From contig NZ_BNBI01000013.1 of NCBI RefSeq assembly GCF_014655295.1, forward strand, positions 62,001 to 126,000: a stretch of DNA of 64,000 bases, written 5' to 3'. This document shows positions 1-64,000 of the stretch, one piece after another. The first letter of the stretch is position 1. Each line of letters starts with the position of its first letter. The stretch is from Streptomyces fumanus (lineage in GTDB: Bacteria; Actinomycetota; Actinomycetes; Streptomycetales; Streptomycetaceae). The notes under the pieces were generated by a model. The model was not told the origin of the DNA, searched no databases, and worked only from the letters and a program-made list of their open reading frames with translations. Position numbers and translations under genes: made by a program.

Positions 1-339
1 CCGGCGGGCGCCTCCCCCGTGCCGCCGGACGGCGAGGTGCTGCGCGACCGGGTGCTGGGCGCGAGGCTGCTGACGGACTCGGGCACGGAGGTCGGCACGG
101 TGCTGGACGTGGTGGTGGCGGGCGGCCGCAGCGGTCGCGTCGTGGGCTTCCGGGTCGACGCGAGCAAGGCGCTGGTGCCGGGCCCCCGACGGCGCCGCCG
201 CCGGGTGTACGTGCCGCGCGGCGAGGACCTCACCGTCACCGGCCGGGCCCTGGTCCTGCCCGGGGAGAGCGTCCGGGTCACCGAGGACCTGTCCGGGCTC
301 GGCGCCCTGGCCGCCGGCCGGCCGGGGTGTACGCCGTGA
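1..339 (+). CDS. PRC-barrel domain protein, C-terminal part (runs off left edge)
   Basis: The reading frame is open to base 1, so the real start probably lies outside the window; a GTG at 19 is the first start inside it. The visible part carries one PRC-barrel-like unit (core LGARLLTDSGTEVGTVLDVV), followed by a basic stretch and a second short strand-rich segment. It matches the second barrel of the two-barrel protein encoded next, so this is probably the end of a tandem paralogue. PRC barrels are small beta folds found in RNA-processing and photosystem proteins; in Streptomyces such soluble proteins have no firm function. The stop overlaps the next start (TGATG), suggesting translational coupling. 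Family call is good; role unknown. Confidence 0.6.
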   Translation, partial: PAGASPVPPDGEVLRDRVLGARLLTDSGTEVGTVLDVVVAGGRSGRVVGFRVDASKALVPGPRRRRRRVYVPRGEDLTVTGRALVLPGESVRVTEDLSGLGALAAGRPGCTP

Positions 340-755
340 TGCTGTTCTCCCGGGTGCGCGGCCTGCCCGTGGTGGCACCCGACGCGACCGAGACCGGGGT
401 CGTCACCTCCCTGGCCGTGGACGTCGACGCGGGGACGGTCACGCATCTGCGGCTGCGCGGCCGGCACCGCCGGGAGACGGTGCTGCCCTGGGCCGCGGTG
501 CACGCCGTCGAACCGGACGCCGTCCTGGTCCACGCCCACTCCCCCGGCCCCTCGGACGCCCCCGCGCCGCCGCACGACCTGCTGGGCAGCCGCGTGCTGA
601 CCGACACCGGCGAGGCGCGCGGCACGGTGCTGGACGCCGTCTTCGACCCGGACACCGGCCGGGTCCTGGCCGTGTTCACCACGCTCGGCACCCTGTCGGC
701 GGAGCTGCTGCTGGGGCTCGGCGACTACGCCCTGGTGGTACGGGCCACCGGCTGA
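339..755 (+). CDS. Two-barrel PRC-barrel domain protein
   Basis: A 138-residue protein starting at the ATG that overlaps the upstream stop by one base; an in-frame GTG 12 bases upstream is the alternative. Residues about 1-65 form one PRC-barrel unit (LFSRVRGLPVV, then LPWAAVHAVEPDAVLV) and about 85-138 form a second (LLGSRVLTDTGEARGTVLDA). A short Pro/Ala linker joins them. No signal peptide or membrane span is visible. The preceding gene encodes a similar barrel, so the pair looks like a tandem duplication in one operon. Function unknown beyond the fold. Confidence 0.72.
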   Translation: MLFSRVRGLPVVAPDATETGVVTSLAVDVDAGTVTHLRLRGRHRRETVLPWAAVHAVEPDAVLVHAHSPGPSDAPAPPHDLLGSRVLTDTGEARGTVLDAVFDPDTGRVLAVFTTLGTLSAELLLGLGDYALVVRATG

Positions 756-816
756 GCGGGGACGCGGACGGCCGCGCCGACGGGCGGGCCCGGCGGGTCC
801 TGCTTAGCGTGGCGGC

Positions 817-2076
817 GTGAGCACGCGCACCTCCCCCGGCCGTCCCGGCCCGCACCCGCACGGCTGGCCGCGGGCCCTGGGCGCCGTGCTGGCCGGGCTG
901 CTGGCCATGGGCGCGGTGGCCGCGCTGGGGCTGTGGGCGGCCGGGGCCGGGGACCTGCCCGGCGGGGCCTTCCCACGCGTCGTCACGGCGGTGATGGTGA
1001 CGGCGGTGGGCGGCTCGGTCGACGTGTCCGGGGCGGCCGGGGACCTCATCGGTGCGGAGGCGGACCTGACCGTGATGCCGCTGTCGGTGACGCTGACCGG
1101 CGCCCTGGTGATCGGCCGGGGCTTTCTGCGTCCGCTGCGGCGGCGGGCGGTGGCCGGGCTCCCCGGGCTGGCGGGGTGGGCGGGCCGGATCGCCGCGCTG
1201 TGGCTGTGCGCCCTGCTGGGCCTGGCCTTCGCCGCGCGCCACACCTTCGAGGTGTCGCTCGGCGAGGGGCTCCTGGACGACCTCGGCGACCTGTTCGGCC
1301 TCTCCCCCACCGTCGGCTTCGCCGCCGACGTCCCGCTGACCGTGCTGTTCGGCCTGCTGTGGCTGGCGGGCGTGCTGCTGCTCGCCGTCCTGGTGACGCG
1401 CGGGGTGCCGCTGCCGGGGCGCCTGTCGCGGCTCGGGACGGCGGTGCGGCCGGCGGCGTCCGCGGTGCTCCTGCTGCTGCTCGCCTGCGTGGCCGCCGGC
1501 GCCGTCGCCGCCCTGGTGGTCGCGGCGACCCGCGGGCACCCGGCGCGGACCCTGGCCGTGCTGCTGCTCGGCCTGCCCAACCTGGTGTGGCCGGCGCTGA
1601 CCATCGGCCTGGGCGCCACCTGGGACGGGCAGGTGGACGGGCCGTTCGCCCTGCCGATGCCGCACCTCCTGGACGAGGTGCTGCGCGCCCCGGACGCCGC
1701 CGCGCTGAACCTGGGCACGCTCGCCGAGCGGGACGGCCGGGTGTGGTGGCTGCCGGTCGCCGCCGGGGTGCTGCTGCTCGCCGCGGGGTGGCTGACGGCG
1801 GTGCGGTCCCGCCCCCGGACACCGGCCCGGCACAACGCCGTGCGGCTGGCCGTGGCCCTGGCCATGGCGGCGCTCATGGTCTGCCTGGCCGCCAGGGTCT
1901 TCGCGCACGGCCTGTCGGTGCTCGGCATCGGCGACCTGAGCGCCGGGCTGTCCGGCCATCTGTTCCTGCGGCCCCGGCTGTGGAGCACCGTCGGCCTGGC
2001 GGCGCTGTGGGGAGGGCTCGCGGGCCTCCTCGGCACCCCGCTCGCCCGCTGGACCGGCCGCCGGACGGGCCGCTGA
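817..2076 (+). CDS. Streptophobe-type polytopic membrane protein
   Basis: A 419-residue integral membrane protein with a GTG start. It has roughly nine to ten hydrophobic spans separated by short Arg/Gly-rich loops, with an N-terminal cytoplasmic stretch before the first span at about residue 22. The segment VDVSGAAGDLIGAEADLTVMPLSVTLTGALV and the Leu/Ala/Val-rich repeats resemble the Streptomyces 'streptophobe' family, which has no known biochemical role. It stands alone: the PRC-barrel gene ends 61 bases upstream and the next gene is convergent. Confident membrane protein, moderate family assignment. Confidence 0.7.
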   Translation: MSTRTSPGRPGPHPHGWPRALGAVLAGLLAMGAVAALGLWAAGAGDLPGGAFPRVVTAVMVTAVGGSVDVSGAAGDLIGAEADLTVMPLSVTLTGALVIGRGFLRPLRRRAVAGLPGLAGWAGRIAALWLCALLGLAFAARHTFEVSLGEGLLDDLGDLFGLSPTVGFAADVPLTVLFGLLWLAGVLLLAVLVTRGVPLPGRLSRLGTAVRPAASAVLLLLLACVAAGAVAALVVAATRGHPARTLAVLLLGLPNLVWPALTIGLGATWDGQVDGPFALPMPHLLDEVLRAPDAAALNLGTLAERDGRVWWLPVAAGVLLLAAGWLTAVRSRPRTPARHNAVRLAVALAMAALMVCLAARVFAHGLSVLGIGDLSAGLSGHLFLRPRLWSTVGLAALWGGLAGLLGTPLARWTGRRTGR

Positions 2077-2082
2077 CCGGTC

Positions 2083-2122
2083 TTCGCCGACCGGTATTCG
2101 CCGACCGGTCTCAGCCGACCGG
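2083..2122. repeat. 14-bp tandem direct repeat between convergent genes
   Basis: Two near-identical 14-base units, TTCGCCGACCGGTA and TTCGCCGACCGGTC, are followed by a 12-base partial copy TCAGCCGACCGG. The last copy includes the stop codon and last codons of the minus-strand gene. Each unit contains the palindrome ACCGGT or ACCGG. It fills the 34-base gap between the two convergent stops. Confidence 0.8.
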
Positions 2123-2530
2123 AACCATCTGCGGCGCCACCGTGCGCTGCATCCGCAGCGCGTCCACCGACTCGGCGAGCAGTTCGTACTCGGTGGTCTC
2201 GTCGCTGGTGGCGACCCGGACCAGCCGTCCGGCGGCCAGTTCGTCGGCGATCAGGTCCTGCCGGGCCGCATCGGCGCACCAGGAGCGCAGCACCCGGGGC
2301 ACGTCCGGCGCGTCGTCGGCGACCGGGGTCAGGGCGCCGCGCGGCAGGTGCGGCTGGTCCGGCTGGGGGTCGAGGCGCTCGGCGATCCAGGAGGCGCGGT
2401 CGCGCAGCCACCACAGGGCGAGGGCGAGGGTGGGGGCCCGGTAGGTGCCGAGGGGGACGCCGACCCACCGGCCGCCGCAGACTCCGTACGCGGTGACATG
2501 GCACAGGAACTCGTCGTGCACGTCTACCAT
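2111..2530 (-). CDS. Conserved hypothetical protein
   Basis: A 139-residue soluble protein I cannot assign. It begins VDVHDEFLCHVTAYGVCGG and has a Trp/Arg/Leu-rich segment (ALALWWLRDRASWIAERL) likely to form a helix, then an acidic/Pro-rich middle and a C-terminal TSDETTEYELLAESVDALRMQ. Four Cys residues are present but not as a metal-binding cluster. No signal peptide or transmembrane span. The gene stands alone, convergent with the streptophobe gene and separated from it by a tandem repeat. The ATG start gives a compact product; no alternative is clearly better. Confidence 0.55.
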   Translation of the reverse strand: MVDVHDEFLCHVTAYGVCGGRWVGVPLGTYRAPTLALALWWLRDRASWIAERLDPQPDQPHLPRGALTPVADDAPDVPRVLRSWCADAARQDLIADELAAGRLVRVATSDETTEYELLAESVDALRMQRTVAPQMVPVG

Positions 2531-2714
2531 CCCCAGTCGCGTGGCCCGCCGGCCGGTGCGGCGCGTGTGCTCTGCGTGAGGGCGCCGTCGCGTGACGTGA
2601 GGCGTCCTAGGAGTCGAGTATGTTCACGGACGAATCACTGTCACCATGGCTTTCCGGCCACTCTCCTGGCATATTCACGGCGATCTCTGGCGAAAACCTT
2701 GCGGGCGTACGGGC

Positions 2715-2743
2715 GGCGCGTCCGGCGGCTCGCCGGACGCGCC
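2715..2743 (-). terminator. Hairpin after the aldo/keto reductase gene
   Basis: A perfect 13-bp inverted repeat (arms GGCGCGTCCGGCG and CGCCGGACGCGCC) with a 3-base loop lies 17-45 bases past the aldo/keto reductase stop on the minus strand. A short T-containing stretch follows a little further downstream. Confidence 0.7.
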
Positions 2744-2759
2744 GTTCCGCGCGGGCGCA

Positions 2760-3752
<993 letters not shown>

Positions 3753-3829
3753 CGCGACTCCTGGAGGGGTGGGCCCACGAATACCGGGTTCCACTCTGTC
3801 GTGACCTGCGGGCAGTGGTCCAACAGAAG

Positions 3830-3851
3830 AATCCGATGGGATTGTGCGGAT
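3830..3851. promoter_or_regulatory. Candidate LysR operator in the divergent AKR/LysR promoter
   Basis: AATCC-GATG-GGATT (3830-3843) is a perfect 5-bp inverted repeat, and an overlapping ATCC-N13-GGAT dyad ends at 3851. It lies 14 bases before the LysR start codon, where LysR autoregulatory sites usually sit. Inference from position and symmetry only. Confidence 0.45.
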
Positions 3852-3864
3852 ACGCTTCTCAATC

Positions 3865-4749
3865 ATGGAACTGCGCCATCTCCAGCACTTCGTCGCGGTC
3901 GCCGAGGACCAGCACTTCACCCGGGCGGCGGAACGCCTGCTGGTCTCCCAGTCCGGCCTGTCGGCGTCGATCCGGGCGCTGGAGCGGGAGCTGGGCACAG
4001 CGCTGTTCGTGCGGACCACCCGCCGGGTGACGCTGACCGAGGCCGGCCGGGCGCTGCTGGACGAGGCGCGCCGGGTGCTGGCGCAGGTGCGGTCGGCGTA
4101 CGAGGCGGTGGCGGCGGTGCAGGGGGTGCTGCGCGGCACCCTGTCGCTGGGCACCGAGCAGTGCATCGCCGGGGTCCATGTGGCGGGGCTGCTGGCGGCG
4201 TTCCGGCGGCGCCATCCGGACGTGGAGATCAGGCTGCGGCAGGCGGGCTCGGGGGAGCTGGCCGAGGAGGTCGCGGCGGGCCGGCTGGACCTGGCGTTCG
4301 CCTACCGGACGCGGGCGGACACCGACCAGTTGCGCTCGGTGTCACTGGCCAGTGAGCCGATGACGGTGCTGTGCCATCCCGGGCACCCGCTGGCGGCGCG
4401 GGGCGCGGTGCTCACCCCCGGGGACCTGGCGGACGAGGTCTTCGTGGACTTCCACCCGGACTGGGGGCCGCGCCGGATCACCGACACGGCGTTCGCCGCG
4501 GCGGGGGTGCGGCGCACGGTCGCGCTGGAGGTGAACGACGTGCACGGGCTGCTGGACCTGATCGACGAGGACCTCGGCGTGGCCGTCGTCCCCCGGCACT
4601 TCCGGCGCAAGCGGGCCTCGCTGACCTCGCTGCCGCTGAAGGACACCGGCGAGGCGGCGTACGAGACGATCGCCCTGCTGCCGCCGGCCGGTGCCACCAG
4701 CCCGGCGGCACGGGCCCTGCTGGCACTGCTGGAAACGGGGAGCGGCTGA
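3865..4749 (+). CDS. LysR-family transcriptional regulator
   Basis: A 294-residue LysR regulator. The N-terminal winged helix-turn-helix is classic (MELRHLQHFVAVAEDQHFTR, then RLLVSQSGLSASIRALEREL, residues 1-60). A periplasmic-binding-like effector domain (about 90-290) follows. The start is the ATG at 3865, matching the conserved N terminus; there is no strong Shine-Dalgarno, so translation may be leaderless or nearly so. It is divergent from the aldo/keto reductase gene, a typical LysR-target arrangement, so that gene is the likely target. The effector is unknown. Confidence 0.9.
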   Translation: MELRHLQHFVAVAEDQHFTRAAERLLVSQSGLSASIRALERELGTALFVRTTRRVTLTEAGRALLDEARRVLAQVRSAYEAVAAVQGVLRGTLSLGTEQCIAGVHVAGLLAAFRRRHPDVEIRLRQAGSGELAEEVAAGRLDLAFAYRTRADTDQLRSVSLASEPMTVLCHPGHPLAARGAVLTPGDLADEVFVDFHPDWGPRRITDTAFAAAGVRRTVALEVNDVHGLLDLIDEDLGVAVVPRHFRRKRASLTSLPLKDTGEAAYETIALLPPAGATSPAARALLALLETGSG

Positions 4750-4774
4750 GGGGCCGGTGCGTCATGGTGGAGCC

Positions 4775-5290
4775 ATGCATGCCAAAGACATCCTCATCGA
4801 GGGCTACACCCGTATCCGGGAAGAGGTCCACGCGGCCGTCGACGGTCTCGGGCCGGAGCTGCTCAACACCCGGCCGTCCGACGACGCCAACTCCATGAGC
4901 TGGCTGCTCTGGCACCTCACCCGGGTCCAGGACGACCATGTCGCCGACGCCTTCGGGCTGGAGCAGGTGTGGCTCGCCCAGGACTGGGAGAAGCGGTTCG
5001 GTCTCGGCCTGCCCCGCCACGACACCGGGTACGGCCACAGCCCGGCGAAGGTCGCCCAGGTACGGGTCGACTCGGCCGGCCTGCTGACCGGCTACTACGA
5101 CGCCGTGCACGAGCAGACCCTCGGCGCGCTGCGCTCGCTGACCGCCGGGGACCTGGAGCGGGTGGTGGACGACAACTGGGACCCGCCGGTCACCCTCGGC
5201 GTGCGGCTGGTCAGCGTCCTGTCCGACGATCTCCAGCACACCGGACAGGCCGCCTACCTCCGCGGGCTGCTTCAGAGCACCGGGGCGTAA
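4775..5290 (+). CDS. DinB-fold protein (DUF664/mycothiol-transferase-like)
   Basis: A 171-residue four-helix-bundle protein of the DinB/YfiT group. His residues at [17 protein letters not shown] (about 42-58) and near the end ([15 protein letters not shown]) match the three-His metal site of the family. Members include mycothiol- or bacillithiol-dependent S-transferases and isomerases. The ATG start follows GGTGGAG with short spacing. It starts 25 bases after the LysR stop, so it may be cotranscribed with it. Its 3' end overlaps the convergent adenosine deaminase gene by 19 bases. Substrate unknown. Confidence 0.8.
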
Positions 5291-6345
5291 CCCGGCAGGA
5301 CGACATCGGCGATGAGGGCCTCACGCTCGTCGAACGGGGCGAAGGCGCTCTTGAGGGCGTTGACCGTGACCGTGCGCAGGTCCTCGGCCGTCCAGCCCGC
5401 CTCGGTCACGAGCAGGGACATCTCGCGGGTCATCGTGGTGCCCGACACCAGACGGTTGTCGGTGTTGAGGGTGACGCGGAAGCCGAGGTCCTTCAGCGCG
5501 GTGATCGGGTGCCCGGCGATGGAGGCCGCGGCGCCGGTCTGGAGGTTGGAGGTGGGGCACATCTCCAGCGCGATCCGGCGGTCGCGCACCCAGGCGGCGA
5601 GCCGGCCGAGCTTGCCGGCCGCGAGGTCCGGGATGTCCTCGGTGATCCGCACCCCGTGCCCGATGCGCTGGGCGCCGCAGACCTGGAGCGCCTGGTGGAT
5701 GCTGGGCAGGCCGTGCGCCTCCCCGGCGTGGATGGTGAACGGCATGTTCTCGCCGCGCAGGTAGGTGAAGGCGGCGAGGTGGTCGGCGGGCGGGAAGCCG
5801 TCCTCGGCGCCGGCGATGTCGAAGCCGACCACGCCCGCGTCCCGGTACGCCACCGCGAGGGCGGCCGCCTCGCCGACCCGGTCGAACATCCGCATTCCGC
5901 ACAGCAGCGTGCCGACCCGGACCGGTGTGCCGGCCGCCGCGGCCTTCGCCATGCCGGCCGCCAGCCCCTCCTGGACCGTCTCGACGACCTCGGGCAGGGT
6001 CAGCCCGCGCTCCAGCATCAGCTCGGGGGCGTAGCGCACCTCGGCGTAGACGACCCCGTCGGCGGCCAGGTCGAGGACGTACTCCTCGGCGGCGCGCAGC
6101 AGGCCCTCGCGGGTCTGCAGCACGGCGAGGGTGTGCTCGAAGGTGGCTATGTAGCGCACCAGGTCACCGGAGTTGGCGGCCTCGTAGAACCAGTCGGCCA
6201 GCGCGTCCGGGTCGGTGGCGGGCAGTCGGTGGCCGGCGGACCGGGCCAGTTCCACGACGGTGGCGGGGCGCAGGCCGCCGTCGAGGTGGTCGTGCAGCAC
6301 CGCCTTGGGCAGGCGGCGCAGGGTGTCGGTGTCGAGCCTGGTCAT
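5272..6345 (-). CDS. add: Adenosine deaminase
   Basis: Hydrolytic deamination of adenosine or deoxyadenosine to inosine in purine salvage; a cytoplasmic zinc amidohydrolase. Zinc and catalytic residues are visible: HDH at residues 18-20 ([11 protein letters not shown]), HAGE with the catalytic Glu, HGVRI, and the Asp of [10 protein letters not shown]. Length 357 residues is slightly above the usual 340-350. Its start overlaps the stop of the upstream VOC gene by 4 bases, so the two are translationally coupled. Streptomyces carry several add paralogues; this is one of them. Confidence 0.92.
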
Positions 6346-6752
6346 ACGGGGGTGTCCTCGTCGGGGGTGGGCTGGAGCAGGTCCCAGCGGTTGCCGTACA
6401 GGTCCTGGAAGACGGCGACCGTGCCGTAGGGCTCGTGCCGGGGCTCCTCCAGGAAGGTCACGCCCGCGGCGCGCAGGCGCGCGTGGTCGCGGGCGAAGTC
6501 GCCGGTGTGCAGGAAGAACCCGACGCGCCCGCCGGTCTGGTCGCCGATCCGGGCCCGCTGCGCCTCGCCCTTGGCGCGGGCCAGCAGCAGCGCGGTGCCG
6601 CCGGTCCCGGTGCCGGGCCGGACGACGACCCAGCGGGAGCCGTCGGGCCGGGGCGTGTCCTCGGCGAGGCGGAACCCGAGGGCGCCGGTGTAGAAGGCGA
6701 TCGCCTCGTCGTAGTCGTCGACGACGAGGGTGACCAGGGCGATGCGGGACAT
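6342..6752 (-). CDS. VOC (glyoxalase/bleomycin-resistance/dioxygenase superfamily) protein
   Basis: A 136-residue single-module vicinal oxygen chelate protein. Visible signatures are [20 protein letters not shown] at the N terminus, the repeat-like [17 protein letters not shown] in the middle, and the end strand [20 protein letters not shown], with a Glu/Asp-rich metal-binding arrangement. Members act as glyoxalase I, dioxygenases or antibiotic-binding proteins; the substrate cannot be told here. Translationally coupled to adenosine deaminase downstream (4-base overlap), though no known pathway links the two. Confidence 0.82.
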
Positions 6753-6815
6753 CGGGTCCTTTCGGCGGGGGGACGTCGACGGACGAGGTTATACGTAAAA
6801 CTGCGGGACGCGAAA

Positions 6816-6849
6816 CCGCCCGCCCACCGGCGGTGCGGTGGGCGGGCGG
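6816..6849 (-). terminator. Hairpin terminator after the chitinase gene
   Basis: A perfect 13-bp inverted repeat (CCGCCCGCCCACC / GGTGGGCGGGCGG) with an 8-base loop starts 23 bases after the chitinase stop and is followed on the minus strand by TTTCG. Confidence 0.75.
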
Positions 6850-6871
6850 ATCGCGGTGCCGGGGGCGCCGG

Positions 6872-7759
6872 TCAGCAGTACAGGTTGCCGCCCGGGTCGA
6901 CGCCGAGGATCTGGGCGAACCGCTGGTAGGTGCTCACCCGGCTCTGCACCTGCGCCGGGTTCTTGCCGTCGCACTCCAGGGAGCCGTTGATGGAGCGGAT
7001 CGTCTGGCCGAAGCCGGCGCCGTTGACCATGGCGTTGTGGGGGGTCATGGTGCCGGGGCCGGACTGGGTGTTCCAGTACCACAGGCCGGTCTTCCAGGCG
7101 ACGGCCGCGTCGTTCTGCACCAGCCAGGGGTTGTTCAGCAGGTCGAGGCCGAGGGCGTCACCGGCCGCCTTGTAGTTGAAGTTCCAACTGAGCTGGATGG
7201 GGCCGCGCCCGTAGTAGGCGGCCTGGCCGGCCGGGCAGCCGTAGGGCTGGCTCCAGTCGCAGTAGTGCGGGTAGTTGGCGGTGTTCTGCTCGACGATGTG
7301 CACCAGGCCGCCGGTCTCGTGGCTGACGTTGGCGAGGAAGGCGGCGGCCTCCCGCTTCTTGGTGGTGTCGCTGCCGGTGGTGGCGAAGCCGGGGTAGGCG
7401 CTGAGCGCGGCGGTGAGCCCGCTGTAGGTGTAGAAGCCGTTGCGGCTCGGGAACATCTGGTTGAACTGGGCCTCGCTGACCACGAAGGTGCCGACCGGGG
7501 TCTGCCCGCCGTCGCAGGCGTAGGGCTCCCAGTACCAGGTGCTGATGGTGGGGTCGTAACCCGGGTTGGCGTGTTCGGCGATGTATGCCTTGCCGTCGGT
7601 GTAGCGCACGATGTCACCGGCGTTGTACGCCTTGCCGGCCACCCAGTTCGGGAAGCTGGAACACGCGGCGGCGGCGGCCGGCGTGGCCGGCGTCAGCGCC
7701 GGTACGGCGCCCGCGAGGGCCAGGATGGTCACGGCGGCGGAGATACGGCGTCTCGACAC
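6872..7759 (-). CDS. Secreted GH19 chitinase with N-terminal chitin-binding module
   Basis: An extracellular endochitinase of 295 residues. The GTG start at 7759 follows GAAGGAG at 8 bases and yields a clear signal peptide ([17 protein letters not shown] ... ATPAAAAA, residues 1-32). Next comes a CBM5/12-type chitin-binding module ([20 protein letters not shown] to WYWEPYAC, about 33-80), then the GH19 domain with catalytic Glu in [11 protein letters not shown] and the [19 protein letters not shown] motif typical of bacterial GH19 enzymes. Conserved Cys pairs fit secretion. Two 12-bp operator-like repeats lie upstream, so chitin/GlcNAc control is likely. An upstream in-frame extension exists but lacks a ribosome site. 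Confidence 0.93.
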
Positions 7760-7883
7760 GGGATCAACTCCTTCACGGAGCACGGCCGTTCCCGTACAAG
7801 GGCAGCGCGGAGCCGGGCCGAGAGCACACGGGCCGGGCACGGCGCGGTGGGGGCGGCCGTGGTGGGGGGTGCCTGCGGGCCAT

Positions 7884-7925
7884 ACTCAACCGCGTTTGGT
7901 ATGTACCAGTCAAGGGTGTAGACCA
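7884..7925 (-). promoter_or_regulatory. Chitinase promoter with 12-bp direct repeats
   Basis: On the plus strand the repeats read TGGTATGTACCA (7897-7908) and GGGTGTAGACCA (7914-7925), spaced 17 bases start to start, i.e. two 12-mers separated by 5 bases. Streptomyces chitinase promoters carry 12-bp direct repeats of TGGTC(T/C)AGACC type, bound by regulators including DasR and Cpb1. On the minus strand TTGACT (7908-7913) and TTGAGT (7884-7889), 18 bases apart, make a plausible promoter overlapped by the repeats. It lies about 125 bases before the start codon. Confidence 0.68.
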
Positions 7926-7937
7926 ATCAACCATGTC

Positions 7938-7962
7938 GGAGCGCCCCGGGTCGGGGCGCTCC
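7938..7962 (-). terminator. Hairpin terminator after ssuD
   Basis: An 11-bp perfect stem (GGAGCGCCCCG / CGGGGCGCTCC) with a GGT loop lies 14-38 bases past the ssuD stop on the minus strand. It separates ssuD from the chitinase promoter. Confidence 0.7.
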
Positions 7963-7975
7963 GGGTGTCACCGTC

Positions 7976-9085
7976 CTAGCCGAGGCCCGGCGGTGGCCGC
8001 CACAGGCCCCGGGCGGCGAGCCTGGGCAGGACGCCCTCGCCGAACCAGTACGCCTCCTCCAGGTGCGGGTAGCCGGAGAGCACGAACTCGTCGATGCCCA
8101 GGGCGTGGTACTCCGCGATCCGGTCGGCGACCTCGTCGTGGCCGCCGACCAGGGCGGTGCCGGCGCCGCCGCGCACCAGGCCGATGCCGGCCCACAGGTT
8201 GGGGTGGATCTCCAGGCCGTCCCGGCCTCCGCCGTGCAGGGCGAGCATCCGCCGCTGCCCCTCCGACTCGCTGCGGGCGAGCCCGGCCTGCACGGACCGC
8301 ACGGTCTCCGGGTCGAAGCCGGCCAGCAGCCGGTCGGCCTCGGCCCAGGCCGCGCCGGCGGTGTCGCGGGTGATGACGTGCAGCCGGATGCCGAAGCGCG
8401 GGGTGCGGCCCTCCCGCGCGGCCAGGGCCCGTACCCGGGCGATCTTCTCGGCGACCTGCGCGGGCGGTTCGCCCCAGGTGAGGTACACGTCGGCGTGCCG
8501 GGCGGCGACCTCAACGGCGGCGGGCGAGGACCCGCCGAAGTACACCTCCGGCACCGGGTCGGGCGGCCTGGTCAGCTCCGCGCCCTCGACCCGGAGGTGC
8601 TCGCCGTGCAGGTCGACGGTCTTGCCCTCCCACAACTGCCGTACGACGGTGAGGAATTCGCCGGTACGGCGGTAGCGGGCGTCCTTGTCGAGGAAGTCGC
8701 CGTAGGCCCGCTGCTCCCGGCTCTCGCCGCCCGTGACGACGTTGAGCAGCAGCCGGCCGCCGCTGTGCCGCTGGAAGGTGGCGGCCATCTGCGCGGCGAG
8801 GGTGGGTGAGACGAAGCCGGGCCGGAAGGCGACGAGGAACTTCAGCCGCTCGGTGTGCTGGCTGACCATCGCGGTGGTCAGCCAGGCGTCCTCGCACCAC
8901 GCCCCGGTGGGGGTGAGCGCGCCCGTGAAGCCCAGGCTCTCGGCGGCGCGGGCGATCTGGCCGAGGTAGGCCACGGTCGGCGGCCGGTCCCGCCCGGAGG
9001 CGGTGACCGGGCTGCCGTGGCCGCCGCCGACGACATCGCGGCTGTCGCCGTTGGTGGGCAGGAACCAGTGGAAGGTCAGGGCCAC
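7976..9085 (-). CDS. ssuD: FMNH2-dependent alkanesulfonate monooxygenase
   Basis: Cleaves alkanesulfonates to sulfite and aldehyde using FMNH2 and O2, giving sulfur under sulfate limitation. The 369-residue luciferase-like TIM barrel starts FHWFLPTNGDSRDVVGGGHG and shows the SsuD blocks ESLGFTGALTPTGAWCEDAW, LKFLVAFRPGFVSPTLAAQM, LLLNVVTGGESREQRAYGDF and VYFGGSSPAAVEVAARHADVYLTWGEP. It lies 3 bases behind ssuE, its FMN reductase, in one operon headed by a leader peptide. No ssuA/B/C transporter is next to it here, so uptake genes are elsewhere. Confidence 0.92.
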   Translation of the reverse strand: MALTFHWFLPTNGDSRDVVGGGHGSPVTASGRDRPPTVAYLGQIARAAESLGFTGALTPTGAWCEDAWLTTAMVSQHTERLKFLVAFRPGFVSPTLAAQMAATFQRHSGGRLLLNVVTGGESREQRAYGDFLDKDARYRRTGEFLTVVRQLWEGKTVDLHGEHLRVEGAELTRPPDPVPEVYFGGSSPAAVEVAARHADVYLTWGEPPAQVAEKIARVRALAAREGRTPRFGIRLHVITRDTAGAAWAEADRLLAGFDPETVRSVQAGLARSESEGQRRMLALHGGGRDGLEIHPNLWAGIGLVRGGAGTALVGGHDEVADRIAEYHALGIDEFVLSGYPHLEEAYWFGEGVLPRLAARGLWRPPPGLG

Positions 9086-9088
9086 CGC

Positions 9089-9646
9089 TCAGCCCGCCGC
9101 CGCCAGCAGCGGCAGTTCGGCGCCGAGCGCCGCCGAGAACCCGTCGACGACCTGGGCGAGGGCCTCGGCGGCGGCCGGGGCGACGGTGACCGTGCCGTCC
9201 TCGCGCACGGTGATGTCCTTGTCGAGGGTGAACCAGCCCTGCACTATGTGCTCGGCGCCCATGGAGTTCAGCACCGGGCGGAGCGCGTAGTCGATGGCGA
9301 GGACATGTGCGGTACTGCCGCCGGTGGCCAGCGGCAGCACGGTCTTGCCGGTGAGCGCGTACTGCGGCAGCAGGTCGAGGAGCGCCTTGAGGACACCGGA
9401 GTAGGACGCCTTGTAGACGGGGGTGGCGACGACCACGCCGTCCGCGCGGGCGAACAGGTCGGTGGCGGCCACGATCGCGGGGTGCCGGAAGTCCGCGCCG
9501 AGCAGCGCCTCGGCGGGGACGGTGCGGATGTCGAGCGGGACCACCTGGTGGCCCTGGGCGGTCAGCCGCTGGTCGAGGTGGCGCAGCAGGCGGTCGGTGC
9601 GGGAGGAGGCGGACGGGCTGCCGGAGACGGACAGGACGGTGGCCAT
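9089..9646 (-). CDS. ssuE: NAD(P)H-dependent FMN reductase
   Basis: A 185-residue flavodoxin-like FMN reductase that supplies reduced FMN to SsuD. The phosphate-binding loop SVSGSPSASSRTDRLL is at the N terminus, and VVATPVYKASYSGVLKALLD and LATGGSTAHVLAIDYALRPV are SsuE hallmarks. It is the first structural gene of the ssuED operon; a leader peptide and hairpin lie 260-345 bases upstream. Symbol confidence rests on the partnership with ssuD. Confidence 0.9.
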   Translation of the reverse strand: MATVLSVSGSPSASSRTDRLLRHLDQRLTAQGHQVVPLDIRTVPAEALLGADFRHPAIVAATDLFARADGVVVATPVYKASYSGVLKALLDLLPQYALTGKTVLPLATGGSTAHVLAIDYALRPVLNSMGAEHIVQGWFTLDKDITVREDGTVTVAPAAAEALAQVVDGFSAALGAELPLLAAAG

Positions 9647-9850
9647 GGGTCCTCATTTCGGGTGGAGCGAGGGCGCGCCGGGGCGGTACGGGTACGGCCG
9701 CGCCGCCCGCCGGACAGGGCGGCGCGCCGCGGCCGGCCCGGACGGGCGGGCGGACGGCGCGGAGCCGCTGACCAGCGGTCGCGGACGACGGTGGCGTGGC
9801 ACGGACCGGGGCGGTGGCACGGCCGGCGGGGCGGGCGCGCGGGGAAGCAC

Positions 9851-9868
9851 GTGCCGCGAGCGCGGCAC
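9851..9868 (-). promoter_or_regulatory. Possible attenuator hairpin between leader peptide and ssuE
   Basis: GTGCCGCG-AG-CGCGGCAC is a perfect 8-bp inverted repeat about 40 bases after the leader-peptide stop and about 200 bases before ssuE. There is no clear U-tract after it, so it may be a Rho- or stability-related element rather than an intrinsic terminator. Confidence 0.5.
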
Positions 9869-9907
9869 GGGAGAGGGCGGCGGACCGGGGAAGCGGTCGA
9901 AGGGCGA

Positions 9908-9991
9908 TCAGGCCGCGGAGCGACAACAGGCGCTGGAGACCCGCGCGAGGTCGACATGGCGTCGCCGCGTGAGGTCCAGTCGTGTCGTCAT
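9908..9991 (-). CDS. Cysteine-type leader peptide of the ssu operon
   Basis: A 27-codon open frame reading MTTRLDLTRRRHVDLARVSS then ACCRSAA. The RRRHVDL(A/C)RVSSACCR pattern is the short leader peptide found upstream of many Streptomyces sulfur-assimilation genes; the adjacent Cys-Cys pair near the end suits sensing of Cys-tRNA. The start codon falls only about 8 bases downstream of the putative -10, so the message is probably leaderless. It is too short for routine gene calling but its sequence and place before ssuE make it convincing. Confidence 0.85.
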   Translation of the reverse strand: MTTRLDLTRRRHVDLARVSSACCRSAA

Positions 9992-9998
9992 GCGATCG

Positions 9999-10028
9999 AT
10001 CGTGACAGCCGCCGTCGACAACCGTCAA
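9999..10028 (-). promoter_or_regulatory. Putative promoter of the ssu leader peptide
   Basis: On the minus strand TTGACG (10023-10028) is followed after 18 bases by CACGAT (9999-10004). Initiation 7 bases on would put the transcript start at or next to the leader ATG at 9991. The -35 is good; the -10 is weak. Confidence 0.5.
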
Positions 10029-10119
10029 GGAGAAGCCGGTCGTTCTCGCATCCCGGACCCGGTTCCCCGAGGGGATGTTCCGCGCGACCACACCCCGTGG
10101 GACACACCCCGCCGGAACA

Positions 10120-10165
10120 CCCCGTAGGCCGGACCGCGCGTCTCCTCGCGGTCCGGCCTACGGGG
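10120..10165 (-). terminator. Very strong hairpin after the 55-aa hypothetical gene
   Basis: A perfect 19-bp inverted repeat (arms begin CCCCGTAGGCCGG and end CCGGCCTACGGGG) with an 8-base loop, 10 bases past the stop of the small minus-strand gene. It also insulates the ssu promoter from upstream reading. Confidence 0.85.
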
Positions 10166-10174
10166 CCACCGGGC

Positions 10175-10342
10175 TCACTCCTCGTCGGACCTCGGCACCA
10201 CGACCAGGAACGCGTCCGAGTTGATGTCCATCACGACGGTCGCCGGCTCACCCGCGGCGCGCCGCTCGGCCGCGTACTCCTCGGCCGGCCACGAACCGCG
10301 CGGCGACCCCGCCGGAAATCGCTCCAACACCTTCGCGCTCAT
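10175..10342 (-). CDS. Small conserved hypothetical protein (55 aa)
   Basis: Encodes MSAKVLERFPAGSPRGSWPA ... ending FLVVVPRSDEE. GGAGGTG lies 8 bases before the ATG, and the gene is followed by a very strong terminator, so it is well delimited. The protein is hydrophilic, with a likely helix (PAEEYAAERRAA) and a strand-rich end (ATVVMDINSDAFLVVVP). No domain recognised. It is transcribed divergently from the SDR gene on the right. Confidence 0.7.
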   Translation of the reverse strand: MSAKVLERFPAGSPRGSWPAEEYAAERRAAGEPATVVMDINSDAFLVVVPRSDEE

Positions 10343-10503
10343 GCGGATGACACCTCCAGGTCGACCTTCGGACCGCGGACCTCGCGTGTAATCCGCATGC
10401 CCCCGTTCGAATCCGGTATGTCCCCCCTGACGGCCGTCCGGTGGAGCCCCGCCCGGCGGGGTGCTCCCATGGAGGGGGGCACCGAGCTGGAGGGCCGAGC
10501 ACC

Positions 10504-12033
10504 ATGCCGAGCGACGACACCGGACCGGGACTGCGCTGCCTGGTCACCGGCGCCACGGGGTACATCGGGGGCCGGCTGGTCCCGGAACTCCTCGCCGCGG
10601 GCCACCGGGTGCGCTGTCTGGCCCGCTCCCCCGGCAGGCTGCGCGACCACCCCTGGGCGGGCGACGCCGAGGTGGTGCGCGGGGACGTCACCGACCCGGA
10701 CTCCACGGCCGCGGCGATGCGGGGCGTCGACGTGGCGTACTACCTGGTGCACGCGCTCGGCACCGGCGCGGGGTTCGAGGAGACCGACCGCCGGGCCGCG
10801 CGGCTCTTCGGGGAGCGGGCGCGGGCCGCCGGGGTGCGGCGCGTCGTCTACCTGGGCGGTCTGACCCCGGCCGGGGTGCCCGAGCGGTCCTTGTCGCCGC
10901 ATCTGCGCTCACGCGCCGAGGTGGGCCGGATCCTGCTGGCCTCGGGGGTGCCGACCACCGTGCTGCGGGCCGCGGTCGTCATCGGCTCCGGCTCGGCCTC
11001 GTTCGAGATGCTGCGGTACCTGACCGAGCGGCTGCCGGTGATGGTCACCCCGAGCTGGGTGCACACCCGTATCCAGCCCGTGGCGGTCCGGGACGTGCTG
11101 CGCACCCTGGTCGGCAGCGCGCGGATGCCGGAGGACGTCAGCCGAGCCTTCGACATCGGCGGCCCCGATGTGCTGACGTACCGTCAGATGATGGAGCGGT
11201 ACGCGGCCGTCGCCGGGCTGCCGCGCCGGCTCGTGGTCTCCGTCCCGGTCCTCACCCCGCGGCTGTCCGGCTACTGGGTGGGCCTGGTGACGCCCGTGCC
11301 CGCGTCGATCGCCCGGCCGCTCGCCGAGTCGCTGCGCCACGAGGTGGTGTGCCGGGAGCACGACATCGCGCGGTACGTGCCCGATCCGCCGGGCGGCCCG
11401 GTCGGCTTCGACGACTCCCTCCGGCTCGCGCTGCGGCGGGTCCGGGAGGCGCGGGTGACCACCCGCTGGTCGTCCGCCTCGGTGCCCGGCGCCCCCAGCG
11501 ACCCGCTGCCCACCGACCCCGACTGGGCGGGCGGCAGCCTCTACACCGACCACCGGGCCGTGCCGGTGGACGCCTCGCGGGAGGACCTGTGGCGGGTGAT
11601 CGAGGGCATCGGCGGGGAGCACGGCTGGTACTCCTTCCCGCTCGCCTGGGCGGTACGGGGCGGGCTGGACCGGCTGGCCGGCGGGGTGGGCCTGCGGCGC
11701 GGGCGCCGGGACGCGACGAGGCTGCGGGCCGGGGACTCGCTGGATTTCTGGCGGGTGGAGGAGATCGAGCGGGGGCGTCTGCTGCGGCTGCGCGCGGAGA
11801 TGCGGGTGCCGGGAGCGGCCTGGCTGGAGATGTACGCCGAGACGGACGAAGGCGGGCGCACCCGGTACCGGCAGCGGGCCCTGTTCCACCCGCACGGCCT
11901 GCTGGGACACCTGTACTGGTGGGCGGTGGCACCCTTCCACGCCGTGGTCTTCGGCGGCATGGCCCGCAACATCGCCCGCGCCGCCGCCAAGGGCGAACGG
12001 GCCGGGACGGCCCCGCCGGACGACTACACATAA
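10504..12033 (+). CDS. NAD(P)-binding SDR-like protein fused to DUF2867
   Basis: A 509-residue two-part protein. Residues about 7-300 form an atypical extended SDR / NmrA-like domain: CLVTGATGYIGGRLVPELLA is the GxxGxxG dinucleotide site, followed by VRGDVTDPDS and VAYYLVHALGTGAGFEETDR. Residues about 345-500 are a DUF2867 module related to SRPBCC lipid-binding folds (WRVIEGIGGEHGWYSFPLAW, RLRAGDSLDFWRVEEIERGR, WLEMYAETDEGGRTRYRQRA). The whole matches the long 'SDR family oxidoreductase/DUF2867' type common in actinobacteria. Substrate unknown. The ATG start aligns with the beta strand of the Rossmann fold. Confidence 0.83.
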   Translation: MPSDDTGPGLRCLVTGATGYIGGRLVPELLAAGHRVRCLARSPGRLRDHPWAGDAEVVRGDVTDPDSTAAAMRGVDVAYYLVHALGTGAGFEETDRRAARLFGERARAAGVRRVVYLGGLTPAGVPERSLSPHLRSRAEVGRILLASGVPTTVLRAAVVIGSGSASFEMLRYLTERLPVMVTPSWVHTRIQPVAVRDVLRTLVGSARMPEDVSRAFDIGGPDVLTYRQMMERYAAVAGLPRRLVVSVPVLTPRLSGYWVGLVTPVPASIARPLAESLRHEVVCREHDIARYVPDPPGGPVGFDDSLRLALRRVREARVTTRWSSASVPGAPSDPLPTDPDWAGGSLYTDHRAVPVDASREDLWRVIEGIGGEHGWYSFPLAWAVRGGLDRLAGGVGLRRGRRDATRLRAGDSLDFWRVEEIERGRLLRLRAEMRVPGAAWLEMYAETDEGGRTRYRQRALFHPHGLLGHLYWWAVAPFHAVVFGGMARNIARAAAKGERAGTAPPDDYT

Positions 12034-12122
12034 GCGGGAAATAAGAGCATCATGGACATACGCGGCACCCGGCACATACCGCGGCAGCCGCGGTCGGTCC
12101 TGCCAGTCGAAGGAGACGACCC

Positions 12123-12563
12123 ATGGCCAACGTCTCGCACCCCAGAGGTGACATCACGAGTCATCCCGACGCCCCGGAGATGCGGGCCAGATACGCCCGT
12201 ATGCTCGGCGGCCGCGATGTGGCGCTCGTGGACGGACCGGTGTTCCTGCTCGGTCTGTACTGCGCCGTGTCCCCGTGGATCCTCCACTTCACGGGGAGCC
12301 AGCCGTCGCTCGTCGCCCACAACCTGATCATCGGCATCGCGATCGGTCTGCTGGCGCTCGGGTTCACCCGGGCCCCGGAGCGCATGTACGGCCTGAGCTG
12401 GGCCATGTGCGCCATGGGCGTATGGATGATCGTCTCGCCCTGGATCGTGGGCACGCGCCCGGACGCTGGGGTCATCTGGAACAACGTCGTCATCGGCGCC
12501 CTCGCCCTGCTCCTCGGCGCGTTCTGCGCCGCCACGGCGGTGAAGAGCGCCCCCAGGCCGTAG
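12123..12563 (+). CDS. SPW-repeat membrane protein
   Basis: A 146-residue small membrane protein with four hydrophobic spans arranged as two repeats, each with the signature Ser-Pro-Trp: AVSPWILHFTG near residue 50 and MIVSPWIVGTRP near 102. The N-terminal 35 residues are hydrophilic. SPW repeat proteins are of unknown function. It lies 89 bases after the SDR gene; a hairpin follows. Confidence 0.85.
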   Translation: MANVSHPRGDITSHPDAPEMRARYARMLGGRDVALVDGPVFLLGLYCAVSPWILHFTGSQPSLVAHNLIIGIAIGLLALGFTRAPERMYGLSWAMCAMGVWMIVSPWIVGTRPDAGVIWNNVVIGALALLLGAFCAATAVKSAPRP

Positions 12564-12583
12564 CCCGGCCCGAGCCAGACCGC

Positions 12584-12618
12584 GGCGGGCCGGTCCGCGC
12601 CCTGCGGACCGGCCCGCC
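12584..12618 (+). terminator. Hairpin terminator after the SPW gene
   Basis: A 15-bp perfect inverted repeat (GGCGGGCCGGTCCGC / GCGGACCGGCCCGCC) with a 5-base loop, beginning 21 bases after the stop. Confidence 0.75.
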
Positions 12619-12727
12619 CGGCACGCTCCCTTCGCGCCGGTCGTACGCCCCCGGACTGACCCCGCCGCCCGCGGGCAGACGCAGTACAGCGCAGTACCAC
12701 GGAGGTTCCGGAGCGGAAGGGGCGGAA

Positions 12728-12991
12728 ATGGAGATTGACGGGATCATCAGCGCGATCGTCATCGGTGTCGTCATCGGCGTCCTGGGCCGGCTCGTGGTCC
12801 CGGGCCGCCAGCGGATCGGCATCCTGTGGACGATCCTGGTCGGCATCGTGGCGGCGCTGATCGGCACCGCGATCGCGGGCGCGTTCGACGTGGCGGACAC
12901 CGACGGCCCGGACTGGATCGAGTGGCTCATCCAGATCGGCCTGGCCGCGGTCGGCGTGGTCGCCCTGGACCGGGCGAAGTCCCGCCGCTGA
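12728..12991 (+). CDS. GlsB/YeaQ/YmgE-type small membrane protein
   Basis: An 87-residue protein with three hydrophobic helices. The Gly-rich first helix GIISAIVIGVVIGVLGRLVV and ILWTILVGIVAALIGTAIAG are typical of the transglycosylase-associated (GlsB/YeaQ/YmgE) family, linked to general stress. A short acidic loop (DVADTDGPDWIEW) precedes the last span. The start is the ATG at 12728; the GGAGCGGAAGGGGCGGAA stretch before it is purine-rich. A strong terminator follows. Confidence 0.82.
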   Translation: MEIDGIISAIVIGVVIGVLGRLVVPGRQRIGILWTILVGIVAALIGTAIAGAFDVADTDGPDWIEWLIQIGLAAVGVVALDRAKSRR

Positions 12992-13040
12992 CGGCGGCGG
13001 CACCGGCGTACGGCCGGCCACCGCACGACCGACGGCACCG

Positions 13041-13086
13041 CACGACGCGGGGGCGCACCGGGCACCCGGCGCGCCCCCGCGTCGTG
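13041..13086 (+). terminator. Hairpin terminator after the YeaQ-type gene
   Basis: A perfect 16-bp inverted repeat (CACGACGCGGGGGCGC / GCGCCCCCGCGTCGTG) with a 14-base loop, 50 bases after the stop. Confidence 0.75.
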
Positions 13087-13135
13087 CCCGTAGGGTGATC
13101 TTGTCGTCGATCACTCGTGAGGAGGGCCGTGCACG

Positions 13136-13621
13136 ATGGCCGTGAAGGATGCCGAACTGCCGTATCTGCGCCGGTGCGTGGAGCTGGCCGCGCGGGCGCT
13201 GGAGGCCGGGGACGAGCCGTTCGGCTCGGTGCTGGTGGGCGCCGACGGCACGGTGCTGGCCGAGGACCACAACCACGTGGCGTCCGGTGACCGCACCCAG
13301 CACCCCGAGTTCGCGCTCGCCCGCTGGTCCGCCGCCCATCTGACGCCGGACGAGCGGGCCGCCGCGACGGTCTACACCTCGGGCGAGCACTGCCCCATGT
13401 GCGCCGCCGCGCACGCCTGGGTGGGCCTCGGGCGCATCGTGTACGTCGCCTCCTCGCGGCAGCTCATGGCCTGGCTCACCGAACTCGGCGTCCCCGCGCC
13501 CCCGGTGCGCACCCTGTCCGTCCAGGAGATCGCGCCCGGCGTGCCGGTGGACGGCCCGGTGCCCGGGCTGGCCGAGGAGGTGCGGGCGTTGCACGTCCGC
13601 TTCCACGGCGGCCAGGGGTGA
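13136..13621 (+). CDS. Nucleoside deaminase (cytidine/guanine deaminase superfamily)
   Basis: A 161-residue zinc hydrolase. The zinc site is split into THQ-type HPE (TQHPEFALARW, about residue 61) and HCPMCAAAHAW (about 84-94); the Glu of HPE is the proton shuttle and the two Cys plus His bind zinc. Most guanine/tRNA deaminases read H-A-E, so the Pro is slightly unusual but keeps all ligands. N-terminal LRRCVELAARALEAGDEPFG is typical of the GuaD-like branch. Substrate could be guanine or another base; single-gene unit bracketed by hairpins. Confidence 0.82.
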   Translation: MAVKDAELPYLRRCVELAARALEAGDEPFGSVLVGADGTVLAEDHNHVASGDRTQHPEFALARWSAAHLTPDERAAATVYTSGEHCPMCAAAHAWVGLGRIVYVASSRQLMAWLTELGVPAPPVRTLSVQEIAPGVPVDGPVPGLAEEVRALHVRFHGGQG

Positions 13622-13652
13622 GCCACCGGCGGTTGCCGCGAAGACGCGGATG

Positions 13653-13710
13653 ATAAGCCGTCCCCCGCCCTTCCGCCCGCCCGGAGGCGGGGGTTCCGGG
13701 AGCCGCTTAT
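13653..13710 (+). terminator. Nested inverted repeats after the deaminase gene
   Basis: An inner CCCCCGCC / GGCGGGGG pair (13662-13669 and 13686-13693) is nested within an outer ATAAGC / GCTTAT pair (13653-13658 and 13705-13710). It probably ends deaminase transcription; the outer arm also lies just before the next gene. Confidence 0.6.
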
Positions 13711-13763
13711 GGTGATCGAGGGCGCCGTTCTGCGGTCCCCGACGGGGCGCCCGGGAGGCATCG

Positions 13764-15365
13764 ATGCTGGCCAAGCTGTCGACTCGGCCCTCGGTCCGGC
13801 GCTGGGCGGTCCCCGGCGCGCTGGGCCTGGCCCTGCTGGGCGCGGGGCTGCCCGCCGCCGTGCCCGCCGCCGCAGCGGACGAGGACACCGGACGCGGGCT
13901 CGCCCGGTTCTACGACCAGCGGGTCAGATGGTCGGCGTGCGAGGAGACGGACGCGCCGAAGGACCTCCAGTGCGGCAAGGTCACCGTGCCGCTGGACTAC
14001 GGCCGGCCCGCGGCGGGCTCCCTCGACCTGGCCCTGGCCCGCTACCGGGCGACGGGGCCCTCCCGGGGCTCGGTGCTGCTGAACTTCGGCGGTCCGGGCG
14101 GCTCCGGCGTCGACGAACTCACCGCCGGCGGCAAGGACTTCCTGCACCTGACCAACGGCTACGACGTGGTGACCTTCGATCCGCGCGGTGTCGGCCGGTC
14201 CTCACCGGTGAGCTGCGGCCCCGGTTCGGTGCGGATCATGGAGGCGACCGACGGGGACGAGGGGATGAAGGACCCCCGCGAGACGCTGCGGCAACTGCGC
14301 CGGGCCGCCGCGCAGTGCGCCGAGCACTCCGGGCGCGTCCTGCCCCACATAGGCACCGTGAACGCCGCCCGGGACCTGGACGTGATGCGCCAGGCGCTCG
14401 GCGACGACAAGCTGAACTACCTGGGGTTCTCCTACGGCACCCGGCTCGGCGCGGTGTACGCCGCGCAGTTCCCGCACCGGGTGGGCCGGCTGGTGCTGGA
14501 TGGCGTGGACACCCTGACCGAGCCGCTGGCCGAGCAGGGCGCGGCCGGTGCCCGGGGGCAGCAGACCGCGCTGGAGAACTTCCTCGACTGGTGCGTCCAG
14601 GACATCGCCTGCCCCTTCGGCCAGGACGCCCGGGACGCCCGGCGCCAGGTCCTGCGGCTGGTCGGCTCGCTGGACCAGGACCCGGTGCCGTCCGCGTTCG
14701 GTGAGCCGTTCACCGGGCAGGACCTGGTCGGCGCGCTCAGCCAGGGGCTCTACAGCCGGCGGATGTGGCCCGCGCTGGAGCGGGCCGTCGCGCAACTGGT
14801 GGAGAGCGGCGACAGCGGCGGCCTGGAGGGCTTCGTCTCCGGCGGGGTCGGCTTCCCCGTCCGCCGGGCCGCCGGCGGCGGGCTGACCGACCCGGAGGAC
14901 GTGCCGCTGGACAACCTCCCGGCGGCGCTGATGGCGATCAACTGCGCCGACGACCCCGACCGCCCGAGCGCCGAGCAGGTCACCCGGTCCCTGGGCCATC
15001 TGCGCCGGCGGTACGAGGAGGCGTCCCCGGTGTTCGGCCGGTACCGGCTCACCCAGGTGCTGATGTGCTACGGCCGGCCCCGGGGCACCGACTACATCCG
15101 CGACGAGGTGAAGGGCGTCGACACCCCGAAGATGCTGCTGGTCGGCACCCGCGGCGATCCGGCGACGCCGTACCGGTGGACGCAGGAGACGGCCGCGCGG
15201 CTCGGGCCGTCGGCCGTGGTCCTGGACAACAAGGGCGAGGGGCACACCGGGTACGCGTCCTCGGAGTGCGTGCACCGCAAGGTCGACGACTTCCTGCTGT
15301 ACGGCTCGCTGCCGCCCTCCGGCTCCTCCTGCGGACCCGAGGAGGGGCGGGAGAGCGGCGGCTGA
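13764..15365 (+). CDS. Secreted alpha/beta hydrolase, tripeptidyl-aminopeptidase (Tap/Slp) type
   Basis: A 533-residue exported serine hydrolase. Residues 1-38 are a signal peptide (RRWAVPGALGLALLGAGLPA ... AAAADED); there is no lipobox Cys. The alpha/beta hydrolase core shows the HG-like oxyanion strand LLNFGGPGGSGVDEL, the nucleophile elbow GFSYGTRLGA (Ser), and at the end DPATPYRW and the catalytic His in GEGHTGYASSECV. The C-terminal TAP-like domain with its Cys pair is the pattern of Streptomyces tripeptidyl aminopeptidases and the SlpD/SlpE proteases. Likely extracellular peptide trimming. It ends 10 bases from the convergent asnB gene. Confidence 0.88.
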   Translation: MLAKLSTRPSVRRWAVPGALGLALLGAGLPAAVPAAAADEDTGRGLARFYDQRVRWSACEETDAPKDLQCGKVTVPLDYGRPAAGSLDLALARYRATGPSRGSVLLNFGGPGGSGVDELTAGGKDFLHLTNGYDVVTFDPRGVGRSSPVSCGPGSVRIMEATDGDEGMKDPRETLRQLRRAAAQCAEHSGRVLPHIGTVNAARDLDVMRQALGDDKLNYLGFSYGTRLGAVYAAQFPHRVGRLVLDGVDTLTEPLAEQGAAGARGQQTALENFLDWCVQDIACPFGQDARDARRQVLRLVGSLDQDPVPSAFGEPFTGQDLVGALSQGLYSRRMWPALERAVAQLVESGDSGGLEGFVSGGVGFPVRRAAGGGLTDPEDVPLDNLPAALMAINCADDPDRPSAEQVTRSLGHLRRRYEEASPVFGRYRLTQVLMCYGRPRGTDYIRDEVKGVDTPKMLLVGTRGDPATPYRWTQETAARLGPSAVVLDNKGEGHTGYASSECVHRKVDDFLLYGSLPPSGSSCGPEEGRESGG

Positions 15366-15375
15366 ACCCCCGGGG

Positions 15376-17217
15376 TCAGTCCAGGACGATCTCGGGCCGG
15401 TACAGGTCCAGCCAGAGCGCGAGGTCGAGGGCGCGTTCCAGGCCGCGCCGGCCGGCCTGGGTGCTGACCGGCGTCTCCCGGTCGGCCGCCGCACGCAGCC
15501 GGTCGCGGTCGACGAGGTCGAAGACCGGGTGCCCGGAGCGGGCGAGCAGCTCCCGGGCCTGGTCCTGGAGGGCCGCCGCGTACTTGGGGTCCTGGGTCGA
15601 CGGGTAGGGGCTCTTGACCCGGTCGTACACGGACCTGGGCAGCACGTCGGCGGTCGCCTCGCGCAGCAGGGTCTTCTCCCGGCCGTCGAAGGACTTCAGC
15701 GCCCAGGGCGTGTTGTAGACGTACTCGACCAGCCGGTGGTCGCAGAACGGGACCCGCACCTCCAGGCCGACGGCCATGCTGGCGCGGTCCTTGCGGTCCA
15801 GCAGGATGCGCACGAAGCGGGTGAGGTGCAGGTAGGACATCCGCCGCATCCGGTACTCGAAGTCGCTCTCGCCGTCGAGCCGCTGGAGGCCGGCGACGGC
15901 GTCGCGGTAGCCGTCGGCGACGTAGCCGGACAGGTCCAGGGCGCGGGTGAGGTCGGGGCGGAGCACGTCGGTGTCCTCGCCGAGGTGGCGGCCCATGGTG
16001 ACCAGCCAGGGGAAGGCGTCGGCGGTGCGGGCCGCCTCGTCGAAGAACTGCAGGTAGCCGCCGAAGACCTCGTCGGCGGACTCGCCGGACAGGGCGACGG
16101 TGGAGTGCTCGCGGATGGCCCGGAAGAGCAGGTAGAGGGAGCTGTCCATGTCGCCGAGGCCGGCGGGCAGGTCGCGGGCCCGGATGACCTTGGCCCGTAT
16201 CTCGGGGTCGGCGAGGTCCTGGGCGTCCAGCACGATGTCCTGGTGGTCGGTGCCGGCGGTGCGGGCCACGTCGTGCACGAAGGGGGTGTCGGGGGTGCCG
16301 CGCAGTTCGTCGGCGACGAAGTTCTCCGTCTGCCCGGCGAAGTCCACCGCGAAGCTGCGGACCTTCTCGCCCCGCTCGGCCAGTTGCCGGGCGGCCAGCG
16401 CGGTCATCGCGGAGGAGTCCAGGCCGCCGGAGAGCAGGGTGCAGCGAGGTACGTCGGCGACCAACTGGCGGCGCACGATGTCGTCGAGGAGCGAGCGGAC
16501 ACGGGCGACGGTGGTGTCGCGGTCGTCGGTGTGCGGCCGGGTCGGCAGCTCCCAGTAGCGGCGCACCCGCAGCCCCGCGCGGTCCACGGTGACGACGGTG
16601 CCCGGCTCGACCTCGCGCATGCCGTCCCAGACGGCGTGGCCCGGCGTCTTGATCATGGTGAAGAGTTCGCACAGCCCGTCGAGCCGGACCCGGCGGCGGG
16701 CCAGCGGGTTGGCGAGGATCGCCTTGGGCTCGGAGCCGAAGAGGACGCCGTCGGCGGTCGGGTAGTGGTAGAAGGGCTTGATGCCCATGCGGTCCCGGAC
16801 CATCACGAGCCGGTCCGCGCGGCCGTCCCAGACGGCGAAGGCGTACATGCCGTTGAGGCGTTCGGCGAGCGCGTCGCCCCACTCCAGGTAGCCGCGCAGC
16901 ACCACCTCGGTGTCGGAGTCGGTGGTGAAGCGGTGGCCGCGGCCGGTGAGCTCGCGGCGCAGTTCGGTGAAGTTGTAGGTCTCGCCGGAGTAGACGAGCG
17001 CGACCGTGCCCTCGGGGGTGTCGGCGGTCATCGGCTGCCGGCCGCCGGGCAGGTCGATGATGGCGAGCCTGCGGTGGCCGAGCGCGGCGGGGCCCTCGGC
17101 CCAGACGCCGCGGTCGTCCGGTCCGCGGCAGGCCATCGTCTCGGTCATCGCATCCAATGCCGCCCGCTCACCGCGCAGATCGCGGTCGAAGGAGACCCAG
17201 CCGGTGATTCCGCACAT
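15376..17217 (-). CDS. asnB: Asparagine synthase (glutamine-hydrolysing)
   Basis: Makes asparagine from aspartate, ATP and glutamine. The N-terminal nucleophile class II glutaminase domain begins MCGITGWVSF with catalytic Cys2 and has RRLAIIDLPGGRQPM and GETYNFTELRREL. The synthetase domain has the PP-loop TLLSGGLDSSAMTALAARQL and SGESADEVFGGYLQFFDEAA, then VPFCDHRLVEYVYNTPW. At 613 residues it is the normal length. It stands alone, not within a peptide-synthetase cluster, so a housekeeping or morphology-linked role is likely. Confidence 0.93.
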   Translation of the reverse strand: MCGITGWVSFDRDLRGERAALDAMTETMACRGPDDRGVWAEGPAALGHRRLAIIDLPGGRQPMTADTPEGTVALVYSGETYNFTELRRELTGRGHRFTTDSDTEVVLRGYLEWGDALAERLNGMYAFAVWDGRADRLVMVRDRMGIKPFYHYPTADGVLFGSEPKAILANPLARRRVRLDGLCELFTMIKTPGHAVWDGMREVEPGTVVTVDRAGLRVRRYWELPTRPHTDDRDTTVARVRSLLDDIVRRQLVADVPRCTLLSGGLDSSAMTALAARQLAERGEKVRSFAVDFAGQTENFVADELRGTPDTPFVHDVARTAGTDHQDIVLDAQDLADPEIRAKVIRARDLPAGLGDMDSSLYLLFRAIREHSTVALSGESADEVFGGYLQFFDEAARTADAFPWLVTMGRHLGEDTDVLRPDLTRALDLSGYVADGYRDAVAGLQRLDGESDFEYRMRRMSYLHLTRFVRILLDRKDRASMAVGLEVRVPFCDHRLVEYVYNTPWALKSFDGREKTLLREATADVLPRSVYDRVKSPYPSTQDPKYAAALQDQARELLARSGHPVFDLVDRDRLRAAADRETPVSTQAGRRGLERALDLALWLDLYRPEIVLD

Positions 17218-17608
17218 GCCCTACCTCCTGCGTCCGGTTCGCCGGGGCGCCCGCGCCGAGCGGCGCTTTTGCTGGTGCGAGCGACGACCGGCCGAACCAG
17301 TTGTAATAACCATCTACATTCCGAGCGTGCGCGATCCGAGCCCAGAAGGTCAACGTGGCCGTAACGTGGCCGATACACGGACCCCCATCATTTCGGCCAC
17401 TCTTTGCATCCGCGATACCCGCTCCGCCCGTCGGTGGCACCCATCGAACGCCCTCGGGACGCCCTTGGGCGCGACGATCCGGCCACGGGCAAAAACTCCT
17501 TCAACCCGCGCGGCACCGACCCCGCGCCGGCCCGCCCCTTGACGGCCGTGGAACGCTGGCCTCGGTGCCCGCGGACCTCCGGCGGGCCGGAGAAGGAGCC
17601 GACGGAAC
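17218..17608. promoter_or_regulatory. Divergent intergenic region asnB / Gfo-Idh oxidoreductase
   Basis: No gene seen in 391 bases. It is less GC-rich than its neighbours, especially around 17300-17320 (TTGTAATAACC). It contains a direct repeat of AACGTGGCCG at 17352-17361 and 17363-17372 (11-base period), a possible operator. The Gfo gene has GAAGGAG at 17590-17596 ahead of its GTG. Confidence 0.5.
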
Positions 17609-18631
17609 GTGAGTCAGTTGCTGGGCGTGGCGGTCCTCGGCGCGGGACACATGGGCGCCGACCACATTCGACGGCTGGACCGGGTGGTGAGCGGGGCCAG
17701 GGTCGTCGCCGTCGCCGACCCCGACGCCGCGCGGGCCGAGGAGGCCGTCGCCGGGCGGGCGGGCGTGACGGTCCACGCCGAGGCCGAGGCCGCGCTGGAC
17801 GTGCCCGGGGTCGAGGCGGTGCTGATCGCCTCCCCCGGCGAGGCGCACGAGGAGGCGCTGCTCGCCGCGTTCGCCCGGGGGCTGCCGGTGCTGTGCGAGA
17901 AGCCGATGGTGCCCGACCCGGCGGGCGCGCTGCGGGTGGTGGAGGCCGAGGCCGGACTGGGCCGGCGGCTGACCCAGATCGGGTTCATGCGGCGCTACGA
18001 CACCGAGTACGCGCGGCTGAAGTCACTGCTGGACAGCGGGCGGCTGGGCCGGCCCCTGCTGCTGCACTGCACCCACCGCAACGTCTCCTCGCCCCCGTAC
18101 TTCACCTCCGCGATGCTGATCGACAGCTCCGTCTCGCACGAGATCGACGCCGCCCGCTGGCTGCTCGGGCACGAGATCGACGCGGTGACCGTGCACCGGC
18201 CGCGGCCGTCCGCCGGCGCGCCCGCGGGCCTGTCCGACCCGCAGTTCGTGGTCTTCGAGACCGACCGGGGCGCCCTGGTCGACGTGGAGGTCTTCGTCAA
18301 CTGCGGCTTCGGCTACCAGGTGCGCTGCGAGGCCGTCTGCGAGGCGGGCAGCGCCCGGATCGGCGAGGACCACACCATGGTGGTGACGGCGGCGGGCGGG
18401 GCCCGCGAGGAGGTGCCGGCGGACTATCTGCTGCGGTTCGCGGACGCCTACGACCGCGAGCTGCGGGCGTGGGTCGACGCCACCCGCGCCGGCCGGGTCA
18501 CCGGACCGAGCGCCTGGGACGGCTACGCGGCCGCCGCGGTCGCCGAGGCGGGAGTGCGCGCCCTGGAGTCCGGCACCCGCACGGCCGTCGGCCTGGCCCC
18601 GCGCCCGGCCCTGTACGCGGAACCCCACTAG
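17609..18631 (+). CDS. Gfo/Idh/MocA-family oxidoreductase
   Basis: A 340-residue NAD(P)-dependent sugar or inositol dehydrogenase. The Rossmann site [18 protein letters not shown] is at residues about 6-23 and the family motif [20 protein letters not shown] with the Lys-Pro pair at about 95-100. The C-terminal alpha/beta domain includes [18 protein letters not shown] and [15 protein letters not shown], where the His is the usual catalytic residue of myo-inositol 2-dehydrogenase-like enzymes. GTG start with a clear ribosome site. No inositol or sugar catabolic genes adjoin it, so the substrate is uncertain. Confidence 0.86.
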
Positions 18632-18880
18632 AACCCCCGCACATCGAACACACGGACCACACCAGAACGCCCGTACGCCTCAGTCAACTCCCGTATCCTT
18701 CCTACGACTTGGCGCCGCTCGAAGGACGCACCGGGGACGGTGGCATATGCCGCTGGCACCGCCGTGCCGGGTGTCGCCAAATCCCTTACGGGGCCTGGCG
18801 GGCTGTGCGACAGTCGATAGCGGTTCTCCCGCCCGCCGCGGTCCCGTCCCGGTCGGACCGTCAGCACACCGGAGCGCGTC

Positions 18881-20251
18881 ATGCCGTCCCACCTGTCCGC
18901 GGGTCATTCCGCCGCCCCGCCGCCCGGCCGCCGCGCGGTCGAGTCGCTGATCACCCAGGCGCGGCGGCTCAAGGGCGACGTGGACGCCGTGCGCCGGGGC
19001 ACCCCGCGCGACGGAGCGGACCCCCACGGACGCTGGCGGCGCGCCCTGTACGACCTGGCGCTGCACCAACTGGAGGACCTGGACGAGCACTTGGCGCAGT
19101 TGCGGGAGGGTCCGGCACCGGCCGCCGGGACCGGGCACCCGGCCGGGTCGCTGCTCAGCCGGGTCGGCAGCGCCGAGTGGAACCTGCTGACGGACGCCGC
19201 CGACTGGTCCGGGGAGCTGTACCGGATCCTCGGCCGCGACCCCGCCGCCCCGCCGCTCACCCTCGACGAGCTGCCGTCCCTGGTCCTGGACGAGGACCGG
19301 CCGAAGCTGACCGCGATGGTCACCGGCTGTCTCGTCGACGGGCGGCCGATCGACGGCGAGTTCCGGGTCGTCCGCCCGGACGGCACCGTGCGTACGGTGC
19401 ACATGATGGGCGAACCCGTGCTCGACGCCGACGGCAGCACCGCCTCGATGTGGGCGGTGCTGCGCGACGTCACCGCACTGCGCCGCAGCCAGCGGGCGGT
19501 GGCCGCGACCCGGGAGGCGATCCACCCCCGCCCCCGGGACACCGGGCCGGAACCGGCGCCGCTCCCCCGTACGGCCGGTCTGGACCTGGCCGCCGCCCGC
19601 TCCCCCGCTTCCCCCGACCGCCCCGGCACGGCCTGGTACGACGCCGCCGAGACCGCCGACGGCGAGGTCCTCCTCGGCGTCGGCCCCCGCCCCGGCGACC
19701 CGGAGACCACCGCGCTGCTCATCGGCACCCTGCGCGGCCTGGCCATGGCGGGCACCCGGCCCGGCGCGATGCTCGGCCGGCTCGCCCTCACCGGCACCGC
19801 CTGCTGTACGTACCGGGCCGGCACCCGCGTCCTGACCTGGGCGGGCACCGGACACCCCGCCCCGCTGCTGTTCCGCGACGGGACGGGGCGCCGGCTCGGC
19901 ACACCGCCGTCCGCCGGCCGGGCACCCGAAGCGGGAGCACCCGACGCCCGGGCACGCGACGTTCAAGCGCGCGATGCACGCACACCTGACGCCCAGGCAC
20001 GCGACGTTCAAGCGCCCGATACACAGGCACCCGACTCCCAAGCACCCGTCTCCCAGCCCGAGGAGACCCTCCGGCCCGGTGATCTGCTGCTCCTGCACAC
20101 CGGCCCACCGGCCGTGGCGGACCGGCTGCTCGCCCTGGCCCCCCGCCTGGCCGAGGCGGGCTCGGCGCAGGAAGGGGTGCGGATCGTGACGCGGGAGTGC
20201 CCCGGACTCGGGGACGACACCTGTGTGCTGGCCGCCCGGGTGCTGCCGTGA
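18881..20251 (+). CDS. PAS domain protein with degenerate SpoIIE-like phosphatase domain
   Basis: A 456-residue cytoplasmic protein. Residues about 20-75 form a helical stretch, about 96-200 a PAS fold (DWSGELYRILGRD, then GEFRVVRPDGTVRTVHMMGE, WAVLRDVTAL), and about 245-455 a SpoIIE/PP2C-like domain. Key catalytic Asp residues are missing: GGDWYDA is GTAWYDA (about 249-255), the IGDV-GHG block is LLGVGPRPGD, and TDG is HTG. The end motif GDDTCVLAARV is kept. Residues about 353-392 are a hydrophilic insert of APDx/QARD-like tetrapeptides coded by 12-base repeats. A pseudophosphatase or binding role is inferred, with light or redox sensing possible through PAS. Confidence 0.75.
   Translation: MPSHLSAGHSAAPPPGRRAVESLITQARRLKGDVDAVRRGTPRDGADPHGRWRRALYDLALHQLEDLDEHLAQLREGPAPAAGTGHPAGSLLSRVGSAEWNLLTDAADWSGELYRILGRDPAAPPLTLDELPSLVLDEDRPKLTAMVTGCLVDGRPIDGEFRVVRPDGTVRTVHMMGEPVLDADGSTASMWAVLRDVTALRRSQRAVAATREAIHPRPRDTGPEPAPLPRTAGLDLAAARSPASPDRPGTAWYDAAETADGEVLLGVGPRPGDPETTALLIGTLRGLAMAGTRPGAMLGRLALTGTACCTYRAGTRVLTWAGTGHPAPLLFRDGTGRRLGTPPSAGRAPEAGAPDARARDVQARDARTPDAQARDVQAPDTQAPDSQAPVSQPEETLRPGDLLLLHTGPPAVADRLLALAPRLAEAGSAQEGVRIVTRECPGLGDDTCVLAARVLP
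19940..20060 (+). repeat. 12-base coding repeats (Ala-x-Asp-x linker)
   Basis: Within the PAS/SpoIIE-like gene the DNA cycles about every 12 bases. The block GCACGCGACGTTCAAGCGC occurs twice (near 19950 and 19998), and CAGGCACCCGA-type units follow. Encoded peptide cycles between ARDV, QARD, QAPD and TQAP. Probably arisen by slippage. Confidence 0.7.
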
Positions 20252-20267
20252 CGCAGCGCGCCGCGCG

Positions 20268-21764
20268 CTACGCCAGGGCGCTGTTGCCGCTCTTCCCCTT
20301 CCCCTTCGGCAGCGCCAGTTCGATCTCCTCCCGCAGCTCCCGGATCCGCGGGCAGCTCGCGTACCGCGCGGTCAGCCGGTACATCTGGCGCAGCCGGTCC
20401 CAGGTGCGCAGGGAGGAGTTGGAGCCCATCGACATCAGGGCCAGCCGCGCGTACCGGTCCGCCTGCTCGGGCTCGTCGGCGATGAAGCAGGCCGAGGCCA
20501 TGGAGAGATGGTCGAAGATCTTCGACCGTCCCCGGGCGTCGCTCCTCGTGTCCAGTGCCTTGCCCGCGTAGTACTGGGCGTGCACCGCCGCACCCGGGTC
20601 GGACTCGGCCAGCGTGCGGTAGGCCAGGGCCGTCATGCCGTACAGGTCCTCGGCGGTGAAGAGCTGCATCCAGTCCGGCGGTTCGGTGTCGTCGCGGTCG
20701 GAGACGAACAGGTCCTCGGCCTGTCCGAGGGTGCGGCGCATGGCCTGGCCCTTGCCCATGGACGCCAGGGCCCACGCCTCGATGGTGTGGAACATCGCCC
20801 GGGTGCGCGGCAGCAGTCGCTCCCCCGAACCGGAGGTGGCCAGCTTCATCAGGTCCAGTGCCTCGTCGGGCCGCCCGAGGTGCACCATCTGCCGGGCCGC
20901 CCGGGAGAGCGCCTCGCCGGCCCGGGGCCGGTCACCGCCCTCGCGGGCGGCGTGGGCGGCGATGAGGAAGTACTTCTGGGCCGTGGGTTCCAGCCCCACG
21001 TCGTGCGACATCCAGCCCGCGAGGACCGCCAGGTTGGCGGCGACGCCCCACAGGCGCCGCTGGAGATGGGGAGGGTGGCGGTAGGCGAGCATGCCGCCCA
21101 CCTCGTTGAGCTGGCCCACCACGGCCTTGCGCTGGAGGCCGCCGCCGCGGGCGGCGTCCCAGGCGCGGAACACCCCGACCGAACGCTCCAGTGCCTCGAT
21201 CTCCTGCCACCCGATGGGGGCGGCCTCGTAGCGGTCGAACCCGGCGGGGTCGGCGATGCGCAGGGGATCGTGGAGGTCGGGAGCGTCGGCGGCCAGCACC
21301 GGGTCGGTGTGCAGCCAGTCGTGCATGGCGCTGCTGAGTGCGGAGCCCGTGGCGAGCGCGGCGCCCGCGCCCACCAAGCCGCGTCGGTTGAGCATGAGAT
21401 CCATTCCCGTGAATTCGGTGAGGACCTCGGCGGTCCGCTCGGGCGCCCACGGCACGCCGTCGGGATGTTCCGCACTCCCGTCGCGTGGCCGATTCCCCGC
21501 GCGCCCGTGCCGCACCAGACCGAGGTCCTCCATGGTCACGACACGGCCGAGACGCTCGGTGAACAGGGCCGCCAGCACCCGTGGCACCGGATCGCGCGGG
21601 ATCTCTCCCTTGTCGATCCAGCGCCGCACCCGCGAGGTGTCGGTCGCCAGTTGGAGGTGGCCCATGGCCGCCGCCTGCCGGTTGACCAGCCTCGCGAGTT
21701 CGCCCTTGGACCAGCCGGCCAGGCCGAACAGGTCCGCGAGCCGGGTATTGGGTCGTCCGCTCAC
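20268..21764 (-). CDS. nsdA: NsdA-like regulator with N-terminal HTH and helical-repeat domain
   Basis: A 498-residue regulator. The GTG at 21764 gives VSGRPNTRLADLFGLAGWSK, which I recognise as the start of NsdA, the Streptomyces negative regulator of sporulation and antibiotic production. Residues about 1-85 look like a helix-turn-helix (GELARLVNRQAAAMGH, SRVRRWIDKGEIPRDPVPRV); about 180-480 are helical TPR-like repeats (LSRAARQMVHLGRPDEALDL, RTMFHTIEAWALASMGKGQA). The C-terminal end is basic, PKGKGKSGN. Longer upstream readings have no ribosome site. It is divergent from a phosphotransferase and has tandem repeats upstream. Symbol from memory of the family, not a search. Confidence 0.78.
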   Translation of the reverse strand: MSGRPNTRLADLFGLAGWSKGELARLVNRQAAAMGHLQLATDTSRVRRWIDKGEIPRDPVPRVLAALFTERLGRVVTMEDLGLVRHGRAGNRPRDGSAEHPDGVPWAPERTAEVLTEFTGMDLMLNRRGLVGAGAALATGSALSSAMHDWLHTDPVLAADAPDLHDPLRIADPAGFDRYEAAPIGWQEIEALERSVGVFRAWDAARGGGLQRKAVVGQLNEVGGMLAYRHPPHLQRRLWGVAANLAVLAGWMSHDVGLEPTAQKYFLIAAHAAREGGDRPRAGEALSRAARQMVHLGRPDEALDLMKLATSGSGERLLPRTRAMFHTIEAWALASMGKGQAMRRTLGQAEDLFVSDRDDTEPPDWMQLFTAEDLYGMTALAYRTLAESDPGAAVHAQYYAGKALDTRSDARGRSKIFDHLSMASACFIADEPEQADRYARLALMSMGSNSSLRTWDRLRQMYRLTARYASCPRIRELREEIELALPKGKGKSGNSALA

Positions 21765-21825
21765 GTCAAGCCCCCAGGTTCTCGGCTGAGTTGACAGTAG
21801 ACCCGCCGGACATGCCCGGCGACTA

Positions 21826-21855
21826 TTCGCCAGGGTTCGCCAGGGTCCGCCAGAT
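21826..21855. repeat. 10-bp tandem repeats in the nsdA-like promoter region
   Basis: TTCGCCAGGG occurs at 21826-21835 and 21836-21845, followed by the degenerate TCCGCCAGAT at 21846-21855, and a further GCCAGGG near 21861. The period of about one helical turn, 62 bases upstream of the nsdA-like start codon, suits cooperative protein binding. Confidence 0.7.
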
Positions 21856-22027
21856 GGTGTGCCAGGGCCGGACGGGTGTCGAGTAGGAACGCGCCACCCC
21901 GACCCGGCCACCGCGGGGGCATTCCCCAGGGTGGCCCCCGGCGGCCGGGCGGGCGGCGCGACCACCGGCCGACCGACGGCTCAGCTCAGGCAGGCACAGC
22001 AGGTACAAGAAGGGATCTGGCTCGCCC

Positions 22028-23167
22028 ATGTACGCAGCATCGGCCTCCGTGTCCGCCCCCACCCGCACGCCGCACCCCCGTCCCGCCGGAAGCGGACCCT
22101 ACCTCGCCCCCGCGCGGCCGGCCTCCGAGGTGCTCGGGGCGGGCAGGGCGCGGCGTGCCCCGGTGCCGGGCGGCCAGCCGCTCAGCGGGAGAATCGACCT
22201 GTCCGGCCCGCAGGGCACCCAGTTGCGTACGGCGATCGCCGCGGTGCACCGGATCTGCCCGGAGTTCGCTCCGGTGCAGGTGCTGCGCCGCACCGGGCGG
22301 TCGGTGCTGCTGGTCGGGACGACCGGACGCAGCACCGCCGTGGCCAAGTGCCTGCTGGACCACTCCCCCGCGTGGGCGGAGCGGAGTAGGCACGAGATAG
22401 CGGCCTACCGCTCGTTCGTCCGGCAGCGCCCGCCGGTGCGGGTGCCCAGGCTGATCGCGGCGGACCCGGACAACTGCACGCTCGTCATCGAACGGATGCC
22501 GGGACGGGTGGCGGCCCTGCAGCGCCACCCCCTGGAGACACCGCCGCGCGCGGACATCAGGGCGGCCCTCGGCACCATCTGCCGGCTCAACGCCTGGCGG
22601 CCCCCGGCGGGTGCCTTCGACGCCCCGCTGGACTACGCGGCGCGAATCTCCCGCTACCACGAGCTGGGGCTGCTCACCGACCGGGACCTGGGCGACCTGC
22701 AGAAGCTGCTGCTCGGCATCGCGCACGCGGCCGGCCGCCAGGGCATGGGCCAGTTCTGCCACGGCGACGCCCTGCTGTCGAACATCCTGATGTCACCGGC
22801 CGGACCGGTGCTGGTCGACTGGGAGCACGCGGGCTGGTACCTGCCGGGGTACGACCTGGCGACGCTCTGGACGGTGCTCGGGGACGCGCCGGGGGCCCGG
22901 CGCCAGATCAGCCAGCTCGCCCAGTCGGCGGGCCCGGCCGCGCGGGACGCGTTCCTGGTCAACCTGATGCTGGTCCTGACCCGCGAGATCCGTACGTACG
23001 AGACGGCCGTGCAGCGTTCGATGCGCGACGCGGCCCCGCCGGCCCCGAGCCCGGCCCACCCGGGGGCCACGCCGACCGGCGAGGAGCAGCGGCTGCTGCT
23101 GCGGCGGCTGCACGACGACGCCCAGTTGGCCCGCCGGGCGGTGCGCGCGGCGGTCGGCACGCGCTGA
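22028..23167 (+). CDS. Aminoglycoside-phosphotransferase-family protein
   Basis: A 379-residue protein with an APH/choline-kinase fold. Catalytic loop [14 protein letters not shown] holds the HGDxxxxN residues and [19 protein letters not shown] supplies the metal-binding Asp; the N-lobe Lys is in [13 protein letters not shown]. The first 55 residues are Pro/Ala-rich and probably disordered. Family members phosphorylate small alcohols or antibiotics, but most chromosomal copies have unknown substrates; I would not call it a resistance gene. It is divergent from the NsdA-like regulator. Confidence 0.83.
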
Positions 23168-23176
23168 CGGGACCAC

Positions 23177-23213
23177 GGCCCGCGGTGCGCCCCGAGAGGG
23201 CGTGCCGCGGGCC
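23177..23213 (+). terminator. Hairpin terminator after the phosphotransferase gene
   Basis: GGCCCGCGG / CCGCGGGCC arms (9 bp) with an inner CGCCC/GGGCG pair, 10 bases past the stop, followed by CTTCC. Confidence 0.65.
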
Positions 23214-23372
23214 CTTCCGTGTGCCCGCGACCGCGGACGCCACTGGTGTACGCCACTGGCGTCAAGTCCTCCTCACCCCTGCGTGATTGACGGATCGTCG
23301 CACCGGCGGGTACCACTGACGGACACCCGGCCCCGGCCGCCCCGACACCCCCCGTCGTCCCAGGAGGCCGCA

Positions 23373-25352
23373 TTGCGAGGTTCCGTCCCCGGCCCGTCGT
23401 CCGCCACCGACTCCCCCGGCGGCATACGCCCGCGCGCCACGGCCGCCGCCGTCGCCGCGTCGGCGCTGCTGCTGCCGCTGCTCGGCGCCGCCCCGGCCAC
23501 CGCCGGGCCCGCCGGTACCGCGCCCGCCCCCGACCGGCTGCAGCGGGCCTTCGCCGCCGCGGCGGCCGAGTACCACGTACCGCCCAGCGTGCTGCTGGGC
23601 GTCTCCTACCTCCAGTCCCGCTGGGACACGCACGGCGGCGCGCCGAGCGTGACCGGCGGCTACGGCCCGATGCACCTCACCGACGCCCGCACCGCCCTGG
23701 CCCGCGCCTCCTCGCACCACGACGAGGGCGCCGAGGACCCGCGCGGCGACGACGCCCGCCCCGCGGTGCGCCCGGAACCCCGGCCCGTGGCCACCGCCGT
23801 ACCGGCCCGGCTGTCGACGCTGCCGAGGGCGGCCGAACTGACCGGGCTGAGCCCCGAGGCCCTGCGCACCGACCCGGCGGCCAACGTGGTCGGCGGCGCC
23901 GCGCTGCTCGCCGACGCGCAGCGGCGCCTGGGCGAGCCGGCCGGCGCGGACCCGGCGGACTGGTACGGGGCGGTGGCCCGGTTCTCCGGCGCCGACGACA
24001 CCGCCACGGCGGCGGCCTACGCCGACGACGTGTACGCCGTGATCCGCGCCGGTGAGCGCCGCACCACCGACAGCGGGCAGCGCGTCACCCTGCCCGCCCG
24101 TCCCGAAGTGGCCCCGGAGCGCGCCCAGTTGGCGCGGGCGGGGCTGCGGACCGCCGAGACGGCCGGTACCGAGTGCCCGCCGACGGTGTCCTGCGAGTGG
24201 GTGCCGGCGCCGTACGAGGAGTTCGGGGACGGCGACTACGGCAACCACGACCTGGCCGACCGGCCCGCCTCCCAGCGCGTCCGGTACATCGTCGTGCACG
24301 ACACGGAGGGCACCTGGGACGGTGTCCTGAACCTGGTGCAGGACCCCACCTATGTGTCCTGGAACTACTCCCTGCGCTCCACCGACGGCCACATAGCCCA
24401 GCACGTGAAGGCCGAGGACGTGGCCTGGCACGCGGGCAACTGGTACGTCAACGCGGGCTCGATCGGCCTGGAGCACGAGGGCTTCCTCACCGATCCGGAC
24501 ACCTGGTACACGGAGGCGATGTACCGCTCGTCGGCGAGGTTGGTGAAGTACCTGGCGAAGAAGTACGGCGTCCCGCTGGACCGGCAGCACATCCTGGGCC
24601 ACGACAACGTGCCCGGGCCGACCGCCTCCAGCGTCCCCGGCATGCACACCGACCCGGGCCCGTACTGGGACTGGGCGCACTACTTCCGGCTGCTGGGCCG
24701 CCCCTTCCACCCCACCGCCGGGAAGGACGCGGACGTGGTCACCATCCGCCCCGACTACGCGTCGAACCGGCCGGTCTACACCGGCTGCGCGAGCGCGGGC
24801 GTGCCCTGCCCGGCGCACGGCTCCAGCGAGGTGCGGCTGTACTCCGACCACGACGAGACGGCCCCGCTGATCCGGGACCCGGGCCTGGGCACGGCTCCGG
24901 GGACGGGCGTCAACGACCTGTCGTCCCGGGTCTCCACCGGACAGCAGTTCGCGGTCGCCGACCGGTGGGGCGACTGGACGGCCATCTGGTACCTGGGGCA
25001 GAAGGCGTGGTTCCGCGACCCGCCCGAGCGGCGCACGGCCGTGCCCGCCAAGGGCACGCTGGTCACGCCCCGGGCCGGTCTGGCGAGCGCCCCGGTGTAC
25101 GGCAGGGCCTACCCGGAGGCGGCGGCCTACCCGGCCGGGGTACCCGTCCAGTCGGTGTCGCCGCTGCCGTACCGCCTGCCCGCGGGCCAGGCGTACGTGG
25201 TGGGCGACGAGGTCCCCGGCGAGTACTACTACGCGGTGACCTACGACGAGGAGTCGCACCGGGTCGTGCGGGGCCAGGACCGGTACTACGAGATCCAGTA
25301 CGGGCACCGCGTGGCGTTCGTCCGCGCCGCCGATGTGGAGACCGTCGGCTGA
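23373..25352 (+). CDS. Secreted N-acetylmuramoyl-L-alanine amidase (Amidase_2/PGRP type)
   Basis: A 659-residue exported peptidoglycan amidase. The TTG at 23373 has AGGAGG five bases upstream and yields a signal peptide (IRPRATAAAVAASALLLPLL ... PATAGPA, residues about 18-46). Residues about 55-230 resemble a lysozyme/SLT-like module, but the expected catalytic Glu is Gln81 (YLQSRWDTH). The Amidase_2 domain at about 300-455 shows zinc His309 (RYIVVHDTEGTWDG), VAWHAGNWYVN, SIGLEHEGF and GMHTDPGPYWDW. The remaining 200 residues are a beta-rich, SH3-like C terminus (FAVADRWGDWTAIWYLGQKAW). It cleaves the amide between MurNAc and the stem peptide. Confidence 0.88.
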   Translation: MRGSVPGPSSATDSPGGIRPRATAAAVAASALLLPLLGAAPATAGPAGTAPAPDRLQRAFAAAAAEYHVPPSVLLGVSYLQSRWDTHGGAPSVTGGYGPMHLTDARTALARASSHHDEGAEDPRGDDARPAVRPEPRPVATAVPARLSTLPRAAELTGLSPEALRTDPAANVVGGAALLADAQRRLGEPAGADPADWYGAVARFSGADDTATAAAYADDVYAVIRAGERRTTDSGQRVTLPARPEVAPERAQLARAGLRTAETAGTECPPTVSCEWVPAPYEEFGDGDYGNHDLADRPASQRVRYIVVHDTEGTWDGVLNLVQDPTYVSWNYSLRSTDGHIAQHVKAEDVAWHAGNWYVNAGSIGLEHEGFLTDPDTWYTEAMYRSSARLVKYLAKKYGVPLDRQHILGHDNVPGPTASSVPGMHTDPGPYWDWAHYFRLLGRPFHPTAGKDADVVTIRPDYASNRPVYTGCASAGVPCPAHGSSEVRLYSDHDETAPLIRDPGLGTAPGTGVNDLSSRVSTGQQFAVADRWGDWTAIWYLGQKAWFRDPPERRTAVPAKGTLVTPRAGLASAPVYGRAYPEAAAYPAGVPVQSVSPLPYRLPAGQAYVVGDEVPGEYYYAVTYDEESHRVVRGQDRYYEIQYGHRVAFVRAADVETVG

Positions 25353-25362
25353 GTACCCGGTG

Positions 25363-25860
25363 TCAGCCCTGCTGGAAAAGCTCCGCCGGGAGCGGCTTCA
25401 GCAGGGCGTACAGGTCGTCGGTGATGGGGCGGTCCCAGGCGGCGATGGTCACCAGGACCTGGTCGCTGCGGTCGAACTGCACACAGGAGATGCGGCTCTC
25501 GGAGAGCTTGAGGCGGCGCACGATCAGCAGGTTGTCGCCCTGCATGACCGGGGTGTCCTCGGCGCCGACGACGGTGACCTCCTCGTCGTTCTCCAGCGCG
25601 AGCAGCAGTTGGGCGACCTCGAAGGGGACCTGCCCCTCGGGGACGTCCCGGGCCGGGGAGCCCTCGGGCAGGTTCCCGATGATCATCGCGGGGCCGCGGC
25701 CGCCGAACAGGTCGTACCGCAGGAAGACGCCCTGGCAGGTGCCGTCGGGGGCGGGCAGCAGACCGGCGCCCAGATTGCCGGGCCAGTCGCCCGGGTCCAT
25801 GGCCAGTACGTCGAAGTCGGGCCCGGCGGGGGTGGCACTGCGGCGGCGGAGGAACGACAT
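25363..25860 (-). CDS. Conserved hypothetical protein
   Basis: A 165-residue soluble protein beginning MSFLRRRSATPAGPDFDVLA. It has alternating strands and helices (AMIIGNLPEGSPARDVPEGQ, FEVAQLLLALENDEEVTVVG, QVLVTIAAWDRPITDDLYAL). No known motif or signal peptide. It is convergent with the amidase gene (10-base gap) and the USP gene starts 50 bases before it on the same strand, so the two may be cotranscribed. The ATG at 25860 matches the change to plausible protein sequence; longer readings look artificial. Confidence 0.6.
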   Translation of the reverse strand: MSFLRRRSATPAGPDFDVLAMDPGDWPGNLGAGLLPAPDGTCQGVFLRYDLFGGRGPAMIIGNLPEGSPARDVPEGQVPFEVAQLLLALENDEEVTVVGAEDTPVMQGDNLLIVRRLKLSESRISCVQFDRSDQVLVTIAAWDRPITDDLYALLKPLPAELFQQG

Positions 25861-25910
25861 GCCGCCCATGGTACGTGGCCGCGTCGCCCGGACGCCGGGC
25901 GACCGGGGCC

Positions 25911-26816
25911 TCATTCCGCCGGCGGGGAGGGCGGGACGACCGCGACGGGGGCCGCGGCGTGCAGCAGGACGGCGTGGGTGACCGAGCCCATCATGCGGGC
26001 CGGGGCCAGCAGGCGTCGCCGGTGCCGGCCGACGACCACGAGGTCGGCGTCGCGGGAGGCGGCGACCAGGTTGCCGGCCGCGTCGCCGGGGACGACGTGC
26101 GGCTCGGCCCGGACGCCGGGGTGCCGTTCGCGGTGGGGGGCGAGGAAGCCTTCGGCGAGGGCCCGGGTCTCGCTCGCCACCGCGGCCTCGTCGATCACCG
26201 GCGGCACCACCTGGCCGGGCGCGGTCCAGGCCGGTACCGGCCACGGGTAGGCGGCGACGGCCCGGACGCTCGCGCCGCGCGTGGCGGCCTCGGCGAAGGC
26301 GAAGGCGAGGGTGGCGTCGTCGGGGCTGTCGACCCGCAGCCCGGCCACCACGTGCGGGCCGGGTCCGGGCGGGGCCGCCTCGGCGGGCACCTCGCGGCCG
26401 GGGCGCGGTACGACGACGACCGGGCACTCGGCGTCGCGGGCGGCGGCCAGCGAGGCGGAGCCGAGCAGCAGGGCGGCGAAGCCGCCGCGGCCCCGGGAGC
26501 CGAGGACCAGGAGCTGGGCGTCGGCGGAGAGTTCGGGCAGGGCGGCGTTCGGGACGCCCTCGACGGCGAGGTACTCGGTGTCCGGCGGTCCGTCGCCGGC
26601 CCCCAGGTGGGCGCGGGCGGCGTCGAGGACCTCGTCCTCCTCCGGGTGGGGCGGGGCGACGGCCATGACGTCGGGCTGGGACCACACGGCGTACTGCCGC
26701 ACGTGGGCCACCCGCAGGGGTGCCGCGCGCCGGCGGGCGGCGTCCCGTGCCCAGTCCAGGGCGCGCAGGCTGTCGTCCGAACCGTCGACCGCGGCGACGA
26801 CCGGCAGGGTGCTCAT
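25911..26816 (-). CDS. Universal stress protein with two USP domains
   Basis: A 301-residue tandem USP. The first domain (about 1-145) starts LPVVAAVDGSDDSLRALDWA and ends with the ATP loop LGSRGRGGFAALLLGSASLA; the second (about 155-295) starts HVVAGLRVDSPDDATLAFAF and ends VVGRHRRRLLAPARMMGSVT, with the Gly/Ser loop less canonical than in the first. Tandem USPs bind ATP and are induced in stress and dormancy in actinobacteria. Cytoplasmic. Confidence 0.9.
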   Translation of the reverse strand: MSTLPVVAAVDGSDDSLRALDWARDAARRRAAPLRVAHVRQYAVWSQPDVMAVAPPHPEEDEVLDAARAHLGAGDGPPDTEYLAVEGVPNAALPELSADAQLLVLGSRGRGGFAALLLGSASLAAARDAECPVVVVPRPGREVPAEAAPPGPGPHVVAGLRVDSPDDATLAFAFAEAATRGASVRAVAAYPWPVPAWTAPGQVVPPVIDEAAVASETRALAEGFLAPHRERHPGVRAEPHVVPGDAAGNLVAASRDADLVVVGRHRRRLLAPARMMGSVTHAVLLHAAAPVAVVPPSPPAE

Positions 26817-26965
26817 GGGTTCCTCACCTTCCGGAGTGCGTCCCCCCTCCGGGCGCCAGCCTCGCTCAGGTGGCGGTCCCGGGCGGGTGCCCGGGGACGC
26901 GTGTCCGGGAAATCACCGCAGAACTCCCCCGGTTCGGCCGGTCCGCGGCCGGCGGCCGGCGGGGC

Positions 26966-27208
26966 TCAGGTGAGGTCGAACTCGCCGCCGCGCGCCCCGG
27001 AGACGAAGGCGCCCCACTCGGCGGGGGTGAAGATCAGGGAGGGGCTCTCCGGGCGGGTCCCGTTGCGCATGGCGATGAAGCCCTCGACGAAGGCGATCTG
27101 CACGTCCCCCAGACCTCCGCTGCTGGACTGCCACTGCGCGCCGCTCAGATCCAGGTCCGGCTTGTCCCAGCCTGTCGGCGGGCGCTGGTGGGTGGTGGTC
27201 TCGGCCAC
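26966..27208 (-). CDS. DUF397 domain protein without an adjacent XRE partner
   Basis: An 80-residue protein with the DUF397 pattern: WQSSSGGLGDVQIAFVEGFI, then AMRNGTRPESPSLIFTPAEWGAFVSGARGGEFD. In Streptomyces DUF397 genes usually sit behind an XRE regulator (the BldB/WhiJ-like pairs), but none is next to this one. It may modulate a distant regulator; that is inference. The ATG start gives the usual short N-terminal tail. Confidence 0.85.
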   Translation of the reverse strand: MAETTTHQRPPTGWDKPDLDLSGAQWQSSSGGLGDVQIAFVEGFIAMRNGTRPESPSLIFTPAEWGAFVSGARGGEFDLT

Positions 27209-27292
27209 GTCCGTGCTCCTCCCGATCGCGTCGTCCGCGGGTCAGCCTAGCGATCGGCCCGGGGCGCCGACAGGCCGTGCGGGAAGGACCTT

Positions 27293-28792
27293 TCAGGCGG
27301 TGGCGAAACGGTCCCGCAGCTCCCGCTTGAGGATCTTGCCGCTGGCGTTGCGGGGCAGCGCGTCGGCGAACAGGACCCGCTTGGGGGCCTTGAAGGCGGG
27401 CAGCCGTGCGCGGGCGTGGGCGAGCAGTTCGGCCTCGGTCACCTCGCCGCGCGGGACGACGACGGCGGTGACCGCCTCGATCCAGCGCGGGTCGGGCAGC
27501 CCGACCACGGCGGCCTCGGCGACGCCGGGATGGGTGTAGAGGGCGTCCTCGACCTGGCGGGAGGCGACCAGCACGCCGCCGGAGTTGATGACGTCCTTGA
27601 CCCGGTCGACGATGGTGAAGTAGCCGTCCGGGTCGCGCACCGCGAGGTCGCCGGAGCGGAACCAGCCGTCGCGGAAGGCCGCGGCGGTCTCCTCGGGCTT
27701 GTCCCAGTAGCCCTCGCACAGTTGCGGGGAGCGGTAGACGATCTCGCCGGGGGTGCCGTCGGGCACGTCCCGGCCGTCCTCGTCGACCACCCGGGCGTCC
27801 ACGAACAGCACGGGCCGGCCGCAGGAGTCCATCCGGCCCTCGTGCTCGTCGGGGCCGAGGACGGTGGCCAGGGGGCCGATCTCGCTCTGTCCGAAGCAGT
27901 TGTAGAAGGCGAGTCCGGGCAGCCGGGCGCGGAGCCGCTCCAGGACGGGCACCGGCATGACCGACGCGCCGTAGTACGCCTTGCGCAGGCCGCGGAGGTC
28001 CCGGGTGGCGAAGTCGGGGCGGCCCGCGAGGCCGATCCAGACGGTGGGCGGCGCGAACAGGCTGTCCGCCCGGCCGGCCTCGATCAGGTCCAGCAGGCGG
28101 TCGGGGTCAGGGCTCTCCAGGAGGATGTTGGTGGCGCCGACGGCGAGGTAGGGCAGCAGGAAGACGTGGGTCTGCGCGGAGTGGTAGAGCGGCAGCGCGT
28201 GCACCGGGCGGTCGCCGGCCCGCAGGTCGAGGGCGGTGATGGCGCTGAGGTACTCGTGCACCAGGGCCCGGTGGGTCATCATCGCGCCCTTGGGCAGCGC
28301 GGTGGTGCCGGAGGTGTAGAGGAGCTGCACCAGGTCCTCGGCGCCGGGTTCCGGGCCGTCGAAGGCGGGGGCGGTGGCCAGCCGGTCCAGGAGGGAGCCG
28401 TCGGCGTCCCGCAGCGGCAGGACGGGTACGGCGGCGGGGAGCCGGCCGGCGAGGGCGGGGTCGGCCAGGACCAGCGCGCTGCCGGACTGGGTGACCAGGT
28501 ACGCCAGGTCGTCGCCGGTGAGGTTCTGGTTGACCGGCACGTGCACCAGGCCGGCCCGCGCGCAGGCGAGGAAGGCGATCAGGTAGGCGTCGGAGTTGTG
28601 GCCGTAGGCGCCGACCCGGTCGCCGGGGGCGAGTCCCTCGGCGCGCAGGACGGCCGCCGCGCGGGAGACGGCGGTGTCGAGTTCCTGGTACGTCCAGGTG
28701 CGGTCGCCGAATTCCAGGGCGGTCCGCGCGGGGGTGCGGCGGGCGCTGCGGCGCAGCACTCCGTCGACGGTGCTGCCGTGTCCGGGCGTCAT
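27293..28792 (-). CDS. Acyl-CoA synthetase (AMP-forming, FadD-like)
   Basis: A 499-residue adenylate-forming ligase that activates a carboxylic acid with ATP and CoA. Motifs in order: A3 loop QLLYTSGTTALPKGAMMTHR (about 150-170), A5 FYNCFGQSEIGPLATVLGPD, A7 WFRSGDLAVRDPDGYFTIVD, A8 RVKDVINSGG, and the catalytic Lys in NASGKILKREL at the end. I chose ATG at 28792 (MTPGHGSTVDGVL); the reading upstream of it looks non-coding. Chain length of the substrate is unknown; similar genes act on medium- or long-chain fatty acids. Divergent from the serine hydrolase gene. Confidence 0.87.
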   Translation of the reverse strand: MTPGHGSTVDGVLRRSARRTPARTALEFGDRTWTYQELDTAVSRAAAVLRAEGLAPGDRVGAYGHNSDAYLIAFLACARAGLVHVPVNQNLTGDDLAYLVTQSGSALVLADPALAGRLPAAVPVLPLRDADGSLLDRLATAPAFDGPEPGAEDLVQLLYTSGTTALPKGAMMTHRALVHEYLSAITALDLRAGDRPVHALPLYHSAQTHVFLLPYLAVGATNILLESPDPDRLLDLIEAGRADSLFAPPTVWIGLAGRPDFATRDLRGLRKAYYGASVMPVPVLERLRARLPGLAFYNCFGQSEIGPLATVLGPDEHEGRMDSCGRPVLFVDARVVDEDGRDVPDGTPGEIVYRSPQLCEGYWDKPEETAAAFRDGWFRSGDLAVRDPDGYFTIVDRVKDVINSGGVLVASRQVEDALYTHPGVAEAAVVGLPDPRWIEAVTAVVVPRGEVTEAELLAHARARLPAFKAPKRVLFADALPRNASGKILKRELRDRFATA

Positions 28793-29153
28793 GACGGTGA
28801 TCCTCGGCCGGGGACGGCGGCGGGTCAAGACACGTACGGCCCGGCGGCGGGGATCAGGAACGCGTCGCTGTCATGGCGCTGACAGGGCCGATACCGGTTG
28901 GTACGCTCAACCGCTCCCTTCCGTCGAGGGCGTCGGGAGGCCCGATGCGCACGCGTCCGGGACGGCCACCGCCCGCGGCGGTGACGCCGTCGGCGGCCGG
29001 ACGGCCGGACCGGTCGGCACCCCCGTCCCGCGGCCCGGCCCGCCCGCGGACCGGACCCGGCGGTTCCCCGGTGAGCGCCGGACGCGGTCACGGTTCCGGT
29101 TCGGGTTCCGCGGGAGAAGACGTCCGGCCCCGGCAACCCGAAGGAGGCTCTCC
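28793..29153. promoter_or_regulatory. Divergent intergenic region acyl-CoA synthetase / serine hydrolase
   Basis: No gene supported in 361 bases. Around 28890-28905 it reads GATACCGGTTGGTACGCTC, holding a short TACC-N4-GGTA dyad that could be an operator. The right part is Pro/Arg-codon-like high-GC DNA with no hairpin I can identify. AAGGAGG lies before the ATG at 29154. Confidence 0.45.
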
Positions 29154-30935
29154 ATGGCAGCGGCGGAACAGGGCACGGGCGCAGTGACCCGGCGGCAACT
29201 GAGCGCGGGCGCGCTGGCGCTGGGCGGGGCGCTGGCCATCGGCCCGTACGCGGCCGGGCCCGCCGCGGCCGTCGCCCCGGGGGTCCGGCGGACCACCCTG
29301 CGGCACGGCCCGGCCGAGCGGGCCGGGCTGCTCCCGGAGCATCTGCGGCGGCTGGTCACCGGCGCCGAGGCGTTCCTCGGCCCGTCCCCCCGGCACCCCT
29401 GGTACGCGGGGGCGGTGCTGCTCGCCGGGCGGGGCGGCACGGTCGCGCTGCACGAGCCGATCGGCATGGCGGTGCGCTACCGGGCGTACGACGAGGCCAC
29501 GGACACCGGTGTGGAGTTCCCGGCCGCCGAGCAGATCCCCACGACCCGGGGGACGGTGTTCGACCTGGCGTCGGTGTCCAAGCTGTTCACCACGCTGCTG
29601 GCGGTCCAGCAGATCGAGCGGGGCGCGCTGCGCCTGGAGGCGGCGGTCGCCTCGTACCTGCCGGAGTTCGGCCGGGCGGGCAAGCGGGAGGTGACGATCC
29701 GCCAGCTCCTCACGCACACCTCGGGGTTCCGGGCGTGGATTCCGCTCTACACCTCGCCGACGTACGAGGAGAAGGTGCGGCGGATCTTCGACGAGGCCCC
29801 GGTCAGCCCGCCGGGTACCGCCTACCTCTACTCGGACCTGAACCTGATCTCGCTCCAGTTGGTGCTGGAGCAGCTCACCGGCCGCCCGCTGGACGCCCTG
29901 CTGCGCGAGGAGATCACCGGCCCGCTGGGGCTGCGCCGCACCCGCTACAACCCGCCCGCCTCCTGGCGGCCGTCGATCGCGGCCACGGAGGACGCCCGCG
30001 CCCCCTGGTCCGGGCTGGACCGGGGCCTGGTGTGGGGCGAGGTGCACGACGAGAACGCCTTCGCGCTGGGCGGGGTCGCGGGGCACGCGGGGGTGTTCTC
30101 CGACGCCTGGGACCTCGCGGTGCTCGGCCGCACCCTGCTCAACGGCGGCGCCTACGGCCGGGCGCGGATCCTGCGGCCGGAGTCGGTGGAGCTGATGTTC
30201 ACCGACTTCAACACCGCCTTCCCCGGCGACGAGCACGGCCTCGGCTTCGAGCTGTACCAGCACTGGTACATGGGCGCGATGGCCACCCCGCGCACCGCCG
30301 GGCACACCGGCTTCACCGGCACCTCGCTGGTGCTGGACCCGACCACCGACTCGTTCCTGGTGGTGCTGGGCAACTCCGTGCACCCGGTGCGCACCTGGCG
30401 GTCCGGGTCGGCGCCCCGGGTGGCGGCGGCCGACGCCCTGGCGCGGGCGGTGCCGGTCCGGCCGCCGCGCGGGCGCACGGCCTGGTTCTCGGGGATGGCG
30501 AACGCGGCGACGGCCACGCTCACCCTGCCCGCGCTGGACACCTCGGCGGGCGGCGCCCGGTTGCGCTGCGCGCTGTGGTGGGACACCGAGCCGGGTGCGG
30601 ACGCCCTGGTCCTGGAGGCCGCCCTGGACGGCGGTACGGCCTGGCAGCCGGTGCCGTTCACCACCTCCCGGCCGGGGGCGGCGCCCGCGGAGCACCCGGC
30701 GGGGTCGGTCGGCGGCTTCTCCGGCCGGGTCTGGCACCGGCTGACCGCCGCCCTGCCGGCCGCCCGCTCGCTCACCCTGCGCTGGCGGTACACGACCGAC
30801 CGGCTGTACGTGGGGCGCGGGGCGTACGTCGCGGCGCCGCGCGCCGAGTCGGCCGACGGCGTCCTGTTCGACGCGGCCCGTCCCGCGGACGCGGCCCGGA
30901 TCGAGCCGGCGGGGTGGACGCGGTCGGCCGACTGA
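29154..30935 (+). CDS. Tat-exported serine hydrolase of the beta-lactamase (class C) family
   Basis: A 593-residue exported protein. The N terminus VTRRQLSAGALALGGALAIG looks like a twin-arginine signal (residues about 11-40). The catalytic domain (about 60-445) has S140-V-S-K143 in DLASVSKLFT, the Tyr226 motif YSDLN and HTGFTG in place of KTG, as in esterases and D-aminopeptidases of this fold. A C-terminal beta-sandwich of about 150 residues (ATLTLPALDTSAGGARLRCA, RSLTLRWRYTTDRLYVGRGA) may bind a polymer. AAGGAGG at the ATG. Probably an esterase or peptidase rather than a true beta-lactamase. Confidence 0.87.
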   Translation: MAAAEQGTGAVTRRQLSAGALALGGALAIGPYAAGPAAAVAPGVRRTTLRHGPAERAGLLPEHLRRLVTGAEAFLGPSPRHPWYAGAVLLAGRGGTVALHEPIGMAVRYRAYDEATDTGVEFPAAEQIPTTRGTVFDLASVSKLFTTLLAVQQIERGALRLEAAVASYLPEFGRAGKREVTIRQLLTHTSGFRAWIPLYTSPTYEEKVRRIFDEAPVSPPGTAYLYSDLNLISLQLVLEQLTGRPLDALLREEITGPLGLRRTRYNPPASWRPSIAATEDARAPWSGLDRGLVWGEVHDENAFALGGVAGHAGVFSDAWDLAVLGRTLLNGGAYGRARILRPESVELMFTDFNTAFPGDEHGLGFELYQHWYMGAMATPRTAGHTGFTGTSLVLDPTTDSFLVVLGNSVHPVRTWRSGSAPRVAAADALARAVPVRPPRGRTAWFSGMANAATATLTLPALDTSAGGARLRCALWWDTEPGADALVLEAALDGGTAWQPVPFTTSRPGAAPAEHPAGSVGGFSGRVWHRLTAALPAARSLTLRWRYTTDRLYVGRGAYVAAPRAESADGVLFDAARPADAARIEPAGWTRSAD

Positions 30936-30948
30936 GGCGGGGGCCGTC

Positions 30949-31140
30949 CTACTGGTTGAAGACGGCCTTCTGGACCTCGTTGGGCCCGTCGAAGCTGTCC
31001 TGCTTCAGCCCGTCGAGCACGCTGACGACCTGGTCGTCGGCCTTGTTCTTGCGGGCGCGGTCGACGAGCGACTTCTTGTCCGCCGGGTAGTCCATGCCGC
31101 TGAGGGCCTTCTGCAGGTCGATGGGGCTGAGGTCGGCCAT
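30949..31140 (-). CDS. DUF2795 small protein
   Basis: A 63-residue protein, MADLSPIDLQKALSGMDYPA ... VLDGLKQDSFDGPNEVQKAV. This is the DUF2795 helical pattern, small and soluble, with no known function. It is convergent with the serine hydrolase gene (13-base gap). Confidence 0.85.
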   Translation of the reverse strand: MADLSPIDLQKALSGMDYPADKKSLVDRARKNKADDQVVSVLDGLKQDSFDGPNEVQKAVFNQ

Positions 31141-31270
31141 GACGGCCTCCTTGTCGTACCGGTCGATGGGTGGGGGGTCCTGCGGTCCGCACGGCCAGGC
31201 GTGCGATATGTCCGCTATGTCGCGGTACCCAGCCCGGCGCGGCACATGCGCCCCGTCCCCCGCTCGCGTC

Positions 31271-31299
31271 CCTTCCGCCCCCTCCGCCCCCTCCGCCCC
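31271..31299 (-). repeat. G-rich 9-bp tandem repeat after the FAD oxidoreductase stop
   Basis: On the minus (coding) strand, starting about 3 bases past the stop, it reads GGGGCGGAG repeated about three times. The G-tracts (4, 5, 5 and 3 G, with loops of 4-5 bases) fit a G-quadruplex pattern on the mRNA or DNA. Confidence 0.7.
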
Positions 31300-31300
31300 T

Positions 31301-32869
31301 TCAGTCCCCCGGTTCCGCCAGCACCGCCATGGCCGCGTTGTGCCCCGGTACGCCGCTGACGCCGCCCCCGCGGACCGCGCCCGCGCCGCACAGGAACACG
31401 TTGGGGTGGCCGGTCTCCACGCCCCAGCGACCGGTGCCCTCCTGGGCGTACGGCCAGGACAGGTCGCGGTGGAAGATGTGGCCGCCGGGCAGCCCCAGCT
31501 CGCGCTCCAGGTCCAGCGGCGACTTCACCTCGACGCAGGGCCGCCCGTCCGCGTCGGTCGCCAGGCAGTCGGCGAGGGGCTCGGCGAGCTGGGCGTCGAG
31601 CTGGGCCAGGGTCGCCGTCAGCAGGCCGGCGCGGACGCAGTCGTGGTCGCCGGTGAACAGCCGGGCCGGGGTGTGCAGGCCGAACAGGGTGAGGGTGTGG
31701 TGGCCGCGCTCGGCGAGTTCCGGGCCGAGGATGGTGGGGTCGGTGAGCGAGTGGCAGTAGATCTCCGAGGGCGGGACGGCGGGCACCCGGCCGGCGGCGG
31801 CGTCGGCGTGGGCGGCGGCGAGCTGGGCGTAGCCCTCCGCCACGTGGAAGGTGCCGGCGAACGCCTCCCGGGGGTCCACCTCGGGGTCGCGCAGCGCGGG
31901 CAGCCTGGTCAGCAGCATGTTGACCTTGAGCTGGGCGCCCTCGGCGGGGGCGGGCGGCGGGCCGCCGGTCAGCTCCGCCAGCGCCCGCGGGGAGGCGCCG
32001 ACCAGGACGTGCCGGGCGGCGGCGGTGCCCTCGCCGTCGGCGGTGCGGTAGGTGACCTCGGCGGTCCGCCCGTCGGTGTCGATCCGTACCGCCTCGTGGC
32101 CGGTGGCGAGCACGGCACCGGCCGACCGGGCGGCGGCGGCCAGCGCGTCGGTGAGCGCGCCCATCCCGCCGACCGGCACGTCCCAGGCGCCGGTGCCGCC
32201 GCCGATGACGTGGTACAGGAAGCAGCGGTTCTGGAGCAGGGAGGGGTCGTGGGCGTCGGCGAAGGTGCCGATCAGGGCGTCGGTGAGGACCACGCCCCGG
32301 ACCAGGTCGTCGGCGAAGTGCTCCTCGACGGCGACCCCCACCGGTTCCTCGAACAGGGCCCGCCAGGCGTCCGCGTCGTCGACCCGGCGGCGCAGTTCCT
32401 CCCGGGTGGGCAGCGGTTCGGTGAGCGTCGGGAAGACCCGCCGGGCGACCTGGCCGGTCATGCCGTAGAAGCGCCGCCAGGCCGCGTACTCGCGTTCGCC
32501 GCCGGTGAGCCGGGCGAAGGACTCCCTCGTCCGCCGCTCGCCCCCGCCGACCAGCAGCCCCGTCGGTCGGCCGCCCCGCTCGACGGGCGTGTACGAGGAG
32601 ATGTCCCGGGTGCGCACCCGGAAGTCCAGGCCGAGGTCCCGGACGATCTTCCGGGGCAGCAGGCTGACCAGGTAGGAGTAGCGGGACAGCCGGGCGTCGA
32701 CGCCGGGGAAGGGCCGGGTGGACACCGCCGCTCCGCCGGTGCGGGCCAGCCGTTCCAGGACCAGGACGGAGCGTCCGGCGCGGGCCAGGTAGGCGGCGGC
32801 GACCAGGCCGTTGTGGCCGCCGCCGACGACGACGGCGTCGTAGGCACGGGTTCCCCGGTGCGTGGTCAT
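31301..32869 (-). CDS. NAD(P)/FAD-dependent oxidoreductase, phytoene-dehydrogenase related
   Basis: A 522-residue flavoprotein. The N-terminal dinucleotide site is YDAVVVGGGHNGLVAAAYLA, followed by the FAD-family VLVLERLARTGGAAVSTRPF; the C-terminal FAD contact is LCGAGAVRGGGVSGVPGHNA. This pattern is CrtI-like but closer to the PYROXD2-type oxidoreductases than to carotenoid desaturases. There are no carotenoid genes beside it. ATG at 32869 is chosen; a GTG at 32884 is possible. Substrate unknown. Confidence 0.83.
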   Translation of the reverse strand: MTTHRGTRAYDAVVVGGGHNGLVAAAYLARAGRSVLVLERLARTGGAAVSTRPFPGVDARLSRYSYLVSLLPRKIVRDLGLDFRVRTRDISSYTPVERGGRPTGLLVGGGERRTRESFARLTGGEREYAAWRRFYGMTGQVARRVFPTLTEPLPTREELRRRVDDADAWRALFEEPVGVAVEEHFADDLVRGVVLTDALIGTFADAHDPSLLQNRCFLYHVIGGGTGAWDVPVGGMGALTDALAAAARSAGAVLATGHEAVRIDTDGRTAEVTYRTADGEGTAAARHVLVGASPRALAELTGGPPPAPAEGAQLKVNMLLTRLPALRDPEVDPREAFAGTFHVAEGYAQLAAAHADAAAGRVPAVPPSEIYCHSLTDPTILGPELAERGHHTLTLFGLHTPARLFTGDHDCVRAGLLTATLAQLDAQLAEPLADCLATDADGRPCVEVKSPLDLERELGLPGGHIFHRDLSWPYAQEGTGRWGVETGHPNVFLCGAGAVRGGGVSGVPGHNAAMAVLAEPGD

Positions 32870-32915
32870 GGCTCTTGGTAGCACGCGGTGATCGCCCCCG
32901 CCAGGGCGCCGGTGC

Positions 32916-33806
32916 CTACGGCCGCAGCCGGTGCGCTGCCGGGCGGGTGTCCGGGCCGAGCCGTGCGACGGCGGTCAGGATGTGCCGGGGCGGCAGTTGC
33001 CAGCGCACCTGGGCGGGGATCGCGCGCAGGACGGTGCCGGCGCGGCGCAGACGGCGGGTGACGGTGCCCGGGTCGGGCGCGGGCCTGCCGTACAGCTCGT
33101 GGGCGTACGGCGGCAGGGAGCCGTAGGCCAGGTCCGCGACCCGCCGCCACAGCAGGGCGCGGGCCGGGACCAGTGCCCGGGGGGTGGGCGGGCGGCGCAG
33201 GAAGTCGTCCACCTCGCGGGCCTCGGGTCCGGCGGCCAGTTCGGGCCGCACCCGGGCGAAGTAGGCGGCCAGGTCGGCGCGGCTGGCGGGCACACCGGCC
33301 GGGTCGAGGCCGACCAAGCGGGCGCTGACGCGGTGTTCGGCTAGGTAGCGGTCGGCCTGGGCGTCGGTGAGCGGGAACCCGGAGCGGCGCAGCACGTGCA
33401 GGTAGGAGCCGACCTCGGCGCAGTGCACCCAGAGCAGCAGCCCGGGGTCGTCCACGCCGTACCGCTCGCCGGTGTCCGGGTCGACGGCGCTGAGCCTCCG
33501 GTGGATGCGGCGGACCCGGGCGCCCGCCTCCTGGGCCGCCCGTGTGGTGCCGTACGTGGTGGTGCCGACGAAGCGCGCGGTGCGCAGCAGCCGGCCCCAG
33601 GCGTCCCGCCGGAAGTCGGAGTTCTGCATGACGCCGCGCACCGCGCGCGGGTGCAGGGCCTGGAGGTACAGGGCGCGGATCCCGGCGATCCACATCATCG
33701 GGTCGCCGTGCGCCTGCCAGGTCACCGATCCGGAGCCGAACAGCCCCGGATCGGCCCGCTCGCCGTCACCGCTCGCGCCCGTCTCGCCGGTCAGGAAGGC
33801 AGCCAT
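32916..33806 (-). CDS. Oxygenase MpaB / latex-clearing-like protein (DUF2236)
   Basis: A 296-residue DUF2236 protein. Signature blocks are SGSVTWQAHGDPMMWIAGIR, LYLQALHPRAVRGVMQNSDF, RLLRTARFVGTTTYGTTRAA and HCAEVGSYLHVLRRSGF, with the His and Arg residues used for heme b or iron binding in the family (Lcp latex oxygenases, MpaB oxygenase). No export signal, so a cytosolic or membrane-associated role. Just upstream (same strand) of the FAD oxidoreductase; a shared pathway is possible. Confidence 0.84.
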   Translation of the reverse strand: MAAFLTGETGASGDGERADPGLFGSGSVTWQAHGDPMMWIAGIRALYLQALHPRAVRGVMQNSDFRRDAWGRLLRTARFVGTTTYGTTRAAQEAGARVRRIHRRLSAVDPDTGERYGVDDPGLLLWVHCAEVGSYLHVLRRSGFPLTDAQADRYLAEHRVSARLVGLDPAGVPASRADLAAYFARVRPELAAGPEAREVDDFLRRPPTPRALVPARALLWRRVADLAYGSLPPYAHELYGRPAPDPGTVTRRLRRAGTVLRAIPAQVRWQLPPRHILTAVARLGPDTRPAAHRLRP

Positions 33807-33839
33807 GCCGTGAGGCTACCCGCGACCGGGCGGGGCGGG

Positions 33840-34214
33840 TCAGCGCAGGGTGGCCAGGAAGTCCCCGCAGGCGCGGGCGCAGTCCCGGCACGCCGCCGCG
33901 CTCTCCTCGGCGCCCGGCTGCCGGTCGAAGACCTGGGCGGTCTCCAGGCACACCTGCCGGCACCACTCCACCTGGGCGCGGATGGCCGCCTCGTCGGCCT
34001 GGGTCTGCTCCGACAGCACCCGGCAGGTGGCGTCGCACACCTCGGCGCACATGATGCCCTTGCGGCGCACCTGTTCCTGGTTCTCGCTCCCGTCGGGGTC
34101 GACGAGGCTCGCCCGCAGCGCGCTGGCCCGGGCACACTCGGTGCAGGCTTGTGCGCAGGCGAAGCGATCCTCGAGAAACTGGAAGAGTTCCGCTTGAGAA
34201 GTCGTCGTCGTCGT
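33840..34214 (-). CDS. Cys-rich four-helix-bundle copper-binding protein (Csp-like, DUF326)
   Basis: A 124-residue protein with 11 Cys in helix-spaced pairs and triplets: CAQACTEC, MCAEVCDATC, WCRQVC and ACRDCARAC. This is the pattern of Csp/ferredoxin-like four-helix-bundle proteins that store Cu(I). No signal peptide is seen, so it is the cytosolic type, like Csp3. GTG start at 34214 (VTTTTTSQAELFQ). Copper storage is inferred from the family. Confidence 0.85.
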   Translation of the reverse strand, partial: TTTTTSQAELFQFLEDRFACAQACTECARASALRASLVDPDGSENQEQVRRKGIMCAEVCDATCRVLSEQTQADEAAIRAQVEWCRQVCLETAQVFDRQPGAEESAAACRDCARACGDFLATLR

Positions 34215-34349
34215 CACACCGCGCGAGTTGCCGCCGTCCCGGCCGCCAAACCCGCCGAGCCCGGTGTTCCCAAGGGGCGCGGCCCGTTTTCCGGTGCCCT
34301 CGCCGGGCACTCGTGCGGCCCAGCGAGCACGAGAACGGAAGGTGGCGAC

Positions 34350-34754
34350 ATGCCGGGACGACAGGAACTGCCGTCGACCCTGGAGCGGTCTCCCCAGGCG
34401 GCCCAGCGGACCTGGATCAAGGCGCACGACTCGGCCGTGCGGGAGTACGGCGAGGGCGAGCGCGCCCACCGGGTGGCGTTCGGCGCGCTCAAGCACAAGT
34501 TCGAGAAGGTCGGGGACCACTGGGAGCGCAAGGAGGGCGGGCGCAAGGGCCCCTCGGACTCCCGGTCGGCGCGGCCCCGCGGACAGGGCGGGCGCAGCGG
34601 CGAGGGCGTGGACGAGAGCGCCTCCAAGGAGCACCTGTACGACCTCGCCAAGCGACTGGACGTGCCGGGCCGTTCGCGGATGAGCAAGCCGGAGCTGCTC
34701 GACGCGATCCGCAAGGCCAACCGTTCCCGGACCCGGTCCGCGCGGTCGAGCTGA
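34350..34754 (+). CDS. ChaB-family protein with C-terminal Rho_N-like motif
   Basis: A 134-residue protein. Residues 1-70 are ChaB-like (LPSTLERSPQAAQRTWIKAH, ... YGEGERAHRVAFGALKHKFE). A Gly/Arg/Ser linker is followed by a Rho N-terminal/SAP-like helix pair (KEHLYDLAKRLDVPGRSRMS, KPELLDAIRKANR) at about 95-128. Very basic, so nucleic-acid binding is likely. ChaB domains are widespread and their exact role is unsettled. Confidence 0.83.
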   Translation: MPGRQELPSTLERSPQAAQRTWIKAHDSAVREYGEGERAHRVAFGALKHKFEKVGDHWERKEGGRKGPSDSRSARPRGQGGRSGEGVDESASKEHLYDLAKRLDVPGRSRMSKPELLDAIRKANRSRTRSARSS

Positions 34755-34791
34755 CCAGGTTGGCGGCCCCGACCGGGGGTACCCGCGGGTC

Positions 34792-35151
34792 ATGAGTAGC
34801 GCATGGATGAACCTGGCCGCGACCAACGGCGCCATGGGCGTCGGGCTGGTCGTGGCGGCCGTCGTGGTCGTGGCCCTGCTGATCGGCGCCTTCGCGGTCG
34901 GCATCCGCGTGAAGCGCCGGGAGGCGCCGCCGCCCCGCCCCGAGGAGCAGCCGCATCTGCCCGAGGGCGGCCCGGTCCGTGAGACCCGGGAGGTGCGGGA
35001 GCCCGAGGAGGTGCCGCGGAGCGACGAGCGGATGCGGCCGCACGAGCTGAAGCGCCAGGGCAGCCGGACCTCCGCCGGACAGGAACGGCCCCGCTGGGAC
35101 GAGGGCGGCAGCGGTTCGTTCGGCAGCGGCGGCCCCGGCGGCGGCCGCTGA
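34792..35151 (+). CDS. DUF6479-like single-span membrane protein
   Basis: A 119-residue protein with one transmembrane helix (GAMGVGLVVAAVVVVALLIG, about residues 13-37), a short basic stretch and then a highly charged, Pro/Gly-rich cytoplasmic tail (EPEEVPRSDERMRPHELKRQ). This matches the Streptomyces DUF6479 pattern. Function unknown. It is 37 bases after the ChaB gene and is likely in one operon with it and the next gene. Confidence 0.7.
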   Translation: MSSAWMNLAATNGAMGVGLVVAAVVVVALLIGAFAVGIRVKRREAPPPRPEEQPHLPEGGPVRETREVREPEEVPRSDERMRPHELKRQGSRTSAGQERPRWDEGGSGSFGSGGPGGGR

Positions 35152-35220
35152 CCCCGCGCCGCCCCACCCGCGTAGCCGGGCCGCCCCGGCCGGCCGCGCA
35201 GTACAGAGGAAGTGAGAACC

Positions 35221-35571
35221 ATGGCCGATCCCGCCCGCAACACCCTCCCGCTGCCCGACTACGACCATCTGCCGATCGGCGGTCTGCAGAGCCGGATCCG
35301 GTCGCTGGCCGCGGAGGAGGTCGAGGAGCTGCTGGCCTACGAGCGGTCGCACGGCGACCGGCGGCCGGCGACGGAGGTGCTGTCCGCGCGGCTGGAGCAG
35401 TTGCGGGCCGGCGCCCGGCCGTCGTCCGGTGACCCGGCGGCGCTGCGGCCCGAGCGGCACGAGGGGCACCACGGTTCGCGGGTGTCGCCGGCGACCTCGC
35501 CGCAGCCGCACAACCCGCCGCCGCACGGCACCCCGGACCAGCCGGCCCAGCCGAAGGGCGACCGCACCTAG
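35221..35571 (+). CDS. Conserved hypothetical protein with short helical N-terminal domain
   Basis: A 116-residue protein. Residues about 8-60 are conserved-looking: LPLPDYDHLPIGGLQSRIRS, LAAEEVEELLAYERSHGDRR and ATEVLSARLEQL, a helical 'LPDYD' domain seen in several actinobacterial proteins. The rest is Pro/His/Ser-rich and disordered. ATG at 35221 has GAGGAAGTGAGAACC before it. Ends just before a strong terminator, so it closes the ChaB operon. Confidence 0.65.
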   Translation: MADPARNTLPLPDYDHLPIGGLQSRIRSLAAEEVEELLAYERSHGDRRPATEVLSARLEQLRAGARPSSGDPAALRPERHEGHHGSRVSPATSPQPHNPPPHGTPDQPAQPKGDRT

Positions 35572-35593
35572 GGGCGGCCGAAGAGCAGCACCA

Positions 35594-35634
35594 GGGTGGG
35601 GGCCCGCGCGTGGCGCGGGCCCCCACCCTTATTT
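35594..35634 (+). terminator. Intrinsic terminator between the ChaB operon and the DHA2 exporter
   Basis: A perfect 16-bp inverted repeat (GGGTGGGGGCCCGCGC / GCGCGGGCCCCCACCC), GTG loop, followed by TTATTT. One of the few hairpins here with a U-rich tail. Confidence 0.9.
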
Positions 35635-35683
35635 GCACACTCCTGGGCAACAAACTAGCCTGCACATCGATGGGCAAGTAACT
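35633..35683 (+). promoter_or_regulatory. Promoter with 27-base-spaced direct repeats before the DHA2 exporter
   Basis: TTGCAC (35633-35638) and TAGCCT (35656-35661), 17 bases apart, form a plausible promoter. Overlapping it are two direct copies of TGCACA-N4-TGGGCAA-N2-AACT at 35634-35656 and 35661-35683. Likely a repressor or activator binding array; no adjacent regulator gene is present. Confidence 0.6.
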
Positions 35684-35704
35684 GTCTTCCTAGGAGCCCC
35701 CGCG

Positions 35705-37270
35705 ATGCCGCTTCTCACCGGCACCCCCGTCGACCGGCAGGCCGCGCCGTCCGCGCGGCGCTGGTGGGCGCTGGGCGTGCTGTGCCTCAGCCTGCTGATC
35801 GTCGTCATGGCCAACACGTCCCTGATCGTCGCCGCCCCGGACATGACCCGGGACCTGGACCTGAGCAGCAGCGACCTGCAGTGGGTCATCGACGGCTACA
35901 CCGTCCCCTACGCCGCGCTGATGCTGGTGCTCGGCGCGATCGGCGACAAGTACAGCCGCCGGGGCGCCCTGGTGGCCGGGCTGCTCGTCTTCGCCGCCGG
36001 ATCGGTCGCCGGCAGCCTGGTGGACCGCACCGAACTGGTCGTCGCCGCCCGCGCGGTGATGGGCGTCGGCGCCGCCGTGGTCATGCCGGCCACGCTCTCG
36101 CTGCTGGTCGCCACCTTCCCCCGGGCCGAGCGGGCCCGGGCGATCACCGCCTGGACCGCCACCTCCGGGCTCGCCATAGCCGTCGGCCCGCTGGTCGCCG
36201 GCTGGCTCCTGGAGGACCACTCCTGGGGATCCACCTTCCTGATCAACGTGCCGATCGCGGTCGTCGCCGTCATCGGCGCGCTGACCCTGGTGCCGCCGTC
36301 CCGGGCCGCGGACATGGGCCGGATCGACTACGCCGGCGGTCTGCTGTCGATCGTCTCCGTCGGCTGCCTGGTCTACGCCGTCATCGAGGGCCCGCACTTC
36401 GGCTGGGGCACCGGCCCGGTCACCGCGGCCGTCGTCGCGGGCGCCGGACTGGTCGCCTTCACCCTCTGGGAGCTGCGGCACCCGCAGCCGATGCTGGACG
36501 TCCGCCGGTTCGCCCGGCGCCCGTTCAGCGGCTCGATGATCGCGGTGCTGTTCTTCTTCTTCGGCGCCTTCGGCTCCATCTACTACGCCACCCAGTACCT
36601 GCAGTTCGTGCTCGGCTACGGCGCCCTGGAGACCGGCGTCCGGCTGCTGCCGCTGGCCGGCGCGGTGTTCGCCGGCGCCGCGGTCACCGGGCGGCTCGCG
36701 CCGAAGGCGGGGGTACGGATCACCGTCGGCACCGGCATGGCCGTCGGCACCGTCGCCGTGCTGCTGCTCGCCCTGGTGGACAAGGGCGCGGACTACGGCG
36801 ACTTCCTGCCGTCGCTGCTGCTGCTCGGCTTCGCCATCGGGCTCAGCGTCTCCCCGGCCACCGACACCATCATGGGCTCGTTCCCCGAGTCCCAGCTCGG
36901 CGTCGGCGGCGGCGCCAACGACACCTCGCTGGAGCTGGGCGGCTCGCTCGGCATCGCCGTCCTGGGCTCGCTGCTCGGCACCGCCTACGCCGACAGGCTG
37001 GGCAGCCTGGCCGGCGGCAGGCTGCCGGGCGGCGCGCTGGACGCGGCCGAGGAGTCGGTGGGCGGCGGCCTCGCGGTCGCCGAACAGGTCGCCCGGGACC
37101 CGTCCGCCGGGCCCGCCCAGGCCCGGGCGCTGGTCGACGCCGTGCACGAGTCCTTCGCCCACGGCGTCGCCCGGACCAGCCTGATCGGCGGCATCGTCAT
37201 GGCCGTCGGCACACTGATCGTCCTGCTGGTGCTGCCCGGCCGGAAGGACCCCGCGCTCAGGGACGGATGA
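35705..37270 (+). CDS. DHA2-family MFS drug-efflux transporter
   Basis: A 521-residue membrane protein with about 14 hydrophobic spans, the drug:H+ antiporter-2 layout. Motif A GAIGDKYSRRGALVAG lies in the loop after span 2 and the antiporter motif C region GLAIAVGPLVAGWLLEDHSW in span 5. D1-type motif in span 1 is VVMANTSLIVAAPDM, where the usual LD is NT. ATG follows TAGGAGCCCCCGCG. Promoter carries two direct repeats. Substrate unknown; family members export antibiotics or dyes. Confidence 0.88.
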   Translation: MPLLTGTPVDRQAAPSARRWWALGVLCLSLLIVVMANTSLIVAAPDMTRDLDLSSSDLQWVIDGYTVPYAALMLVLGAIGDKYSRRGALVAGLLVFAAGSVAGSLVDRTELVVAARAVMGVGAAVVMPATLSLLVATFPRAERARAITAWTATSGLAIAVGPLVAGWLLEDHSWGSTFLINVPIAVVAVIGALTLVPPSRAADMGRIDYAGGLLSIVSVGCLVYAVIEGPHFGWGTGPVTAAVVAGAGLVAFTLWELRHPQPMLDVRRFARRPFSGSMIAVLFFFFGAFGSIYYATQYLQFVLGYGALETGVRLLPLAGAVFAGAAVTGRLAPKAGVRITVGTGMAVGTVAVLLLALVDKGADYGDFLPSLLLLGFAIGLSVSPATDTIMGSFPESQLGVGGGANDTSLELGGSLGIAVLGSLLGTAYADRLGSLAGGRLPGGALDAAEESVGGGLAVAEQVARDPSAGPAQARALVDAVHESFAHGVARTSLIGGIVMAVGTLIVLLVLPGRKDPALRDG

Positions 37271-38426
37271 CGGCGCGGACGCAGCCGTCCGTCTTCTCCT
37301 TGAACATCTCGTACGCCGTGGGCGCCTCGTCCAGCGAGAGGGTGTGGGTCGCCAGGTGGGCCGTCTTCAGCTCACCGGCGGCCAGCTTCTCCAGCAGGGT
37401 CGGGATGTAGCGCTGGCCGTGCATCTGGGCGCCGCGCACGGTCAGCCCCTTGTTGACGACGGCGCCCAGCGGGAACTTGTCGACGGCGCCCGCGAACACG
37501 CCGAGGACGAACACCGTGCCCGCCTTGCGGCAGGCGTGGATGGCCTGGCGCACCGCGGTGGGACGGTCGGTCTGCAACCGGAGCTGCTGCTTGGCCTGGT
37601 CGTACAGGTACGCGGGCCCGTCGCTGTGCGCCTCCATGCCGACGGCCTCGATGCACACGTCCGGTCCCCGCCCGCCGGTGCGTTCGCGCAGTTCGGCGGC
37701 GATGTCCGTGCGGGTGTAGTCGAGGGTCTCGGCACCCACGTACCGCTCGGTCATCGCCAGCCGTTCGGGGATACGGTCGATGGCGATGACCCGTTCCGCG
37801 CCCTTGAGGATCGCGGCCCTGGCGGCCATCTGGCCGACCGCGCCGCAGCCCCAGACCGCGACGACGTCACCCGGCCGGACACCGGCGAGGTCGGCGCCCA
37901 TCCAGCCGGTGGGCACCGAGTCGGAGACGAACAGGGCGCTGGTGTCGTCGATGCCCTCGGGGACCTGGAAGGCGCCGTAGTCGGCGAACGGCACCCGGAC
38001 GTACTCGGCGTGGCTGCCGCGCAGGCCGCCCATGGCGTGCGAGTAGCCGAAGATCCCGGCGGTCTCGTAGCCGAACAGCGCCTGTCCGATGCCGGGGTTG
38101 GTGTTGCTGTTGTCGCACAGGGACCACAGGTCGTTGGCGCAGTACCAGCAGCGTCCGCAGCCGATGAACGAGCAGACGACGACCCGGTCCCCCACCTTGT
38201 GCCGGCGCACCCCGGGCCCGGTCTCCACGACCTCGCCGAGGAACTCGTGCCCGATCACGTCACCGGCCCGCATCGCGGGGATGTAGCCGCCGATCAGGTG
38301 CAGATCGGAGCCGCAGGTGGTGCCCGCGATCAGCCGTACGATCATGTCCTGGTCGTTGCGCAGCTCGGGGTCCGGGACGTTCTCCACGGACAGCTTGTTC
38401 ACGCCTTCCCAGCACAGCGCCTTCAC
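37257..38426 (-). CDS. Zinc-dependent alcohol dehydrogenase (formaldehyde-dehydrogenase-like)
   Basis: A 389-residue medium-chain dehydrogenase. Catalytic zinc ligands: Cys in TTCGSDLHLIG and GHEFLGEVVETG; structural zinc Cys in CGRCWYCANDLWSLC; NAD site WGCGAVGQMAARAAILKGAE. The long insert and VTRCIEAVGMEAH-type segment place it with glutathione-independent formaldehyde dehydrogenase-like enzymes. The GTG start overlaps the stop of the upstream hypothetical gene (GTGA), so they are coupled. Its 3' end overlaps the convergent exporter by 14 bases. Confidence 0.87.
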   Translation of the reverse strand: MKALCWEGVNKLSVENVPDPELRNDQDMIVRLIAGTTCGSDLHLIGGYIPAMRAGDVIGHEFLGEVVETGPGVRRHKVGDRVVVCSFIGCGRCWYCANDLWSLCDNSNTNPGIGQALFGYETAGIFGYSHAMGGLRGSHAEYVRVPFADYGAFQVPEGIDDTSALFVSDSVPTGWMGADLAGVRPGDVVAVWGCGAVGQMAARAAILKGAERVIAIDRIPERLAMTERYVGAETLDYTRTDIAAELRERTGGRGPDVCIEAVGMEAHSDGPAYLYDQAKQQLRLQTDRPTAVRQAIHACRKAGTVFVLGVFAGAVDKFPLGAVVNKGLTVRGAQMHGQRYIPTLLEKLAAGELKTAHLATHTLSLDEAPTAYEMFKEKTDGCVRAVIRP

Positions 38427-38884
38427 AGCACCCCCTCCCCTCCGGCTCGGCGGGTGACCATCTCGACCAGCTTGCCGCCCGGGGTCGGGCGGGTGGTCGG
38501 CGGGGCGTCGGGCAGCAGGACCTCCCCGGCCTCCAGCAGGGCCTTGGCCCGGCGCAGCGCCAGCCGCAGCTCCTGCCGCGGGTCCTCGCCCGCGAGCCGG
38601 GCCGGCAGCGAGGTCTGCCCGGCCGTGGGCACCTGGACCGGCCGGACGGCCAGTTCGGTGCCGCGGTCGCCCGGGGCCGGGCGGACCCGTACCTCGATCT
38701 TGCCGGGGAACGCGGCGAGGGGCTCGGGCAGGTCGTCCGGCGAGACCTCGGCGAGCGGCCGGTTGACCGTCACCGTGAGCCACCGGTCTCCCGCCCGGTC
38801 GTCGGCCGTCCGGCCCGACCGCGCCTTGCGCACCGCCGCGACCGAGGCGGCGGCGACCGGAATCGTCCACCACACCTTCTTCAT
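38423..38884 (-). CDS. Hypothetical protein with N-terminal hydrophobic segment, coupled to ADH
   Basis: A 153-residue protein starting MKKVWWTIPVAAASVAAVRK, which may be a short signal anchor. The rest has a WLTVTVNRPLAEVSPDDLPE strand-turn pattern and GTELAVRPVQVP, resembling an SRPBCC-like fold (START/polyketide cyclase), followed by RLALRRAKALLEAGEVLLPD. Its stop overlaps the ADH start, implying co-regulation. No function can be assigned. Confidence 0.6.
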   Translation of the reverse strand: MKKVWWTIPVAAASVAAVRKARSGRTADDRAGDRWLTVTVNRPLAEVSPDDLPEPLAAFPGKIEVRVRPAPGDRGTELAVRPVQVPTAGQTSLPARLAGEDPRQELRLALRRAKALLEAGEVLLPDAPPTTRPTPGGKLVEMVTRRAGGEGVL

Positions 38885-38954
38885 GGGCTGTCCTCCGCTT
38901 CGGCACAGGTCCGTCACCGTCCCGCGGCGGGTTTCCCGGCACGGGGAGACGAAA

Positions 38955-38998
38955 CGGCACCCGCCGCCGGGCCGGGGCGGGCCGGGCGGCGGGTGCCG
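38955..38998 (-). terminator. Hairpin terminator after the hemerythrin gene
   Basis: A perfect 14-bp inverted repeat (CGGCACCCGCCGCC / GGCGGCGGGTGCCG) with a 16-base loop, 16 bases after the hemerythrin stop; on the minus strand it is followed by TTTCG. Confidence 0.75.
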
Positions 38999-39013
38999 TG
39001 GGACAAGGGGGGC

Positions 39014-39604
39014 TCAGCGGTCTCCCATGGCCTTGCGGACGGCGTCCTTGGTGCTGTCCATGAGGACGGCGACCGGACCGAGGGCCATGTTCTTGGCGCC
39101 GGACTCCACGCCCGGGTGCGGGCGGGTGGGCGCCATCGCCTCGGCGGCCTTCAGCGCACGGGCCATCGCGGCCAGGTTGGCGGTGTCGGCGCTGCGCCGG
39201 ATGTGGGTGAACTCGTAGCGTTCCTCGGCCCGGGCGTGCCGCTGCACATCGCTGCGCAGCGCCACGAGCCGGGGCAGGAACGCCGGGTCGTCGGTGTCCA
39301 TCTCGTCCAGCGCGGCGAGGGTCTCCTTCGCCGCGCGTTCCTCGGCGAGCCGGTCCTCGACGACCGCCTCGCCGCCCGGCAGGCCCCGCCGGGCGAAGGG
39401 GTGGACGACCTCCTCCTCGGCGGTCTCGTGCACGGCCAGCAGCCGCACCAGGCGGCGGAAGGCGTCCCGGCGCTCCTCGCCCGAGGCGGCCTCGACCTCG
39501 TCGAAGAGGTTGCGGATGTCGCCGTGCTGCCGCATGAGCAGGGAGACCACGTCGTCGTCCTTGGCGTGGTCGTCCCCGGCGTGCGGGGTGTACGTCCCGG
39601 TCAT
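39014..39604 (-). CDS. Hemerythrin-like (HHE) domain protein
   Basis: A 196-residue protein with the HHE cation-binding helical bundle: RQHGDIRNLFDEVEAAS, LAVHETAEEEVVHPFARRG and HARAEERYEFTHIRR, giving the His/Glu ligands of a non-heme diiron site. The C-terminal 60 residues lie outside the domain. Hemerythrins bind O2, NO or iron. It lies 10 bases downstream of the ferritin-like gene, so the two form a unit. Confidence 0.88.
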   Translation of the reverse strand: MTGTYTPHAGDDHAKDDDVVSLLMRQHGDIRNLFDEVEAASGEERRDAFRRLVRLLAVHETAEEEVVHPFARRGLPGGEAVVEDRLAEERAAKETLAALDEMDTDDPAFLPRLVALRSDVQRHARAEERYEFTHIRRSADTANLAAMARALKAAEAMAPTRPHPGVESGAKNMALGPVAVLMDSTKDAVRKAMGDR

Positions 39605-39614
39605 GGCGTCCCCC

Positions 39615-40814
39615 TCACTTCTCGCGCATCGCGGGGTCGGGGTGCGCGCCCTCGGACTGCACCCGGTACTCCCGGCCGAACATCTCGTTGTGCTCGGCCA
39701 TCACCCGGTCGCTCGGCGGGGCCTCGCCGCCGTGGATCTGCTCCTGCATCCGCTCGAACCGCTCGTGCGCCTCCCGGACGTAGCCCGCGCCGAGCGTGGT
39801 CAGGTCCATCTGGGTGTCGAGGAGTTCGCGCAGGTACTGCTTGTTCGGCTCGAAGGTGAGCACGTTGGGCAGCTCGGGCGCCAGGACCTGCTGGGGGTCG
39901 CGGCCGTCGTGGCGGCGCATCAGGTCGCAGGCGACGTGCAGGTGCTCCAGCTCCATGTTCAGGTGCAGCTCCCAGATCGCCTTGACCTTGGGGTCGCTCT
40001 CCTGCTCCATGAAGGAGTAGTACAGGTAGCACTCGTTGTACTCGTGGTTGACGAGCTGCTCCCACCAGGTCTCCCCCGGGTCCACCAGGGACTCGTAGTG
40101 GGTGACGTGCTCCTCCTCGATCAGCCCGATCTCCTGGTACAACTGGCGGGCGATCGGCTCCATGTAGGTGGGGCCGGTGTTCATGTAGAAGTTCATGGTC
40201 TGCTGCTCGGTCGACATGATCGTCAGCGCGTGCAGCTTGGACAGCGGGTTCGTGGTGTTCTTGTCGTACGGGTCGCGGACGTTGTCGACCGGGTCGCGGT
40301 GGTGGAACCGGGTGGGCCGGCCGGGCATGACCTCGGTGAGGTTGTCGACGATCGACTCCGCCTTGCGGTGCTCGATCATCTCGTACAGGTTGGCGTACCG
40401 GTACAGGTGGTCGAAGTCCTCCAGCACGCCGAACTGGTACGCCTGCTTCAGGTACGGGTCCGGCTCCATCCGGGCCACCCAGGCCGTCAGGTCCACCGCG
40501 ACCTGCTCGTAGGCGATGGTGGTCTCCAGCACCGAGGAGACGCCGGGCAGCAGCCAGTTCACGACCTTCTGCTGCTGGGCCTCGATGTACCGGGTGCGGG
40601 CCAACTGCCGCTTGATCTCGGGGTCGGGACAGTGCCGGGCGAGCTGGTGGCTGAAGAGGATCGCCTCCACCTCGATCCCGTTCATGGTGATGATCCGGCA
40701 CCGGGTGTACGGGTCGCACCGGTCCGGGTCGATGGGCTCCACGTTCAGCTCACGCCAACTGCGCACCTGGCGGTCGAGCGGGATGCCCCGCTGCTCCAGC
40801 GGGTTGAAGGTCAT
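39615..40814 (-). CDS. Ferritin-like diiron protein (unassigned, 399 aa)
   Basis: Rich in helix and carries repeated Glu/His metal patterns: LEDFDH (about residues 131-136), YEMIEH (144-149), STEQQTMNFY (201), GLIEEEHVTH (230-239), SFMEQE (267) and LNMELEHLHVA (285-295). Two half-sites of ExxH type fit a ferritin-like non-heme diiron fold. At 399 residues it is much larger than rubrerythrin, bacterioferritin or Dps, and I cannot name its family. The ATG has CAGGAGG eight bases upstream. Next to a hemerythrin gene in the same direction. Oxidase or oxygen-sensing function is inference. Confidence 0.75.
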   Translation of the reverse strand: MTFNPLEQRGIPLDRQVRSWRELNVEPIDPDRCDPYTRCRIITMNGIEVEAILFSHQLARHCPDPEIKRQLARTRYIEAQQQKVVNWLLPGVSSVLETTIAYEQVAVDLTAWVARMEPDPYLKQAYQFGVLEDFDHLYRYANLYEMIEHRKAESIVDNLTEVMPGRPTRFHHRDPVDNVRDPYDKNTTNPLSKLHALTIMSTEQQTMNFYMNTGPTYMEPIARQLYQEIGLIEEEHVTHYESLVDPGETWWEQLVNHEYNECYLYYSFMEQESDPKVKAIWELHLNMELEHLHVACDLMRRHDGRDPQQVLAPELPNVLTFEPNKQYLRELLDTQMDLTTLGAGYVREAHERFERMQEQIHGGEAPPSDRVMAEHNEMFGREYRVQSEGAHPDPAMREK

Positions 40815-41217
40815 GGGGGTGCCTCCTGACGACGAGGGGGGAAAGCCGCACGCGGGACGGGGGTACCCCGTTACGGGCGACAGGCACGGCCTTTCTTCGC
40901 AGTCTGTCCGCGCAGGGCGGGTTCGGGCCATCCCGGACGCCCATGGGTGGCGGGGTTCCCTCTGCTGGGTCAACCGGCGCGGCGATCCGCCCGCGGGGCG
41001 GCCCCGGTGGCCGGTCGCCGGGTGCGCCGGGTGCGGCGGGCGCGGGCGGGGTCCGGCGGGGCCGGTGGCGCCGGGATCGGGGCGGCGGGCGGGGTGGCGC
41101 CGCCCCGGCCCTGGTGGTACGGGAGGGCCGGGGCGGCGGGGACGGCCGGGTCCTGGACGCGACGGTGGCCGGGAAACGCCGGTCGGTGGGCTCTGCGGTC
41201 GGTGGGCTCTGCGGTCG
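40815..41217. other. Intergenic region with 16-bp tandem repeat
   Basis: No gene supported in 403 bases, although long open frames occur because of high GC. It holds the diiron gene's promoter region on the left, a small CCGCCC-GCG-GGGCGG hairpin at 40987-41001, and two copies of GGTCGGTGGGCTCTGC at 41181-41196 and 41197-41212 followed by GGTCG at 41213-41217, ending at the XRE stop. Confidence 0.6.
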
Positions 41218-42063
41218 TCAGGCGCCGGTCGTGAGGTGCCGCTCCGGCGCCGGGGCCGTCGTACGGAGGGATGCGAGGGCGGCGGCCGTGGCGCCGGCGG
41301 GTTCGGCCTGGTAGACGATGAGCTGCTGGTGCGGGGCGCCGTTGACGGTGAACGCGGCGAACGCGATGTGCAGGTCGCCCACCCGGGGGTGCCTGAGGTG
41401 CTTGCCGTCCTGGGACTTGACCTCGACCTCGTGCAGGCTCCAGAGGGCGGCGAACTCCTCGCTCGCGGCGGACAGTTCCGCCACCACCTCGGCGATGCGG
41501 GCCGAGCCGGGATCGTGCCCGTACGCCGCCCTCAGCTCGGCGACGCAGGAGTGCGCGGTCCGGTCCCACTCCTGGTAGAAGTCCCGGCCCGCCGGGTCGG
41601 CGAAGACCATCCGGGCCAGGTTGTCGAACGCCTCGAAGCCGTCGTGCAGGGCGGTGGCGAGCGCGTTGCCGGCGAGGACGTCGAGGGCGGGGCCGAGGAC
41701 GAAGGCGGGCGTGTGCTCCCACGACTCCATCAACCGGAGCAACTGGCCGCTCACTTCACCGTGCTCCGCGGCACCGGGGCGCCGGTGGGCGGCGAGGCGG
41801 AGCCGGTGGAGGTGGCCGGTGGCCTCCGCGTCGAGCCTCAGGGCCTGCGCCACCGCGTCGAGGACCTGCGGGGAGGGGCTGTTCTCCCGGCCCTGCTCCA
41901 GCCTGATGTAGTAGTCGGAGCTGACCCCGGCCAGCAGCGCGACTTCCTCTCTGCGCAGTCCCGGGACCCGGCGCCGGCCGTGCTCCGGAAGGCCGACATC
42001 GCGCGGCTTGAGGGCCTCGCGGCGGGCTCTGAGGAATTCCCCCAAGGGCGTCGCATCGCTCAT
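41218..42063 (-). CDS. XRE-family regulator, MmyB-like (paralogue A)
   Basis: A 281-residue regulator. Residues about 9-70 are a helix-turn-helix (LGEFLRARREALKPRDVGLP, RRVPGLRREEVALLAGVSSD, YYIRLEQGRENSPSPQVLDA). The C-terminal MmyB-type ligand-binding domain (about 100-270, PAS-like) has AFVLGPALDVLAGNALATAL and DNLARMVFADPAGRDFYQEW. It is divergent from and similar to the gene at 42206. Such pairs often control nearby oxidoreductases or each other. Confidence 0.88.
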   Translation of the reverse strand: MSDATPLGEFLRARREALKPRDVGLPEHGRRRVPGLRREEVALLAGVSSDYYIRLEQGRENSPSPQVLDAVAQALRLDAEATGHLHRLRLAAHRRPGAAEHGEVSGQLLRLMESWEHTPAFVLGPALDVLAGNALATALHDGFEAFDNLARMVFADPAGRDFYQEWDRTAHSCVAELRAAYGHDPGSARIAEVVAELSAASEEFAALWSLHEVEVKSQDGKHLRHPRVGDLHIAFAAFTVNGAPHQQLIVYQAEPAGATAAALASLRTTAPAPERHLTTGA

Positions 42064-42098
42064 GCGTCAAGATTAGACCAGACGGGGGAGATTTCCCG

Positions 42099-42182
42099 AG
42101 CGTCCTTTCCCCCGGAATTCCTCGACCGGGGACCGCTCATCCTGGGTGTGACGCACCCACCTTCCGGGGGTCCTTTCCCGGA
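42099..42182. promoter_or_regulatory. Shared promoter of two XRE genes with TCCTTTCCC repeats
   Basis: TCCTTTCCCCCGGA (42103-42116) and TCCTTTCCCGGA (42171-42182) are direct repeats 68 bases apart, in the 142-base gap between the divergent XRE genes. Candidate operator for both paralogues. Confidence 0.5.
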
Positions 42183-42205
42183 CGCTATGTTCTAGCCTCG
42201 ACGGC

Positions 42206-43051
42206 ATGGACATCGACGAGCGCCCCGACCCGGCGGAGGGACTGGGCGGGTTCCTGCGCTCCCGGCGGGAACGCCTGGCCCCCGCGGACGTGGGCCTGTC
42301 CGGCGGCGGACGCCGGCGGGTACCGGGGCTGCGGCGGGACGAGGTCGCCGCGCTGGCCGGTGTCAGCGCCGGCTACTACGTACGGCTGGAGCAGGGCCGC
42401 GAGTGCCACCCCTCGCACCGGGTGCTCGACGCGGTGGCGCGGGTGCTGCGACTGGACGACGCCGACCGGCGGGAGCTGTTCCGCCTGGCCCGGCCCACCG
42501 CCCGCCGGATGCGGGCCCCCGTCCGCGTCGAGCGCCCCGGGGCGCACTTGTGCCGGCTCATCGAGGGGTGGACCCGGACGCCCGCGTTCATCGTCGGCCA
42601 CGCGCAGGACATCCTGGTGGCCAACGACCTCGCCGAGGCGCTCTACTCCGACTTCGCCCAGCGGGACAACGTGCTGCGGATGCTGTTCCTCGACCCGGCG
42701 GCGGGGTCCTTCTACCGCGGCCCCGAACGGGCCCGGCAGCGCGCCGTGGCCGACCTGCGGGCCACCGCCGCGCGGACCCCCGACGACCCGCGCGTCCTGG
42801 AGCTGGTGGGCGAACTGGCCGTGCGCAGCGCCGGCTTCCGCTCGCTGTGGGCCCGGGAGTACCCGCGGGTGCCGCCCTACGAGGTCGAGCGCGTGCACCA
42901 CTCACGCGTCGGTGACATGGAGCTGCGCCACGAGGCGCTGGCCATCCGCAGCGCCCCGGGGCAGCAGCTCGTCGTCCTCCAGGCGGAGCCGGACTCCCCG
43001 TCCGCCGACGCGCTCGCCCTCCTCGGCTCGCTGGACGCCATGGCGAGGTGA
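42206..43051 (+). CDS. XRE-family regulator, MmyB-like (paralogue B)
   Basis: A 281-residue regulator, the same length as the divergent paralogue. The HTH (LGGFLRSRRERLAPADVGLS, RRVPGLRRDEVAALAGVSAG, YYVRLEQGRECHPSHRVLDA) is close to paralogue A. The MmyB-like domain has TPAFIVGHAQDILVANDLAE and DNVLRMLFLDPAAGSFYRGP. Ligand unknown. It ends 168 bases from the convergent alpha-galactosidase. Confidence 0.88.
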   Translation: MDIDERPDPAEGLGGFLRSRRERLAPADVGLSGGGRRRVPGLRRDEVAALAGVSAGYYVRLEQGRECHPSHRVLDAVARVLRLDDADRRELFRLARPTARRMRAPVRVERPGAHLCRLIEGWTRTPAFIVGHAQDILVANDLAEALYSDFAQRDNVLRMLFLDPAAGSFYRGPERARQRAVADLRATAARTPDDPRVLELVGELAVRSAGFRSLWAREYPRVPPYEVERVHHSRVGDMELRHEALAIRSAPGQQLVVLQAEPDSPSADALALLGSLDAMAR

Positions 43052-43080
43052 GATCGGCGCACGGACGGCTCGTGGAATTC

Positions 43081-43205
43081 CCCCCTTTCCATTCCGGAAT
43101 ATGTCCTGCCCGGCGCCCGGGGAATGCGAGCGAATTCATGGCGTGGCCGCTTGTCCGCTTTTCCCCTGTGGCGGGATCAGCCTTTCCCCTGGGGGAGGTA
43201 TCGGC
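43081..43205. repeat. TTTCCCC-rich stretch after XRE paralogue B
   Basis: Several CTTTCCCC-like elements recur (43085-43090, 43159-43166, 43182-43189), along with the palindrome ATTCCGGAAT (43091-43100) and CCCCTGGGGG (43186-43195). They resemble the TCCTTTCCC repeats between the XRE genes; significance uncertain. Confidence 0.4.
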
Positions 43206-43219
43206 GTTTTCGCGGGGCG

Positions 43220-45247
43220 TCAGCAGGTGAGGCGCGCGTCGGCCCAGTCGGCGTGGTCGGAGTCGACGCCGTCGCCGCCGTCGGTGACCACGAGCCGGAC
43301 CACCTGGGCCCCGGTGATGTCGGCGGTCAGGGTCTGGGCGGGCATCGCGTTGGTGAGAACGCCGGTGGCGGCGGCCCTGGTGCCGTCCGCCCAGATCTCG
43401 AAGGCGACGGTACCCGCGGTGCCCTTCTCGTCGTCCACGCCGACCTCGGCGGTGATCCGCTCGCAGCTCTCGCCGGTGTAGAAGGAGAGGTCGCTGGGCG
43501 CGTGGACGCCGAGGCCCTTGGCGTAGGCGGTGCCGCCGACGGTGATCGGGTTGCCGTCGCCGGCCGCCTGCTCACCGTTGCTGGTGTCCCGTTCCACCGG
43601 CCCCCAGCCGTTGGTGGCCGACAGCCACGGCCGGTCGCTGAGGTACGACGTGCCCGAGGGCGGCGGTACGACGACGGTCACGGTCAGCGGGACCGTGCCG
43701 GTGACCGGCGTCCCGGACGGCGAGCGGTAACTCGCCCGCAGGGTCAGGCCGTACGTGCCGGTCGGTGTTCCGGCCGGTGCGGTGACCCGCCACTTCGCGC
43801 TCAGCGACCTGCCGGGGGCGAGGGCGGGGGCCGTGGTCGCCGAGACGGGCCGGACGGTCCAGCCCTCGGGGCCGGTCAGCGACACGGACACCCGGCGCGC
43901 GGCGGTGCGGCCGAGGTCGGTGACGGTGCCGGTCAGCGTGACGGGGGTGGCCGCCTGGAGGAACGGGTCGCCGTCCACGCCGAGTTCGACGGCCGGCGGG
44001 TACGCGGCCCAGCGGCGGTCGGCGGCGACGCGCAGCAGGACGGTGCCGTGGGCCGGGACGGTGGCGGCGATGGTGCCGGCGGTGTGGGTGGTGCGGTGCT
44101 GCCACAGGTCGCGCACTGTGTAGCCGGCGGCGTCCGGCAGGCCGACGGCGCTCGCGGTGGTGGCGATGCGCTGGGCGTTGCCGGACTCGTTGAAGAGGGC
44201 CACCGCCCGGCTGCCGTCCGCCATCTCCTTGCCGACGACCCAGCGTCCGCCGCCGGAGGAGACGACCTCGCCCTGCTTGCCGAGCGGGTCCTGGTCGACG
44301 GCGATGACCTCTTTGTTGCCCAGGATGTCGAAGGTCTCCTGGGAGGCGGTGCGCAGGTCGGCGCCGATCAGCAGCGGGGCGGCCATGATCGACCACATCG
44401 AGAAGTGCGAGCGGTACTCGGTGTCCGTCATGCCGCCGTTGCCGACCTCCAGCATGTCGGGGTCGTTCCAGTGGCCGGGTCCCGCGTACGGGGCGAGCGG
44501 GAGGTTGCTCTTGAGGATCTGGAGCATGGAGCCCCAGTTGTCGCTGATGTCACCGGTGGTCCGCCACAGGTGACCGACGTCCGCGGCCCACTCCCAGGGC
44601 CGGTTCTGGCCCCATTCGCAGATGCTGTAGACGATGGGCCGCCCGGTCGCCTTCAGCGCGTCGCGCATCGTCTCGTAGCGCTGCCGGGCGTCCACGCCCT
44701 GGTTGTTGCAGTTGTCGTACTTCAGGTAGTCCACGCCCCAGTCGGCGAACTGCCGGGCGTCGCTGTACTCGTGGCCCAGGGCACCGGGGAAGCCCGCGCT
44801 GTTGCAGGTCTTGGTGCCGGCGCTGGTGTAGATGCCGAACTTCAGCCCCTTGGCGTGGACGTAGTCGGCCACCGCCTCGATGCCGTGGGGGAAGCGCGCG
44901 GGGTCGGGCACCAGCTTGCCGTCGGCGTCGCGCTCCGGCAGGGCCCAGCAGTCGTCCAGGTTGACGTACTGGTAGCCCGCGTCCTTCAGGCCCTTCGCCA
45001 CGAAGAGGTCCGCGATGCCCTTGACCATCGCCTCGTCGAACTCGGCGCGGCAGTGGGTGGAGTTCCAGTTGTTGAACCCCATCGGCGGGGTGAGGGCCAG
45101 ACCGTCGGCCAGGGCCGGGGTGTCGTCGGCGGGGGCGGTGCCGGGGGCCGCCAGGGCCGGTGTCGCGAGGCCCGCCGCGCACAGCAGGCCCGCGGTGAGC
45201 GCGGCGGCCACTCTGCGGCGGATGGTGCGGGTGTGAGAGTCACGCAT
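43220..45247 (-). CDS. Secreted GH27 alpha-galactosidase with NEW and NPCBM domains
   Basis: A 675-residue extracellular glycosidase releasing alpha-galactose. Signal peptide at 1-34 (RRRVAAALTAGLLCAAGLAT ... ALAAPG). The GH27 TIM barrel (about 50-330) has the nucleophile Asp178 in VDYLKYDNCNNQG and, by alignment to human GLA from memory, acid/base Asp233 in WRTTGDISDNWGS. A C-terminal beta domain follows, then an alpha-galactosidase-associated NEW3-like domain (about 430-525) and NPCBM carbohydrate-binding domain (about 535-675, ending WADARLTC). ATG has GGAGG upstream. An 8-bp inverted repeat lies 30-53 bases before it. Confidence 0.92.
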   Translation of the reverse strand: MRDSHTRTIRRRVAAALTAGLLCAAGLATPALAAPGTAPADDTPALADGLALTPPMGFNNWNSTHCRAEFDEAMVKGIADLFVAKGLKDAGYQYVNLDDCWALPERDADGKLVPDPARFPHGIEAVADYVHAKGLKFGIYTSAGTKTCNSAGFPGALGHEYSDARQFADWGVDYLKYDNCNNQGVDARQRYETMRDALKATGRPIVYSICEWGQNRPWEWAADVGHLWRTTGDISDNWGSMLQILKSNLPLAPYAGPGHWNDPDMLEVGNGGMTDTEYRSHFSMWSIMAAPLLIGADLRTASQETFDILGNKEVIAVDQDPLGKQGEVVSSGGGRWVVGKEMADGSRAVALFNESGNAQRIATTASAVGLPDAAGYTVRDLWQHRTTHTAGTIAATVPAHGTVLLRVAADRRWAAYPPAVELGVDGDPFLQAATPVTLTGTVTDLGRTAARRVSVSLTGPEGWTVRPVSATTAPALAPGRSLSAKWRVTAPAGTPTGTYGLTLRASYRSPSGTPVTGTVPLTVTVVVPPPSGTSYLSDRPWLSATNGWGPVERDTSNGEQAAGDGNPITVGGTAYAKGLGVHAPSDLSFYTGESCERITAEVGVDDEKGTAGTVAFEIWADGTRAAATGVLTNAMPAQTLTADITGAQVVRLVVTDGGDGVDSDHADWADARLTC

Positions 45248-45276
45248 CGTCGTCGTTCCTCCGACTCGCAAGGGGT

Positions 45277-45300
45277 CCGATGACATCGACGCGTCATCGG
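45277..45300. promoter_or_regulatory. Inverted repeat upstream of alpha-galactosidase
   Basis: CCGATGAC-N8-GTCATCGG is a perfect 8-bp inverted repeat, 30 bases before the alpha-galactosidase start on the minus strand. It is a good candidate sugar-repressor operator (LacI or GntR type); no such regulator gene is nearby. Confidence 0.55.
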
Positions 45301-45444
45301 TGTGCGGTAACGGTAGGAGATGTCCGAGTGTGTTGGGAAGAGCGGCGACGCGTCGGGGGGATGTGTTCGGTTTCGGCGGGCGTGGCCTTCGCCGTGTCGA
45401 GGTCGCCACCACTGGCTTCGTGGACGAGAGCGGGAACGGCCGCC

Positions 45445-46920
45445 TCACGGCCGGTGGGTGGTGGCGAGGGCGCGGGCGAGGTCGGCCCTGAGGGCGGTGT
45501 CGTCGCCGTGGGTGCCGGCCCAGGCGACGTGGCCGTCGGGGCGGATCAGCACGGCGCGTATGCCGGACCAGTCGGCCGGGGGCGTGCGGAGGGTGCCGGC
45601 GTGCACGCGCAGCCCTGGCCGGGACCAGGTGCCCAGGGGGCGGGCCGGGTCGCCGGTGAGGTCGAGCAGCAGGTAGCTGTCGGCGCGCAGCAGGGCGAAC
45701 AGGCCGGTGTGGCCGACGGCCAGGTCGGGTGCACGGGTGCCGGTCAGCGGGTGGGCGTCGGGTGCGGCGGGCGGGTAGGCGACGGCGAGGGAGCTGACCT
45801 GGGCGGCCAGGTGGTCGTTGAGGTCGGGCAGCGTGGTGATGAGCCCGGCGAGCAGGTGACGCAGGTCGAGCCCCTCGGGAGTGAAGGCCGTCATGAGGGC
45901 GACCTGCGCGCGGCTGGTCGCGGTGAGGTTGGCGCCGACCGGGTGGCGTTCGGCGTGGTAGGTGTCCAGGAGGGTGTCGGGAGCCCAGCCGTTGAGGGTG
46001 GCGGCGAGCTTCCAGGCGAGGTTGGCGGCGTCCTGGATGCCGACGTTCATCCCGACGCCGCCGGCGGGGAAGTGCTGGTGGGCGGCGTCGCCGGCGAGGA
46101 GGACACGGCCGCGCCGGTACCGGGCGGCGAGCCGGGTGGCGTTGCCGTAGCGGGAGAGCCAGACGGGGTCGCGCAGGCCGAAGTCGGTGCCGGCCATGGC
46201 GATGACGTTCTCGCGCAGTTCGTCGAGGGTGAGGTCGCCGGGCCAGGTGGTGGTGAGGTCGCGGGGGGTGATGCCGACCAGGCGGTGCAGGCCGCCGGGC
46301 ATGGGGACGGCCATGAGGGTGCCGGCCGGGCCGAAGTAGCTGTAGCCGGCGGCCGGAGGCTCGTCCAGGACGACGTCGCCGAGCCAGCCGAGCACGGTGG
46401 AGGGGGTGCCGGGGTAGTCGATGCCGGCCGCTTGGCGCACGGTGCTGCGGGCGCCGTCGCAGCCGACCAGGTACGCCGCCCGCAGAGTGGAGTCGCCGCG
46501 CGGGCCGGTGACGTGCACGTCGATGTGGTCGGGGCCGTCGGTGAGGCCGGTGACCTCCTGGCCGCGCAGGATGTCCGCACCCGAGTCGAGGGCCTGCTGC
46601 TCCAGCAGCGCCTCGGTGCGTTCCTGGGGCAGGGCGAGGGTGTAGGGGAACGGGCTGGGCAGGCGGCGGAAGTCCAGCCGGGACTCCAGTACGCCGAAGT
46701 GGCCGCCGGGGAGTGGCATGCCCTCCCCCACGAAGGGCCCGTGCACGCCGCGGGACGCGAACGTCTCGATGGTGCGGGGGTGCACGGTCAGGGCGCGGGA
46801 ACGGGGATCGCGCCCGGTACGCCTCTCGACGACCGCGACGGTGATGCCGCAGCGGCGCAGCTCCGCGGCCAGCCACAGCCCGACGGGGCCCGCACCGGCG
46901 ACGACGACCTGGTGGTTCAT
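45445..46920 (-). CDS. FAD-dependent aromatic-ring monooxygenase (PHBH/TetX/Rox-like)
   Basis: A 491-residue flavoprotein hydroxylase. FAD site HQVVVAGAGPVGLWLAAELR at the N terminus; DG motif LVGCDGARSTVRQAAGIDYP; GD motif GRVLLAGDAAHQHFPAGGVG followed by NVGIQDAANLAWKLA. The C terminus is a thioredoxin-like tail typical of polyketide hydroxylases. It resembles the large class including rifampicin monooxygenase and tetracycline monooxygenases, but the substrate cannot be read. ATG follows GAGGAGAAGCGTC. Divergent from a TetR regulator with two operators between them. Confidence 0.88.
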   Translation of the reverse strand: MNHQVVVAGAGPVGLWLAAELRRCGITVAVVERRTGRDPRSRALTVHPRTIETFASRGVHGPFVGEGMPLPGGHFGVLESRLDFRRLPSPFPYTLALPQERTEALLEQQALDSGADILRGQEVTGLTDGPDHIDVHVTGPRGDSTLRAAYLVGCDGARSTVRQAAGIDYPGTPSTVLGWLGDVVLDEPPAAGYSYFGPAGTLMAVPMPGGLHRLVGITPRDLTTTWPGDLTLDELRENVIAMAGTDFGLRDPVWLSRYGNATRLAARYRRGRVLLAGDAAHQHFPAGGVGMNVGIQDAANLAWKLAATLNGWAPDTLLDTYHAERHPVGANLTATSRAQVALMTAFTPEGLDLRHLLAGLITTLPDLNDHLAAQVSSLAVAYPPAAPDAHPLTGTRAPDLAVGHTGLFALLRADSYLLLDLTGDPARPLGTWSRPGLRVHAGTLRTPPADWSGIRAVLIRPDGHVAWAGTHGDDTALRADLARALATTHRP

Positions 46921-46941
46921 GACGCTTCTCCTCACAGCAGT

Positions 46942-46992
46942 CTTGGTCGGTGACCAAGTGACACGGTGCAGTAAACTAGGTCAGTGACCAAG
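46942..46992. promoter_or_regulatory. Paired TetR operators between TetR and FAD monooxygenase genes
   Basis: CTTGGTC-GGT-GACCAAG (46942-46958) is a perfect 7-bp inverted repeat and CTAGGTC-AGT-GACCAAG (46976-46992) is a nearly perfect copy, 34 bases apart. The second overlaps the TetR GTG start (46984), so the repressor would block both genes and itself. Confidence 0.8.
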
Positions 46993-47610
46993 AAGCAAGC
47001 CGACGAAGACTCCGCGGGCCAGCTCACCCGGGCGGTCGTGATCGACGCCGCGCTCCAGGTGCTGCGGGACAAGGGACTGGCCGGGGTGTCCACCCGGGCG
47101 GTGGCCGACCGTCTCGGGGTACGGATGAACACCGTGCTGTGGCATGTGAAGACCAAGGCCCGGATGCTGGAACTGATGGCCGACGCCGTCCTCGGCACCA
47201 TCGACTACACCGGCCTGCCCGCCTCACCGCGGGAGCGGGTCCGGGAGCTGGCCGGCCGGTACCGGCGAGCGCTGCTCGCGCACCGCGACGGTGCCGCCCT
47301 CGTCACGGGCACGTATGCGGCCGAGCCGCACACCCTGCGCTTCGCCGACCGCCTCGTCGACGCGCTCCTCGGAGCCGGAGCGGACGAGAAGCAGGCGGCC
47401 TGGACGGCATGGACGATCACCTACTTCGCCCTCGGCCTGGTGCAGGAGGAACAGGCCGCACCCGAGCAGCGCGACGACCGCCTCGCCCGGGCCGTGGACC
47501 CCGCCGCGCACCCGGCCCTGCACCGGGCCCGTGGGCACTTGCGTCCGGAGGCGTTCGACGACCGCTTCGCCTTCGGCCTGGACGCGGTCCTCTCCCGCCT
47601 GCCGGCATGA
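46984..47610 (+). CDS. TetR-family regulator (TetR_C type)
   Basis: A 208-residue repressor. HTH at residues about 14-60 (LTRAVVIDAALQVLRDKGLA, GVSTRAVADRLGVRMNTVLW, HVKTKARMLELMADAVL) and a C-terminal tetracycline-repressor-like ligand domain. GTG start; the operator overlaps it, so it may be translated from a short leader. Target is almost certainly the divergent FAD monooxygenase. The ligand may be that enzyme's substrate. Confidence 0.9.
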   Translation: MTKKQADEDSAGQLTRAVVIDAALQVLRDKGLAGVSTRAVADRLGVRMNTVLWHVKTKARMLELMADAVLGTIDYTGLPASPRERVRELAGRYRRALLAHRDGAALVTGTYAAEPHTLRFADRLVDALLGAGADEKQAAWTAWTITYFALGLVQEEQAAPEQRDDRLARAVDPAAHPALHRARGHLRPEAFDDRFAFGLDAVLSRLPA

Positions 47611-47816
47611 GACCGGTGCGCGCCGCACCCGGCCGACCGGGCCGGACCCCGCACGAACATGCGGCGGACTCGGCCAGGGACATGCCGTCCGGACGCCCGC
47701 GAGGTCCTCACGTGCCCCTCGTCGGCACCGCGCCCCGGCCGCCGGCGCCCACGCCGAAAGGGCCTCGGGTGCGATGTGCGCATCCGTGGCCCGTCCGGCA
47801 TGCGGCAGAAGCCGGA

Positions 47817-47850
47817 GGCCGCGCCGCCCGGCCCTGACCATGGCGCGGCC
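47817..47850. terminator. Hairpin between convergent TetR and MFS genes
   Basis: GGCCGCGCC (47817-47825) pairs with GGCGCGGCC (47842-47850), a 9-bp stem with a 16-base loop, in the 249-base convergent gap; probable bidirectional terminator. Confidence 0.5.
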
Positions 47851-47859
47851 GGTCCCGGG

Positions 47860-49296
47860 TCAGGCGGACAGAGCCGGGGTCGCGGTCTCGGCGTCCCCCT
47901 CACCGCCGGCGGCGGTCCGGGAGGCGCTGCCGCGTCGCAGGGTGAGGGCGATGGCCACGCCGAGCAGGGTCAGGGCCGCCGCCGTGAACCCGGCCGTGCG
48001 CAGGCCGGGCACCAGGGCGGCACCGTCGGTGGCGTGGGTGCCGTGGGAGGCGACGGCGATCAGGACGGCCAGACCGACGGCGCTGCCGATCTGCTGGGTG
48101 GTGGAGGCCATGGCGGAGGCGATGCCCTGGTGGGCGGCGTCCACGCCGGTGCCGGCGGCGGCGAACATGGCGGTCCAGCCCAGGCCCTGGCCCAGGCTCA
48201 GCAGGATCACGCCGGGCAGCAGCGCGGGGTAGCCGCCGGTGGGCGACAGCGCCAGCGCGAGCACGGCCATGCCGGCGGCGCCGAGCAGGAGTCCGGCGGT
48301 CAGGGTGGTGCGCGTGCCGACCCGTCCGAGGAGCTTCTCGCTGGCCTTGGTGCCGGCCATGCCGGTCAGCGCGGAGGGCAGGAAGGCCAGGCCGGTGGCC
48401 ATGGCGCTGTAGTGGTGCACGTTCTGCAGGTACAGGGTGAAGAAGTAGTACTGCGCTCCGAAGGTGCCCATGAAGACGAAGGTGACGCCCATCGCGGCCA
48501 CCAGGTTGCGGTTGCGCAGCAGCCGCAGCGGCATGAGCGGGTGCGCGGTGCGGGCCTCCACGGTCAGGAAGAGACCGACCAGGGCGAGCCCCCCGATGAG
48601 GGCGGACAGCACCTGGGCGGAGGTCCAGCCCGCCTCCGGACCCTGGACGACGCCGAAGACCAGGGCGGTGAAGCCGACGGTCGCGGACAGCGCGCCGGTC
48701 ACGTCGAAGCTGCGGCCCTGGGCGCGGGACGGGTCCGGGCCGATGGCCTGGTACGCGACAGCGGCGGCGCCCAGCGCCAGAGGCACGTTGACGTAGAAGA
48801 CGGACTCCCAGCCGAGGTAGTTGGTGAGCACGCCGCCGAGGAGCGACCCCAGGGCGAGCCCGACGGCGCCGGCACCGCCCCACACGGCCAGCGCCCGGTT
48901 GCGCTCCGCGCCCTCCGCGAAGCTGGTGTTGATCAGCGAGAGGGTGGCCGGCAGCAGCAGCGCGCCACCGAGGCCCTGGACGGCACGGGCGGCGACGAGC
49001 ACACCCGGTCCGGTGGCGAGGCCGCCCGCCAGGGAAGCGAGTCCGTACAGGACCAGCGCCGTGGTGAACATGCGGCGCCGGCCCAGCAGGTCGGCCATCC
49101 GGCCGCCCAGCAACAGGAAACCGCCGTAGGCGACGGCGTAGGCGCTGACGACCCACTGCAGGCTGTGGGCGTCGAAGCCGACATCGCGGCCGATCTCCGG
49201 CAGTGCCACGTAGACGATGTTGTAGTCGATGGCGCTGATGAACTGCGCGAAGGCCAGGAGGGCGAGCAGCAGCCCGGTTCCCCGACGCTTGGTCAT
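47860..49296 (-). CDS. DHA2-family MFS transporter, TetR-regulated
   Basis: A 478-residue integral membrane protein with about 14 spans. Motif A is LLGGRMADLLGRRRMFTTAL; span 5 shows GLALGSLLGGVLTNYLGWES. The start of the first span (FAQFISAIDYNIVYVALPEI) has the D1 motif with Asp. It is followed by a gap to the convergent TetR gene and preceded on the same strand by its own TetR regulator. A 20-bp palindrome lies 32-51 bases before the start codon. Substrate unknown, likely drug-like. Confidence 0.9.
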   Translation of the reverse strand: MTKRRGTGLLLALLAFAQFISAIDYNIVYVALPEIGRDVGFDAHSLQWVVSAYAVAYGGFLLLGGRMADLLGRRRMFTTALVLYGLASLAGGLATGPGVLVAARAVQGLGGALLLPATLSLINTSFAEGAERNRALAVWGGAGAVGLALGSLLGGVLTNYLGWESVFYVNVPLALGAAAVAYQAIGPDPSRAQGRSFDVTGALSATVGFTALVFGVVQGPEAGWTSAQVLSALIGGLALVGLFLTVEARTAHPLMPLRLLRNRNLVAAMGVTFVFMGTFGAQYYFFTLYLQNVHHYSAMATGLAFLPSALTGMAGTKASEKLLGRVGTRTTLTAGLLLGAAGMAVLALALSPTGGYPALLPGVILLSLGQGLGWTAMFAAAGTGVDAAHQGIASAMASTTQQIGSAVGLAVLIAVASHGTHATDGAALVPGLRTAGFTAAALTLLGVAIALTLRRGSASRTAAGGEGDAETATPALSA

Positions 49297-49327
49297 GACA
49301 GGTCCTAACGGTATGTGCAGCGATTAT

Positions 49328-49347
49328 GTATGCGGTTAACCGCTTAC
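49328..49347. promoter_or_regulatory. 20-bp palindrome upstream of the MFS gene
   Basis: GTAT-GCGGTTAACCGC-TTAC: a perfect 12-bp core (49332-49343) with flanking GTA/TAC arms and one mismatched pair. It lies 32-51 bases before the MFS start on the minus strand. Candidate operator for the TetR repressor encoded just upstream. Confidence 0.75.
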
Positions 49348-49417
49348 TTGTTGGGTCGAAAAGAAGGCCGCCGAAGCGGCCCCGAGTGATCGAGAGGGGT
49401 GGGAAGGGGTCGAGGGG

Positions 49418-49966
49418 TCAGCCGCGCAGGGTGCGCGCCCAGGGGGCGTCCACCGCGTCGGCCCCGACGGCCAGCACCACGTTGCCGAGCAGGGCGCCGG
49501 CGAAGTAGCGGCGCAACTGTTCGTCGGAGGCGCCGGAGACGGCCCGGACGTACTCGACCTGCTTGGCGTAGCAGGTGCGCACCGCCTCGCCGATGACCGG
49601 CTCGCCGGCCGCGCAGTTGCCGTGCATCAGGATCATCAGCACGTCCCGGTCGGCGACGACATCGCCGTACGAGGAGCTGAGGGCCTCCAGGATGGCCTCC
49701 GGGTCCGTGCTGCGGACCTTGGCGACGGTGGCGGCGGCGGCTTCGCGCAGCACCTGGGAGCAATGCTCGATCAGAGCGGCGAACAGGCTCTCCTTGTCCG
49801 GGAAGAGCCGGTAGAGATAACCCTGCGAGATCCCCGCGGCCTTGGCGACGTCCATGGTCGAGGTGCCGTAGTAGCCCCGCACGGCGAAGGTCTTGATCGC
49901 CGTACTCATCACGGTGGCCCGGCGCTCGTCGGCCGTGGAGCGCTGCCTTGTCCTCGCGGTACTCAT
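49418..49966 (-). CDS. TetR-family regulator of the MFS transporter
   Basis: A 182-residue regulator. HTH at about residues 17-58 (VMSTAIKTFAVRGYYGTSTM, DVAKAAGISQGYLYRLFPDK) and an effector domain. ATG at 49966 is chosen; no good ribosome site is present, so leaderless translation is possible. It lies 121 bases upstream of the MFS gene on the same strand, and a weaker form of the same palindrome (49969-49984) overlaps its own start region, suggesting autoregulation. Confidence 0.86.
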   Translation of the reverse strand: MSTARTRQRSTADERRATVMSTAIKTFAVRGYYGTSTMDVAKAAGISQGYLYRLFPDKESLFAALIEHCSQVLREAAAATVAKVRSTDPEAILEALSSSYGDVVADRDVLMILMHGNCAAGEPVIGEAVRTCYAKQVEYVRAVSGASDEQLRRYFAGALLGNVVLAVGADAVDAPWARTLRG

Positions 49967-49968
49967 GG

Positions 49969-49984
49969 AAGTAATCAACCACTT
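49969..49984. promoter_or_regulatory. Degenerate copy of the TetR palindrome near the regulator's start
   Basis: AAGTAATCAACCACTT shares about 10 of 16 positions with the AAGCGGTTAACCGCAT form of the MFS-side palindrome (opposite strand). Position just before the TetR ATG suits autoregulation, but the similarity is weak. Confidence 0.4.
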
Positions 49985-50176
49985 TCATCCGTAGGCTGTC
50001 AACTCGCCGGGGCCGTCGCCGGTGTGGACGGCGCGGGCGTCGCGGCTCCTCGTCCCCCGCCCATGCCCGCCGGGCATGGGCGGCCATGCCCGACCGGAAC
50101 TTCCGCACCGGCGGGGCCGGGTGGTTCGCTGGTGACGCGCCGGACGGGCCGGCGTGGACAGCAAGGGGAACAACCA

Positions 50177-50500
50177 GTGGAACCTGTGATCGTGGTCGGC
50201 ACGCTGCGTCTTCGGGCCGACCGGGCGGACGAGGCCCGCGAGGTCATCGCCTCGGTGGTGGAGCACACCCATCGGGAGCCGGGCTGCTTGACGTACGCGG
50301 CCCACGAGGTCGCGGGCGAGCCGCTGACCCTGGTCGTCATCGAGAAGTGGGCCTCGCGGCAGCACCTCGACGACCACAACGCGGCGCCCTGGCTCGCCGA
50401 TGCCTTCGGCCGGGCCGGCGAACTCCTCACCGGCGCCCCCGAGATCCAGGTGCTCACCCCGCTCGGCTACGGCACCGCCGGCAAGGCCGCCCTGCGCTGA
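50177..50500 (+). CDS. Antibiotic-biosynthesis-monooxygenase (ABM)-fold protein
   Basis: A 107-residue ferredoxin-like dimeric protein. Pattern: PVIVVGTLRLRADRADEARE, VIASVVEHTHREPGCLTYAA and VIEKWASRQHLDDHNAAPWL, matching YgiN/quinol monooxygenase-type ABM proteins. GTG start with an AAGGGGAA stretch upstream. It precedes a LysR gene on the same strand by 71 bases. Could be a quinone-related or heme-free monooxygenase; substrate unknown. Confidence 0.82.
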   Translation: MEPVIVVGTLRLRADRADEAREVIASVVEHTHREPGCLTYAAHEVAGEPLTLVVIEKWASRQHLDDHNAAPWLADAFGRAGELLTGAPEIQVLTPLGYGTAGKAALR

Positions 50501-50571
50501 CCGCCGATCCCTTCGGCCGGACAGCATCCGCCCGGCCCGCGGGGCATGGTTACGCTGCCGGAGTGAGCGAC

Positions 50572-51543
50572 ATGGACCTCCGGCAGATCAGGTACTTCCT
50601 CGCCGTCGCGCGGGAGCGCAACTTCACGCGGGCCGCGCAGCGGCTGGCGATGACGCAGCCCGCCCTGTCGCGCGCCATCAGGTCATTGGAGCACACGGTG
50701 GGCGCCGACCTGTTCGTCCGCACACCGCGCTCCGTCGAACTGACCGACGTGGGACGAGTGCTGGCCGCCGAGGTCACCGGCCTCGACACGCGGGCCGCGA
50801 ACGCCCTGCGCGAAGCCCGGCGGGCGGCCCGGGACACCGGCCGCCCGCTCCGGCTCGCGGTACGCGGCTGCGACGGGGCGCTGGCGGGCCGGCTCGTCGA
50901 GCAGTGCGCGGCCCGCGCCCCCGGCCAGAAGGTGGAACTGGTACTCACGGACCCGGTGGCCCAGCCCGCGGCGGTCCGCTCGGGGGCGTGCGACCTGGCA
51001 CTGATCCGGGCACCGTTCGACGCCTGGGAGCTGGAGAGCGAGACATGGCTGACGGAGCCCCGCGTCGCCGTCGTCGCCGCGGGCCACCCGCTCGCGGACC
51101 GCACCGAGGTGAGCCTGGCCGATCTGGCCGGGGAGCCGGTGGTGATGGGGCCCGTGGCCAGTGAGCGGGAGCGCGCCTACTGGGCCGGGGCCGATCTCGA
51201 GGACCGGCCGTGGCGGGAGGGGCCCGCGGTGCGGGACTCCCTGGAGATCCTGGCCGCGGTCGCGTTCGGGCAGGCGATCGCGTTCGTGCCCCGGTCGATG
51301 CTGCCGCCGCAGGCCAGCACCGGAGGTGTCGCGGTGCTGCGGGTACGGGACCTGTCGCCCAGTTCCCTGCGGCTCACGTGGCACGAGCCCAGCGTGTCCC
51401 GGGCCGTCGCCCACTTCGTCCGGCACGCGCTGGAGGTCTCGGGCACGGTGGCCGCCGAGCACGGCGCGACGACCGGGGAAGCGGTGGATGCCGCGTGCTG
51501 CGCGGCCCCGGCGGTCCGCGGTAAAGACCGCGAGGGTGCCTGA
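50572..51543 (+). CDS. LysR-family transcriptional regulator
   Basis: A 323-residue LysR protein. HTH: MDLRQIRYFLAVARERNFTR, AAQRLAMTQPALSRAIRSLE (residues 1-58). Effector domain follows with AVRGCDGALAGRLVEQCAAR. ATG at 50572, or GTG three codons upstream. Follows the ABM gene and may control it, since LysR genes often sit next to their targets; here it is not divergent. Confidence 0.88.
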   Translation: MDLRQIRYFLAVARERNFTRAAQRLAMTQPALSRAIRSLEHTVGADLFVRTPRSVELTDVGRVLAAEVTGLDTRAANALREARRAARDTGRPLRLAVRGCDGALAGRLVEQCAARAPGQKVELVLTDPVAQPAAVRSGACDLALIRAPFDAWELESETWLTEPRVAVVAAGHPLADRTEVSLADLAGEPVVMGPVASERERAYWAGADLEDRPWREGPAVRDSLEILAAVAFGQAIAFVPRSMLPPQASTGGVAVLRVRDLSPSSLRLTWHEPSVSRAVAHFVRHALEVSGTVAAEHGATTGEAVDAACCAAPAVRGKDREGA

Positions 51544-51699
51544 GAGGCATGCCGGGCGGGCCGGGCTCCGACCGGCCGATGACGGAAGCGGCGGCTGGGA
51601 CGTCACCGTCGTCGGCCGCGACGCCGCACGGGGCGCAGCCGCGGCGGCCCGCGTCGACGACGTCGCCGGCCGTGGGCACCGCTGACCGGTCGCCACGGG

Positions 51700-52851
51700 T
51701 CACCGCGACGGGGGCCGGGTGTCCCGGTGGTGGGCGGCCAGGTGCCCGGCCGGTGGCGTGGATCCGTCGTCCGGTGCCGGAGCGGGTGCGGCGCCGTACG
51801 GTCCGGCCGACGCCGGCGGGTACGTCCCGGCGGGGCAGGGGTGCGCGCCGGGTGCCGGATTCCGCGGCACGGTGCGGGCGCCGTACGGGTGGGCCGGGAA
51901 CACCGGGGCCTCGGGCGCGGGAGTAGCGAGGCGCTGCGGAGGGGTGCGGCGCGCGAGCCACAGCACCGCGGCGGCGTAGAGCAGGACCATCACCGTGTCG
52001 GCGAGGGCGAGTTGCCAGGGCAGGTCGGCGGCGGTCTCGTCCGAGGCCAGTCCGCCGACGACCGCGGCGGAGAGTCCGAAGCCCATCAGGTTGTTGAGCG
52101 CGTGCAGGGCGACCGCGGCCTCGAGCCCGCCGGTACGGATGGTCAGCCACCCCGTCACCAGCCCGAACACCAGCAGGTCGACGAAGCCCCACGGGGTGCC
52201 CCAGCCGTGCGCGGCGGCGAACAGCGCCGCCTGCGGCAGCACCGCGACCCACGGCGAGCGCAGGAAACCGCCCACCGTCTGCATCAGCCAGCCCCGGAAC
52301 ACGTACTCCTCCGCGGCCGCCTGGAACGGCACCGACACCGCCAGCACGGCCAGCGAGGCGAGGAACGCCGGCAGCCCCACCCACTCGGCCGGCGCCGAGG
52401 GCTCCGCGTCCGCGCCGGGCAGCAGCACCGACGCCACGGCCAGCAGCGCGACCGGCGGCACCGCGACCGCCAGACAGCGCGCCAGCCAGCCCCAGCGCAG
52501 CCGCCCGGCCACCGACGACACGGTGCCGGCCGGGCGGCGCCCCACCCAGCGCGTCGCCAGCAGGACCAGGGGCAGCATCAAGGCGATGAACGACAGGTCC
52601 CGCACGGTGTTGGGCAGCGGCCCGAAGTCGATCGAACCGTCCGGCAGTTCCGGCCGGCCCGACGCCTTGCCGACGGCGTAGGTCACGGTGTCGACGGAGC
52701 CGACGGCGAGTGTCCAGCCGCCGAGCACCAGCAGCAGGCCCGGCACCGGCCGCCACCACCGGTGGCGGCCGGTGATGCGGGCCAGCCGGTGGTACGGGAG
52801 GGATGGCGCGGGAGCAGGTGGAGCAGTCGGTGTGATCATGTACACCAGCAT
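51700..52851 (-). CDS. CPBP-family intramembrane metalloprotease
   Basis: A 383-residue multi-span membrane protein with the CPBP/Abi catalytic motifs: EEYVFRGWLM (Glu181, Glu182), FAAAHGWG (His215) and LHALNNLMG (His250). Between them are hydrophobic spans; the 80-residue C-terminal tail is Pro/Ala-rich and cytosolic or extracytoplasmic. Relatives process prenylated proteins or bacteriocin-immunity targets. ATG at 52851; an ATG at 52839 is possible. Confidence 0.88.
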   Translation of the reverse strand: MLVYMITPTAPPAPAPSLPYHRLARITGRHRWWRPVPGLLLVLGGWTLAVGSVDTVTYAVGKASGRPELPDGSIDFGPLPNTVRDLSFIALMLPLVLLATRWVGRRPAGTVSSVAGRLRWGWLARCLAVAVPPVALLAVASVLLPGADAEPSAPAEWVGLPAFLASLAVLAVSVPFQAAAEEYVFRGWLMQTVGGFLRSPWVAVLPQAALFAAAHGWGTPWGFVDLLVFGLVTGWLTIRTGGLEAAVALHALNNLMGFGLSAAVVGGLASDETAADLPWQLALADTVMVLLYAAAVLWLARRTPPQRLATPAPEAPVFPAHPYGARTVPRNPAPGAHPCPAGTYPPASAGPYGAAPAPAPDDGSTPPAGHLAAHHRDTRPPSR

Positions 52852-53067
52852 TCCGTCACCGATCCTGCGTCACGTCCGCCACCAGCAGGAATGACGTCTC
52901 CATCGCTGGTTGCAGACGCTGCCCCGGCTCCGGGCAGCTACGTCGGCATGTGCGCGGGCCGTTCGTCGGTGACTGCCGGGGGCTTCTGCCGATCGTCACC
53001 GATGGCCGGCCGAACCGGGCGCGGGCGTGGTCGGTGAGCGTGCGGGCCGGCCGGCTGCCGGCAGGGT

Positions 53068-53745
53068 TCAGTACGCCGCGGCGGACTGGTCGTCGGCCGT
53101 GCCGCGGGGGCGGATCAGGCCCGTCTCGTAGGCGAGGATCGTCGCCTGCACGCGGTCGCGCAGTCGGAGTTTGGTGAGCAGGGCGTTGACATGGGACTTG
53201 ACCGTGCCGGTGGTCACGCCGAGCCGGTCGCCGATCTCCGCGTTGGTCAGGCCGGAGGCGATCAGCAGCAGTACCTCGTGCTCCCGGGGGGTCAGGCCGG
53301 CGAGCTGTCCGGAGATCTCGGGTGGCACCGGCGCTCCGCGGGCGAACTGCCCGATGAGGCGGCGGGTGACGGCCGGGGCGAGGATGCCCTCGCCGGCGGC
53401 GACCACACGGATGGCGCTGAGGACGTCCTCGGGCTGGGCGTCCTTGAGCATGAAGCCCGACGATCCGGCGCGCAGCGCCTCGTACACGTAGGCGTCGAGG
53501 TCGAAGGTGGTGAGGACCAGGACCTTCGGGGCGTTCGGCAGCGCGGTGATCAGCCGGGTCGCGGTCAGCCCGTCCATGCCGGGCATCCGGATGTCCATCA
53601 GCACCACGTCGGGAGCGGTCCGCTCGACGAGCACGACGGCCGCCGCTCCGTCACCCGCCTCGCCGACCACGGTCAGGTCGGGTTCGGCGTCGATGACGGC
53701 GGCGAACCCGGCACGCACCACCGCTTGGTCGTCGACGACCATCAC
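53068..53745 (-). CDS. NarL/LuxR-family response regulator
   Basis: A 225-residue response regulator. Receiver domain with acidic pocket VVDDQAV (Asp5, Asp6) and phosphoacceptor Asp51 in VVLMDIRMPG; Lys in GFMLKDAQPED. LuxR-type HTH at the end: LTPREHEVLLLIASGLTNAE, IGDRLGVTTGTVKSHVNALL. GTG start, 2 bases after the sensor stop, so tightly linked. It would respond to the dual kinase upstream. Targets unknown. Confidence 0.92.
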   Translation of the reverse strand: MMVVDDQAVVRAGFAAVIDAEPDLTVVGEAGDGAAAVVLVERTAPDVVLMDIRMPGMDGLTATRLITALPNAPKVLVLTTFDLDAYVYEALRAGSSGFMLKDAQPEDVLSAIRVVAAGEGILAPAVTRRLIGQFARGAPVPPEISGQLAGLTPREHEVLLLIASGLTNAEIGDRLGVTTGTVKSHVNALLTKLRLRDRVQATILAYETGLIRPRGTADDQSAAAY

Positions 53746-53747
53746 GC

Positions 53748-56102
53748 CTACGGCGATGACGCAGCCTCCTCGGCTGGGGCCAGGGACGGCCCGGCGGGCA
53801 GGGACACCCGCAGCGTACCCGCCCGGTCGACGGCCAGCTCTCCCTCCCCCGCCCGCACCTGGACGCGCAGCCGCTCGGCCACCGGGCCCGCGGCGGCCAG
53901 CGGGACCCCGGTGACCGTGATGTGCACCCGACCGCGGCGGCGGCGCAGCGTGACCCGGCCCGGGCCGCGGTCGCCCGCGCCGAGCGCCGCCTCCACGACG
54001 CGGTACACCGTCAGGGACACCGGCGCCGGCAGGTCCTCGGTGGCGGCGGGCAGGCCGTGCAGCGTCACGCGGCGGCCCGTCGCGCCCAGGGTGCGGCACA
54101 GGTGGGTGAGGTCGGCCGCGACCGGCTGCGGGGCGCGCTGCGCCTCCCCTTCGATGTCCCCGGCGCCGCCGCGCAGGCTGCGCAGCAACTCGCGCATCGC
54201 CGCGAGCGCCGCTCTGGTCTCGGCGGCGACCTCGTCGAGTCCGCCTCCGTTTTCCGCCAGGACCACCATGCGTGTGGTTCGTTCCAGTACGGTCTCGTGC
54301 AGCTCGGCGGCGATCCGGCGGCGTTCGGCGGCAACTGCCAGGGCGGCCTGGCGTACGGAGTGGGTGAGGGCGTTCTCCTCGCGCGCCACCACCCGCAGCC
54401 GGCGCCTGCGTACGCCGAGGCCGGTGCCCCACAGCGCGAGCAGTACCGGGCCGGCGGCGCACAGCAGCAGGAACGCGGTCCAGCCGACCGCCACCGGCCC
54501 CTCGTGGGGAAGTGCCAGGACCTCGTCGACGACGGCCGTCACGGTCATCGCGGTGACCAGATTCACCGTGGCGGCCAGGACCGCGCCGCACGTGCGCGCG
54601 GCGCGGCGGCCGTAGGCGGCGACCGCGTACACCGCCAGGGCCTCGGCCACCAGGGCGCCCGGCAGCAGGCCCACCCAGTCCGCCGGCAGCAGGTCGGCGG
54701 CGCAGGCGGCGGGCATCAGCCAGGCGGTCCCGGCCACTCCCCACAGTGCGGCCCAGGGCGCGCGGCGGCGCCACAACAGGGGCAGGGCGTGCGCCGAGAG
54801 CACCGTCGCGTACACCGCCGTGCCGGACGCGTGGCCGGGCAGCGCCCCCTCCACGACGGCGGTGAGCACCAGATACAGCGGAACCACCACGGCGGTGAAC
54901 ATCAAGCAGGCGTCCACCAGGCGTTGTTCGCGCCGGAAGTCCCGTTGCCGGGCGGGCCGGTCCGGCGGCACCGGTCCGGTGCTGTCCGGCAGCGTGGCGG
55001 CCACCCGCCAGCCGCCGTCGGCCACCGGCTCCGCGGTCAGCCGGCCGCCGACGGCCGCCGCCCGCTCCCGCATGCCCGTGATGCCGTTGCCCGACCCCAG
55101 GCCGGCGGCCGCCGGGGCCCGGCCGCCCCCGGCGCGTGGCGCGTCGTTGTCCACGGTCAGGTGCAGAGCGCCGCCGGTACGCCGGATCCTCACCCGCACG
55201 GCTGCGCCGGGGGCATACCGCAGCGCATTGGTCAGGGCCTCGCGGACGATGCCGTGGGCGGCCTCGGCCGCCGGGCCCGCGAGGTCGCCGGGCAGGTCGG
55301 CGTCGACGGGCCGGCCCAGCAGGCTGAACCCGGCGATCAGTTCCTGCAGGCGCCCGCTCACCGGCTGCGGACCGGGCGGCTGCGTGTCCCGCAGGACGGC
55401 GGCCAGCCGGCGCAGCGCGGTGAGCGTCTCCTCGCCGGTGCGCGCGGCGAACGACAGGGCTTCGGTGATGAGTTCGGGCCGTGCGCCGCCCAGCCGGCGG
55501 GCCGCGTCGACGGTGACGACCACCGAGGTCAGATGGTGGGCGCTGACGTCGTGCAGTTCCCTGGCGAGGCGGTGCCGTTCGGTGTCGGCGGCCTGCCTCC
55601 GCTCCTCCTCGGCCCGCGCCAGCCGCCCGGCCGCCGCCCACCGCCCGCCCAGCCACTGCCGACGTGCCTCGCCCAGCCCCGCGCACGCCACGTACAGCGA
55701 GGCCGTGACGCCCAGGTCGGCCAGCAGCGCCGTCGCGGAGCCGCCGCGCAGGGCGCCCGGCAGCCACGCACCCGCGACGGCGGCGCCGACGGCGTACGCC
55801 GTGACCCGGCCGCCGCGGCGCAGCGCCACGGAGTACAGCGCGACGAACGCGCACAGGTTGACGAAGGACTCGGGGCCCGCGGTGTTGCCGATCACCGTGC
55901 CGGCCACCGTCCCGGCCAGCGCTCCCAGCGGGGCGCGGCGACGGTGTCCCAGCGCGACCAGTTGCAGCGCGACGGCCGTCACCGTGCCCGCGCGCAGCAG
56001 CGCTCCGGACGGATCACCGCCCGGCTGCGGCAGCAGGGCGACGATCACCAGGTTGGGGAGCGCGAGGACGGCCGGGAGCAGCCAGTTCCGTAGTGTTTCC
56101 AT
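53748..56102 (-). CDS. Fused double sensor kinase (kinase plus pseudokinase halves)
   Basis: A 784-residue membrane protein with two tandem HisKA_3-type modules, each with membrane spans. First half: spans at about 8-150, dimerisation/phosphoacceptor helix HRLARELHDVSAHHLTSVVV (His184) and ATP-binding domain with N-box Asn292 (REALTNALRYAPG) and G-box GSGNGITGMRERA (about 336-348). Second half: spans at about 400-565 and phosphoacceptor-like ERRRIAAELHETVLERTTRM (His602), but the ATPase domain lacks the N-box (TVYRVVEAALGAG) and the G-box. So half one looks active, half two degenerate. It is directly followed by its response regulator. Confidence 0.9.
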   Translation of the reverse strand: METLRNWLLPAVLALPNLVIVALLPQPGGDPSGALLRAGTVTAVALQLVALGHRRRAPLGALAGTVAGTVIGNTAGPESFVNLCAFVALYSVALRRGGRVTAYAVGAAVAGAWLPGALRGGSATALLADLGVTASLYVACAGLGEARRQWLGGRWAAAGRLARAEEERRQAADTERHRLARELHDVSAHHLTSVVVTVDAARRLGGARPELITEALSFAARTGEETLTALRRLAAVLRDTQPPGPQPVSGRLQELIAGFSLLGRPVDADLPGDLAGPAAEAAHGIVREALTNALRYAPGAAVRVRIRRTGGALHLTVDNDAPRAGGGRAPAAAGLGSGNGITGMRERAAAVGGRLTAEPVADGGWRVAATLPDSTGPVPPDRPARQRDFRREQRLVDACLMFTAVVVPLYLVLTAVVEGALPGHASGTAVYATVLSAHALPLLWRRRAPWAALWGVAGTAWLMPAACAADLLPADWVGLLPGALVAEALAVYAVAAYGRRAARTCGAVLAATVNLVTAMTVTAVVDEVLALPHEGPVAVGWTAFLLLCAAGPVLLALWGTGLGVRRRRLRVVAREENALTHSVRQAALAVAAERRRIAAELHETVLERTTRMVVLAENGGGLDEVAAETRAALAAMRELLRSLRGGAGDIEGEAQRAPQPVAADLTHLCRTLGATGRRVTLHGLPAATEDLPAPVSLTVYRVVEAALGAGDRGPGRVTLRRRRGRVHITVTGVPLAAAGPVAERLRVQVRAGEGELAVDRAGTLRVSLPAGPSLAPAEEAASSP

Positions 56103-56326
56103 GCCGGGTACGAGCGTAGACGGCCCGCGCGGCGCCGGTTCCCGCCCCAGGTGCGGCAGGTGTCTCCGTATGCGGACGGGGCGGGGGCCCGTGCCGGTGG
56201 CGGATGCGGCCGGCGCCCGGAGCCGGGACGGCCGGCGCGCACGACGGTCCGGTCTTCCCTCGTCCCGCTCCCCCGTCACCGTACGGTCCGGTGCAGCGGT
56301 CATCTCCGCTCCCCGCCCCGGACGGT

Positions 56327-56668
56327 TCAGGACGAGGAACGCGGCGCGTCGGCCGGGCGGGCGGTCGCACGGCCGCCGCTGCCCCGCCCGTCCCCGTCGG
56401 TGTCCGGCTTGCGCAGCCAGTGGTACACGGGGGCGAGCAAGATGGTCGTGAGCATGACGCACGCGGCCTGGAATGCCCAGCGGAGCCAGCCTTCGGGGGC
56501 GTCCTCCACCCGGTTCAGCAGGGTGGAGGAGAAGGGATGGGCCGCCAGGGCGCCGGCCAGCATCAGCCACCAGGGCATGGACCAACGGCCACGGGCGACG
56601 ACGGCGGCGGTGGCACCGAGGGCCACCACGACAACCGCGGCCATCACCACGGTGAGGTTGACGTGCAT
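56327..56668 (-). CDS. Small membrane protein of unknown function
   Basis: A 113-residue protein with about three hydrophobic spans (VVMAAVVVVALGATAAVVAR; WWLMLAGALAAHPFSSTLL; RWAFQAACVMLTTILLAPVY) and a charged Gly/Asp C-terminal tail. No motif. Lies upstream of the double kinase on the same strand (224 bases), so it may be co-regulated. Unrecognised. Confidence 0.6.
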   Translation of the reverse strand: MHVNLTVVMAAVVVVALGATAAVVARGRWSMPWWLMLAGALAAHPFSSTLLNRVEDAPEGWLRWAFQAACVMLTTILLAPVYHWLRKPDTDGDGRGSGGRATARPADAPRSSS

Positions 56669-57122
56669 CGAGAACCACCTTCCGCCCGGTCGGGCTGTTG
56701 GCGAGCGAGGGAGCGTCGGCGACGGGACGGCCTCTCCGTCCCGTGCCCCGTTGCCGGCATGACTTCAGCATCGCGCCCGCCGACGGCCCGTCCGTCGTCC
56801 GGCGGCAGGAATCCGGTCTCTATCCCGGGGTGGAGAAGGGTGCGCCGGGTCCCTGGCAGACGGGGCCGACCGGCGTCCTGGGCAACTGCTCGACGGCATC
56901 AGCGGAGCACCCTCTTGATGCCTCCGGCATACCGGAGGTGTCGGAGGCGTCGCGCAAGGTCGATACTGCCGATAGCAAGGGTTCCGCCGACCCCGCGTCC
57001 TGCCAGTCCGGAGACCTGACGGTCCGTCACCTAAGCCGGCTTCAAGTCGGCATCGGTACCGCCGGAGACCGCTTCCGGCCGTCACGGACCGGCACCATTG
57101 ACAACACGCACAGGAGATACCA
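56669..57122. promoter_or_regulatory. Divergent intergenic region before the dhaKLM operon
   Basis: No gene supported in 454 bases. It holds CCTCCGG-CATA-CCGGAGG, a perfect 7-bp hairpin/palindrome at 56921-56938, followed closely by GGTGTCGGAGGC. AAGG/ACAGGAGATACCA precedes the dhaK ATG. The palindrome is a candidate operator for a dha regulator, which is not encoded in the window. Confidence 0.5.
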
Positions 57123-58115
57123 ATGAGGATGCTCATCAACGTCCCGGAGACCGTGGTCGCCGACGCGCTGCGGGGGATGGCGGCCGCCCATCCCGGGCTG
57201 ACCGTGGACGTCGAGAACCGGGTGATCGTACGGCGGGACGCCCCCGTGGCCGGGAAGGTGGCGCTGGTCTCCGGTGGCGGGTCGGGGCACGAGCCGCTGC
57301 ACGGCGGGTTCGTGGGGCCGGGGATGCTGTCGGCGGCCTGTCCGGGGGAGGTGTTCACCTCGCCGGTGCCGGACCAGATGGTGCGCGCGGCGGCGGCCGT
57401 GGACAGCGGTGCCGGGGTGCTGTTCGTGGTGAAGAACTACACCGGTGACGTGCTCAACTTCGACATGGCCGCCGAACTCGCCGAGGACGAGGGCATTCAG
57501 GTCGCCAAGGTGCTCGTCGACGACGACGTGGCGGTCTCCGACAGCCTCTACACGGCCGGGCGGCGCGGCACCGGTGCCACCTTGTTCGTGGAGAAGATCG
57601 CGGGCGCGGCGGCCGAGGAGGGGCAGCCGCTGGAGCGGGTCGAGGCGGTCGCCCGGAGGGTCAACGGCAGTTCCCGCAGCTTCGGCGTGGCGCTGGGCGC
57701 CTGCACCACGCCGGCCAAGGGCAGCCCGACCTTCGACCTGCCCGCCGGCGAGCTGGAACTGGGCATCGGCATCCACGGCGAGCCCGGCCGCGAGCGGCGG
57801 CCGATGATGACCGCCGGGGAGATCGCCGAGGCCGCCGTCGACGCGATCCTCGCCGACCTGCGGCCGAACAATCCCGTCCTGCTCCTGGTCAACGGCATGG
57901 GCGCGACTCCGCTGCTGGAGCTGTACGGCTTCCACGCCGAGGTGCAGCGGGTGCTGGCCGAGCGGGGCGTCGCGGTCGCCCGGGTGCTGGTCGGCAACTA
58001 CGTCACCTCGCTGGACATGGCGGGCGCCTCGGTGACGCTGTGCGAGGCGGACGAGGAGCTGCTGCGGCTGTGGGACGCGCCGGTGAGCACGCCGGCACTG
58101 CGGTGGGGCATGTGA
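57123..58115 (+). CDS. dhaK: Dihydroxyacetone kinase subunit DhaK
   Basis: Binds dihydroxyacetone covalently for phosphorylation. 330 residues, with the substrate site GGGSGHEPLHGGF (His56) and the hemiaminal His218 in GIGIHGEPGRE, at the same number as in E. coli DhaK. First gene of dhaK-dhaL-dhaM. ACAGGAG is seven bases before the ATG. Cytoplasmic; feeds DHA into glycolysis as DHAP. Confidence 0.93.
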   Translation: MRMLINVPETVVADALRGMAAAHPGLTVDVENRVIVRRDAPVAGKVALVSGGGSGHEPLHGGFVGPGMLSAACPGEVFTSPVPDQMVRAAAAVDSGAGVLFVVKNYTGDVLNFDMAAELAEDEGIQVAKVLVDDDVAVSDSLYTAGRRGTGATLFVEKIAGAAAEEGQPLERVEAVARRVNGSSRSFGVALGACTTPAKGSPTFDLPAGELELGIGIHGEPGRERRPMMTAGEIAEAAVDAILADLRPNNPVLLLVNGMGATPLLELYGFHAEVQRVLAERGVAVARVLVGNYVTSLDMAGASVTLCEADEELLRLWDAPVSTPALRWGM

Positions 58116-58170
58116 CGTGGGCGACGGACGGGGAAGGGATCGGGACGTACCTACCAGGCAAGGAGAACCA

Positions 58171-58770
58171 GTGCTCGACGCCGACTTCTTCCGCCGCTGG
58201 ATGACGGCGACCGCCGCGTCGGTCGACCGGGAGGCGGACCGGCTGACCGACCTCGACTCGCCCATCGGCGACGCCGACCACGGCAGCAACCTCCAGCGCG
58301 GGTTCACCGCCGTGCGGGCCACGCTGGAGAAGGAGGGCCCCGGCACGCCGGGAGCCGTACTGGCGCTGGCCGGGCGGCAGTTGATCTCCACGGTCGGCGG
58401 GGCCTCGGGGCCGCTGTACGGGACGCTGCTGCGGCGGACCGGCAAGGCGCTCGGGGACGCCGCCGAGGTGAGCGACGAGCAGTTCGCCGAGGCGCTGCGC
58501 ACCGGCGTGGAGGCGGTGCGCACGCTCGGCGGGGCCGCACCGGGCGACAAGACCATGATCGACGCGCTGGTGCCGGCGGTGGACGCCCTCGGCGAGTCCT
58601 TCGCCGCCGCGCGGGACGCCGCACGGGCCGGGGCGGAGGCCACGACGCCCCTCCAGGCCCGCAAGGGGCGGGCCAGTTACCTCGGGGAGCGCAGCGTCGG
58701 GCACCAGGATCCCGGTGCCGCCTCGGCCGCGCTGCTGATCGCCGCCCTGGTGGAGGCCGCCGGTGAGTGA
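58171..58770 (+). CDS. dhaL: Dihydroxyacetone kinase subunit DhaL
   Basis: The ADP-binding subunit; ADP here stays bound and is rephosphorylated by DhaM. 199 residues starting at GTG (LDADFFRRWMTATAASVDRE) with AAGGAG. Mg-ADP ligands Asp34, Asp36 and His37 in PIGDADHGSN, plus GGASGPLYGTLL and APGDKTMIDALVPA. Its stop overlaps dhaM by 8 bases. Confidence 0.93.
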   Translation: MLDADFFRRWMTATAASVDREADRLTDLDSPIGDADHGSNLQRGFTAVRATLEKEGPGTPGAVLALAGRQLISTVGGASGPLYGTLLRRTGKALGDAAEVSDEQFAEALRTGVEAVRTLGGAAPGDKTMIDALVPAVDALGESFAAARDAARAGAEATTPLQARKGRASYLGERSVGHQDPGAASAALLIAALVEAAGE

Positions 58771-59173
58771 CACACGGACCGTCGGGATAGTGCTGGTCTC
58801 GCACAGCGCCGAGGTGGCCGCCTCGGTGGCCGAGCTGGCCAAGGGGCTCGCGGGCGGCGGTGCGGGGGTGCCCGTGGCCGCGGCGGGCGGCACCGAGGGC
58901 GGCGGCTTCGGCACCAGCGCGGAACTGGTGGCGGCCGCCGCCGCGAGCGTGGACCGGGGCGCCGGGGTCGCCGTCCTCACCGACCTCGGCAGCGCGGTCC
59001 TCACCGTCAAGGCGCTGCTCGCCGAGGGCGACGAACTCCCGCCGGACACCCGCCTGGTGGACGCCCCGTTCGTCGAGGGGGCGGTGGCCGCGGTGGTCAC
59101 GGCGTCCACCGGCGCGGACCTCGCCGCGGTGGTGGCGGCGGCGTCGGAGGCGTACTCCTACCGGAAGGTGTGA
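58763..59173 (+). CDS. dhaM: PTS-dependent dihydroxyacetone kinase phosphotransferase DhaM (EIIA-like)
   Basis: 136 residues, EIIA-mannose-like fold that transfers phosphate from HPr to DhaL-bound ADP. VGIVLVSHSAEVAASVAELA places the phosphorylated His14. The core sequence GVPVAAAGGTEGGGFGTSAE and VAVLTDLGSAVLTVKALLAE fit the family. Only the EIIA-like domain is present (E. coli DhaM adds HPr- and EI-like domains), so general PTS EI and HPr must come from elsewhere. GTG start overlaps dhaL. Terminator follows. Confidence 0.92.
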   Translation: MSDTRTVGIVLVSHSAEVAASVAELAKGLAGGGAGVPVAAAGGTEGGGFGTSAELVAAAAASVDRGAGVAVLTDLGSAVLTVKALLAEGDELPPDTRLVDAPFVEGAVAAVVTASTGADLAAVVAAASEAYSYRKV

Positions 59174-59183
59174 CGCGGGACGG

Positions 59184-59215
59184 GACCGGGGCGGGGTACG
59201 GGACCCGCCCCGGTC
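59184..59215 (+). terminator. Hairpin terminator after dhaM
   Basis: A perfect 12-bp inverted repeat (GACCGGGGCGGG / CCCGCCCCGGTC) with an 8-base loop, 10 bases past the dhaM stop. Confidence 0.75.
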
Positions 59216-59256
59216 CGGTCCCGTCGGGCCGGGGGACGGGTCCGCCCCGTCGGCGA

Positions 59257-60057
59257 TCAGTTCCGGGAGATCAGCCGGCGGGCGAGCCGTTCCCCCGTCC
59301 GGGACGCGGCCCGGACGTCGTCGACCGGCTCGGCGCGACTGTCGTCGAAGACGATGTACGTCACCCCGGAGGGCACTCCGCCGGTGCGCGGGTCGGTGCG
59401 GATGCCGAGGGACTCGGCCAGGGCGTACGAGCCCTCGCCGATGACCCCGCGCGGCCCGATGTCCCCGACGACCGCGTACCGCACCCGGTCCCGGTACACC
59501 ACGGCGGCGACCGAGCCGCACCGGACGCCGTGCGCGCGGTGGTCCCAGCGGGTGTCGGGGGCGGGCACGACGATGTACGGGAGGCGTTCGGCGTCCAGCG
59601 GGCGGCCGTCGGACCCCGGGCAGGCCGTGGCGGCGGTGAAGTACGGGTCGGTGCGGCGGTTGCAGCGGGCGCCCGGCCGGCCGTCGCAGTCGATGTCCAG
59701 GTCCGCCTTCCAGAACACCGCGCCGGTGGTCCCGCAGACCGGGATGTCCGCGGCCGCCTGGGCGTCGGCGCGGAACCGGCCCCGGGAGACCGGCTCGCAG
59801 TCGCGCACCGCGGTCAGCAGATCGGCGGCCCGCACCGGTCCGTCCTCCCGGAGCGGGGGGCGCGCGACGGGCCGGGAGGGCACTCGGGCCCCGGGCGGCG
59901 CGTGCGAAGGGGCCGTGGCCCTGGACGGCGGCGGCGCGTGCGAGAGGGCCCGGGGCTCGGGCGGTGGCGGGGCGGCCGGGGGTGTCGTGGGGGCGAGCAG
60001 GGCCGCGCCGGCCGCGACGAGCGTCAGCGACGGGACACGCGACGGGACACGCACCAT
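59257..60057 (-). CDS. Secreted GH75 chitosanase
   Basis: Endo-hydrolysis of chitosan outside the cell. 266 residues; signal peptide at about 1-28 (RVPSLTLVAAGAALLAPTTP) followed by a Pro/Ala-rich stretch, then the GH75 domain with FWKADLDIDCDGRPGARCNR, YFTAATACPG, PYIVVPAPDTRWDHRAHGVR and YAVVGDIGPRGVIGEGSYAL. The DxDCDG segment is the family's catalytic-region signature. Divergent from the FN3 lipoprotein gene; the shared region has a DasR-like palindrome. Confidence 0.9.
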   Translation of the reverse strand: MVRVPSRVPSLTLVAAGAALLAPTTPPAAPPPPEPRALSHAPPPSRATAPSHAPPGARVPSRPVARPPLREDGPVRAADLLTAVRDCEPVSRGRFRADAQAAADIPVCGTTGAVFWKADLDIDCDGRPGARCNRRTDPYFTAATACPGSDGRPLDAERLPYIVVPAPDTRWDHRAHGVRCGSVAAVVYRDRVRYAVVGDIGPRGVIGEGSYALAESLGIRTDPRTGGVPSGVTYIVFDDSRAEPVDDVRAASRTGERLARRLISRN

Positions 60058-60406
60058 GGATCTCTCCTGGCGTCGGCGGAGAACTGACGGGCACTGCGCC
60101 CCATCTGCCGCCCCGCCGCCCGCATCCGCATCCCGGGAGGGCCGGACGGCCCAACGGACCCGCCCGCAGGGGGCGGGCGACCCGGGCCGCGAGGCTCCGG
60201 GCCGCCCGCGCCGGCGCGGGAACAGCGACGACAGCGGTCCGCGCCGCAGGCCGAACTCCCCCAGCGACTGGGGGACTTGGCCGTCAGGCGAGTCAGCATA
60301 CGTAACTCCGCCGGATACTCACCAACCACCACCCTCTTGATGTGATCGCGCCACTGGCGCATATTGGTCCGGACCATTGCCGTGAGCCGTCCGGGGAGGC
60401 CCCTCC
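60058..60406. promoter_or_regulatory. Divergent chitosanase / FN3-lipoprotein promoter with DasR-like site
   Basis: 349 bases with no gene. TGGTCCGGACCA at 60365-60376 is a perfect 12-bp palindrome and matches the DasR dre core (TGGTCTAGACCA) except at the two central bases. It lies 31 bases before the lipoprotein GTG. Another site in this window lies upstream of the chitinase. The rest is Pro/Arg-type GC-rich DNA without a clear hairpin. Confidence 0.65.
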
Positions 60407-61396
60407 GTGCCAGGTGCATCCGTCTCCGCCGCCGCCCTGCGCCGCCGCGCCGCCCTGCTCTGCGCCGCCGCCGCGCTGGCCGCCTCCTGCGGCCGGGGCG
60501 CGGCCGAGGACGCCGGGGAGGGGCCGCTGCCCGGGGCGCCGACCGGGGTCACCGCCGAGGCGGGCAGCGCGCACAGCGTGCACGTGATGTGGAACGCGAT
60601 CCCGGGCGCCGAGACGTACGAGGTGTACCGGGGCCGTACGAAGGTGAAGGACGTGCCCGGCTCCGAGCGGATGGTCGACGTCACCCGGCTGCGCCCGTCC
60701 ACCGAGTACGTCTTCACCGTGCGGGCCCGGGACGGCGAGGGGCGCCTGGGGCCGCGCAGCCGGGCGGTGCGGGCGACGACGCCCGCCGTCGTGGCGGCCG
60801 ACGGCACCGCGCCGACCCGGCCGGGGGACCTGCGCGGGCGGGCGGCCGGGAGCCGGGCGGTGCAGCTCTCCTGGTCCGCGGCGACGGACAACCGGGGTGT
60901 GGTGTCGTACGACATCCAGCAGGGCGGCACGAAGATCCACAGTGTGGGCGGCAACCAGACGGCGACGGTGGTGACGGGGCTGCGGCCCGGCACCCGGTAC
61001 ACCTTCACGGTCCGGGCCCGGGACGCGGCCGGCAATCTCTCCCCGGCCGGGGCCGCCGTGCGGATCACCACGCCGGGCCGGGACGACGGGCGGTCCACCG
61101 CCCCGACCGGGCTGCGCGCGGGCACCCACCGGGCCGACGGGGCGTACCACATCGACCTGAGCTGGGTCCCGCCGCGCACCGACGGGGTGGTGACCGAGTA
61201 CCAGGTCCAGTTGGACGGGCGCCCGGCCACTTCCCTCGTCTTCGGCGGCGAGGCGCCGCGCGGGCGGGCCGAGTACAGCTTCTACGCGGGTGAGAAGGCC
61301 GGCGTCACGCACCGGGTGAGGCTGCGGGCCAAGCTGCCCGACGGCACCTGGGGCGGCTTCTCGGCGGAGCGCACGGTCACCACGGGCGAGGGCTGA
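60407..61396 (+). CDS. Lipoprotein with three fibronectin type III domains
   Basis: A 329-residue lipoprotein. Signal peptide ends in the lipobox LAASC (Cys at about 26; RRRAALLCAAAALAASCGRG). Three FN3 modules: about 42-125 (TGVTAEAGSAHSVHVMWNAI), 135-225 (LRGRAAGSRAVQLSWSAATD) and 233-327 (LRAGTHRADGAYHIDLSWVP). FN3 repeats often link catalytic domains in chitin enzymes, but no catalytic domain is present here. Possibly a surface polysaccharide-binding protein, regulated with chitosanase. GTG start. Confidence 0.84.
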   Translation: MPGASVSAAALRRRAALLCAAAALAASCGRGAAEDAGEGPLPGAPTGVTAEAGSAHSVHVMWNAIPGAETYEVYRGRTKVKDVPGSERMVDVTRLRPSTEYVFTVRARDGEGRLGPRSRAVRATTPAVVAADGTAPTRPGDLRGRAAGSRAVQLSWSAATDNRGVVSYDIQQGGTKIHSVGGNQTATVVTGLRPGTRYTFTVRARDAAGNLSPAGAAVRITTPGRDDGRSTAPTGLRAGTHRADGAYHIDLSWVPPRTDGVVTEYQVQLDGRPATSLVFGGEAPRGRAEYSFYAGEKAGVTHRVRLRAKLPDGTWGGFSAERTVTTGEG

Positions 61397-61552
61397 GGCC
61401 GGGCGGCCGGGGCCGCGCGTCACCTGGGCGGATGCGCTCGGCATGCGGGGCGGGGCCGGGGCCGGTTGGCTGCCCGTGAGGCGGCACGGGCGTCCCCCGA
61501 TCCGGCGGCGCCAGGGATGTACCGCCGACCGTGTCGCCGAAAGGGCAGTCAC

Positions 61553-62098
61553 ATGCGCATCTTCCAGCCGCTTCTCCGCTCCGGCCCGGTGGTGGCAGCC
61601 GCCGCGCTGCCCCTCGCCCTGACCGCCGGGCAGGCCGCCGCCGGGACCGGGATCTCGGTGAGCACCTCCGGGTCCACGGTCTCCGTCACCACCAGCGCCT
61701 GCTCGCAGCTCAACGGCAGTTGGGGCACGGCCTCGCTGCTGGGCAGCGGCCAGGCCGACTTCGCCCAGGGCCGCCAGGTGGCCCTGTCGGGCACCACCGC
61801 CGGCCAGTCGGCCGCCTGGTCGAACATCAGCCCGGGCACGTACACGGTCATCGTCGTGTGCTCCAACAACAGCACCGCGGGCACCCAGACCGTCATCGTC
61901 TCCCGCGCGGTCACGCCGTCCGCGACGGCCCGGCCGCGCGCCACCGCCTCGCCGTCCCGGGGCGTCATGGGCGGTGTCGGCGGGGCGGTGCGGGACTACG
62001 GCACGGCGACGCTGATGGCGGGCGGCGCCCTGGTGGGCTCGGGCGTCATCGGCGCCGCCTGGTTCCTGCGCCGCCGCCGCAAGCCGTACCGCTTCTAG
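61553..62098 (+). CDS. Small secreted, membrane-anchored surface protein
   Basis: A 181-residue protein with a signal peptide (RSGPVVAAAALPLALTAGQA, residues about 9-30), a Ser/Thr/Gly-rich extracellular domain (TGISVSTSGSTVSVTTSACS), a Ser/Pro/Arg linker and a C-terminal transmembrane helix followed by RRRRKPYRF. No LPXTG signal, so it is a simple membrane-anchored surface protein. Two Cys in the ectodomain may form a disulphide. Unrecognised family. Its stop shares the CTAG with the convergent PadR gene. Confidence 0.7.
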   Translation: MRIFQPLLRSGPVVAAAALPLALTAGQAAAGTGISVSTSGSTVSVTTSACSQLNGSWGTASLLGSGQADFAQGRQVALSGTTAGQSAAWSNISPGTYTVIVVCSNNSTAGTQTVIVSRAVTPSATARPRATASPSRGVMGGVGGAVRDYGTATLMAGGALVGSGVIGAAWFLRRRRKPYRF

Positions 62099-62646
62099 AG
62101 TCCTTCCGGGGCCGGCATGTCGGGGAAGTCCGTCAGGGCCCGGCGCAGCCACTGGGTCCAGAAGGTCTCCAGGTCGATGCCGGCGCGCAGCACGAGGTGC
62201 CGGAGCCGGTCCTCGGGTCCGTCCTTGCCGGGCGGGAAGTCCCGCCGTTCGATCTCCCGGTACTCGGCCAACTGCTGTTCGTGCAGCTCCAGATGGCGGC
62301 GGAGGTCGGCCTCCAGGCCGGCGGTGCCGACGACGGCCGCGGCGCGCAGCCGCAGCAGCATCACGTCCCGCATCGGCTTGGGGTCCTGCGCGGCGGCGGT
62401 CCAGCGGGCCAGTTCGGCGCGGCCGGCGGGCAGCACCTCGTACGCCTTCTTCTGCCCGCGGGCCGGCTGTTCGGCGGGCAGCGCCCGGATGAGTCCCCCG
62501 GTCTCCAGCTTCCCCAGCTCGCGGTAGATCTGCTGGTGCGTCGCCGACCAGAAGTAGCCGATCGACCGGTCGAACCGGCGGGTCAGCTCCAGGCCCGAGG
62601 ACGGCTTCTCCATCAGGGCGGTGAGGATCGCGTGCGGGAGTGACAT
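62095..62646 (-). CDS. PadR-family transcriptional regulator
   Basis: A 183-residue regulator. Winged helix at about residues 1-80: SLPHAILTALMEKPSSGLEL, TRRFDRSIGYFWSATHQQIY, RELGKLETGGLIRALPA. C-terminal helical domain (AELARWTAAAQDPKPMRDVM, LRAAAVVGTAGLEADLRRHL) fits Vir-type PadR-s2 proteins. ATG at 62646 has AGGA eight bases upstream; ATG at 62655 has no spacing. Neighbour to the right is the dienoyl-CoA reductase, a possible target. Confidence 0.88.
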   Translation of the reverse strand: MSLPHAILTALMEKPSSGLELTRRFDRSIGYFWSATHQQIYRELGKLETGGLIRALPAEQPARGQKKAYEVLPAGRAELARWTAAAQDPKPMRDVMLLRLRAAAVVGTAGLEADLRRHLELHEQQLAEYREIERRDFPPGKDGPEDRLRHLVLRAGIDLETFWTQWLRRALTDFPDMPAPEGL

Positions 62647-62675
62647 GGGGCTCATCCTAGGGACGGCACCGGTGG

Positions 62676-64000
62676 CTACAGCGCCGCCGCCAGTTCGGTG
62701 CCCTGCCGCACGGCGCGCTTGGCGTCGAGTTCGGCGGCCACGTCGGCGCCGCCGATCAGGTGCGCGCTCCGGCCGGCGGCGGTCAGGGCGTCGTACAGGT
62801 CCCGGCGGGGCTCCTGGCCGGTGCAGAGCACGATGGTGTCGACCGCCAGGACGGTGGGCCGTCCGTCGACCGTGAGGTGCAGTCCGGCGTCGTCGATCCG
62901 GTCGTAGCGGACGCCCGGGACCATGGTGACGCCCCGGTGCTTCAGCTCGGCGCGGTGGATCCACCCGGTGGTCCGGCCGAGCCCGGCGCCGACCTTGGTG
63001 GGCTTGCGCTGGAGCAGGTGGACGGTGCGCGGCGGGGCGGGCCGCCGCGGGGCGGCGAGGCCGCCGGGGGCGGCGTAGGCCGTGTCGACGCCCCAGTGGC
63101 GGAAGTACGTCTCCGGGTCCTCGTGGGCCTTGTCGCCGCCGTCGGTGAGGTACTCGGCGACGTCGAAGCCGATGCCGCCGGCGCCGAGGATCGCCACCCG
63201 GTCGCCGACGGGGGCGCCGTCGCGCAGCACGTCGAGGTAGCCGAGGACGCTGGGGTGGTCGACGCCGGGGATGTCGGGGCGGCGCGGGGTCACGCCGGTG
63301 GCGACGACCGTCTCGTCGTAGCCGTCGAGGGCGGCGGCGGTGACGGGGGTGTTGAGGCGGACGTCGACGCCGAGGTCGGCGAGGCGGGTGCGGAAGTAGC
63401 GCAGCGTCTCGTCGAACTCCTGCTTGCCGGGGACCTTGCGGGCGACGTTGAGCTGGCCGCCGATCTCGCTCGCGGCGTCGAAGAGGGTGACGTCGTGGCC
63501 GCGTTCGGCGGCGCCCACCGCGCAGGCGAGGCCGGCCGGTCCGGCGCCGACCACGGCGACGCGCCTGCGCAGGCGGGTGGGGGCGAGGACGAGTTCGGTC
63601 TCGTGGCAGGCGCGGGGGTTGACCAGGCAGGAGGTGATCTTGCCGGCGAAGGTGTGGTCCAGGCACGCCTGGTTGCAGCCGATGCAGGTGTTGATGGCCT
63701 CGGGCCGGCCGGCCGCGGCCTTGGCGACGAAGTCGGGGTCGGCGAGCATCGGGCGGGCCATGGACACCAGGTCGGCGGTGCCCTCGGCGAGCAGTTGCTC
63801 GGCCAGGTCGGGGGTGTTGATGCGGTTGGTGGCGACGAGCGGGACGGAGACCTCGCCCATCAGCCGCTCGGTCACCCAGGTGTAGGCGCCGCGCGGCACC
63901 GAGGTGGCGATGGTGGGGATGCGGGCCTCGTGCCAGCCGATGCCGGTGTTGATGATGGTGGCGCCGGCCCGCTCGACGGCCCGGGCGAGGGCGATCACCT
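62676..64000 (-). CDS. fadH: NADPH-dependent 2,4-dienoyl-CoA reductase, C-terminal part (runs off right edge)
   Basis: Truncated by the window edge: the N-terminal start is outside. Visible residues cover the end of the old-yellow-enzyme TIM barrel (GWHEARIPTIATSVPRGAYT, LVSMARPMLADPDFVAKA), the Fe-S motif CIGCNQACLDHTFAGKITSC, and the FAD/NADPH domain (VAVVGAGPAGLACAVGAAER, GQLNVARKVPGKQEFDETLR, VAILGAGGIGFDVAEYL). It reduces 2,4-dienoyl-CoA during unsaturated fatty-acid oxidation. The symbol is tentative. It lies 30 bases upstream of padR on the same strand. Confidence 0.85.
   Translation of the reverse strand, partial: VIALARAVERAGATIINTGIGWHEARIPTIATSVPRGAYTWVTERLMGEVSVPLVATNRINTPDLAEQLLAEGTADLVSMARPMLADPDFVAKAAAGRPEAINTCIGCNQACLDHTFAGKITSCLVNPRACHETELVLAPTRLRRRVAVVGAGPAGLACAVGAAERGHDVTLFDAASEIGGQLNVARKVPGKQEFDETLRYFRTRLADLGVDVRLNTPVTAAALDGYDETVVATGVTPRRPDIPGVDHPSVLGYLDVLRDGAPVGDRVAILGAGGIGFDVAEYLTDGGDKAHEDPETYFRHWGVDTAYAAPGGLAAPRRPAPPRTVHLLQRKPTKVGAGLGRTTGWIHRAELKHRGVTMVPGVRYDRIDDAGLHLTVDGRPTVLAVDTIVLCTGQEPRRDLYDALTAAGRSAHLIGGADVAAELDAKRAVRQGTELAAAL

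Follow-up and report, generated by a model that had tools for sequence, protein, structure and literature searches.

In the window, the whole 64,000-nucleotide stretch of Streptomyces fumanus DNA analysed here, a 27-aa leader peptide ORF (MTTRLDLTRRRHVDLARVSSACCRSAA) lies on the minus strand at 9908-9991, with its ATG at 9991-9989 and its stop codon UGA at 9910-9908. It is separated by an untranslated gap of 261 nt (9647-9907, minus strand) from ssuE (9089-9646, minus strand), encoding an NADPH-dependent FMN reductase (TIGR03567, 230.8 bits with a cut-off of 164). The next gene (7976-9085, minus strand) encodes an ssuD-like FMNH2-dependent alkanesulfonate monooxygenase, the best matches of which, NF001939 (477, cut-off 510) and TIGR03565 (467, cut-off 518), are both below cut-off. 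The leader bears two consecutive cysteine codons, UGU UGU (9923-9928, minus strand), the second of which (9923-9925) is the conserved motif cysteine. Its core (nt 9-60; 9931-9982, minus strand), including rare CGA codons, is near-invariant at the nucleotide level according to column counts over 72 sequences.

A -35 element TTGACG (10023-10028, minus strand) and a -10 element CACGAT (9999-10004, minus strand) were read directly upstream, with a spacer of 18 nt between them and 7 nt from the -10 element to the leader ATG. TTGAC is kept in 64-70 of the 72 loci per base, and in the -10 element the A is kept in 67 and the final T in 66 of the 72. The original prediction placed the ATG about 8 nt from a putative -10 element; the proximity and its geometry hold across loci, while the gap is 7 nt. 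This -35/-10/ATG geometry, kept across the 72 loci, fits a leaderless start. For S. lividans, the accessible text of PMC8079986 gives 4-9 nt (mean 6.3) between the -10 element and the start site, a range including the 7-nt gap, which supports the leaderless leader peptide originally proposed. A consensus scan of 9500-10400 with E. coli-like hexamers returned no promoter and no terminator.

Further upstream lies a small 55-aa ORF beginning with MSAKVLERFPAG (10175-10342, minus strand), for which Pfam and NCBIfam searches at E up to 1 gave no match. Just past this ORF and before the leader promoter, a perfect 19-bp inverted repeat CCCCGTAGGCCGGACCGCG with an 8-nt loop and no U-tract was read by eye at 10120-10165 of the window, and may act as a terminator that insulates the leader transcript.

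The leader matched the NCBIfam entry NF042934 (cis_reg_atten, "putative leader peptide") with 33.9 bits (E 1.6e-8), passing the curated cut-off of 27 and sharing the motif of the entry, which names neither mechanism nor target gene. Members are expected to be short ORFs before sulfur-metabolism operons, and here the leader precedes ssuE, which scores over its cut-off, with the ssuD-like gene next. The M. smegmatis leader models Ms4527A and Ms5788A gave 28.0 and 23.3 bits with the leader, below their cut-off of 45; Pfam gave no match to the leader, and Rfam nothing in the window. The leader is a real, functional-looking member of the known actinobacterial family NF042934.

In total, 80 Streptomyces loci were collected through SsuE, and a leader with the pattern LTRR[RL]HVDLARV[SFC]S was present in 71 of them, showing the predicted 27-aa frame to be more than chance. 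Together with the window these make the set of 72 ssu leaders (L021 was omitted from alignment A1), with ssuE directly next to the leader in 45. No leader was detected at the SsuE loci L023, L041, L043, L059, L078, L082, L089, L090 and L091; the sequence available before ssuE is 33 nt long at L090 and 397 nt at L078. The 32-bp leader core was found with at most three mismatches in 69 of 199 Streptomyces genomes, and its reversed-pattern control in none of the 199.

Codon choice in the leader is also conserved. CGA occupies two leader sites in 71 of the 72 loci, whereas ssuE uses it for just 15 of its 590 arginine codons, and the third positions within nt 9-60 are also near-invariant across the 72 loci. 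The motif cysteine is UGU in 72/72 ssu leaders, and the next codon is split between Arg (39 loci), Cys (32) and Ser (one); the Cys-Cys pair named in the original prediction is not the conserved feature, and one UGU cysteine is invariant instead. At conserved residues, the leader has a modal codon frequency of 0.916 and ssuE one of 0.820. Since 70 of 20,000 random draws of ssuE columns reached the leader value, the synonymous constraint suggested by these sequences is clear but not extreme.

Ten matches to NF042934 over the cut-off, the ssu leader included, were found in the genome of S. fumanus, and an eleventh (L015), below the cut-off, looks real by eye. The genes after the others encode, over cut-off, an SsuA family protein and an OAH/OAS sulfhydrylase, as well as a cysteine dioxygenase (PF05995), a protein with nitrite/sulfite reductase domains, and a ThiS-family protein followed by what looks by eye to be a cysteine synthase; below cut-offs, a sulfurtransferase, a sulfatase and an NtaA/DmoA-like monooxygenase. 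Two further leaders precede transporters (SDF, SBP_bac_5) with unassigned substrate. This mostly sulfur-related company of the paralogues and the NF042934 match support the assignment to a cysteine-type leader.

All 25 sampled Streptomyces genomes, that of the window included, contain 3 to 13 NF042934 matches at E 0.001 or better. From these genomes 99 family leaders were gathered (11 from the genome of S. fumanus, 28 loci from genome sampling and 60 further fetched), with L122 omitted from the counts, as its match is off the assumed offset and the locus presumably cut short. A cysteine lies nine residues past the invariant Asp in 98 of the 99, the exception being L184 with none there. Its codon is TGT in 96 of 98 leaders (74 of 76 distinct peptides), whereas the other cysteines of these leaders are TGC in 85 and TGT in 13 cases (Fisher p 3e-38, uncorrected for relatedness); genes of the window use TGC 117 and TGT 19 times. 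The model that selected the leaders biases residues, not synonymous codons. Bacterial tRNA-Cys generally has the anticodon GCA, with which UGU would be read by wobble. A single cysteine only is carried by 26 of the 98 leaders, and on these sequences the sensor seems to be one UGU codon rather than a polycysteine run; the near-universal UGU at one fixed site makes single-codon sensing cheaply and decisively testable. Around it, R(-4) is kept in 97, H in 96, D in 98, L in 97 and R(+3) in 98 of the 98 leaders, with changing codons (H, 71 CAC and 25 CAT; D, 78 GAC and 20 GAT; L, 54 CTC and 42 CTG). Within the bias of the model, kept residues with changing codons point to selection on the peptide.

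At 29 of the 72 loci, the gene after the leader encodes a product that starts like ...FAYWVPNV..., and 25 of these genes are intact (over 300 aa). The one product tested is SfnG (TIGR04021, 637.6 bits, cut-off 383), and its operon also holds SfnB/DszC-like genes, ssuE and an ssuD-like gene. The Ser-Cys-Cys codons CUCCUGUUGC of the leader (nt 62-71) complement the sfnG ribosome site, GCAACAGGAG. All 10 pairs are possible in 19 of the 29 loci, 9 in 7, 7 in 2 and 5 in 1; the mean is 9.38, whereas other leader windows have a median of 3.81. Folding of the sfnG-first loci predicted SD pairing with the leader at 0.80 on average. Masking the leader as by a ribosome at UGU raised the predicted unpaired sfnG SD from 0.057 to 0.272, the gain exceeding 0.1 in 20 of 25 sfnG loci. 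By prediction, the sfnG-first leader would be a cysteine-relieved translation attenuator.

A second sample of 26 loci, reached via sfnG and possibly overlapping the first, had the leader in 25 and none in one (L227, the second fragment of a split sfnG, was left out); 10 pairs are possible in 8 of these loci, 9 in 3 and 5-8 in 14. Strong leader/SD pairing, as modelled, is a property of one large group and is weaker elsewhere. The native leader-SD duplex averages -16.7 kcal/mol in sfnG loci. In the sfnG clade with the SD CCAGGAG it reaches -13.2 natively versus -15.2 when swapped with ACAGGAG SDs; covariation of this helix across clades is unsupported, native pairs being no better than swapped ones in that clade. 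One locus from another family of the order (L225, genome G025) has an SfnG gene of 82% identity with no leader within 600 nt upstream.

The operon in the window is without sfnG, and ssuE directly follows the leader. Over a tree of 70 ssuE genes, the leader-gene arrangement switched at least five times on supported branches and 15 times on the best tree. Because sfnG remnants persist in several ssuE-first loci, we read the ssuE-first arrangement as probably derived via loss of sfnG; the direction is taken from these remnants, as the tree has no root. The sfnG-first and ssuE-first loci constitute a natural experiment on the fate of an attenuator once its target gene is lost.

Downstream of the leader, the 8-bp perfect hairpin CGTGCCGC-GCTC-GCGGCACG of the original prediction is indeed present (9850-9869, minus strand) and not conserved. 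Any perfect hairpin of at least 7 bp within 160 nt past the stop occurs in 8 of the 45 ssuE-first loci, compared with an average of 4.85 and a maximum of 10 in shuffles, which rules it out as a conserved regulator. Another candidate hairpin, GCGGC(CU)GAUC ... GGUCCGCCGC (9877-9916, minus strand), spans the leader stop. An element GATCCGCCG occurs at variable distance past the leader stop in 36 of the 72 loci versus 0.2 expected from shuffles, and in 21 of the 45 ssuE-first loci, and is able to pair with the last leader codons and the stop (GCGGCCUGAUC). Its counterpart in the window is GGTCCGCCGC, where the helix is one among several predicted folds and folding recovers the hairpin only in part, with pair probabilities of about 0.3 for the 5' arm.

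When this stop-codon helix was named, 75% of cells were paired compared with 29-48% in slid controls, and changes on both sides were seen at 7 of 11 pairs, which 26 of 500 shuffles equalled (71 sequences each); RNAalifold on the raw alignment missed it. Pairs between the arm and the downstream sequence numbered 8.71 versus 7.31 in shuffles over the 72 loci, a modest excess, and for the window the same pairing was reached by 6 of 20 shuffles. At 57 loci, C makes up 50% and T 33% of the tails past the hairpin, and no strong U-tract was seen, as 22 of the 57 have at least four T in 8 nt. The intrinsic U-tract terminator and alternative antiterminator of a classical transcription attenuator were not seen, as the consensus scan gave no terminator hit in 9500-10400 and the stop-codon hairpin of relatives has a C/U tail. 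The relatives also have recurring elements such as CGCCTGAATTC and GAATTCGGCG about 40-150 nt past the leader stop, which were not found in the window.

The explanation that we find reasonably probable is that a cysteine leader peptide of NF042934, translated from a leaderless start, stands at the head of a sulfone/sulfonate operon. Cysteine sensing by the leader is likely: a ribosome would start at the 5' AUG of the leaderless transcript and, with charged Cys-tRNA scarce, pause when UGU occupies the A site. Where the gene order is leader-sfnG-...-ssuE, probably the ancestral one, the codons around UGU would pair with the sfnG SD, and the paused ribosome would disrupt this pairing, leading to translation of sfnG. 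In the lineage of the window, sfnG would have been lost, with ssuE directly next to the leader and the leader-SD pairing gone. The most likely remaining route would be a ribosome paused at UGU that covers the 5' arm of the stop-codon hairpin, with less premature termination (Rho-assisted or intrinsic) before ssuE as the hypothetical consequence. This transcriptional output, resting on modelled folds, is a tentative component and has somewhat less than an even chance. Regulation of ssuE by the leader is what we infer from the sequences. Codon changes in a comparable leader, that of S. coelicolor ilvB, were without effect according to the accessible part of PMC1262725, which counts against the explanation.

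Sequestration of the SD might also control ssuE in the window, as is well supported by prediction for sfnG in relatives. At L051 (2834-3040), ssuE directly after the leader has an sfnG-type ribosome site ACAGGAG with a predicted leader pairing of 1.00, apparently a capture of the old sfnG-type control by ssuE. For the window itself this is quite improbable, as the leader pairs with the ssuE SD at 0.02, the leader-SD duplex is at -7.9 kcal/mol and simulated stalling leaves the unpaired ssuE SD at 0.25 as before; ssuE-first loci average 0.12, with no release upon stalling. The attenuation originally suggested is thus predicted, through SD sequestration, for sfnG in relatives and not for ssuE in the window. 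With this pairing gone, the leader could be a leftover of sfnG control that is translated and no longer regulates ssuE, as the sfnG remnants would suggest. The anti-SD half also decays, Cys at the codon after UGU being found in 10 of 43 loci without sfnG versus 22 of 29 with sfnG or a remnant, but this association is not significant on independent pairs. Despite at least five changes of arrangement, leader nt 9-60 are as conserved in ssuE-first loci (identity 0.948) as in sfnG-first loci (0.941), and likewise the third positions, whose identity in ssuE-first loci is 0.871 in the leader versus 0.758 in ssuE. Equal conservation after the loss of sfnG speaks for continued function and makes a leftover unlikely; the leader, since it appears to be still under purifying selection in ssuE-first genomes, presumably still acts.

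The position of the last ribosome could instead set Rho-dependent termination in the C-rich stretch past the leader, with the hairpin irrelevant. The first 50 nt past the leader stop average 50% C, 20% G and 8% A (72 loci), and Rho is suggested for mycobacterial cys leaders in the accessible text of PMC1262725. A ribosome paused upstream, however, leaves the C-rich stretch exposed, which makes the sign of regulation not obvious, and the conserved element within that stretch can pair with the stop-codon region; we do not count this among the probable readings. Nucleotide-level freezing over 52 bp would also suit a repressor operator in which the ORF is incidental. This is highly improbable, given that amino acids stay constant with varying codons across paralogues, that the motif cysteine falls within the reading frame and has a stop after it, and that transcription presumably starts upstream of the core.

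Returning to the cysteine leader peptide of NF042934, SD hiding is unsupported as a family-wide mechanism. Among 36 paralogue loci (the ssu leader L005, L122, and L100 and L113 without a callable start were left out), leader pairing with the SD exceeds 0.5 in only 12, with a mean of 0.328 versus 0.246 with shuffled leader ends. Only the cysteine dioxygenase class and some members of the NtaA/DmoA-like class pair strongly, and SD pairing was likewise rejected as the cause of the universal UGU. A rather doubtful possibility is that the family is a cysteine-sensing arrest peptide, not a codon counter, with operon-specific outputs. If true, R-x-H-[VIM]-D-L-x-R in the exit tunnel would make a single wobble-read UGU a sensitive pause site, with Asp exactly nine residues before it, and the outputs would be SD hiding for sfnG and cysteine dioxygenase and the stop-codon hairpin in ssuE-first operons such as that of the window. 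The leader end at L003 (G000:C8:31740-34796), a family leader before cysteine dioxygenase (PF05995), pairs with the ribosome site of that gene at 0.99; induction upon cysteine shortage would be of the wrong sign for a cysteine-degrading enzyme.

The family is already known, NCBIfam having the named entry NF042934, and earlier work on cysteine-responsive leaders exists for mycobacteria. The literature searched contained no description of an NF042934-type leader before Streptomyces ssu or sfn operons. Canestrari 2020 is said to have found that the polycysteine leaders of M. smegmatis attenuate translation by masking the ribosome site of the gene downstream. The accessible text of three papers (PMC9031893, PMC9094748, PMC13236596) credits translation attenuation in M. 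smegmatis to that work, and Shell 2015 (PMC4633059), in the corresponding text, proposed an attenuator role for the cysteine-rich uORFs of mycobacteria. As far as these partial texts go, the M. smegmatis ORFs, which are leaderless as the promoter geometry predicts for the window leader, resemble it in preceding sulfur genes and in having cysteine near the peptide end. Their SD hiding resembles the sfnG-first relatives (0.80 predicted), whereas the window is without such pairing (0.02), and the mycobacterial type has a run of cysteine codons, whereas the window leader has two, one of them invariant in 72 loci. The eight S. lividans leader peptides named by amino acid in the accessible text of PMC8079986 include none of cysteine type. 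The cys leaders predicted by Seliverstov 2005 (PMC1262725) come from Mycobacterium, Propionibacterium acnes and Bifidobacterium longum; in the part of that text available, they share cysteine codons near the stop and the lack of a clear terminator with the present leader, and differ in that no Streptomyces ssu is among those reported. In Rhodobacterales, uORFC-8-2 upstream of cysS is, in the accessible part of PMC8632094, likewise a cysteine-codon leader, equipped with an attenuator; it belongs to another phylum, and its tandem cysteines are mostly UGC, with a consensus ending in a U run.

Follow-up and report, generated by a model that had tools for sequence, protein, structure and literature searches.

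The window, the whole 64,000-nucleotide stretch of DNA that was analysed, carries on its minus strand two adjacent genes that encode a 399-residue protein (P0001) and a 196-residue hemerythrin (P0002). Both open reading frames lie exactly where the earlier note had placed them, with the pairing it gave, and both display a coding-like codon-position GC content, with GC3 values of 0.99 for P0001 and 0.96 for P0002. The P0001 stop and the P0002 start are separated by 10 nt, and this short gap, together with the conserved gene order, makes a common transcript very likely. P0001 is a real gene, since full-length relatives with 42–97% identity occur across actinomycetes, Alpha- and Betaproteobacteria and Clostridia. 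The next genes downstream of the pair encode a Zn-dependent dehydrogenase and a 153-residue protein (Table 1). An operon joining these two genes to the pair was rejected, as they travel with it in a minority of loci and at varying positions; in that minority they lie near the P0001-type gene in both orientations. Inspection by eye also located two divergent, similar 281-residue helix-turn-helix-type regulators just upstream (41218–42063, minus strand, and 42206–43051, plus strand) and, elsewhere in the window, stress-type genes that encode a Cys-rich four-helix copper-binding-like protein (33840–34217), a ChaB-like protein (34350–34754), a universal stress protein (25911–26816) and an SPW-repeat protein (12123–12563).

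Table 1 Features of the P0001–P0002 locus, in window coordinates
Feature	Position	Strand	Description
GGGTAC	40863–40868	−	Resembles the −10 element of a sigma-B-type promoter; lies 54 nt before the P0001 start codon
P0001	39615–40814	−	399 residues; ATG start; ORF and translation; predicted tandem ferritin-like dimetal protein
Hairpin 1 (helices A1, B1)	40536–40718	−	Residues 33–93; E48, E78, Q81, also conserved E50, H56; AF2 helices 35–61, 65–88; alignment A1 and register scan
Hairpin 2 (helices C1, D1)	40371–40541	−	Residues 92–148; E103, D133, H136; AF2 helices 95–116, 120–148; alignment A1 and register scan
Linker	40254–40370	−	Residues 149–187; G165-R166-P167 and D177 invariant even at 20–25% identity; low pLDDT at 161–178
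Hairpin 3 (helices A2, B2)	40077–40253	−	Residues 188–246; E203, E233, H236; AF2 helices 190–216, 220–244; alignment A1 and register scan
Hairpin 4 (helices C2, D2)	39906–40076	−	Residues 247–303; E258, E261, E288, H291; rubrerythrin-like ExxE and ExxH; AF2 helices 250–271, 275–303; alignment A1 and register scan
C-terminal extension	39618–39905	−	Residues 304–399; conserved among close relatives (alignment A1); short helices in model
P0002	39014–39604	−	196-residue hemerythrin (HHE) protein; ATG start; PF01814; H-HxxxE-HxxxE ligand pattern
153-residue protein	38423–38884	−	No family; overlaps the Zn-dependent dehydrogenase gene
Zn-dependent dehydrogenase	37257–38426	−	Weakly fdhA_non_GSH-like (148 vs 637 bits)

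Family and architecture of P0001

P0001 reaches the cut-off of no Pfam or NCBIfam model. It scores 18.5 bits against PF22277 (EncFtn-like; cut-off 27) and 19.4 bits against TIGR04535 (encapsulin-associated ferritin; cut-off 125), and PF02915 (rubrerythrin) is absent from its matches in the Pfam scan, placing P0001 below that gathering cut-off. A distant member of the family (L087) exceeds the PF02915 cut-off, with 26.1 versus 22.8 bits. The P0001 translation contains no CxxC pair of a rubredoxin FeS4 domain. Phmmer searches against PDB sequences returned no match for P0001 or P0002, and the profile of a cross-phylum alignment (A1) retrieved from the PDB mainly EncB/EncFtn-type proteins together with other diiron bundles, all of them weakly. 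The EncB profile match to hairpin 3 is ungapped, with the Glu and the ExxH aligned.

The closest relatives of P0001 are Streptomyces proteins with 97% identity (the source genome measures 8.15 Mb). Full-length relatives were retrieved from actinomycetes (59–97%), Tistrella (54%), Pandoraea plasmids (42%) and a Clostridia plasmid record labelled Subdoligranulum (44%), and more distant ones, with 20–25% identity, from genomes of the same phylum. The distribution is patchy: the family is present in 37 of 199 genomes of the genus sample (two of these hold remnants only), in 44/394 genomes of the class sample and in 10/296 of the phylum sample. Scans of viral contigs for more diverse relatives yielded a single fragment (L096). 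The family, present in about a fifth of the Streptomyces genomes sampled and also in several other phyla, is nevertheless named "hypothetical protein" in the annotated records. The two remnants (L154:4615-4775 and L153:4401-4571) retain only N-terminal pieces of a P0001-type gene, and one genome of family f85 carries a second gene copy that an apparent frameshift splits near residue 301 (L149:4126-5323). No named double ferritin-like family was found in a literature search that covered few subscription journals. Within that scope P0001 is a previously undescribed variant in the ferritin-like superfamily, and not a new fold.

When alignment A1 was split, residues 30–160 of P0001 proved homologous to residues 185–315, with 128 aligned columns and an hhalign P of 1.3e-17. 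The probability of a match is 96% for hairpins 1/3 and 2/4, with reversed controls far lower, and the pairs 1/4, 2/3 and 1/2 display weak matches in the same register, with reversed controls mostly lower. As judged from sequence comparison, P0001 consists of a ferritin-like four-helix unit duplicated in tandem and comprises four helical hairpins. The earlier note had considered the protein far longer than small ferritins; its length is indeed unusual and is explained by the presence of two four-helix units. A scan of conserved acidic and His/Gln columns at spacings of 20–44 showed that spacing 30 yields four conserved sets of E to (E/D)xx(H/Q) and every other spacing at most two. These E-x29-(E/D)xx(H/Q) sets, E48/E78/Q81, E103/D133/H136, E203/E233/H236 and E258/E288/H291, would be enough for two dimetal sites. 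They bear out the several ExxH-type motifs described earlier, with E233xxH236, E288xxH291 and D133xxH136 conserved and E78xxQ81 replacing the fourth. The spacing of 30 and the +3 step of the EncFtn-type Glu-x29-Glu-x2-His hairpin are found in all four hairpins, the exceptions being Gln for His in hairpin 1 and Asp for the second Glu in hairpin 2. The second half of P0001 displays the rubrerythrin/sulerythrin pattern E, ExxH, ExxE, ExxH through E203, E233xxH236, E258xxE261 and E288xxH291, and the first half deviates from it at Q81, A106 and D133.

AlphaFold2, supplied with 51 sequences of which nearly all are 84–97% identical, modelled P0001 as two four-helix bundles (mean pLDDT 68, pTM 0.72). 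In VIA-align comparisons, model residues 93–247 fit bacterioferritin over 122–123 residues at 1.8–2.3 Å (Z about 12), and a separate fit covers about 125 residues spanning positions 31–306. The Z values of 12–13.6 are near background for helical bundles, and the assignment to the ferritin-like fold thus rests jointly on the model, the ligand register and the profile matches. A Foldseek search of the PDB with the whole model gave no E value under 0.001, its top rows being long-helix lookalikes with TM scores of about 0.12–0.19 that were discarded. P0001 displays both the predicted four-helix bundle and the paired Glu/ExxH ligands of the ferritin-like superfamily, the model confidence being moderate. 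The fitted ranges indicate that hairpins 2 and 3 form one bundle of the model and hairpins 1 and 4 the other. In agreement with this, helices B and C are joined by only about six residues in each half, too short for the ferritin crossover along the bundle, and the linker of about 40 residues (149–189) is long enough for such a crossover. A swapped arrangement, sulerythrin-like but within a single chain, is favoured by the short loops and the model, with the linker as the probable crossover between bundles. An invariant Gly-Arg-Pro and Asp are unusual for an inter-domain linker. The putative ligands would be E103, D133, H136, E203, E233 and H236 in the bundle from hairpins 2 and 3, and E48, E78, Q81, E258, E261, E288 and H291 in the bundle from hairpins 1 and 4.

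Hemerythrin partner and promoter

The neighbour of P0001 is a hemerythrin, as the earlier note had proposed. P0002 matches PF01814 with 59.6 bits against a cut-off of 25.3, and its ligand residues H27, H59-x3-E63 and H123-x3-E127 are invariant in all aligned relatives. It scores 25.6 bits against the PA2171 persister protein family (NF053874), well under the equivalog cut-off of 190. Among the 80 closest loci, a P0002 relative adjoins the P0001 gene in all 79 that could be tested, the contig of the remaining one ending 47 nt past the gene. Similarly, all 39 non-remnant copies in the Streptomyces sample have a hemerythrin within 180 nt, and every P0002 relative of at least 69% identity in that sample adjoins a P0001 gene. 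Over all loci read, and with some overlapping records of one gene included in the counts, the hemerythrin gene follows on the same strand in 100, is convergent in 12, divergent in 8 and precedes on the same strand in 1, always within 235 nt. Adjacency thus survives changes in orientation, which points to a functional link that goes further than a simple operon. In one remnant (L154) residues 1–47 of P0001 are fused to residues 174–194 of P0002, likely the scar of a joint deletion. The link between P0001 and the hemerythrin is strong, and this strict pairing provides a concrete lead on the role of some stand-alone bacterial hemerythrins.

Some loci display other partners. In Tistrella the next gene downstream of the P0001 relative encodes a hemerythrin-DUF892 fusion; the gene (L091:9272-10411) is recorded as DUF892 and actually carries an N-terminal hemerythrin. 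Pandoraea and one distant lineage carry DUF892 or ferritin genes beside the P0001 relative. In family f85 a partner of about 214 residues (alignment A4) lies directly downstream in place of the hemerythrin, and three of its loci (L140, L141 and L143) hold a different hemerythrin gene within about 3 kb (two tested). The partner in family f76 is related to that of f85 and weakly DUF892-like. This replacement protein (L140-L150 in f85, L146-L147 in f76) has a degenerate ferritin-like/DUF892 look, with no Pfam match above cut-off. One f84 genome (L156) has no hemerythrin neighbour, and another genome (L152) has an apparently truncated hemerythrin. No hemerythrin neighbour was seen at the Clostridia and anaerobe-type loci, suggesting that the core activity of P0001 does not always depend on hemerythrin.

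The promoter region was compared with the Streptomyces sigma-B consensus GNNTN-N14-16-GGGTAY (PMC5402319; PMC3613396). In the window only the −10 half upstream of P0001 fits, the −35 half not being a strict match. GGGTAC occurs within 150 nt upstream of 53 of 80 P0001 orthologues, mostly about 40–60 nt before the start, whereas 32 of 307 intergenic regions taken from these loci as controls contain it (Fisher p = 3e-23, a value that is too small because related sequences are not independent). The full strict consensus is modestly enriched (15/80 versus 14/307) and fails in the window, and the claim is therefore limited to the GGGTAC half. Promoters of this type also drive Streptomyces dps (PMC3613396). 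P0001 is thus probably under sigma-B-type control in streptomycetes, and the promoter evidence points to general stress and not to O2 or NO in particular. The recurrent, unordered neighbours of P0001 loci resemble general-stress genes by eye. The metabolic neighbours are inconsistent, the hemerythrin alone being constant.

Possible functions

The architecture of P0001 is well supported and the pair probably serves in stress protection; the activity itself is inferred. The reading tentatively preferred here, which still falls short of being probable, is that P0001 is a stress-induced diiron protein that consumes peroxide or O2, or oxidises Fe(II), and works with a hemerythrin-like protein. P0001 would be a pseudo-dimer, within a single chain, of a ferritin domain of the rubrerythrin/EncFtn type. 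Its four hairpins, to each of which belong a Glu and an (E/D)xx(H/Q) motif, would combine as two four-helix bundles with one predicted dimetal site, probably diiron, in each. In streptomycetes it would be made together with the hemerythrin-like diiron protein, probably from the sigma-B-type promoter. During osmotic or oxidative stress H2O2 or O2 may react at the diferrous sites and be reduced to water or used for Fe(II) oxidation, thus holding down Fenton chemistry. The hemerythrin may hand on iron or electrons or deal with a linked substrate, be it peroxide, O2 or NO. A rubrerythrin-type peroxidase would here work without a built-in electron donor, as P0001 lacks a rubredoxin domain or CxxC pair. 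Against this reading, P0001 stays below every family cut-off, and f85, f76, the Clostridia and some other families have no hemerythrin neighbour. The suggestion of an unnamed diiron system, made in the earlier note, holds as regards the ferritin-like fold, the dimetal-type ligand sets, the unnamed family and the strong co-conservation with the hemerythrin, while the promoter favours general stress over O2 or NO specifically. It is possible, although rather doubtful, that the pair constitutes a two-component diiron system of an enzyme-pair type not described before, in which a hairpin-swapped double ferritin-like chain with two unlike dimetal sites is physically partnered with the hemerythrin and removes peroxide, O2 or NO.

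The closest rival, unlikely as the chief role although it could hold alongside the preferred reading, is that P0001 acts mainly as a Dps-/EncFtn-like ferroxidase or iron sequesterer, by which Fe(II) would be oxidised under stress and the Fe(III) retained or handed on, while the hemerythrin would buffer O2 or peroxide for it. The Glu/Glu/His spacing of the EncFtn ferroxidase centre, the EncB/EncFtn top profile matches, the DUF892 or ferritin genes beside relatives in several lineages and the sigma-B-type promoters of Streptomyces dps are all consistent with such a role; however, no encapsulin gene was recognised at the loci, nothing points to a cage or a cargo role, and the ExxE of helix C2 resembles rubrerythrin/sulerythrin and not EncFtn. 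An improbable alternative is that P0001 oxygenates or oxidises an organic substrate as a diiron enzyme, which the hemerythrin would supply with O2 or shield. The site of four carboxylates and two His residues in hairpins 2 and 3, the uncommon second site and the GRP...D linker, which is invariant at 20% identity and could form a pocket, suit this chemistry, but no metabolic neighbour is consistent and relatives occur in anaerobe-type genomes. It is quite improbable that P0001 is a regulatory or structural stress protein whose metal sites, with no turnover, sense redox or keep the fold stable. In several bacteria O2 and redox are sensed by hemerythrin domains (PMC9388753), and Q81 occupies one site where His is expected, but almost every carboxylate position shows strong conservation from phylum to phylum and P0001 has no output domain. 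Least probable of all is an NO-linked system in which P0002, a stand-alone hemerythrin-like protein, acts like the NO peroxidase HLP of Mycobacterium kansasii and P0001 helps to remove NO or peroxide, as published descriptions confine the HLP class to mycobacteria and give it distinct ligands (a comparison with P0002 by description only), no NO-related genes were recognised among the neighbours at P0001 loci and nothing points to NO specifically.

Comparison with known systems

Stand-alone hemerythrin-like proteins, such as M. kansasii HLP, a diiron protein that works as an NO peroxidase and is also a weak catalase (PMC8913304), and the PA2171 family, resemble P0002 as stand-alone HHE proteins with conserved His/Glu ligands. 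This likeness covers the partner only and, unlike them, P0002 is tied to a ferritin-like protein. P0001 shares with bacterioferritin and Dps the dimetal ligand logic, a model bundle that superposes on bacterioferritin and, with Streptomyces dps, the probable sigma-B-type promoter; in contrast, there is no match at the sequence level, the predicted topology pairs hairpins across the duplication and nothing indicates a cage. EncFtn, which binds iron through Glu32, Glu62 and His65 (PMC5012862), and EncB (PF22277, TIGR04535) display a Glu, Glu, His spacing identical to that of P0001 and give its best profile matches, and in EncFtn, as predicted for P0001, the hairpin is the building unit and the site is formed between two hairpins. 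However, P0001 holds four hairpins in one chain instead of a single hairpin of ~100 residues, it scores only 18–19 bits against these models, and no encapsulin gene was recognised among its recurrent neighbours at the loci.

Rubrerythrin and sulerythrin (PF02915; erythrin branch) share with P0001 the four-helix bundles and the E/ExxH/ExxE/ExxH order of its second half. They differ in that P0001 fuses two units in one chain, has an E-to-E spacing of 30 instead of 33–34, carries the Q81 and D133 variants in its first half, lacks the rubredoxin domain and falls below the PF02915 cut-off. Sulerythrin is a domain-swapped erythrin dimer with ligands E20/E53/H56/E92/E95/E126/H129 (PMC12833474), and the short B–C loops of P0001 suggest a similarly swapped pairing. 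P0001 would thus be the natural single-chain counterpart of this dimer, in which the two sites could evolve separately.
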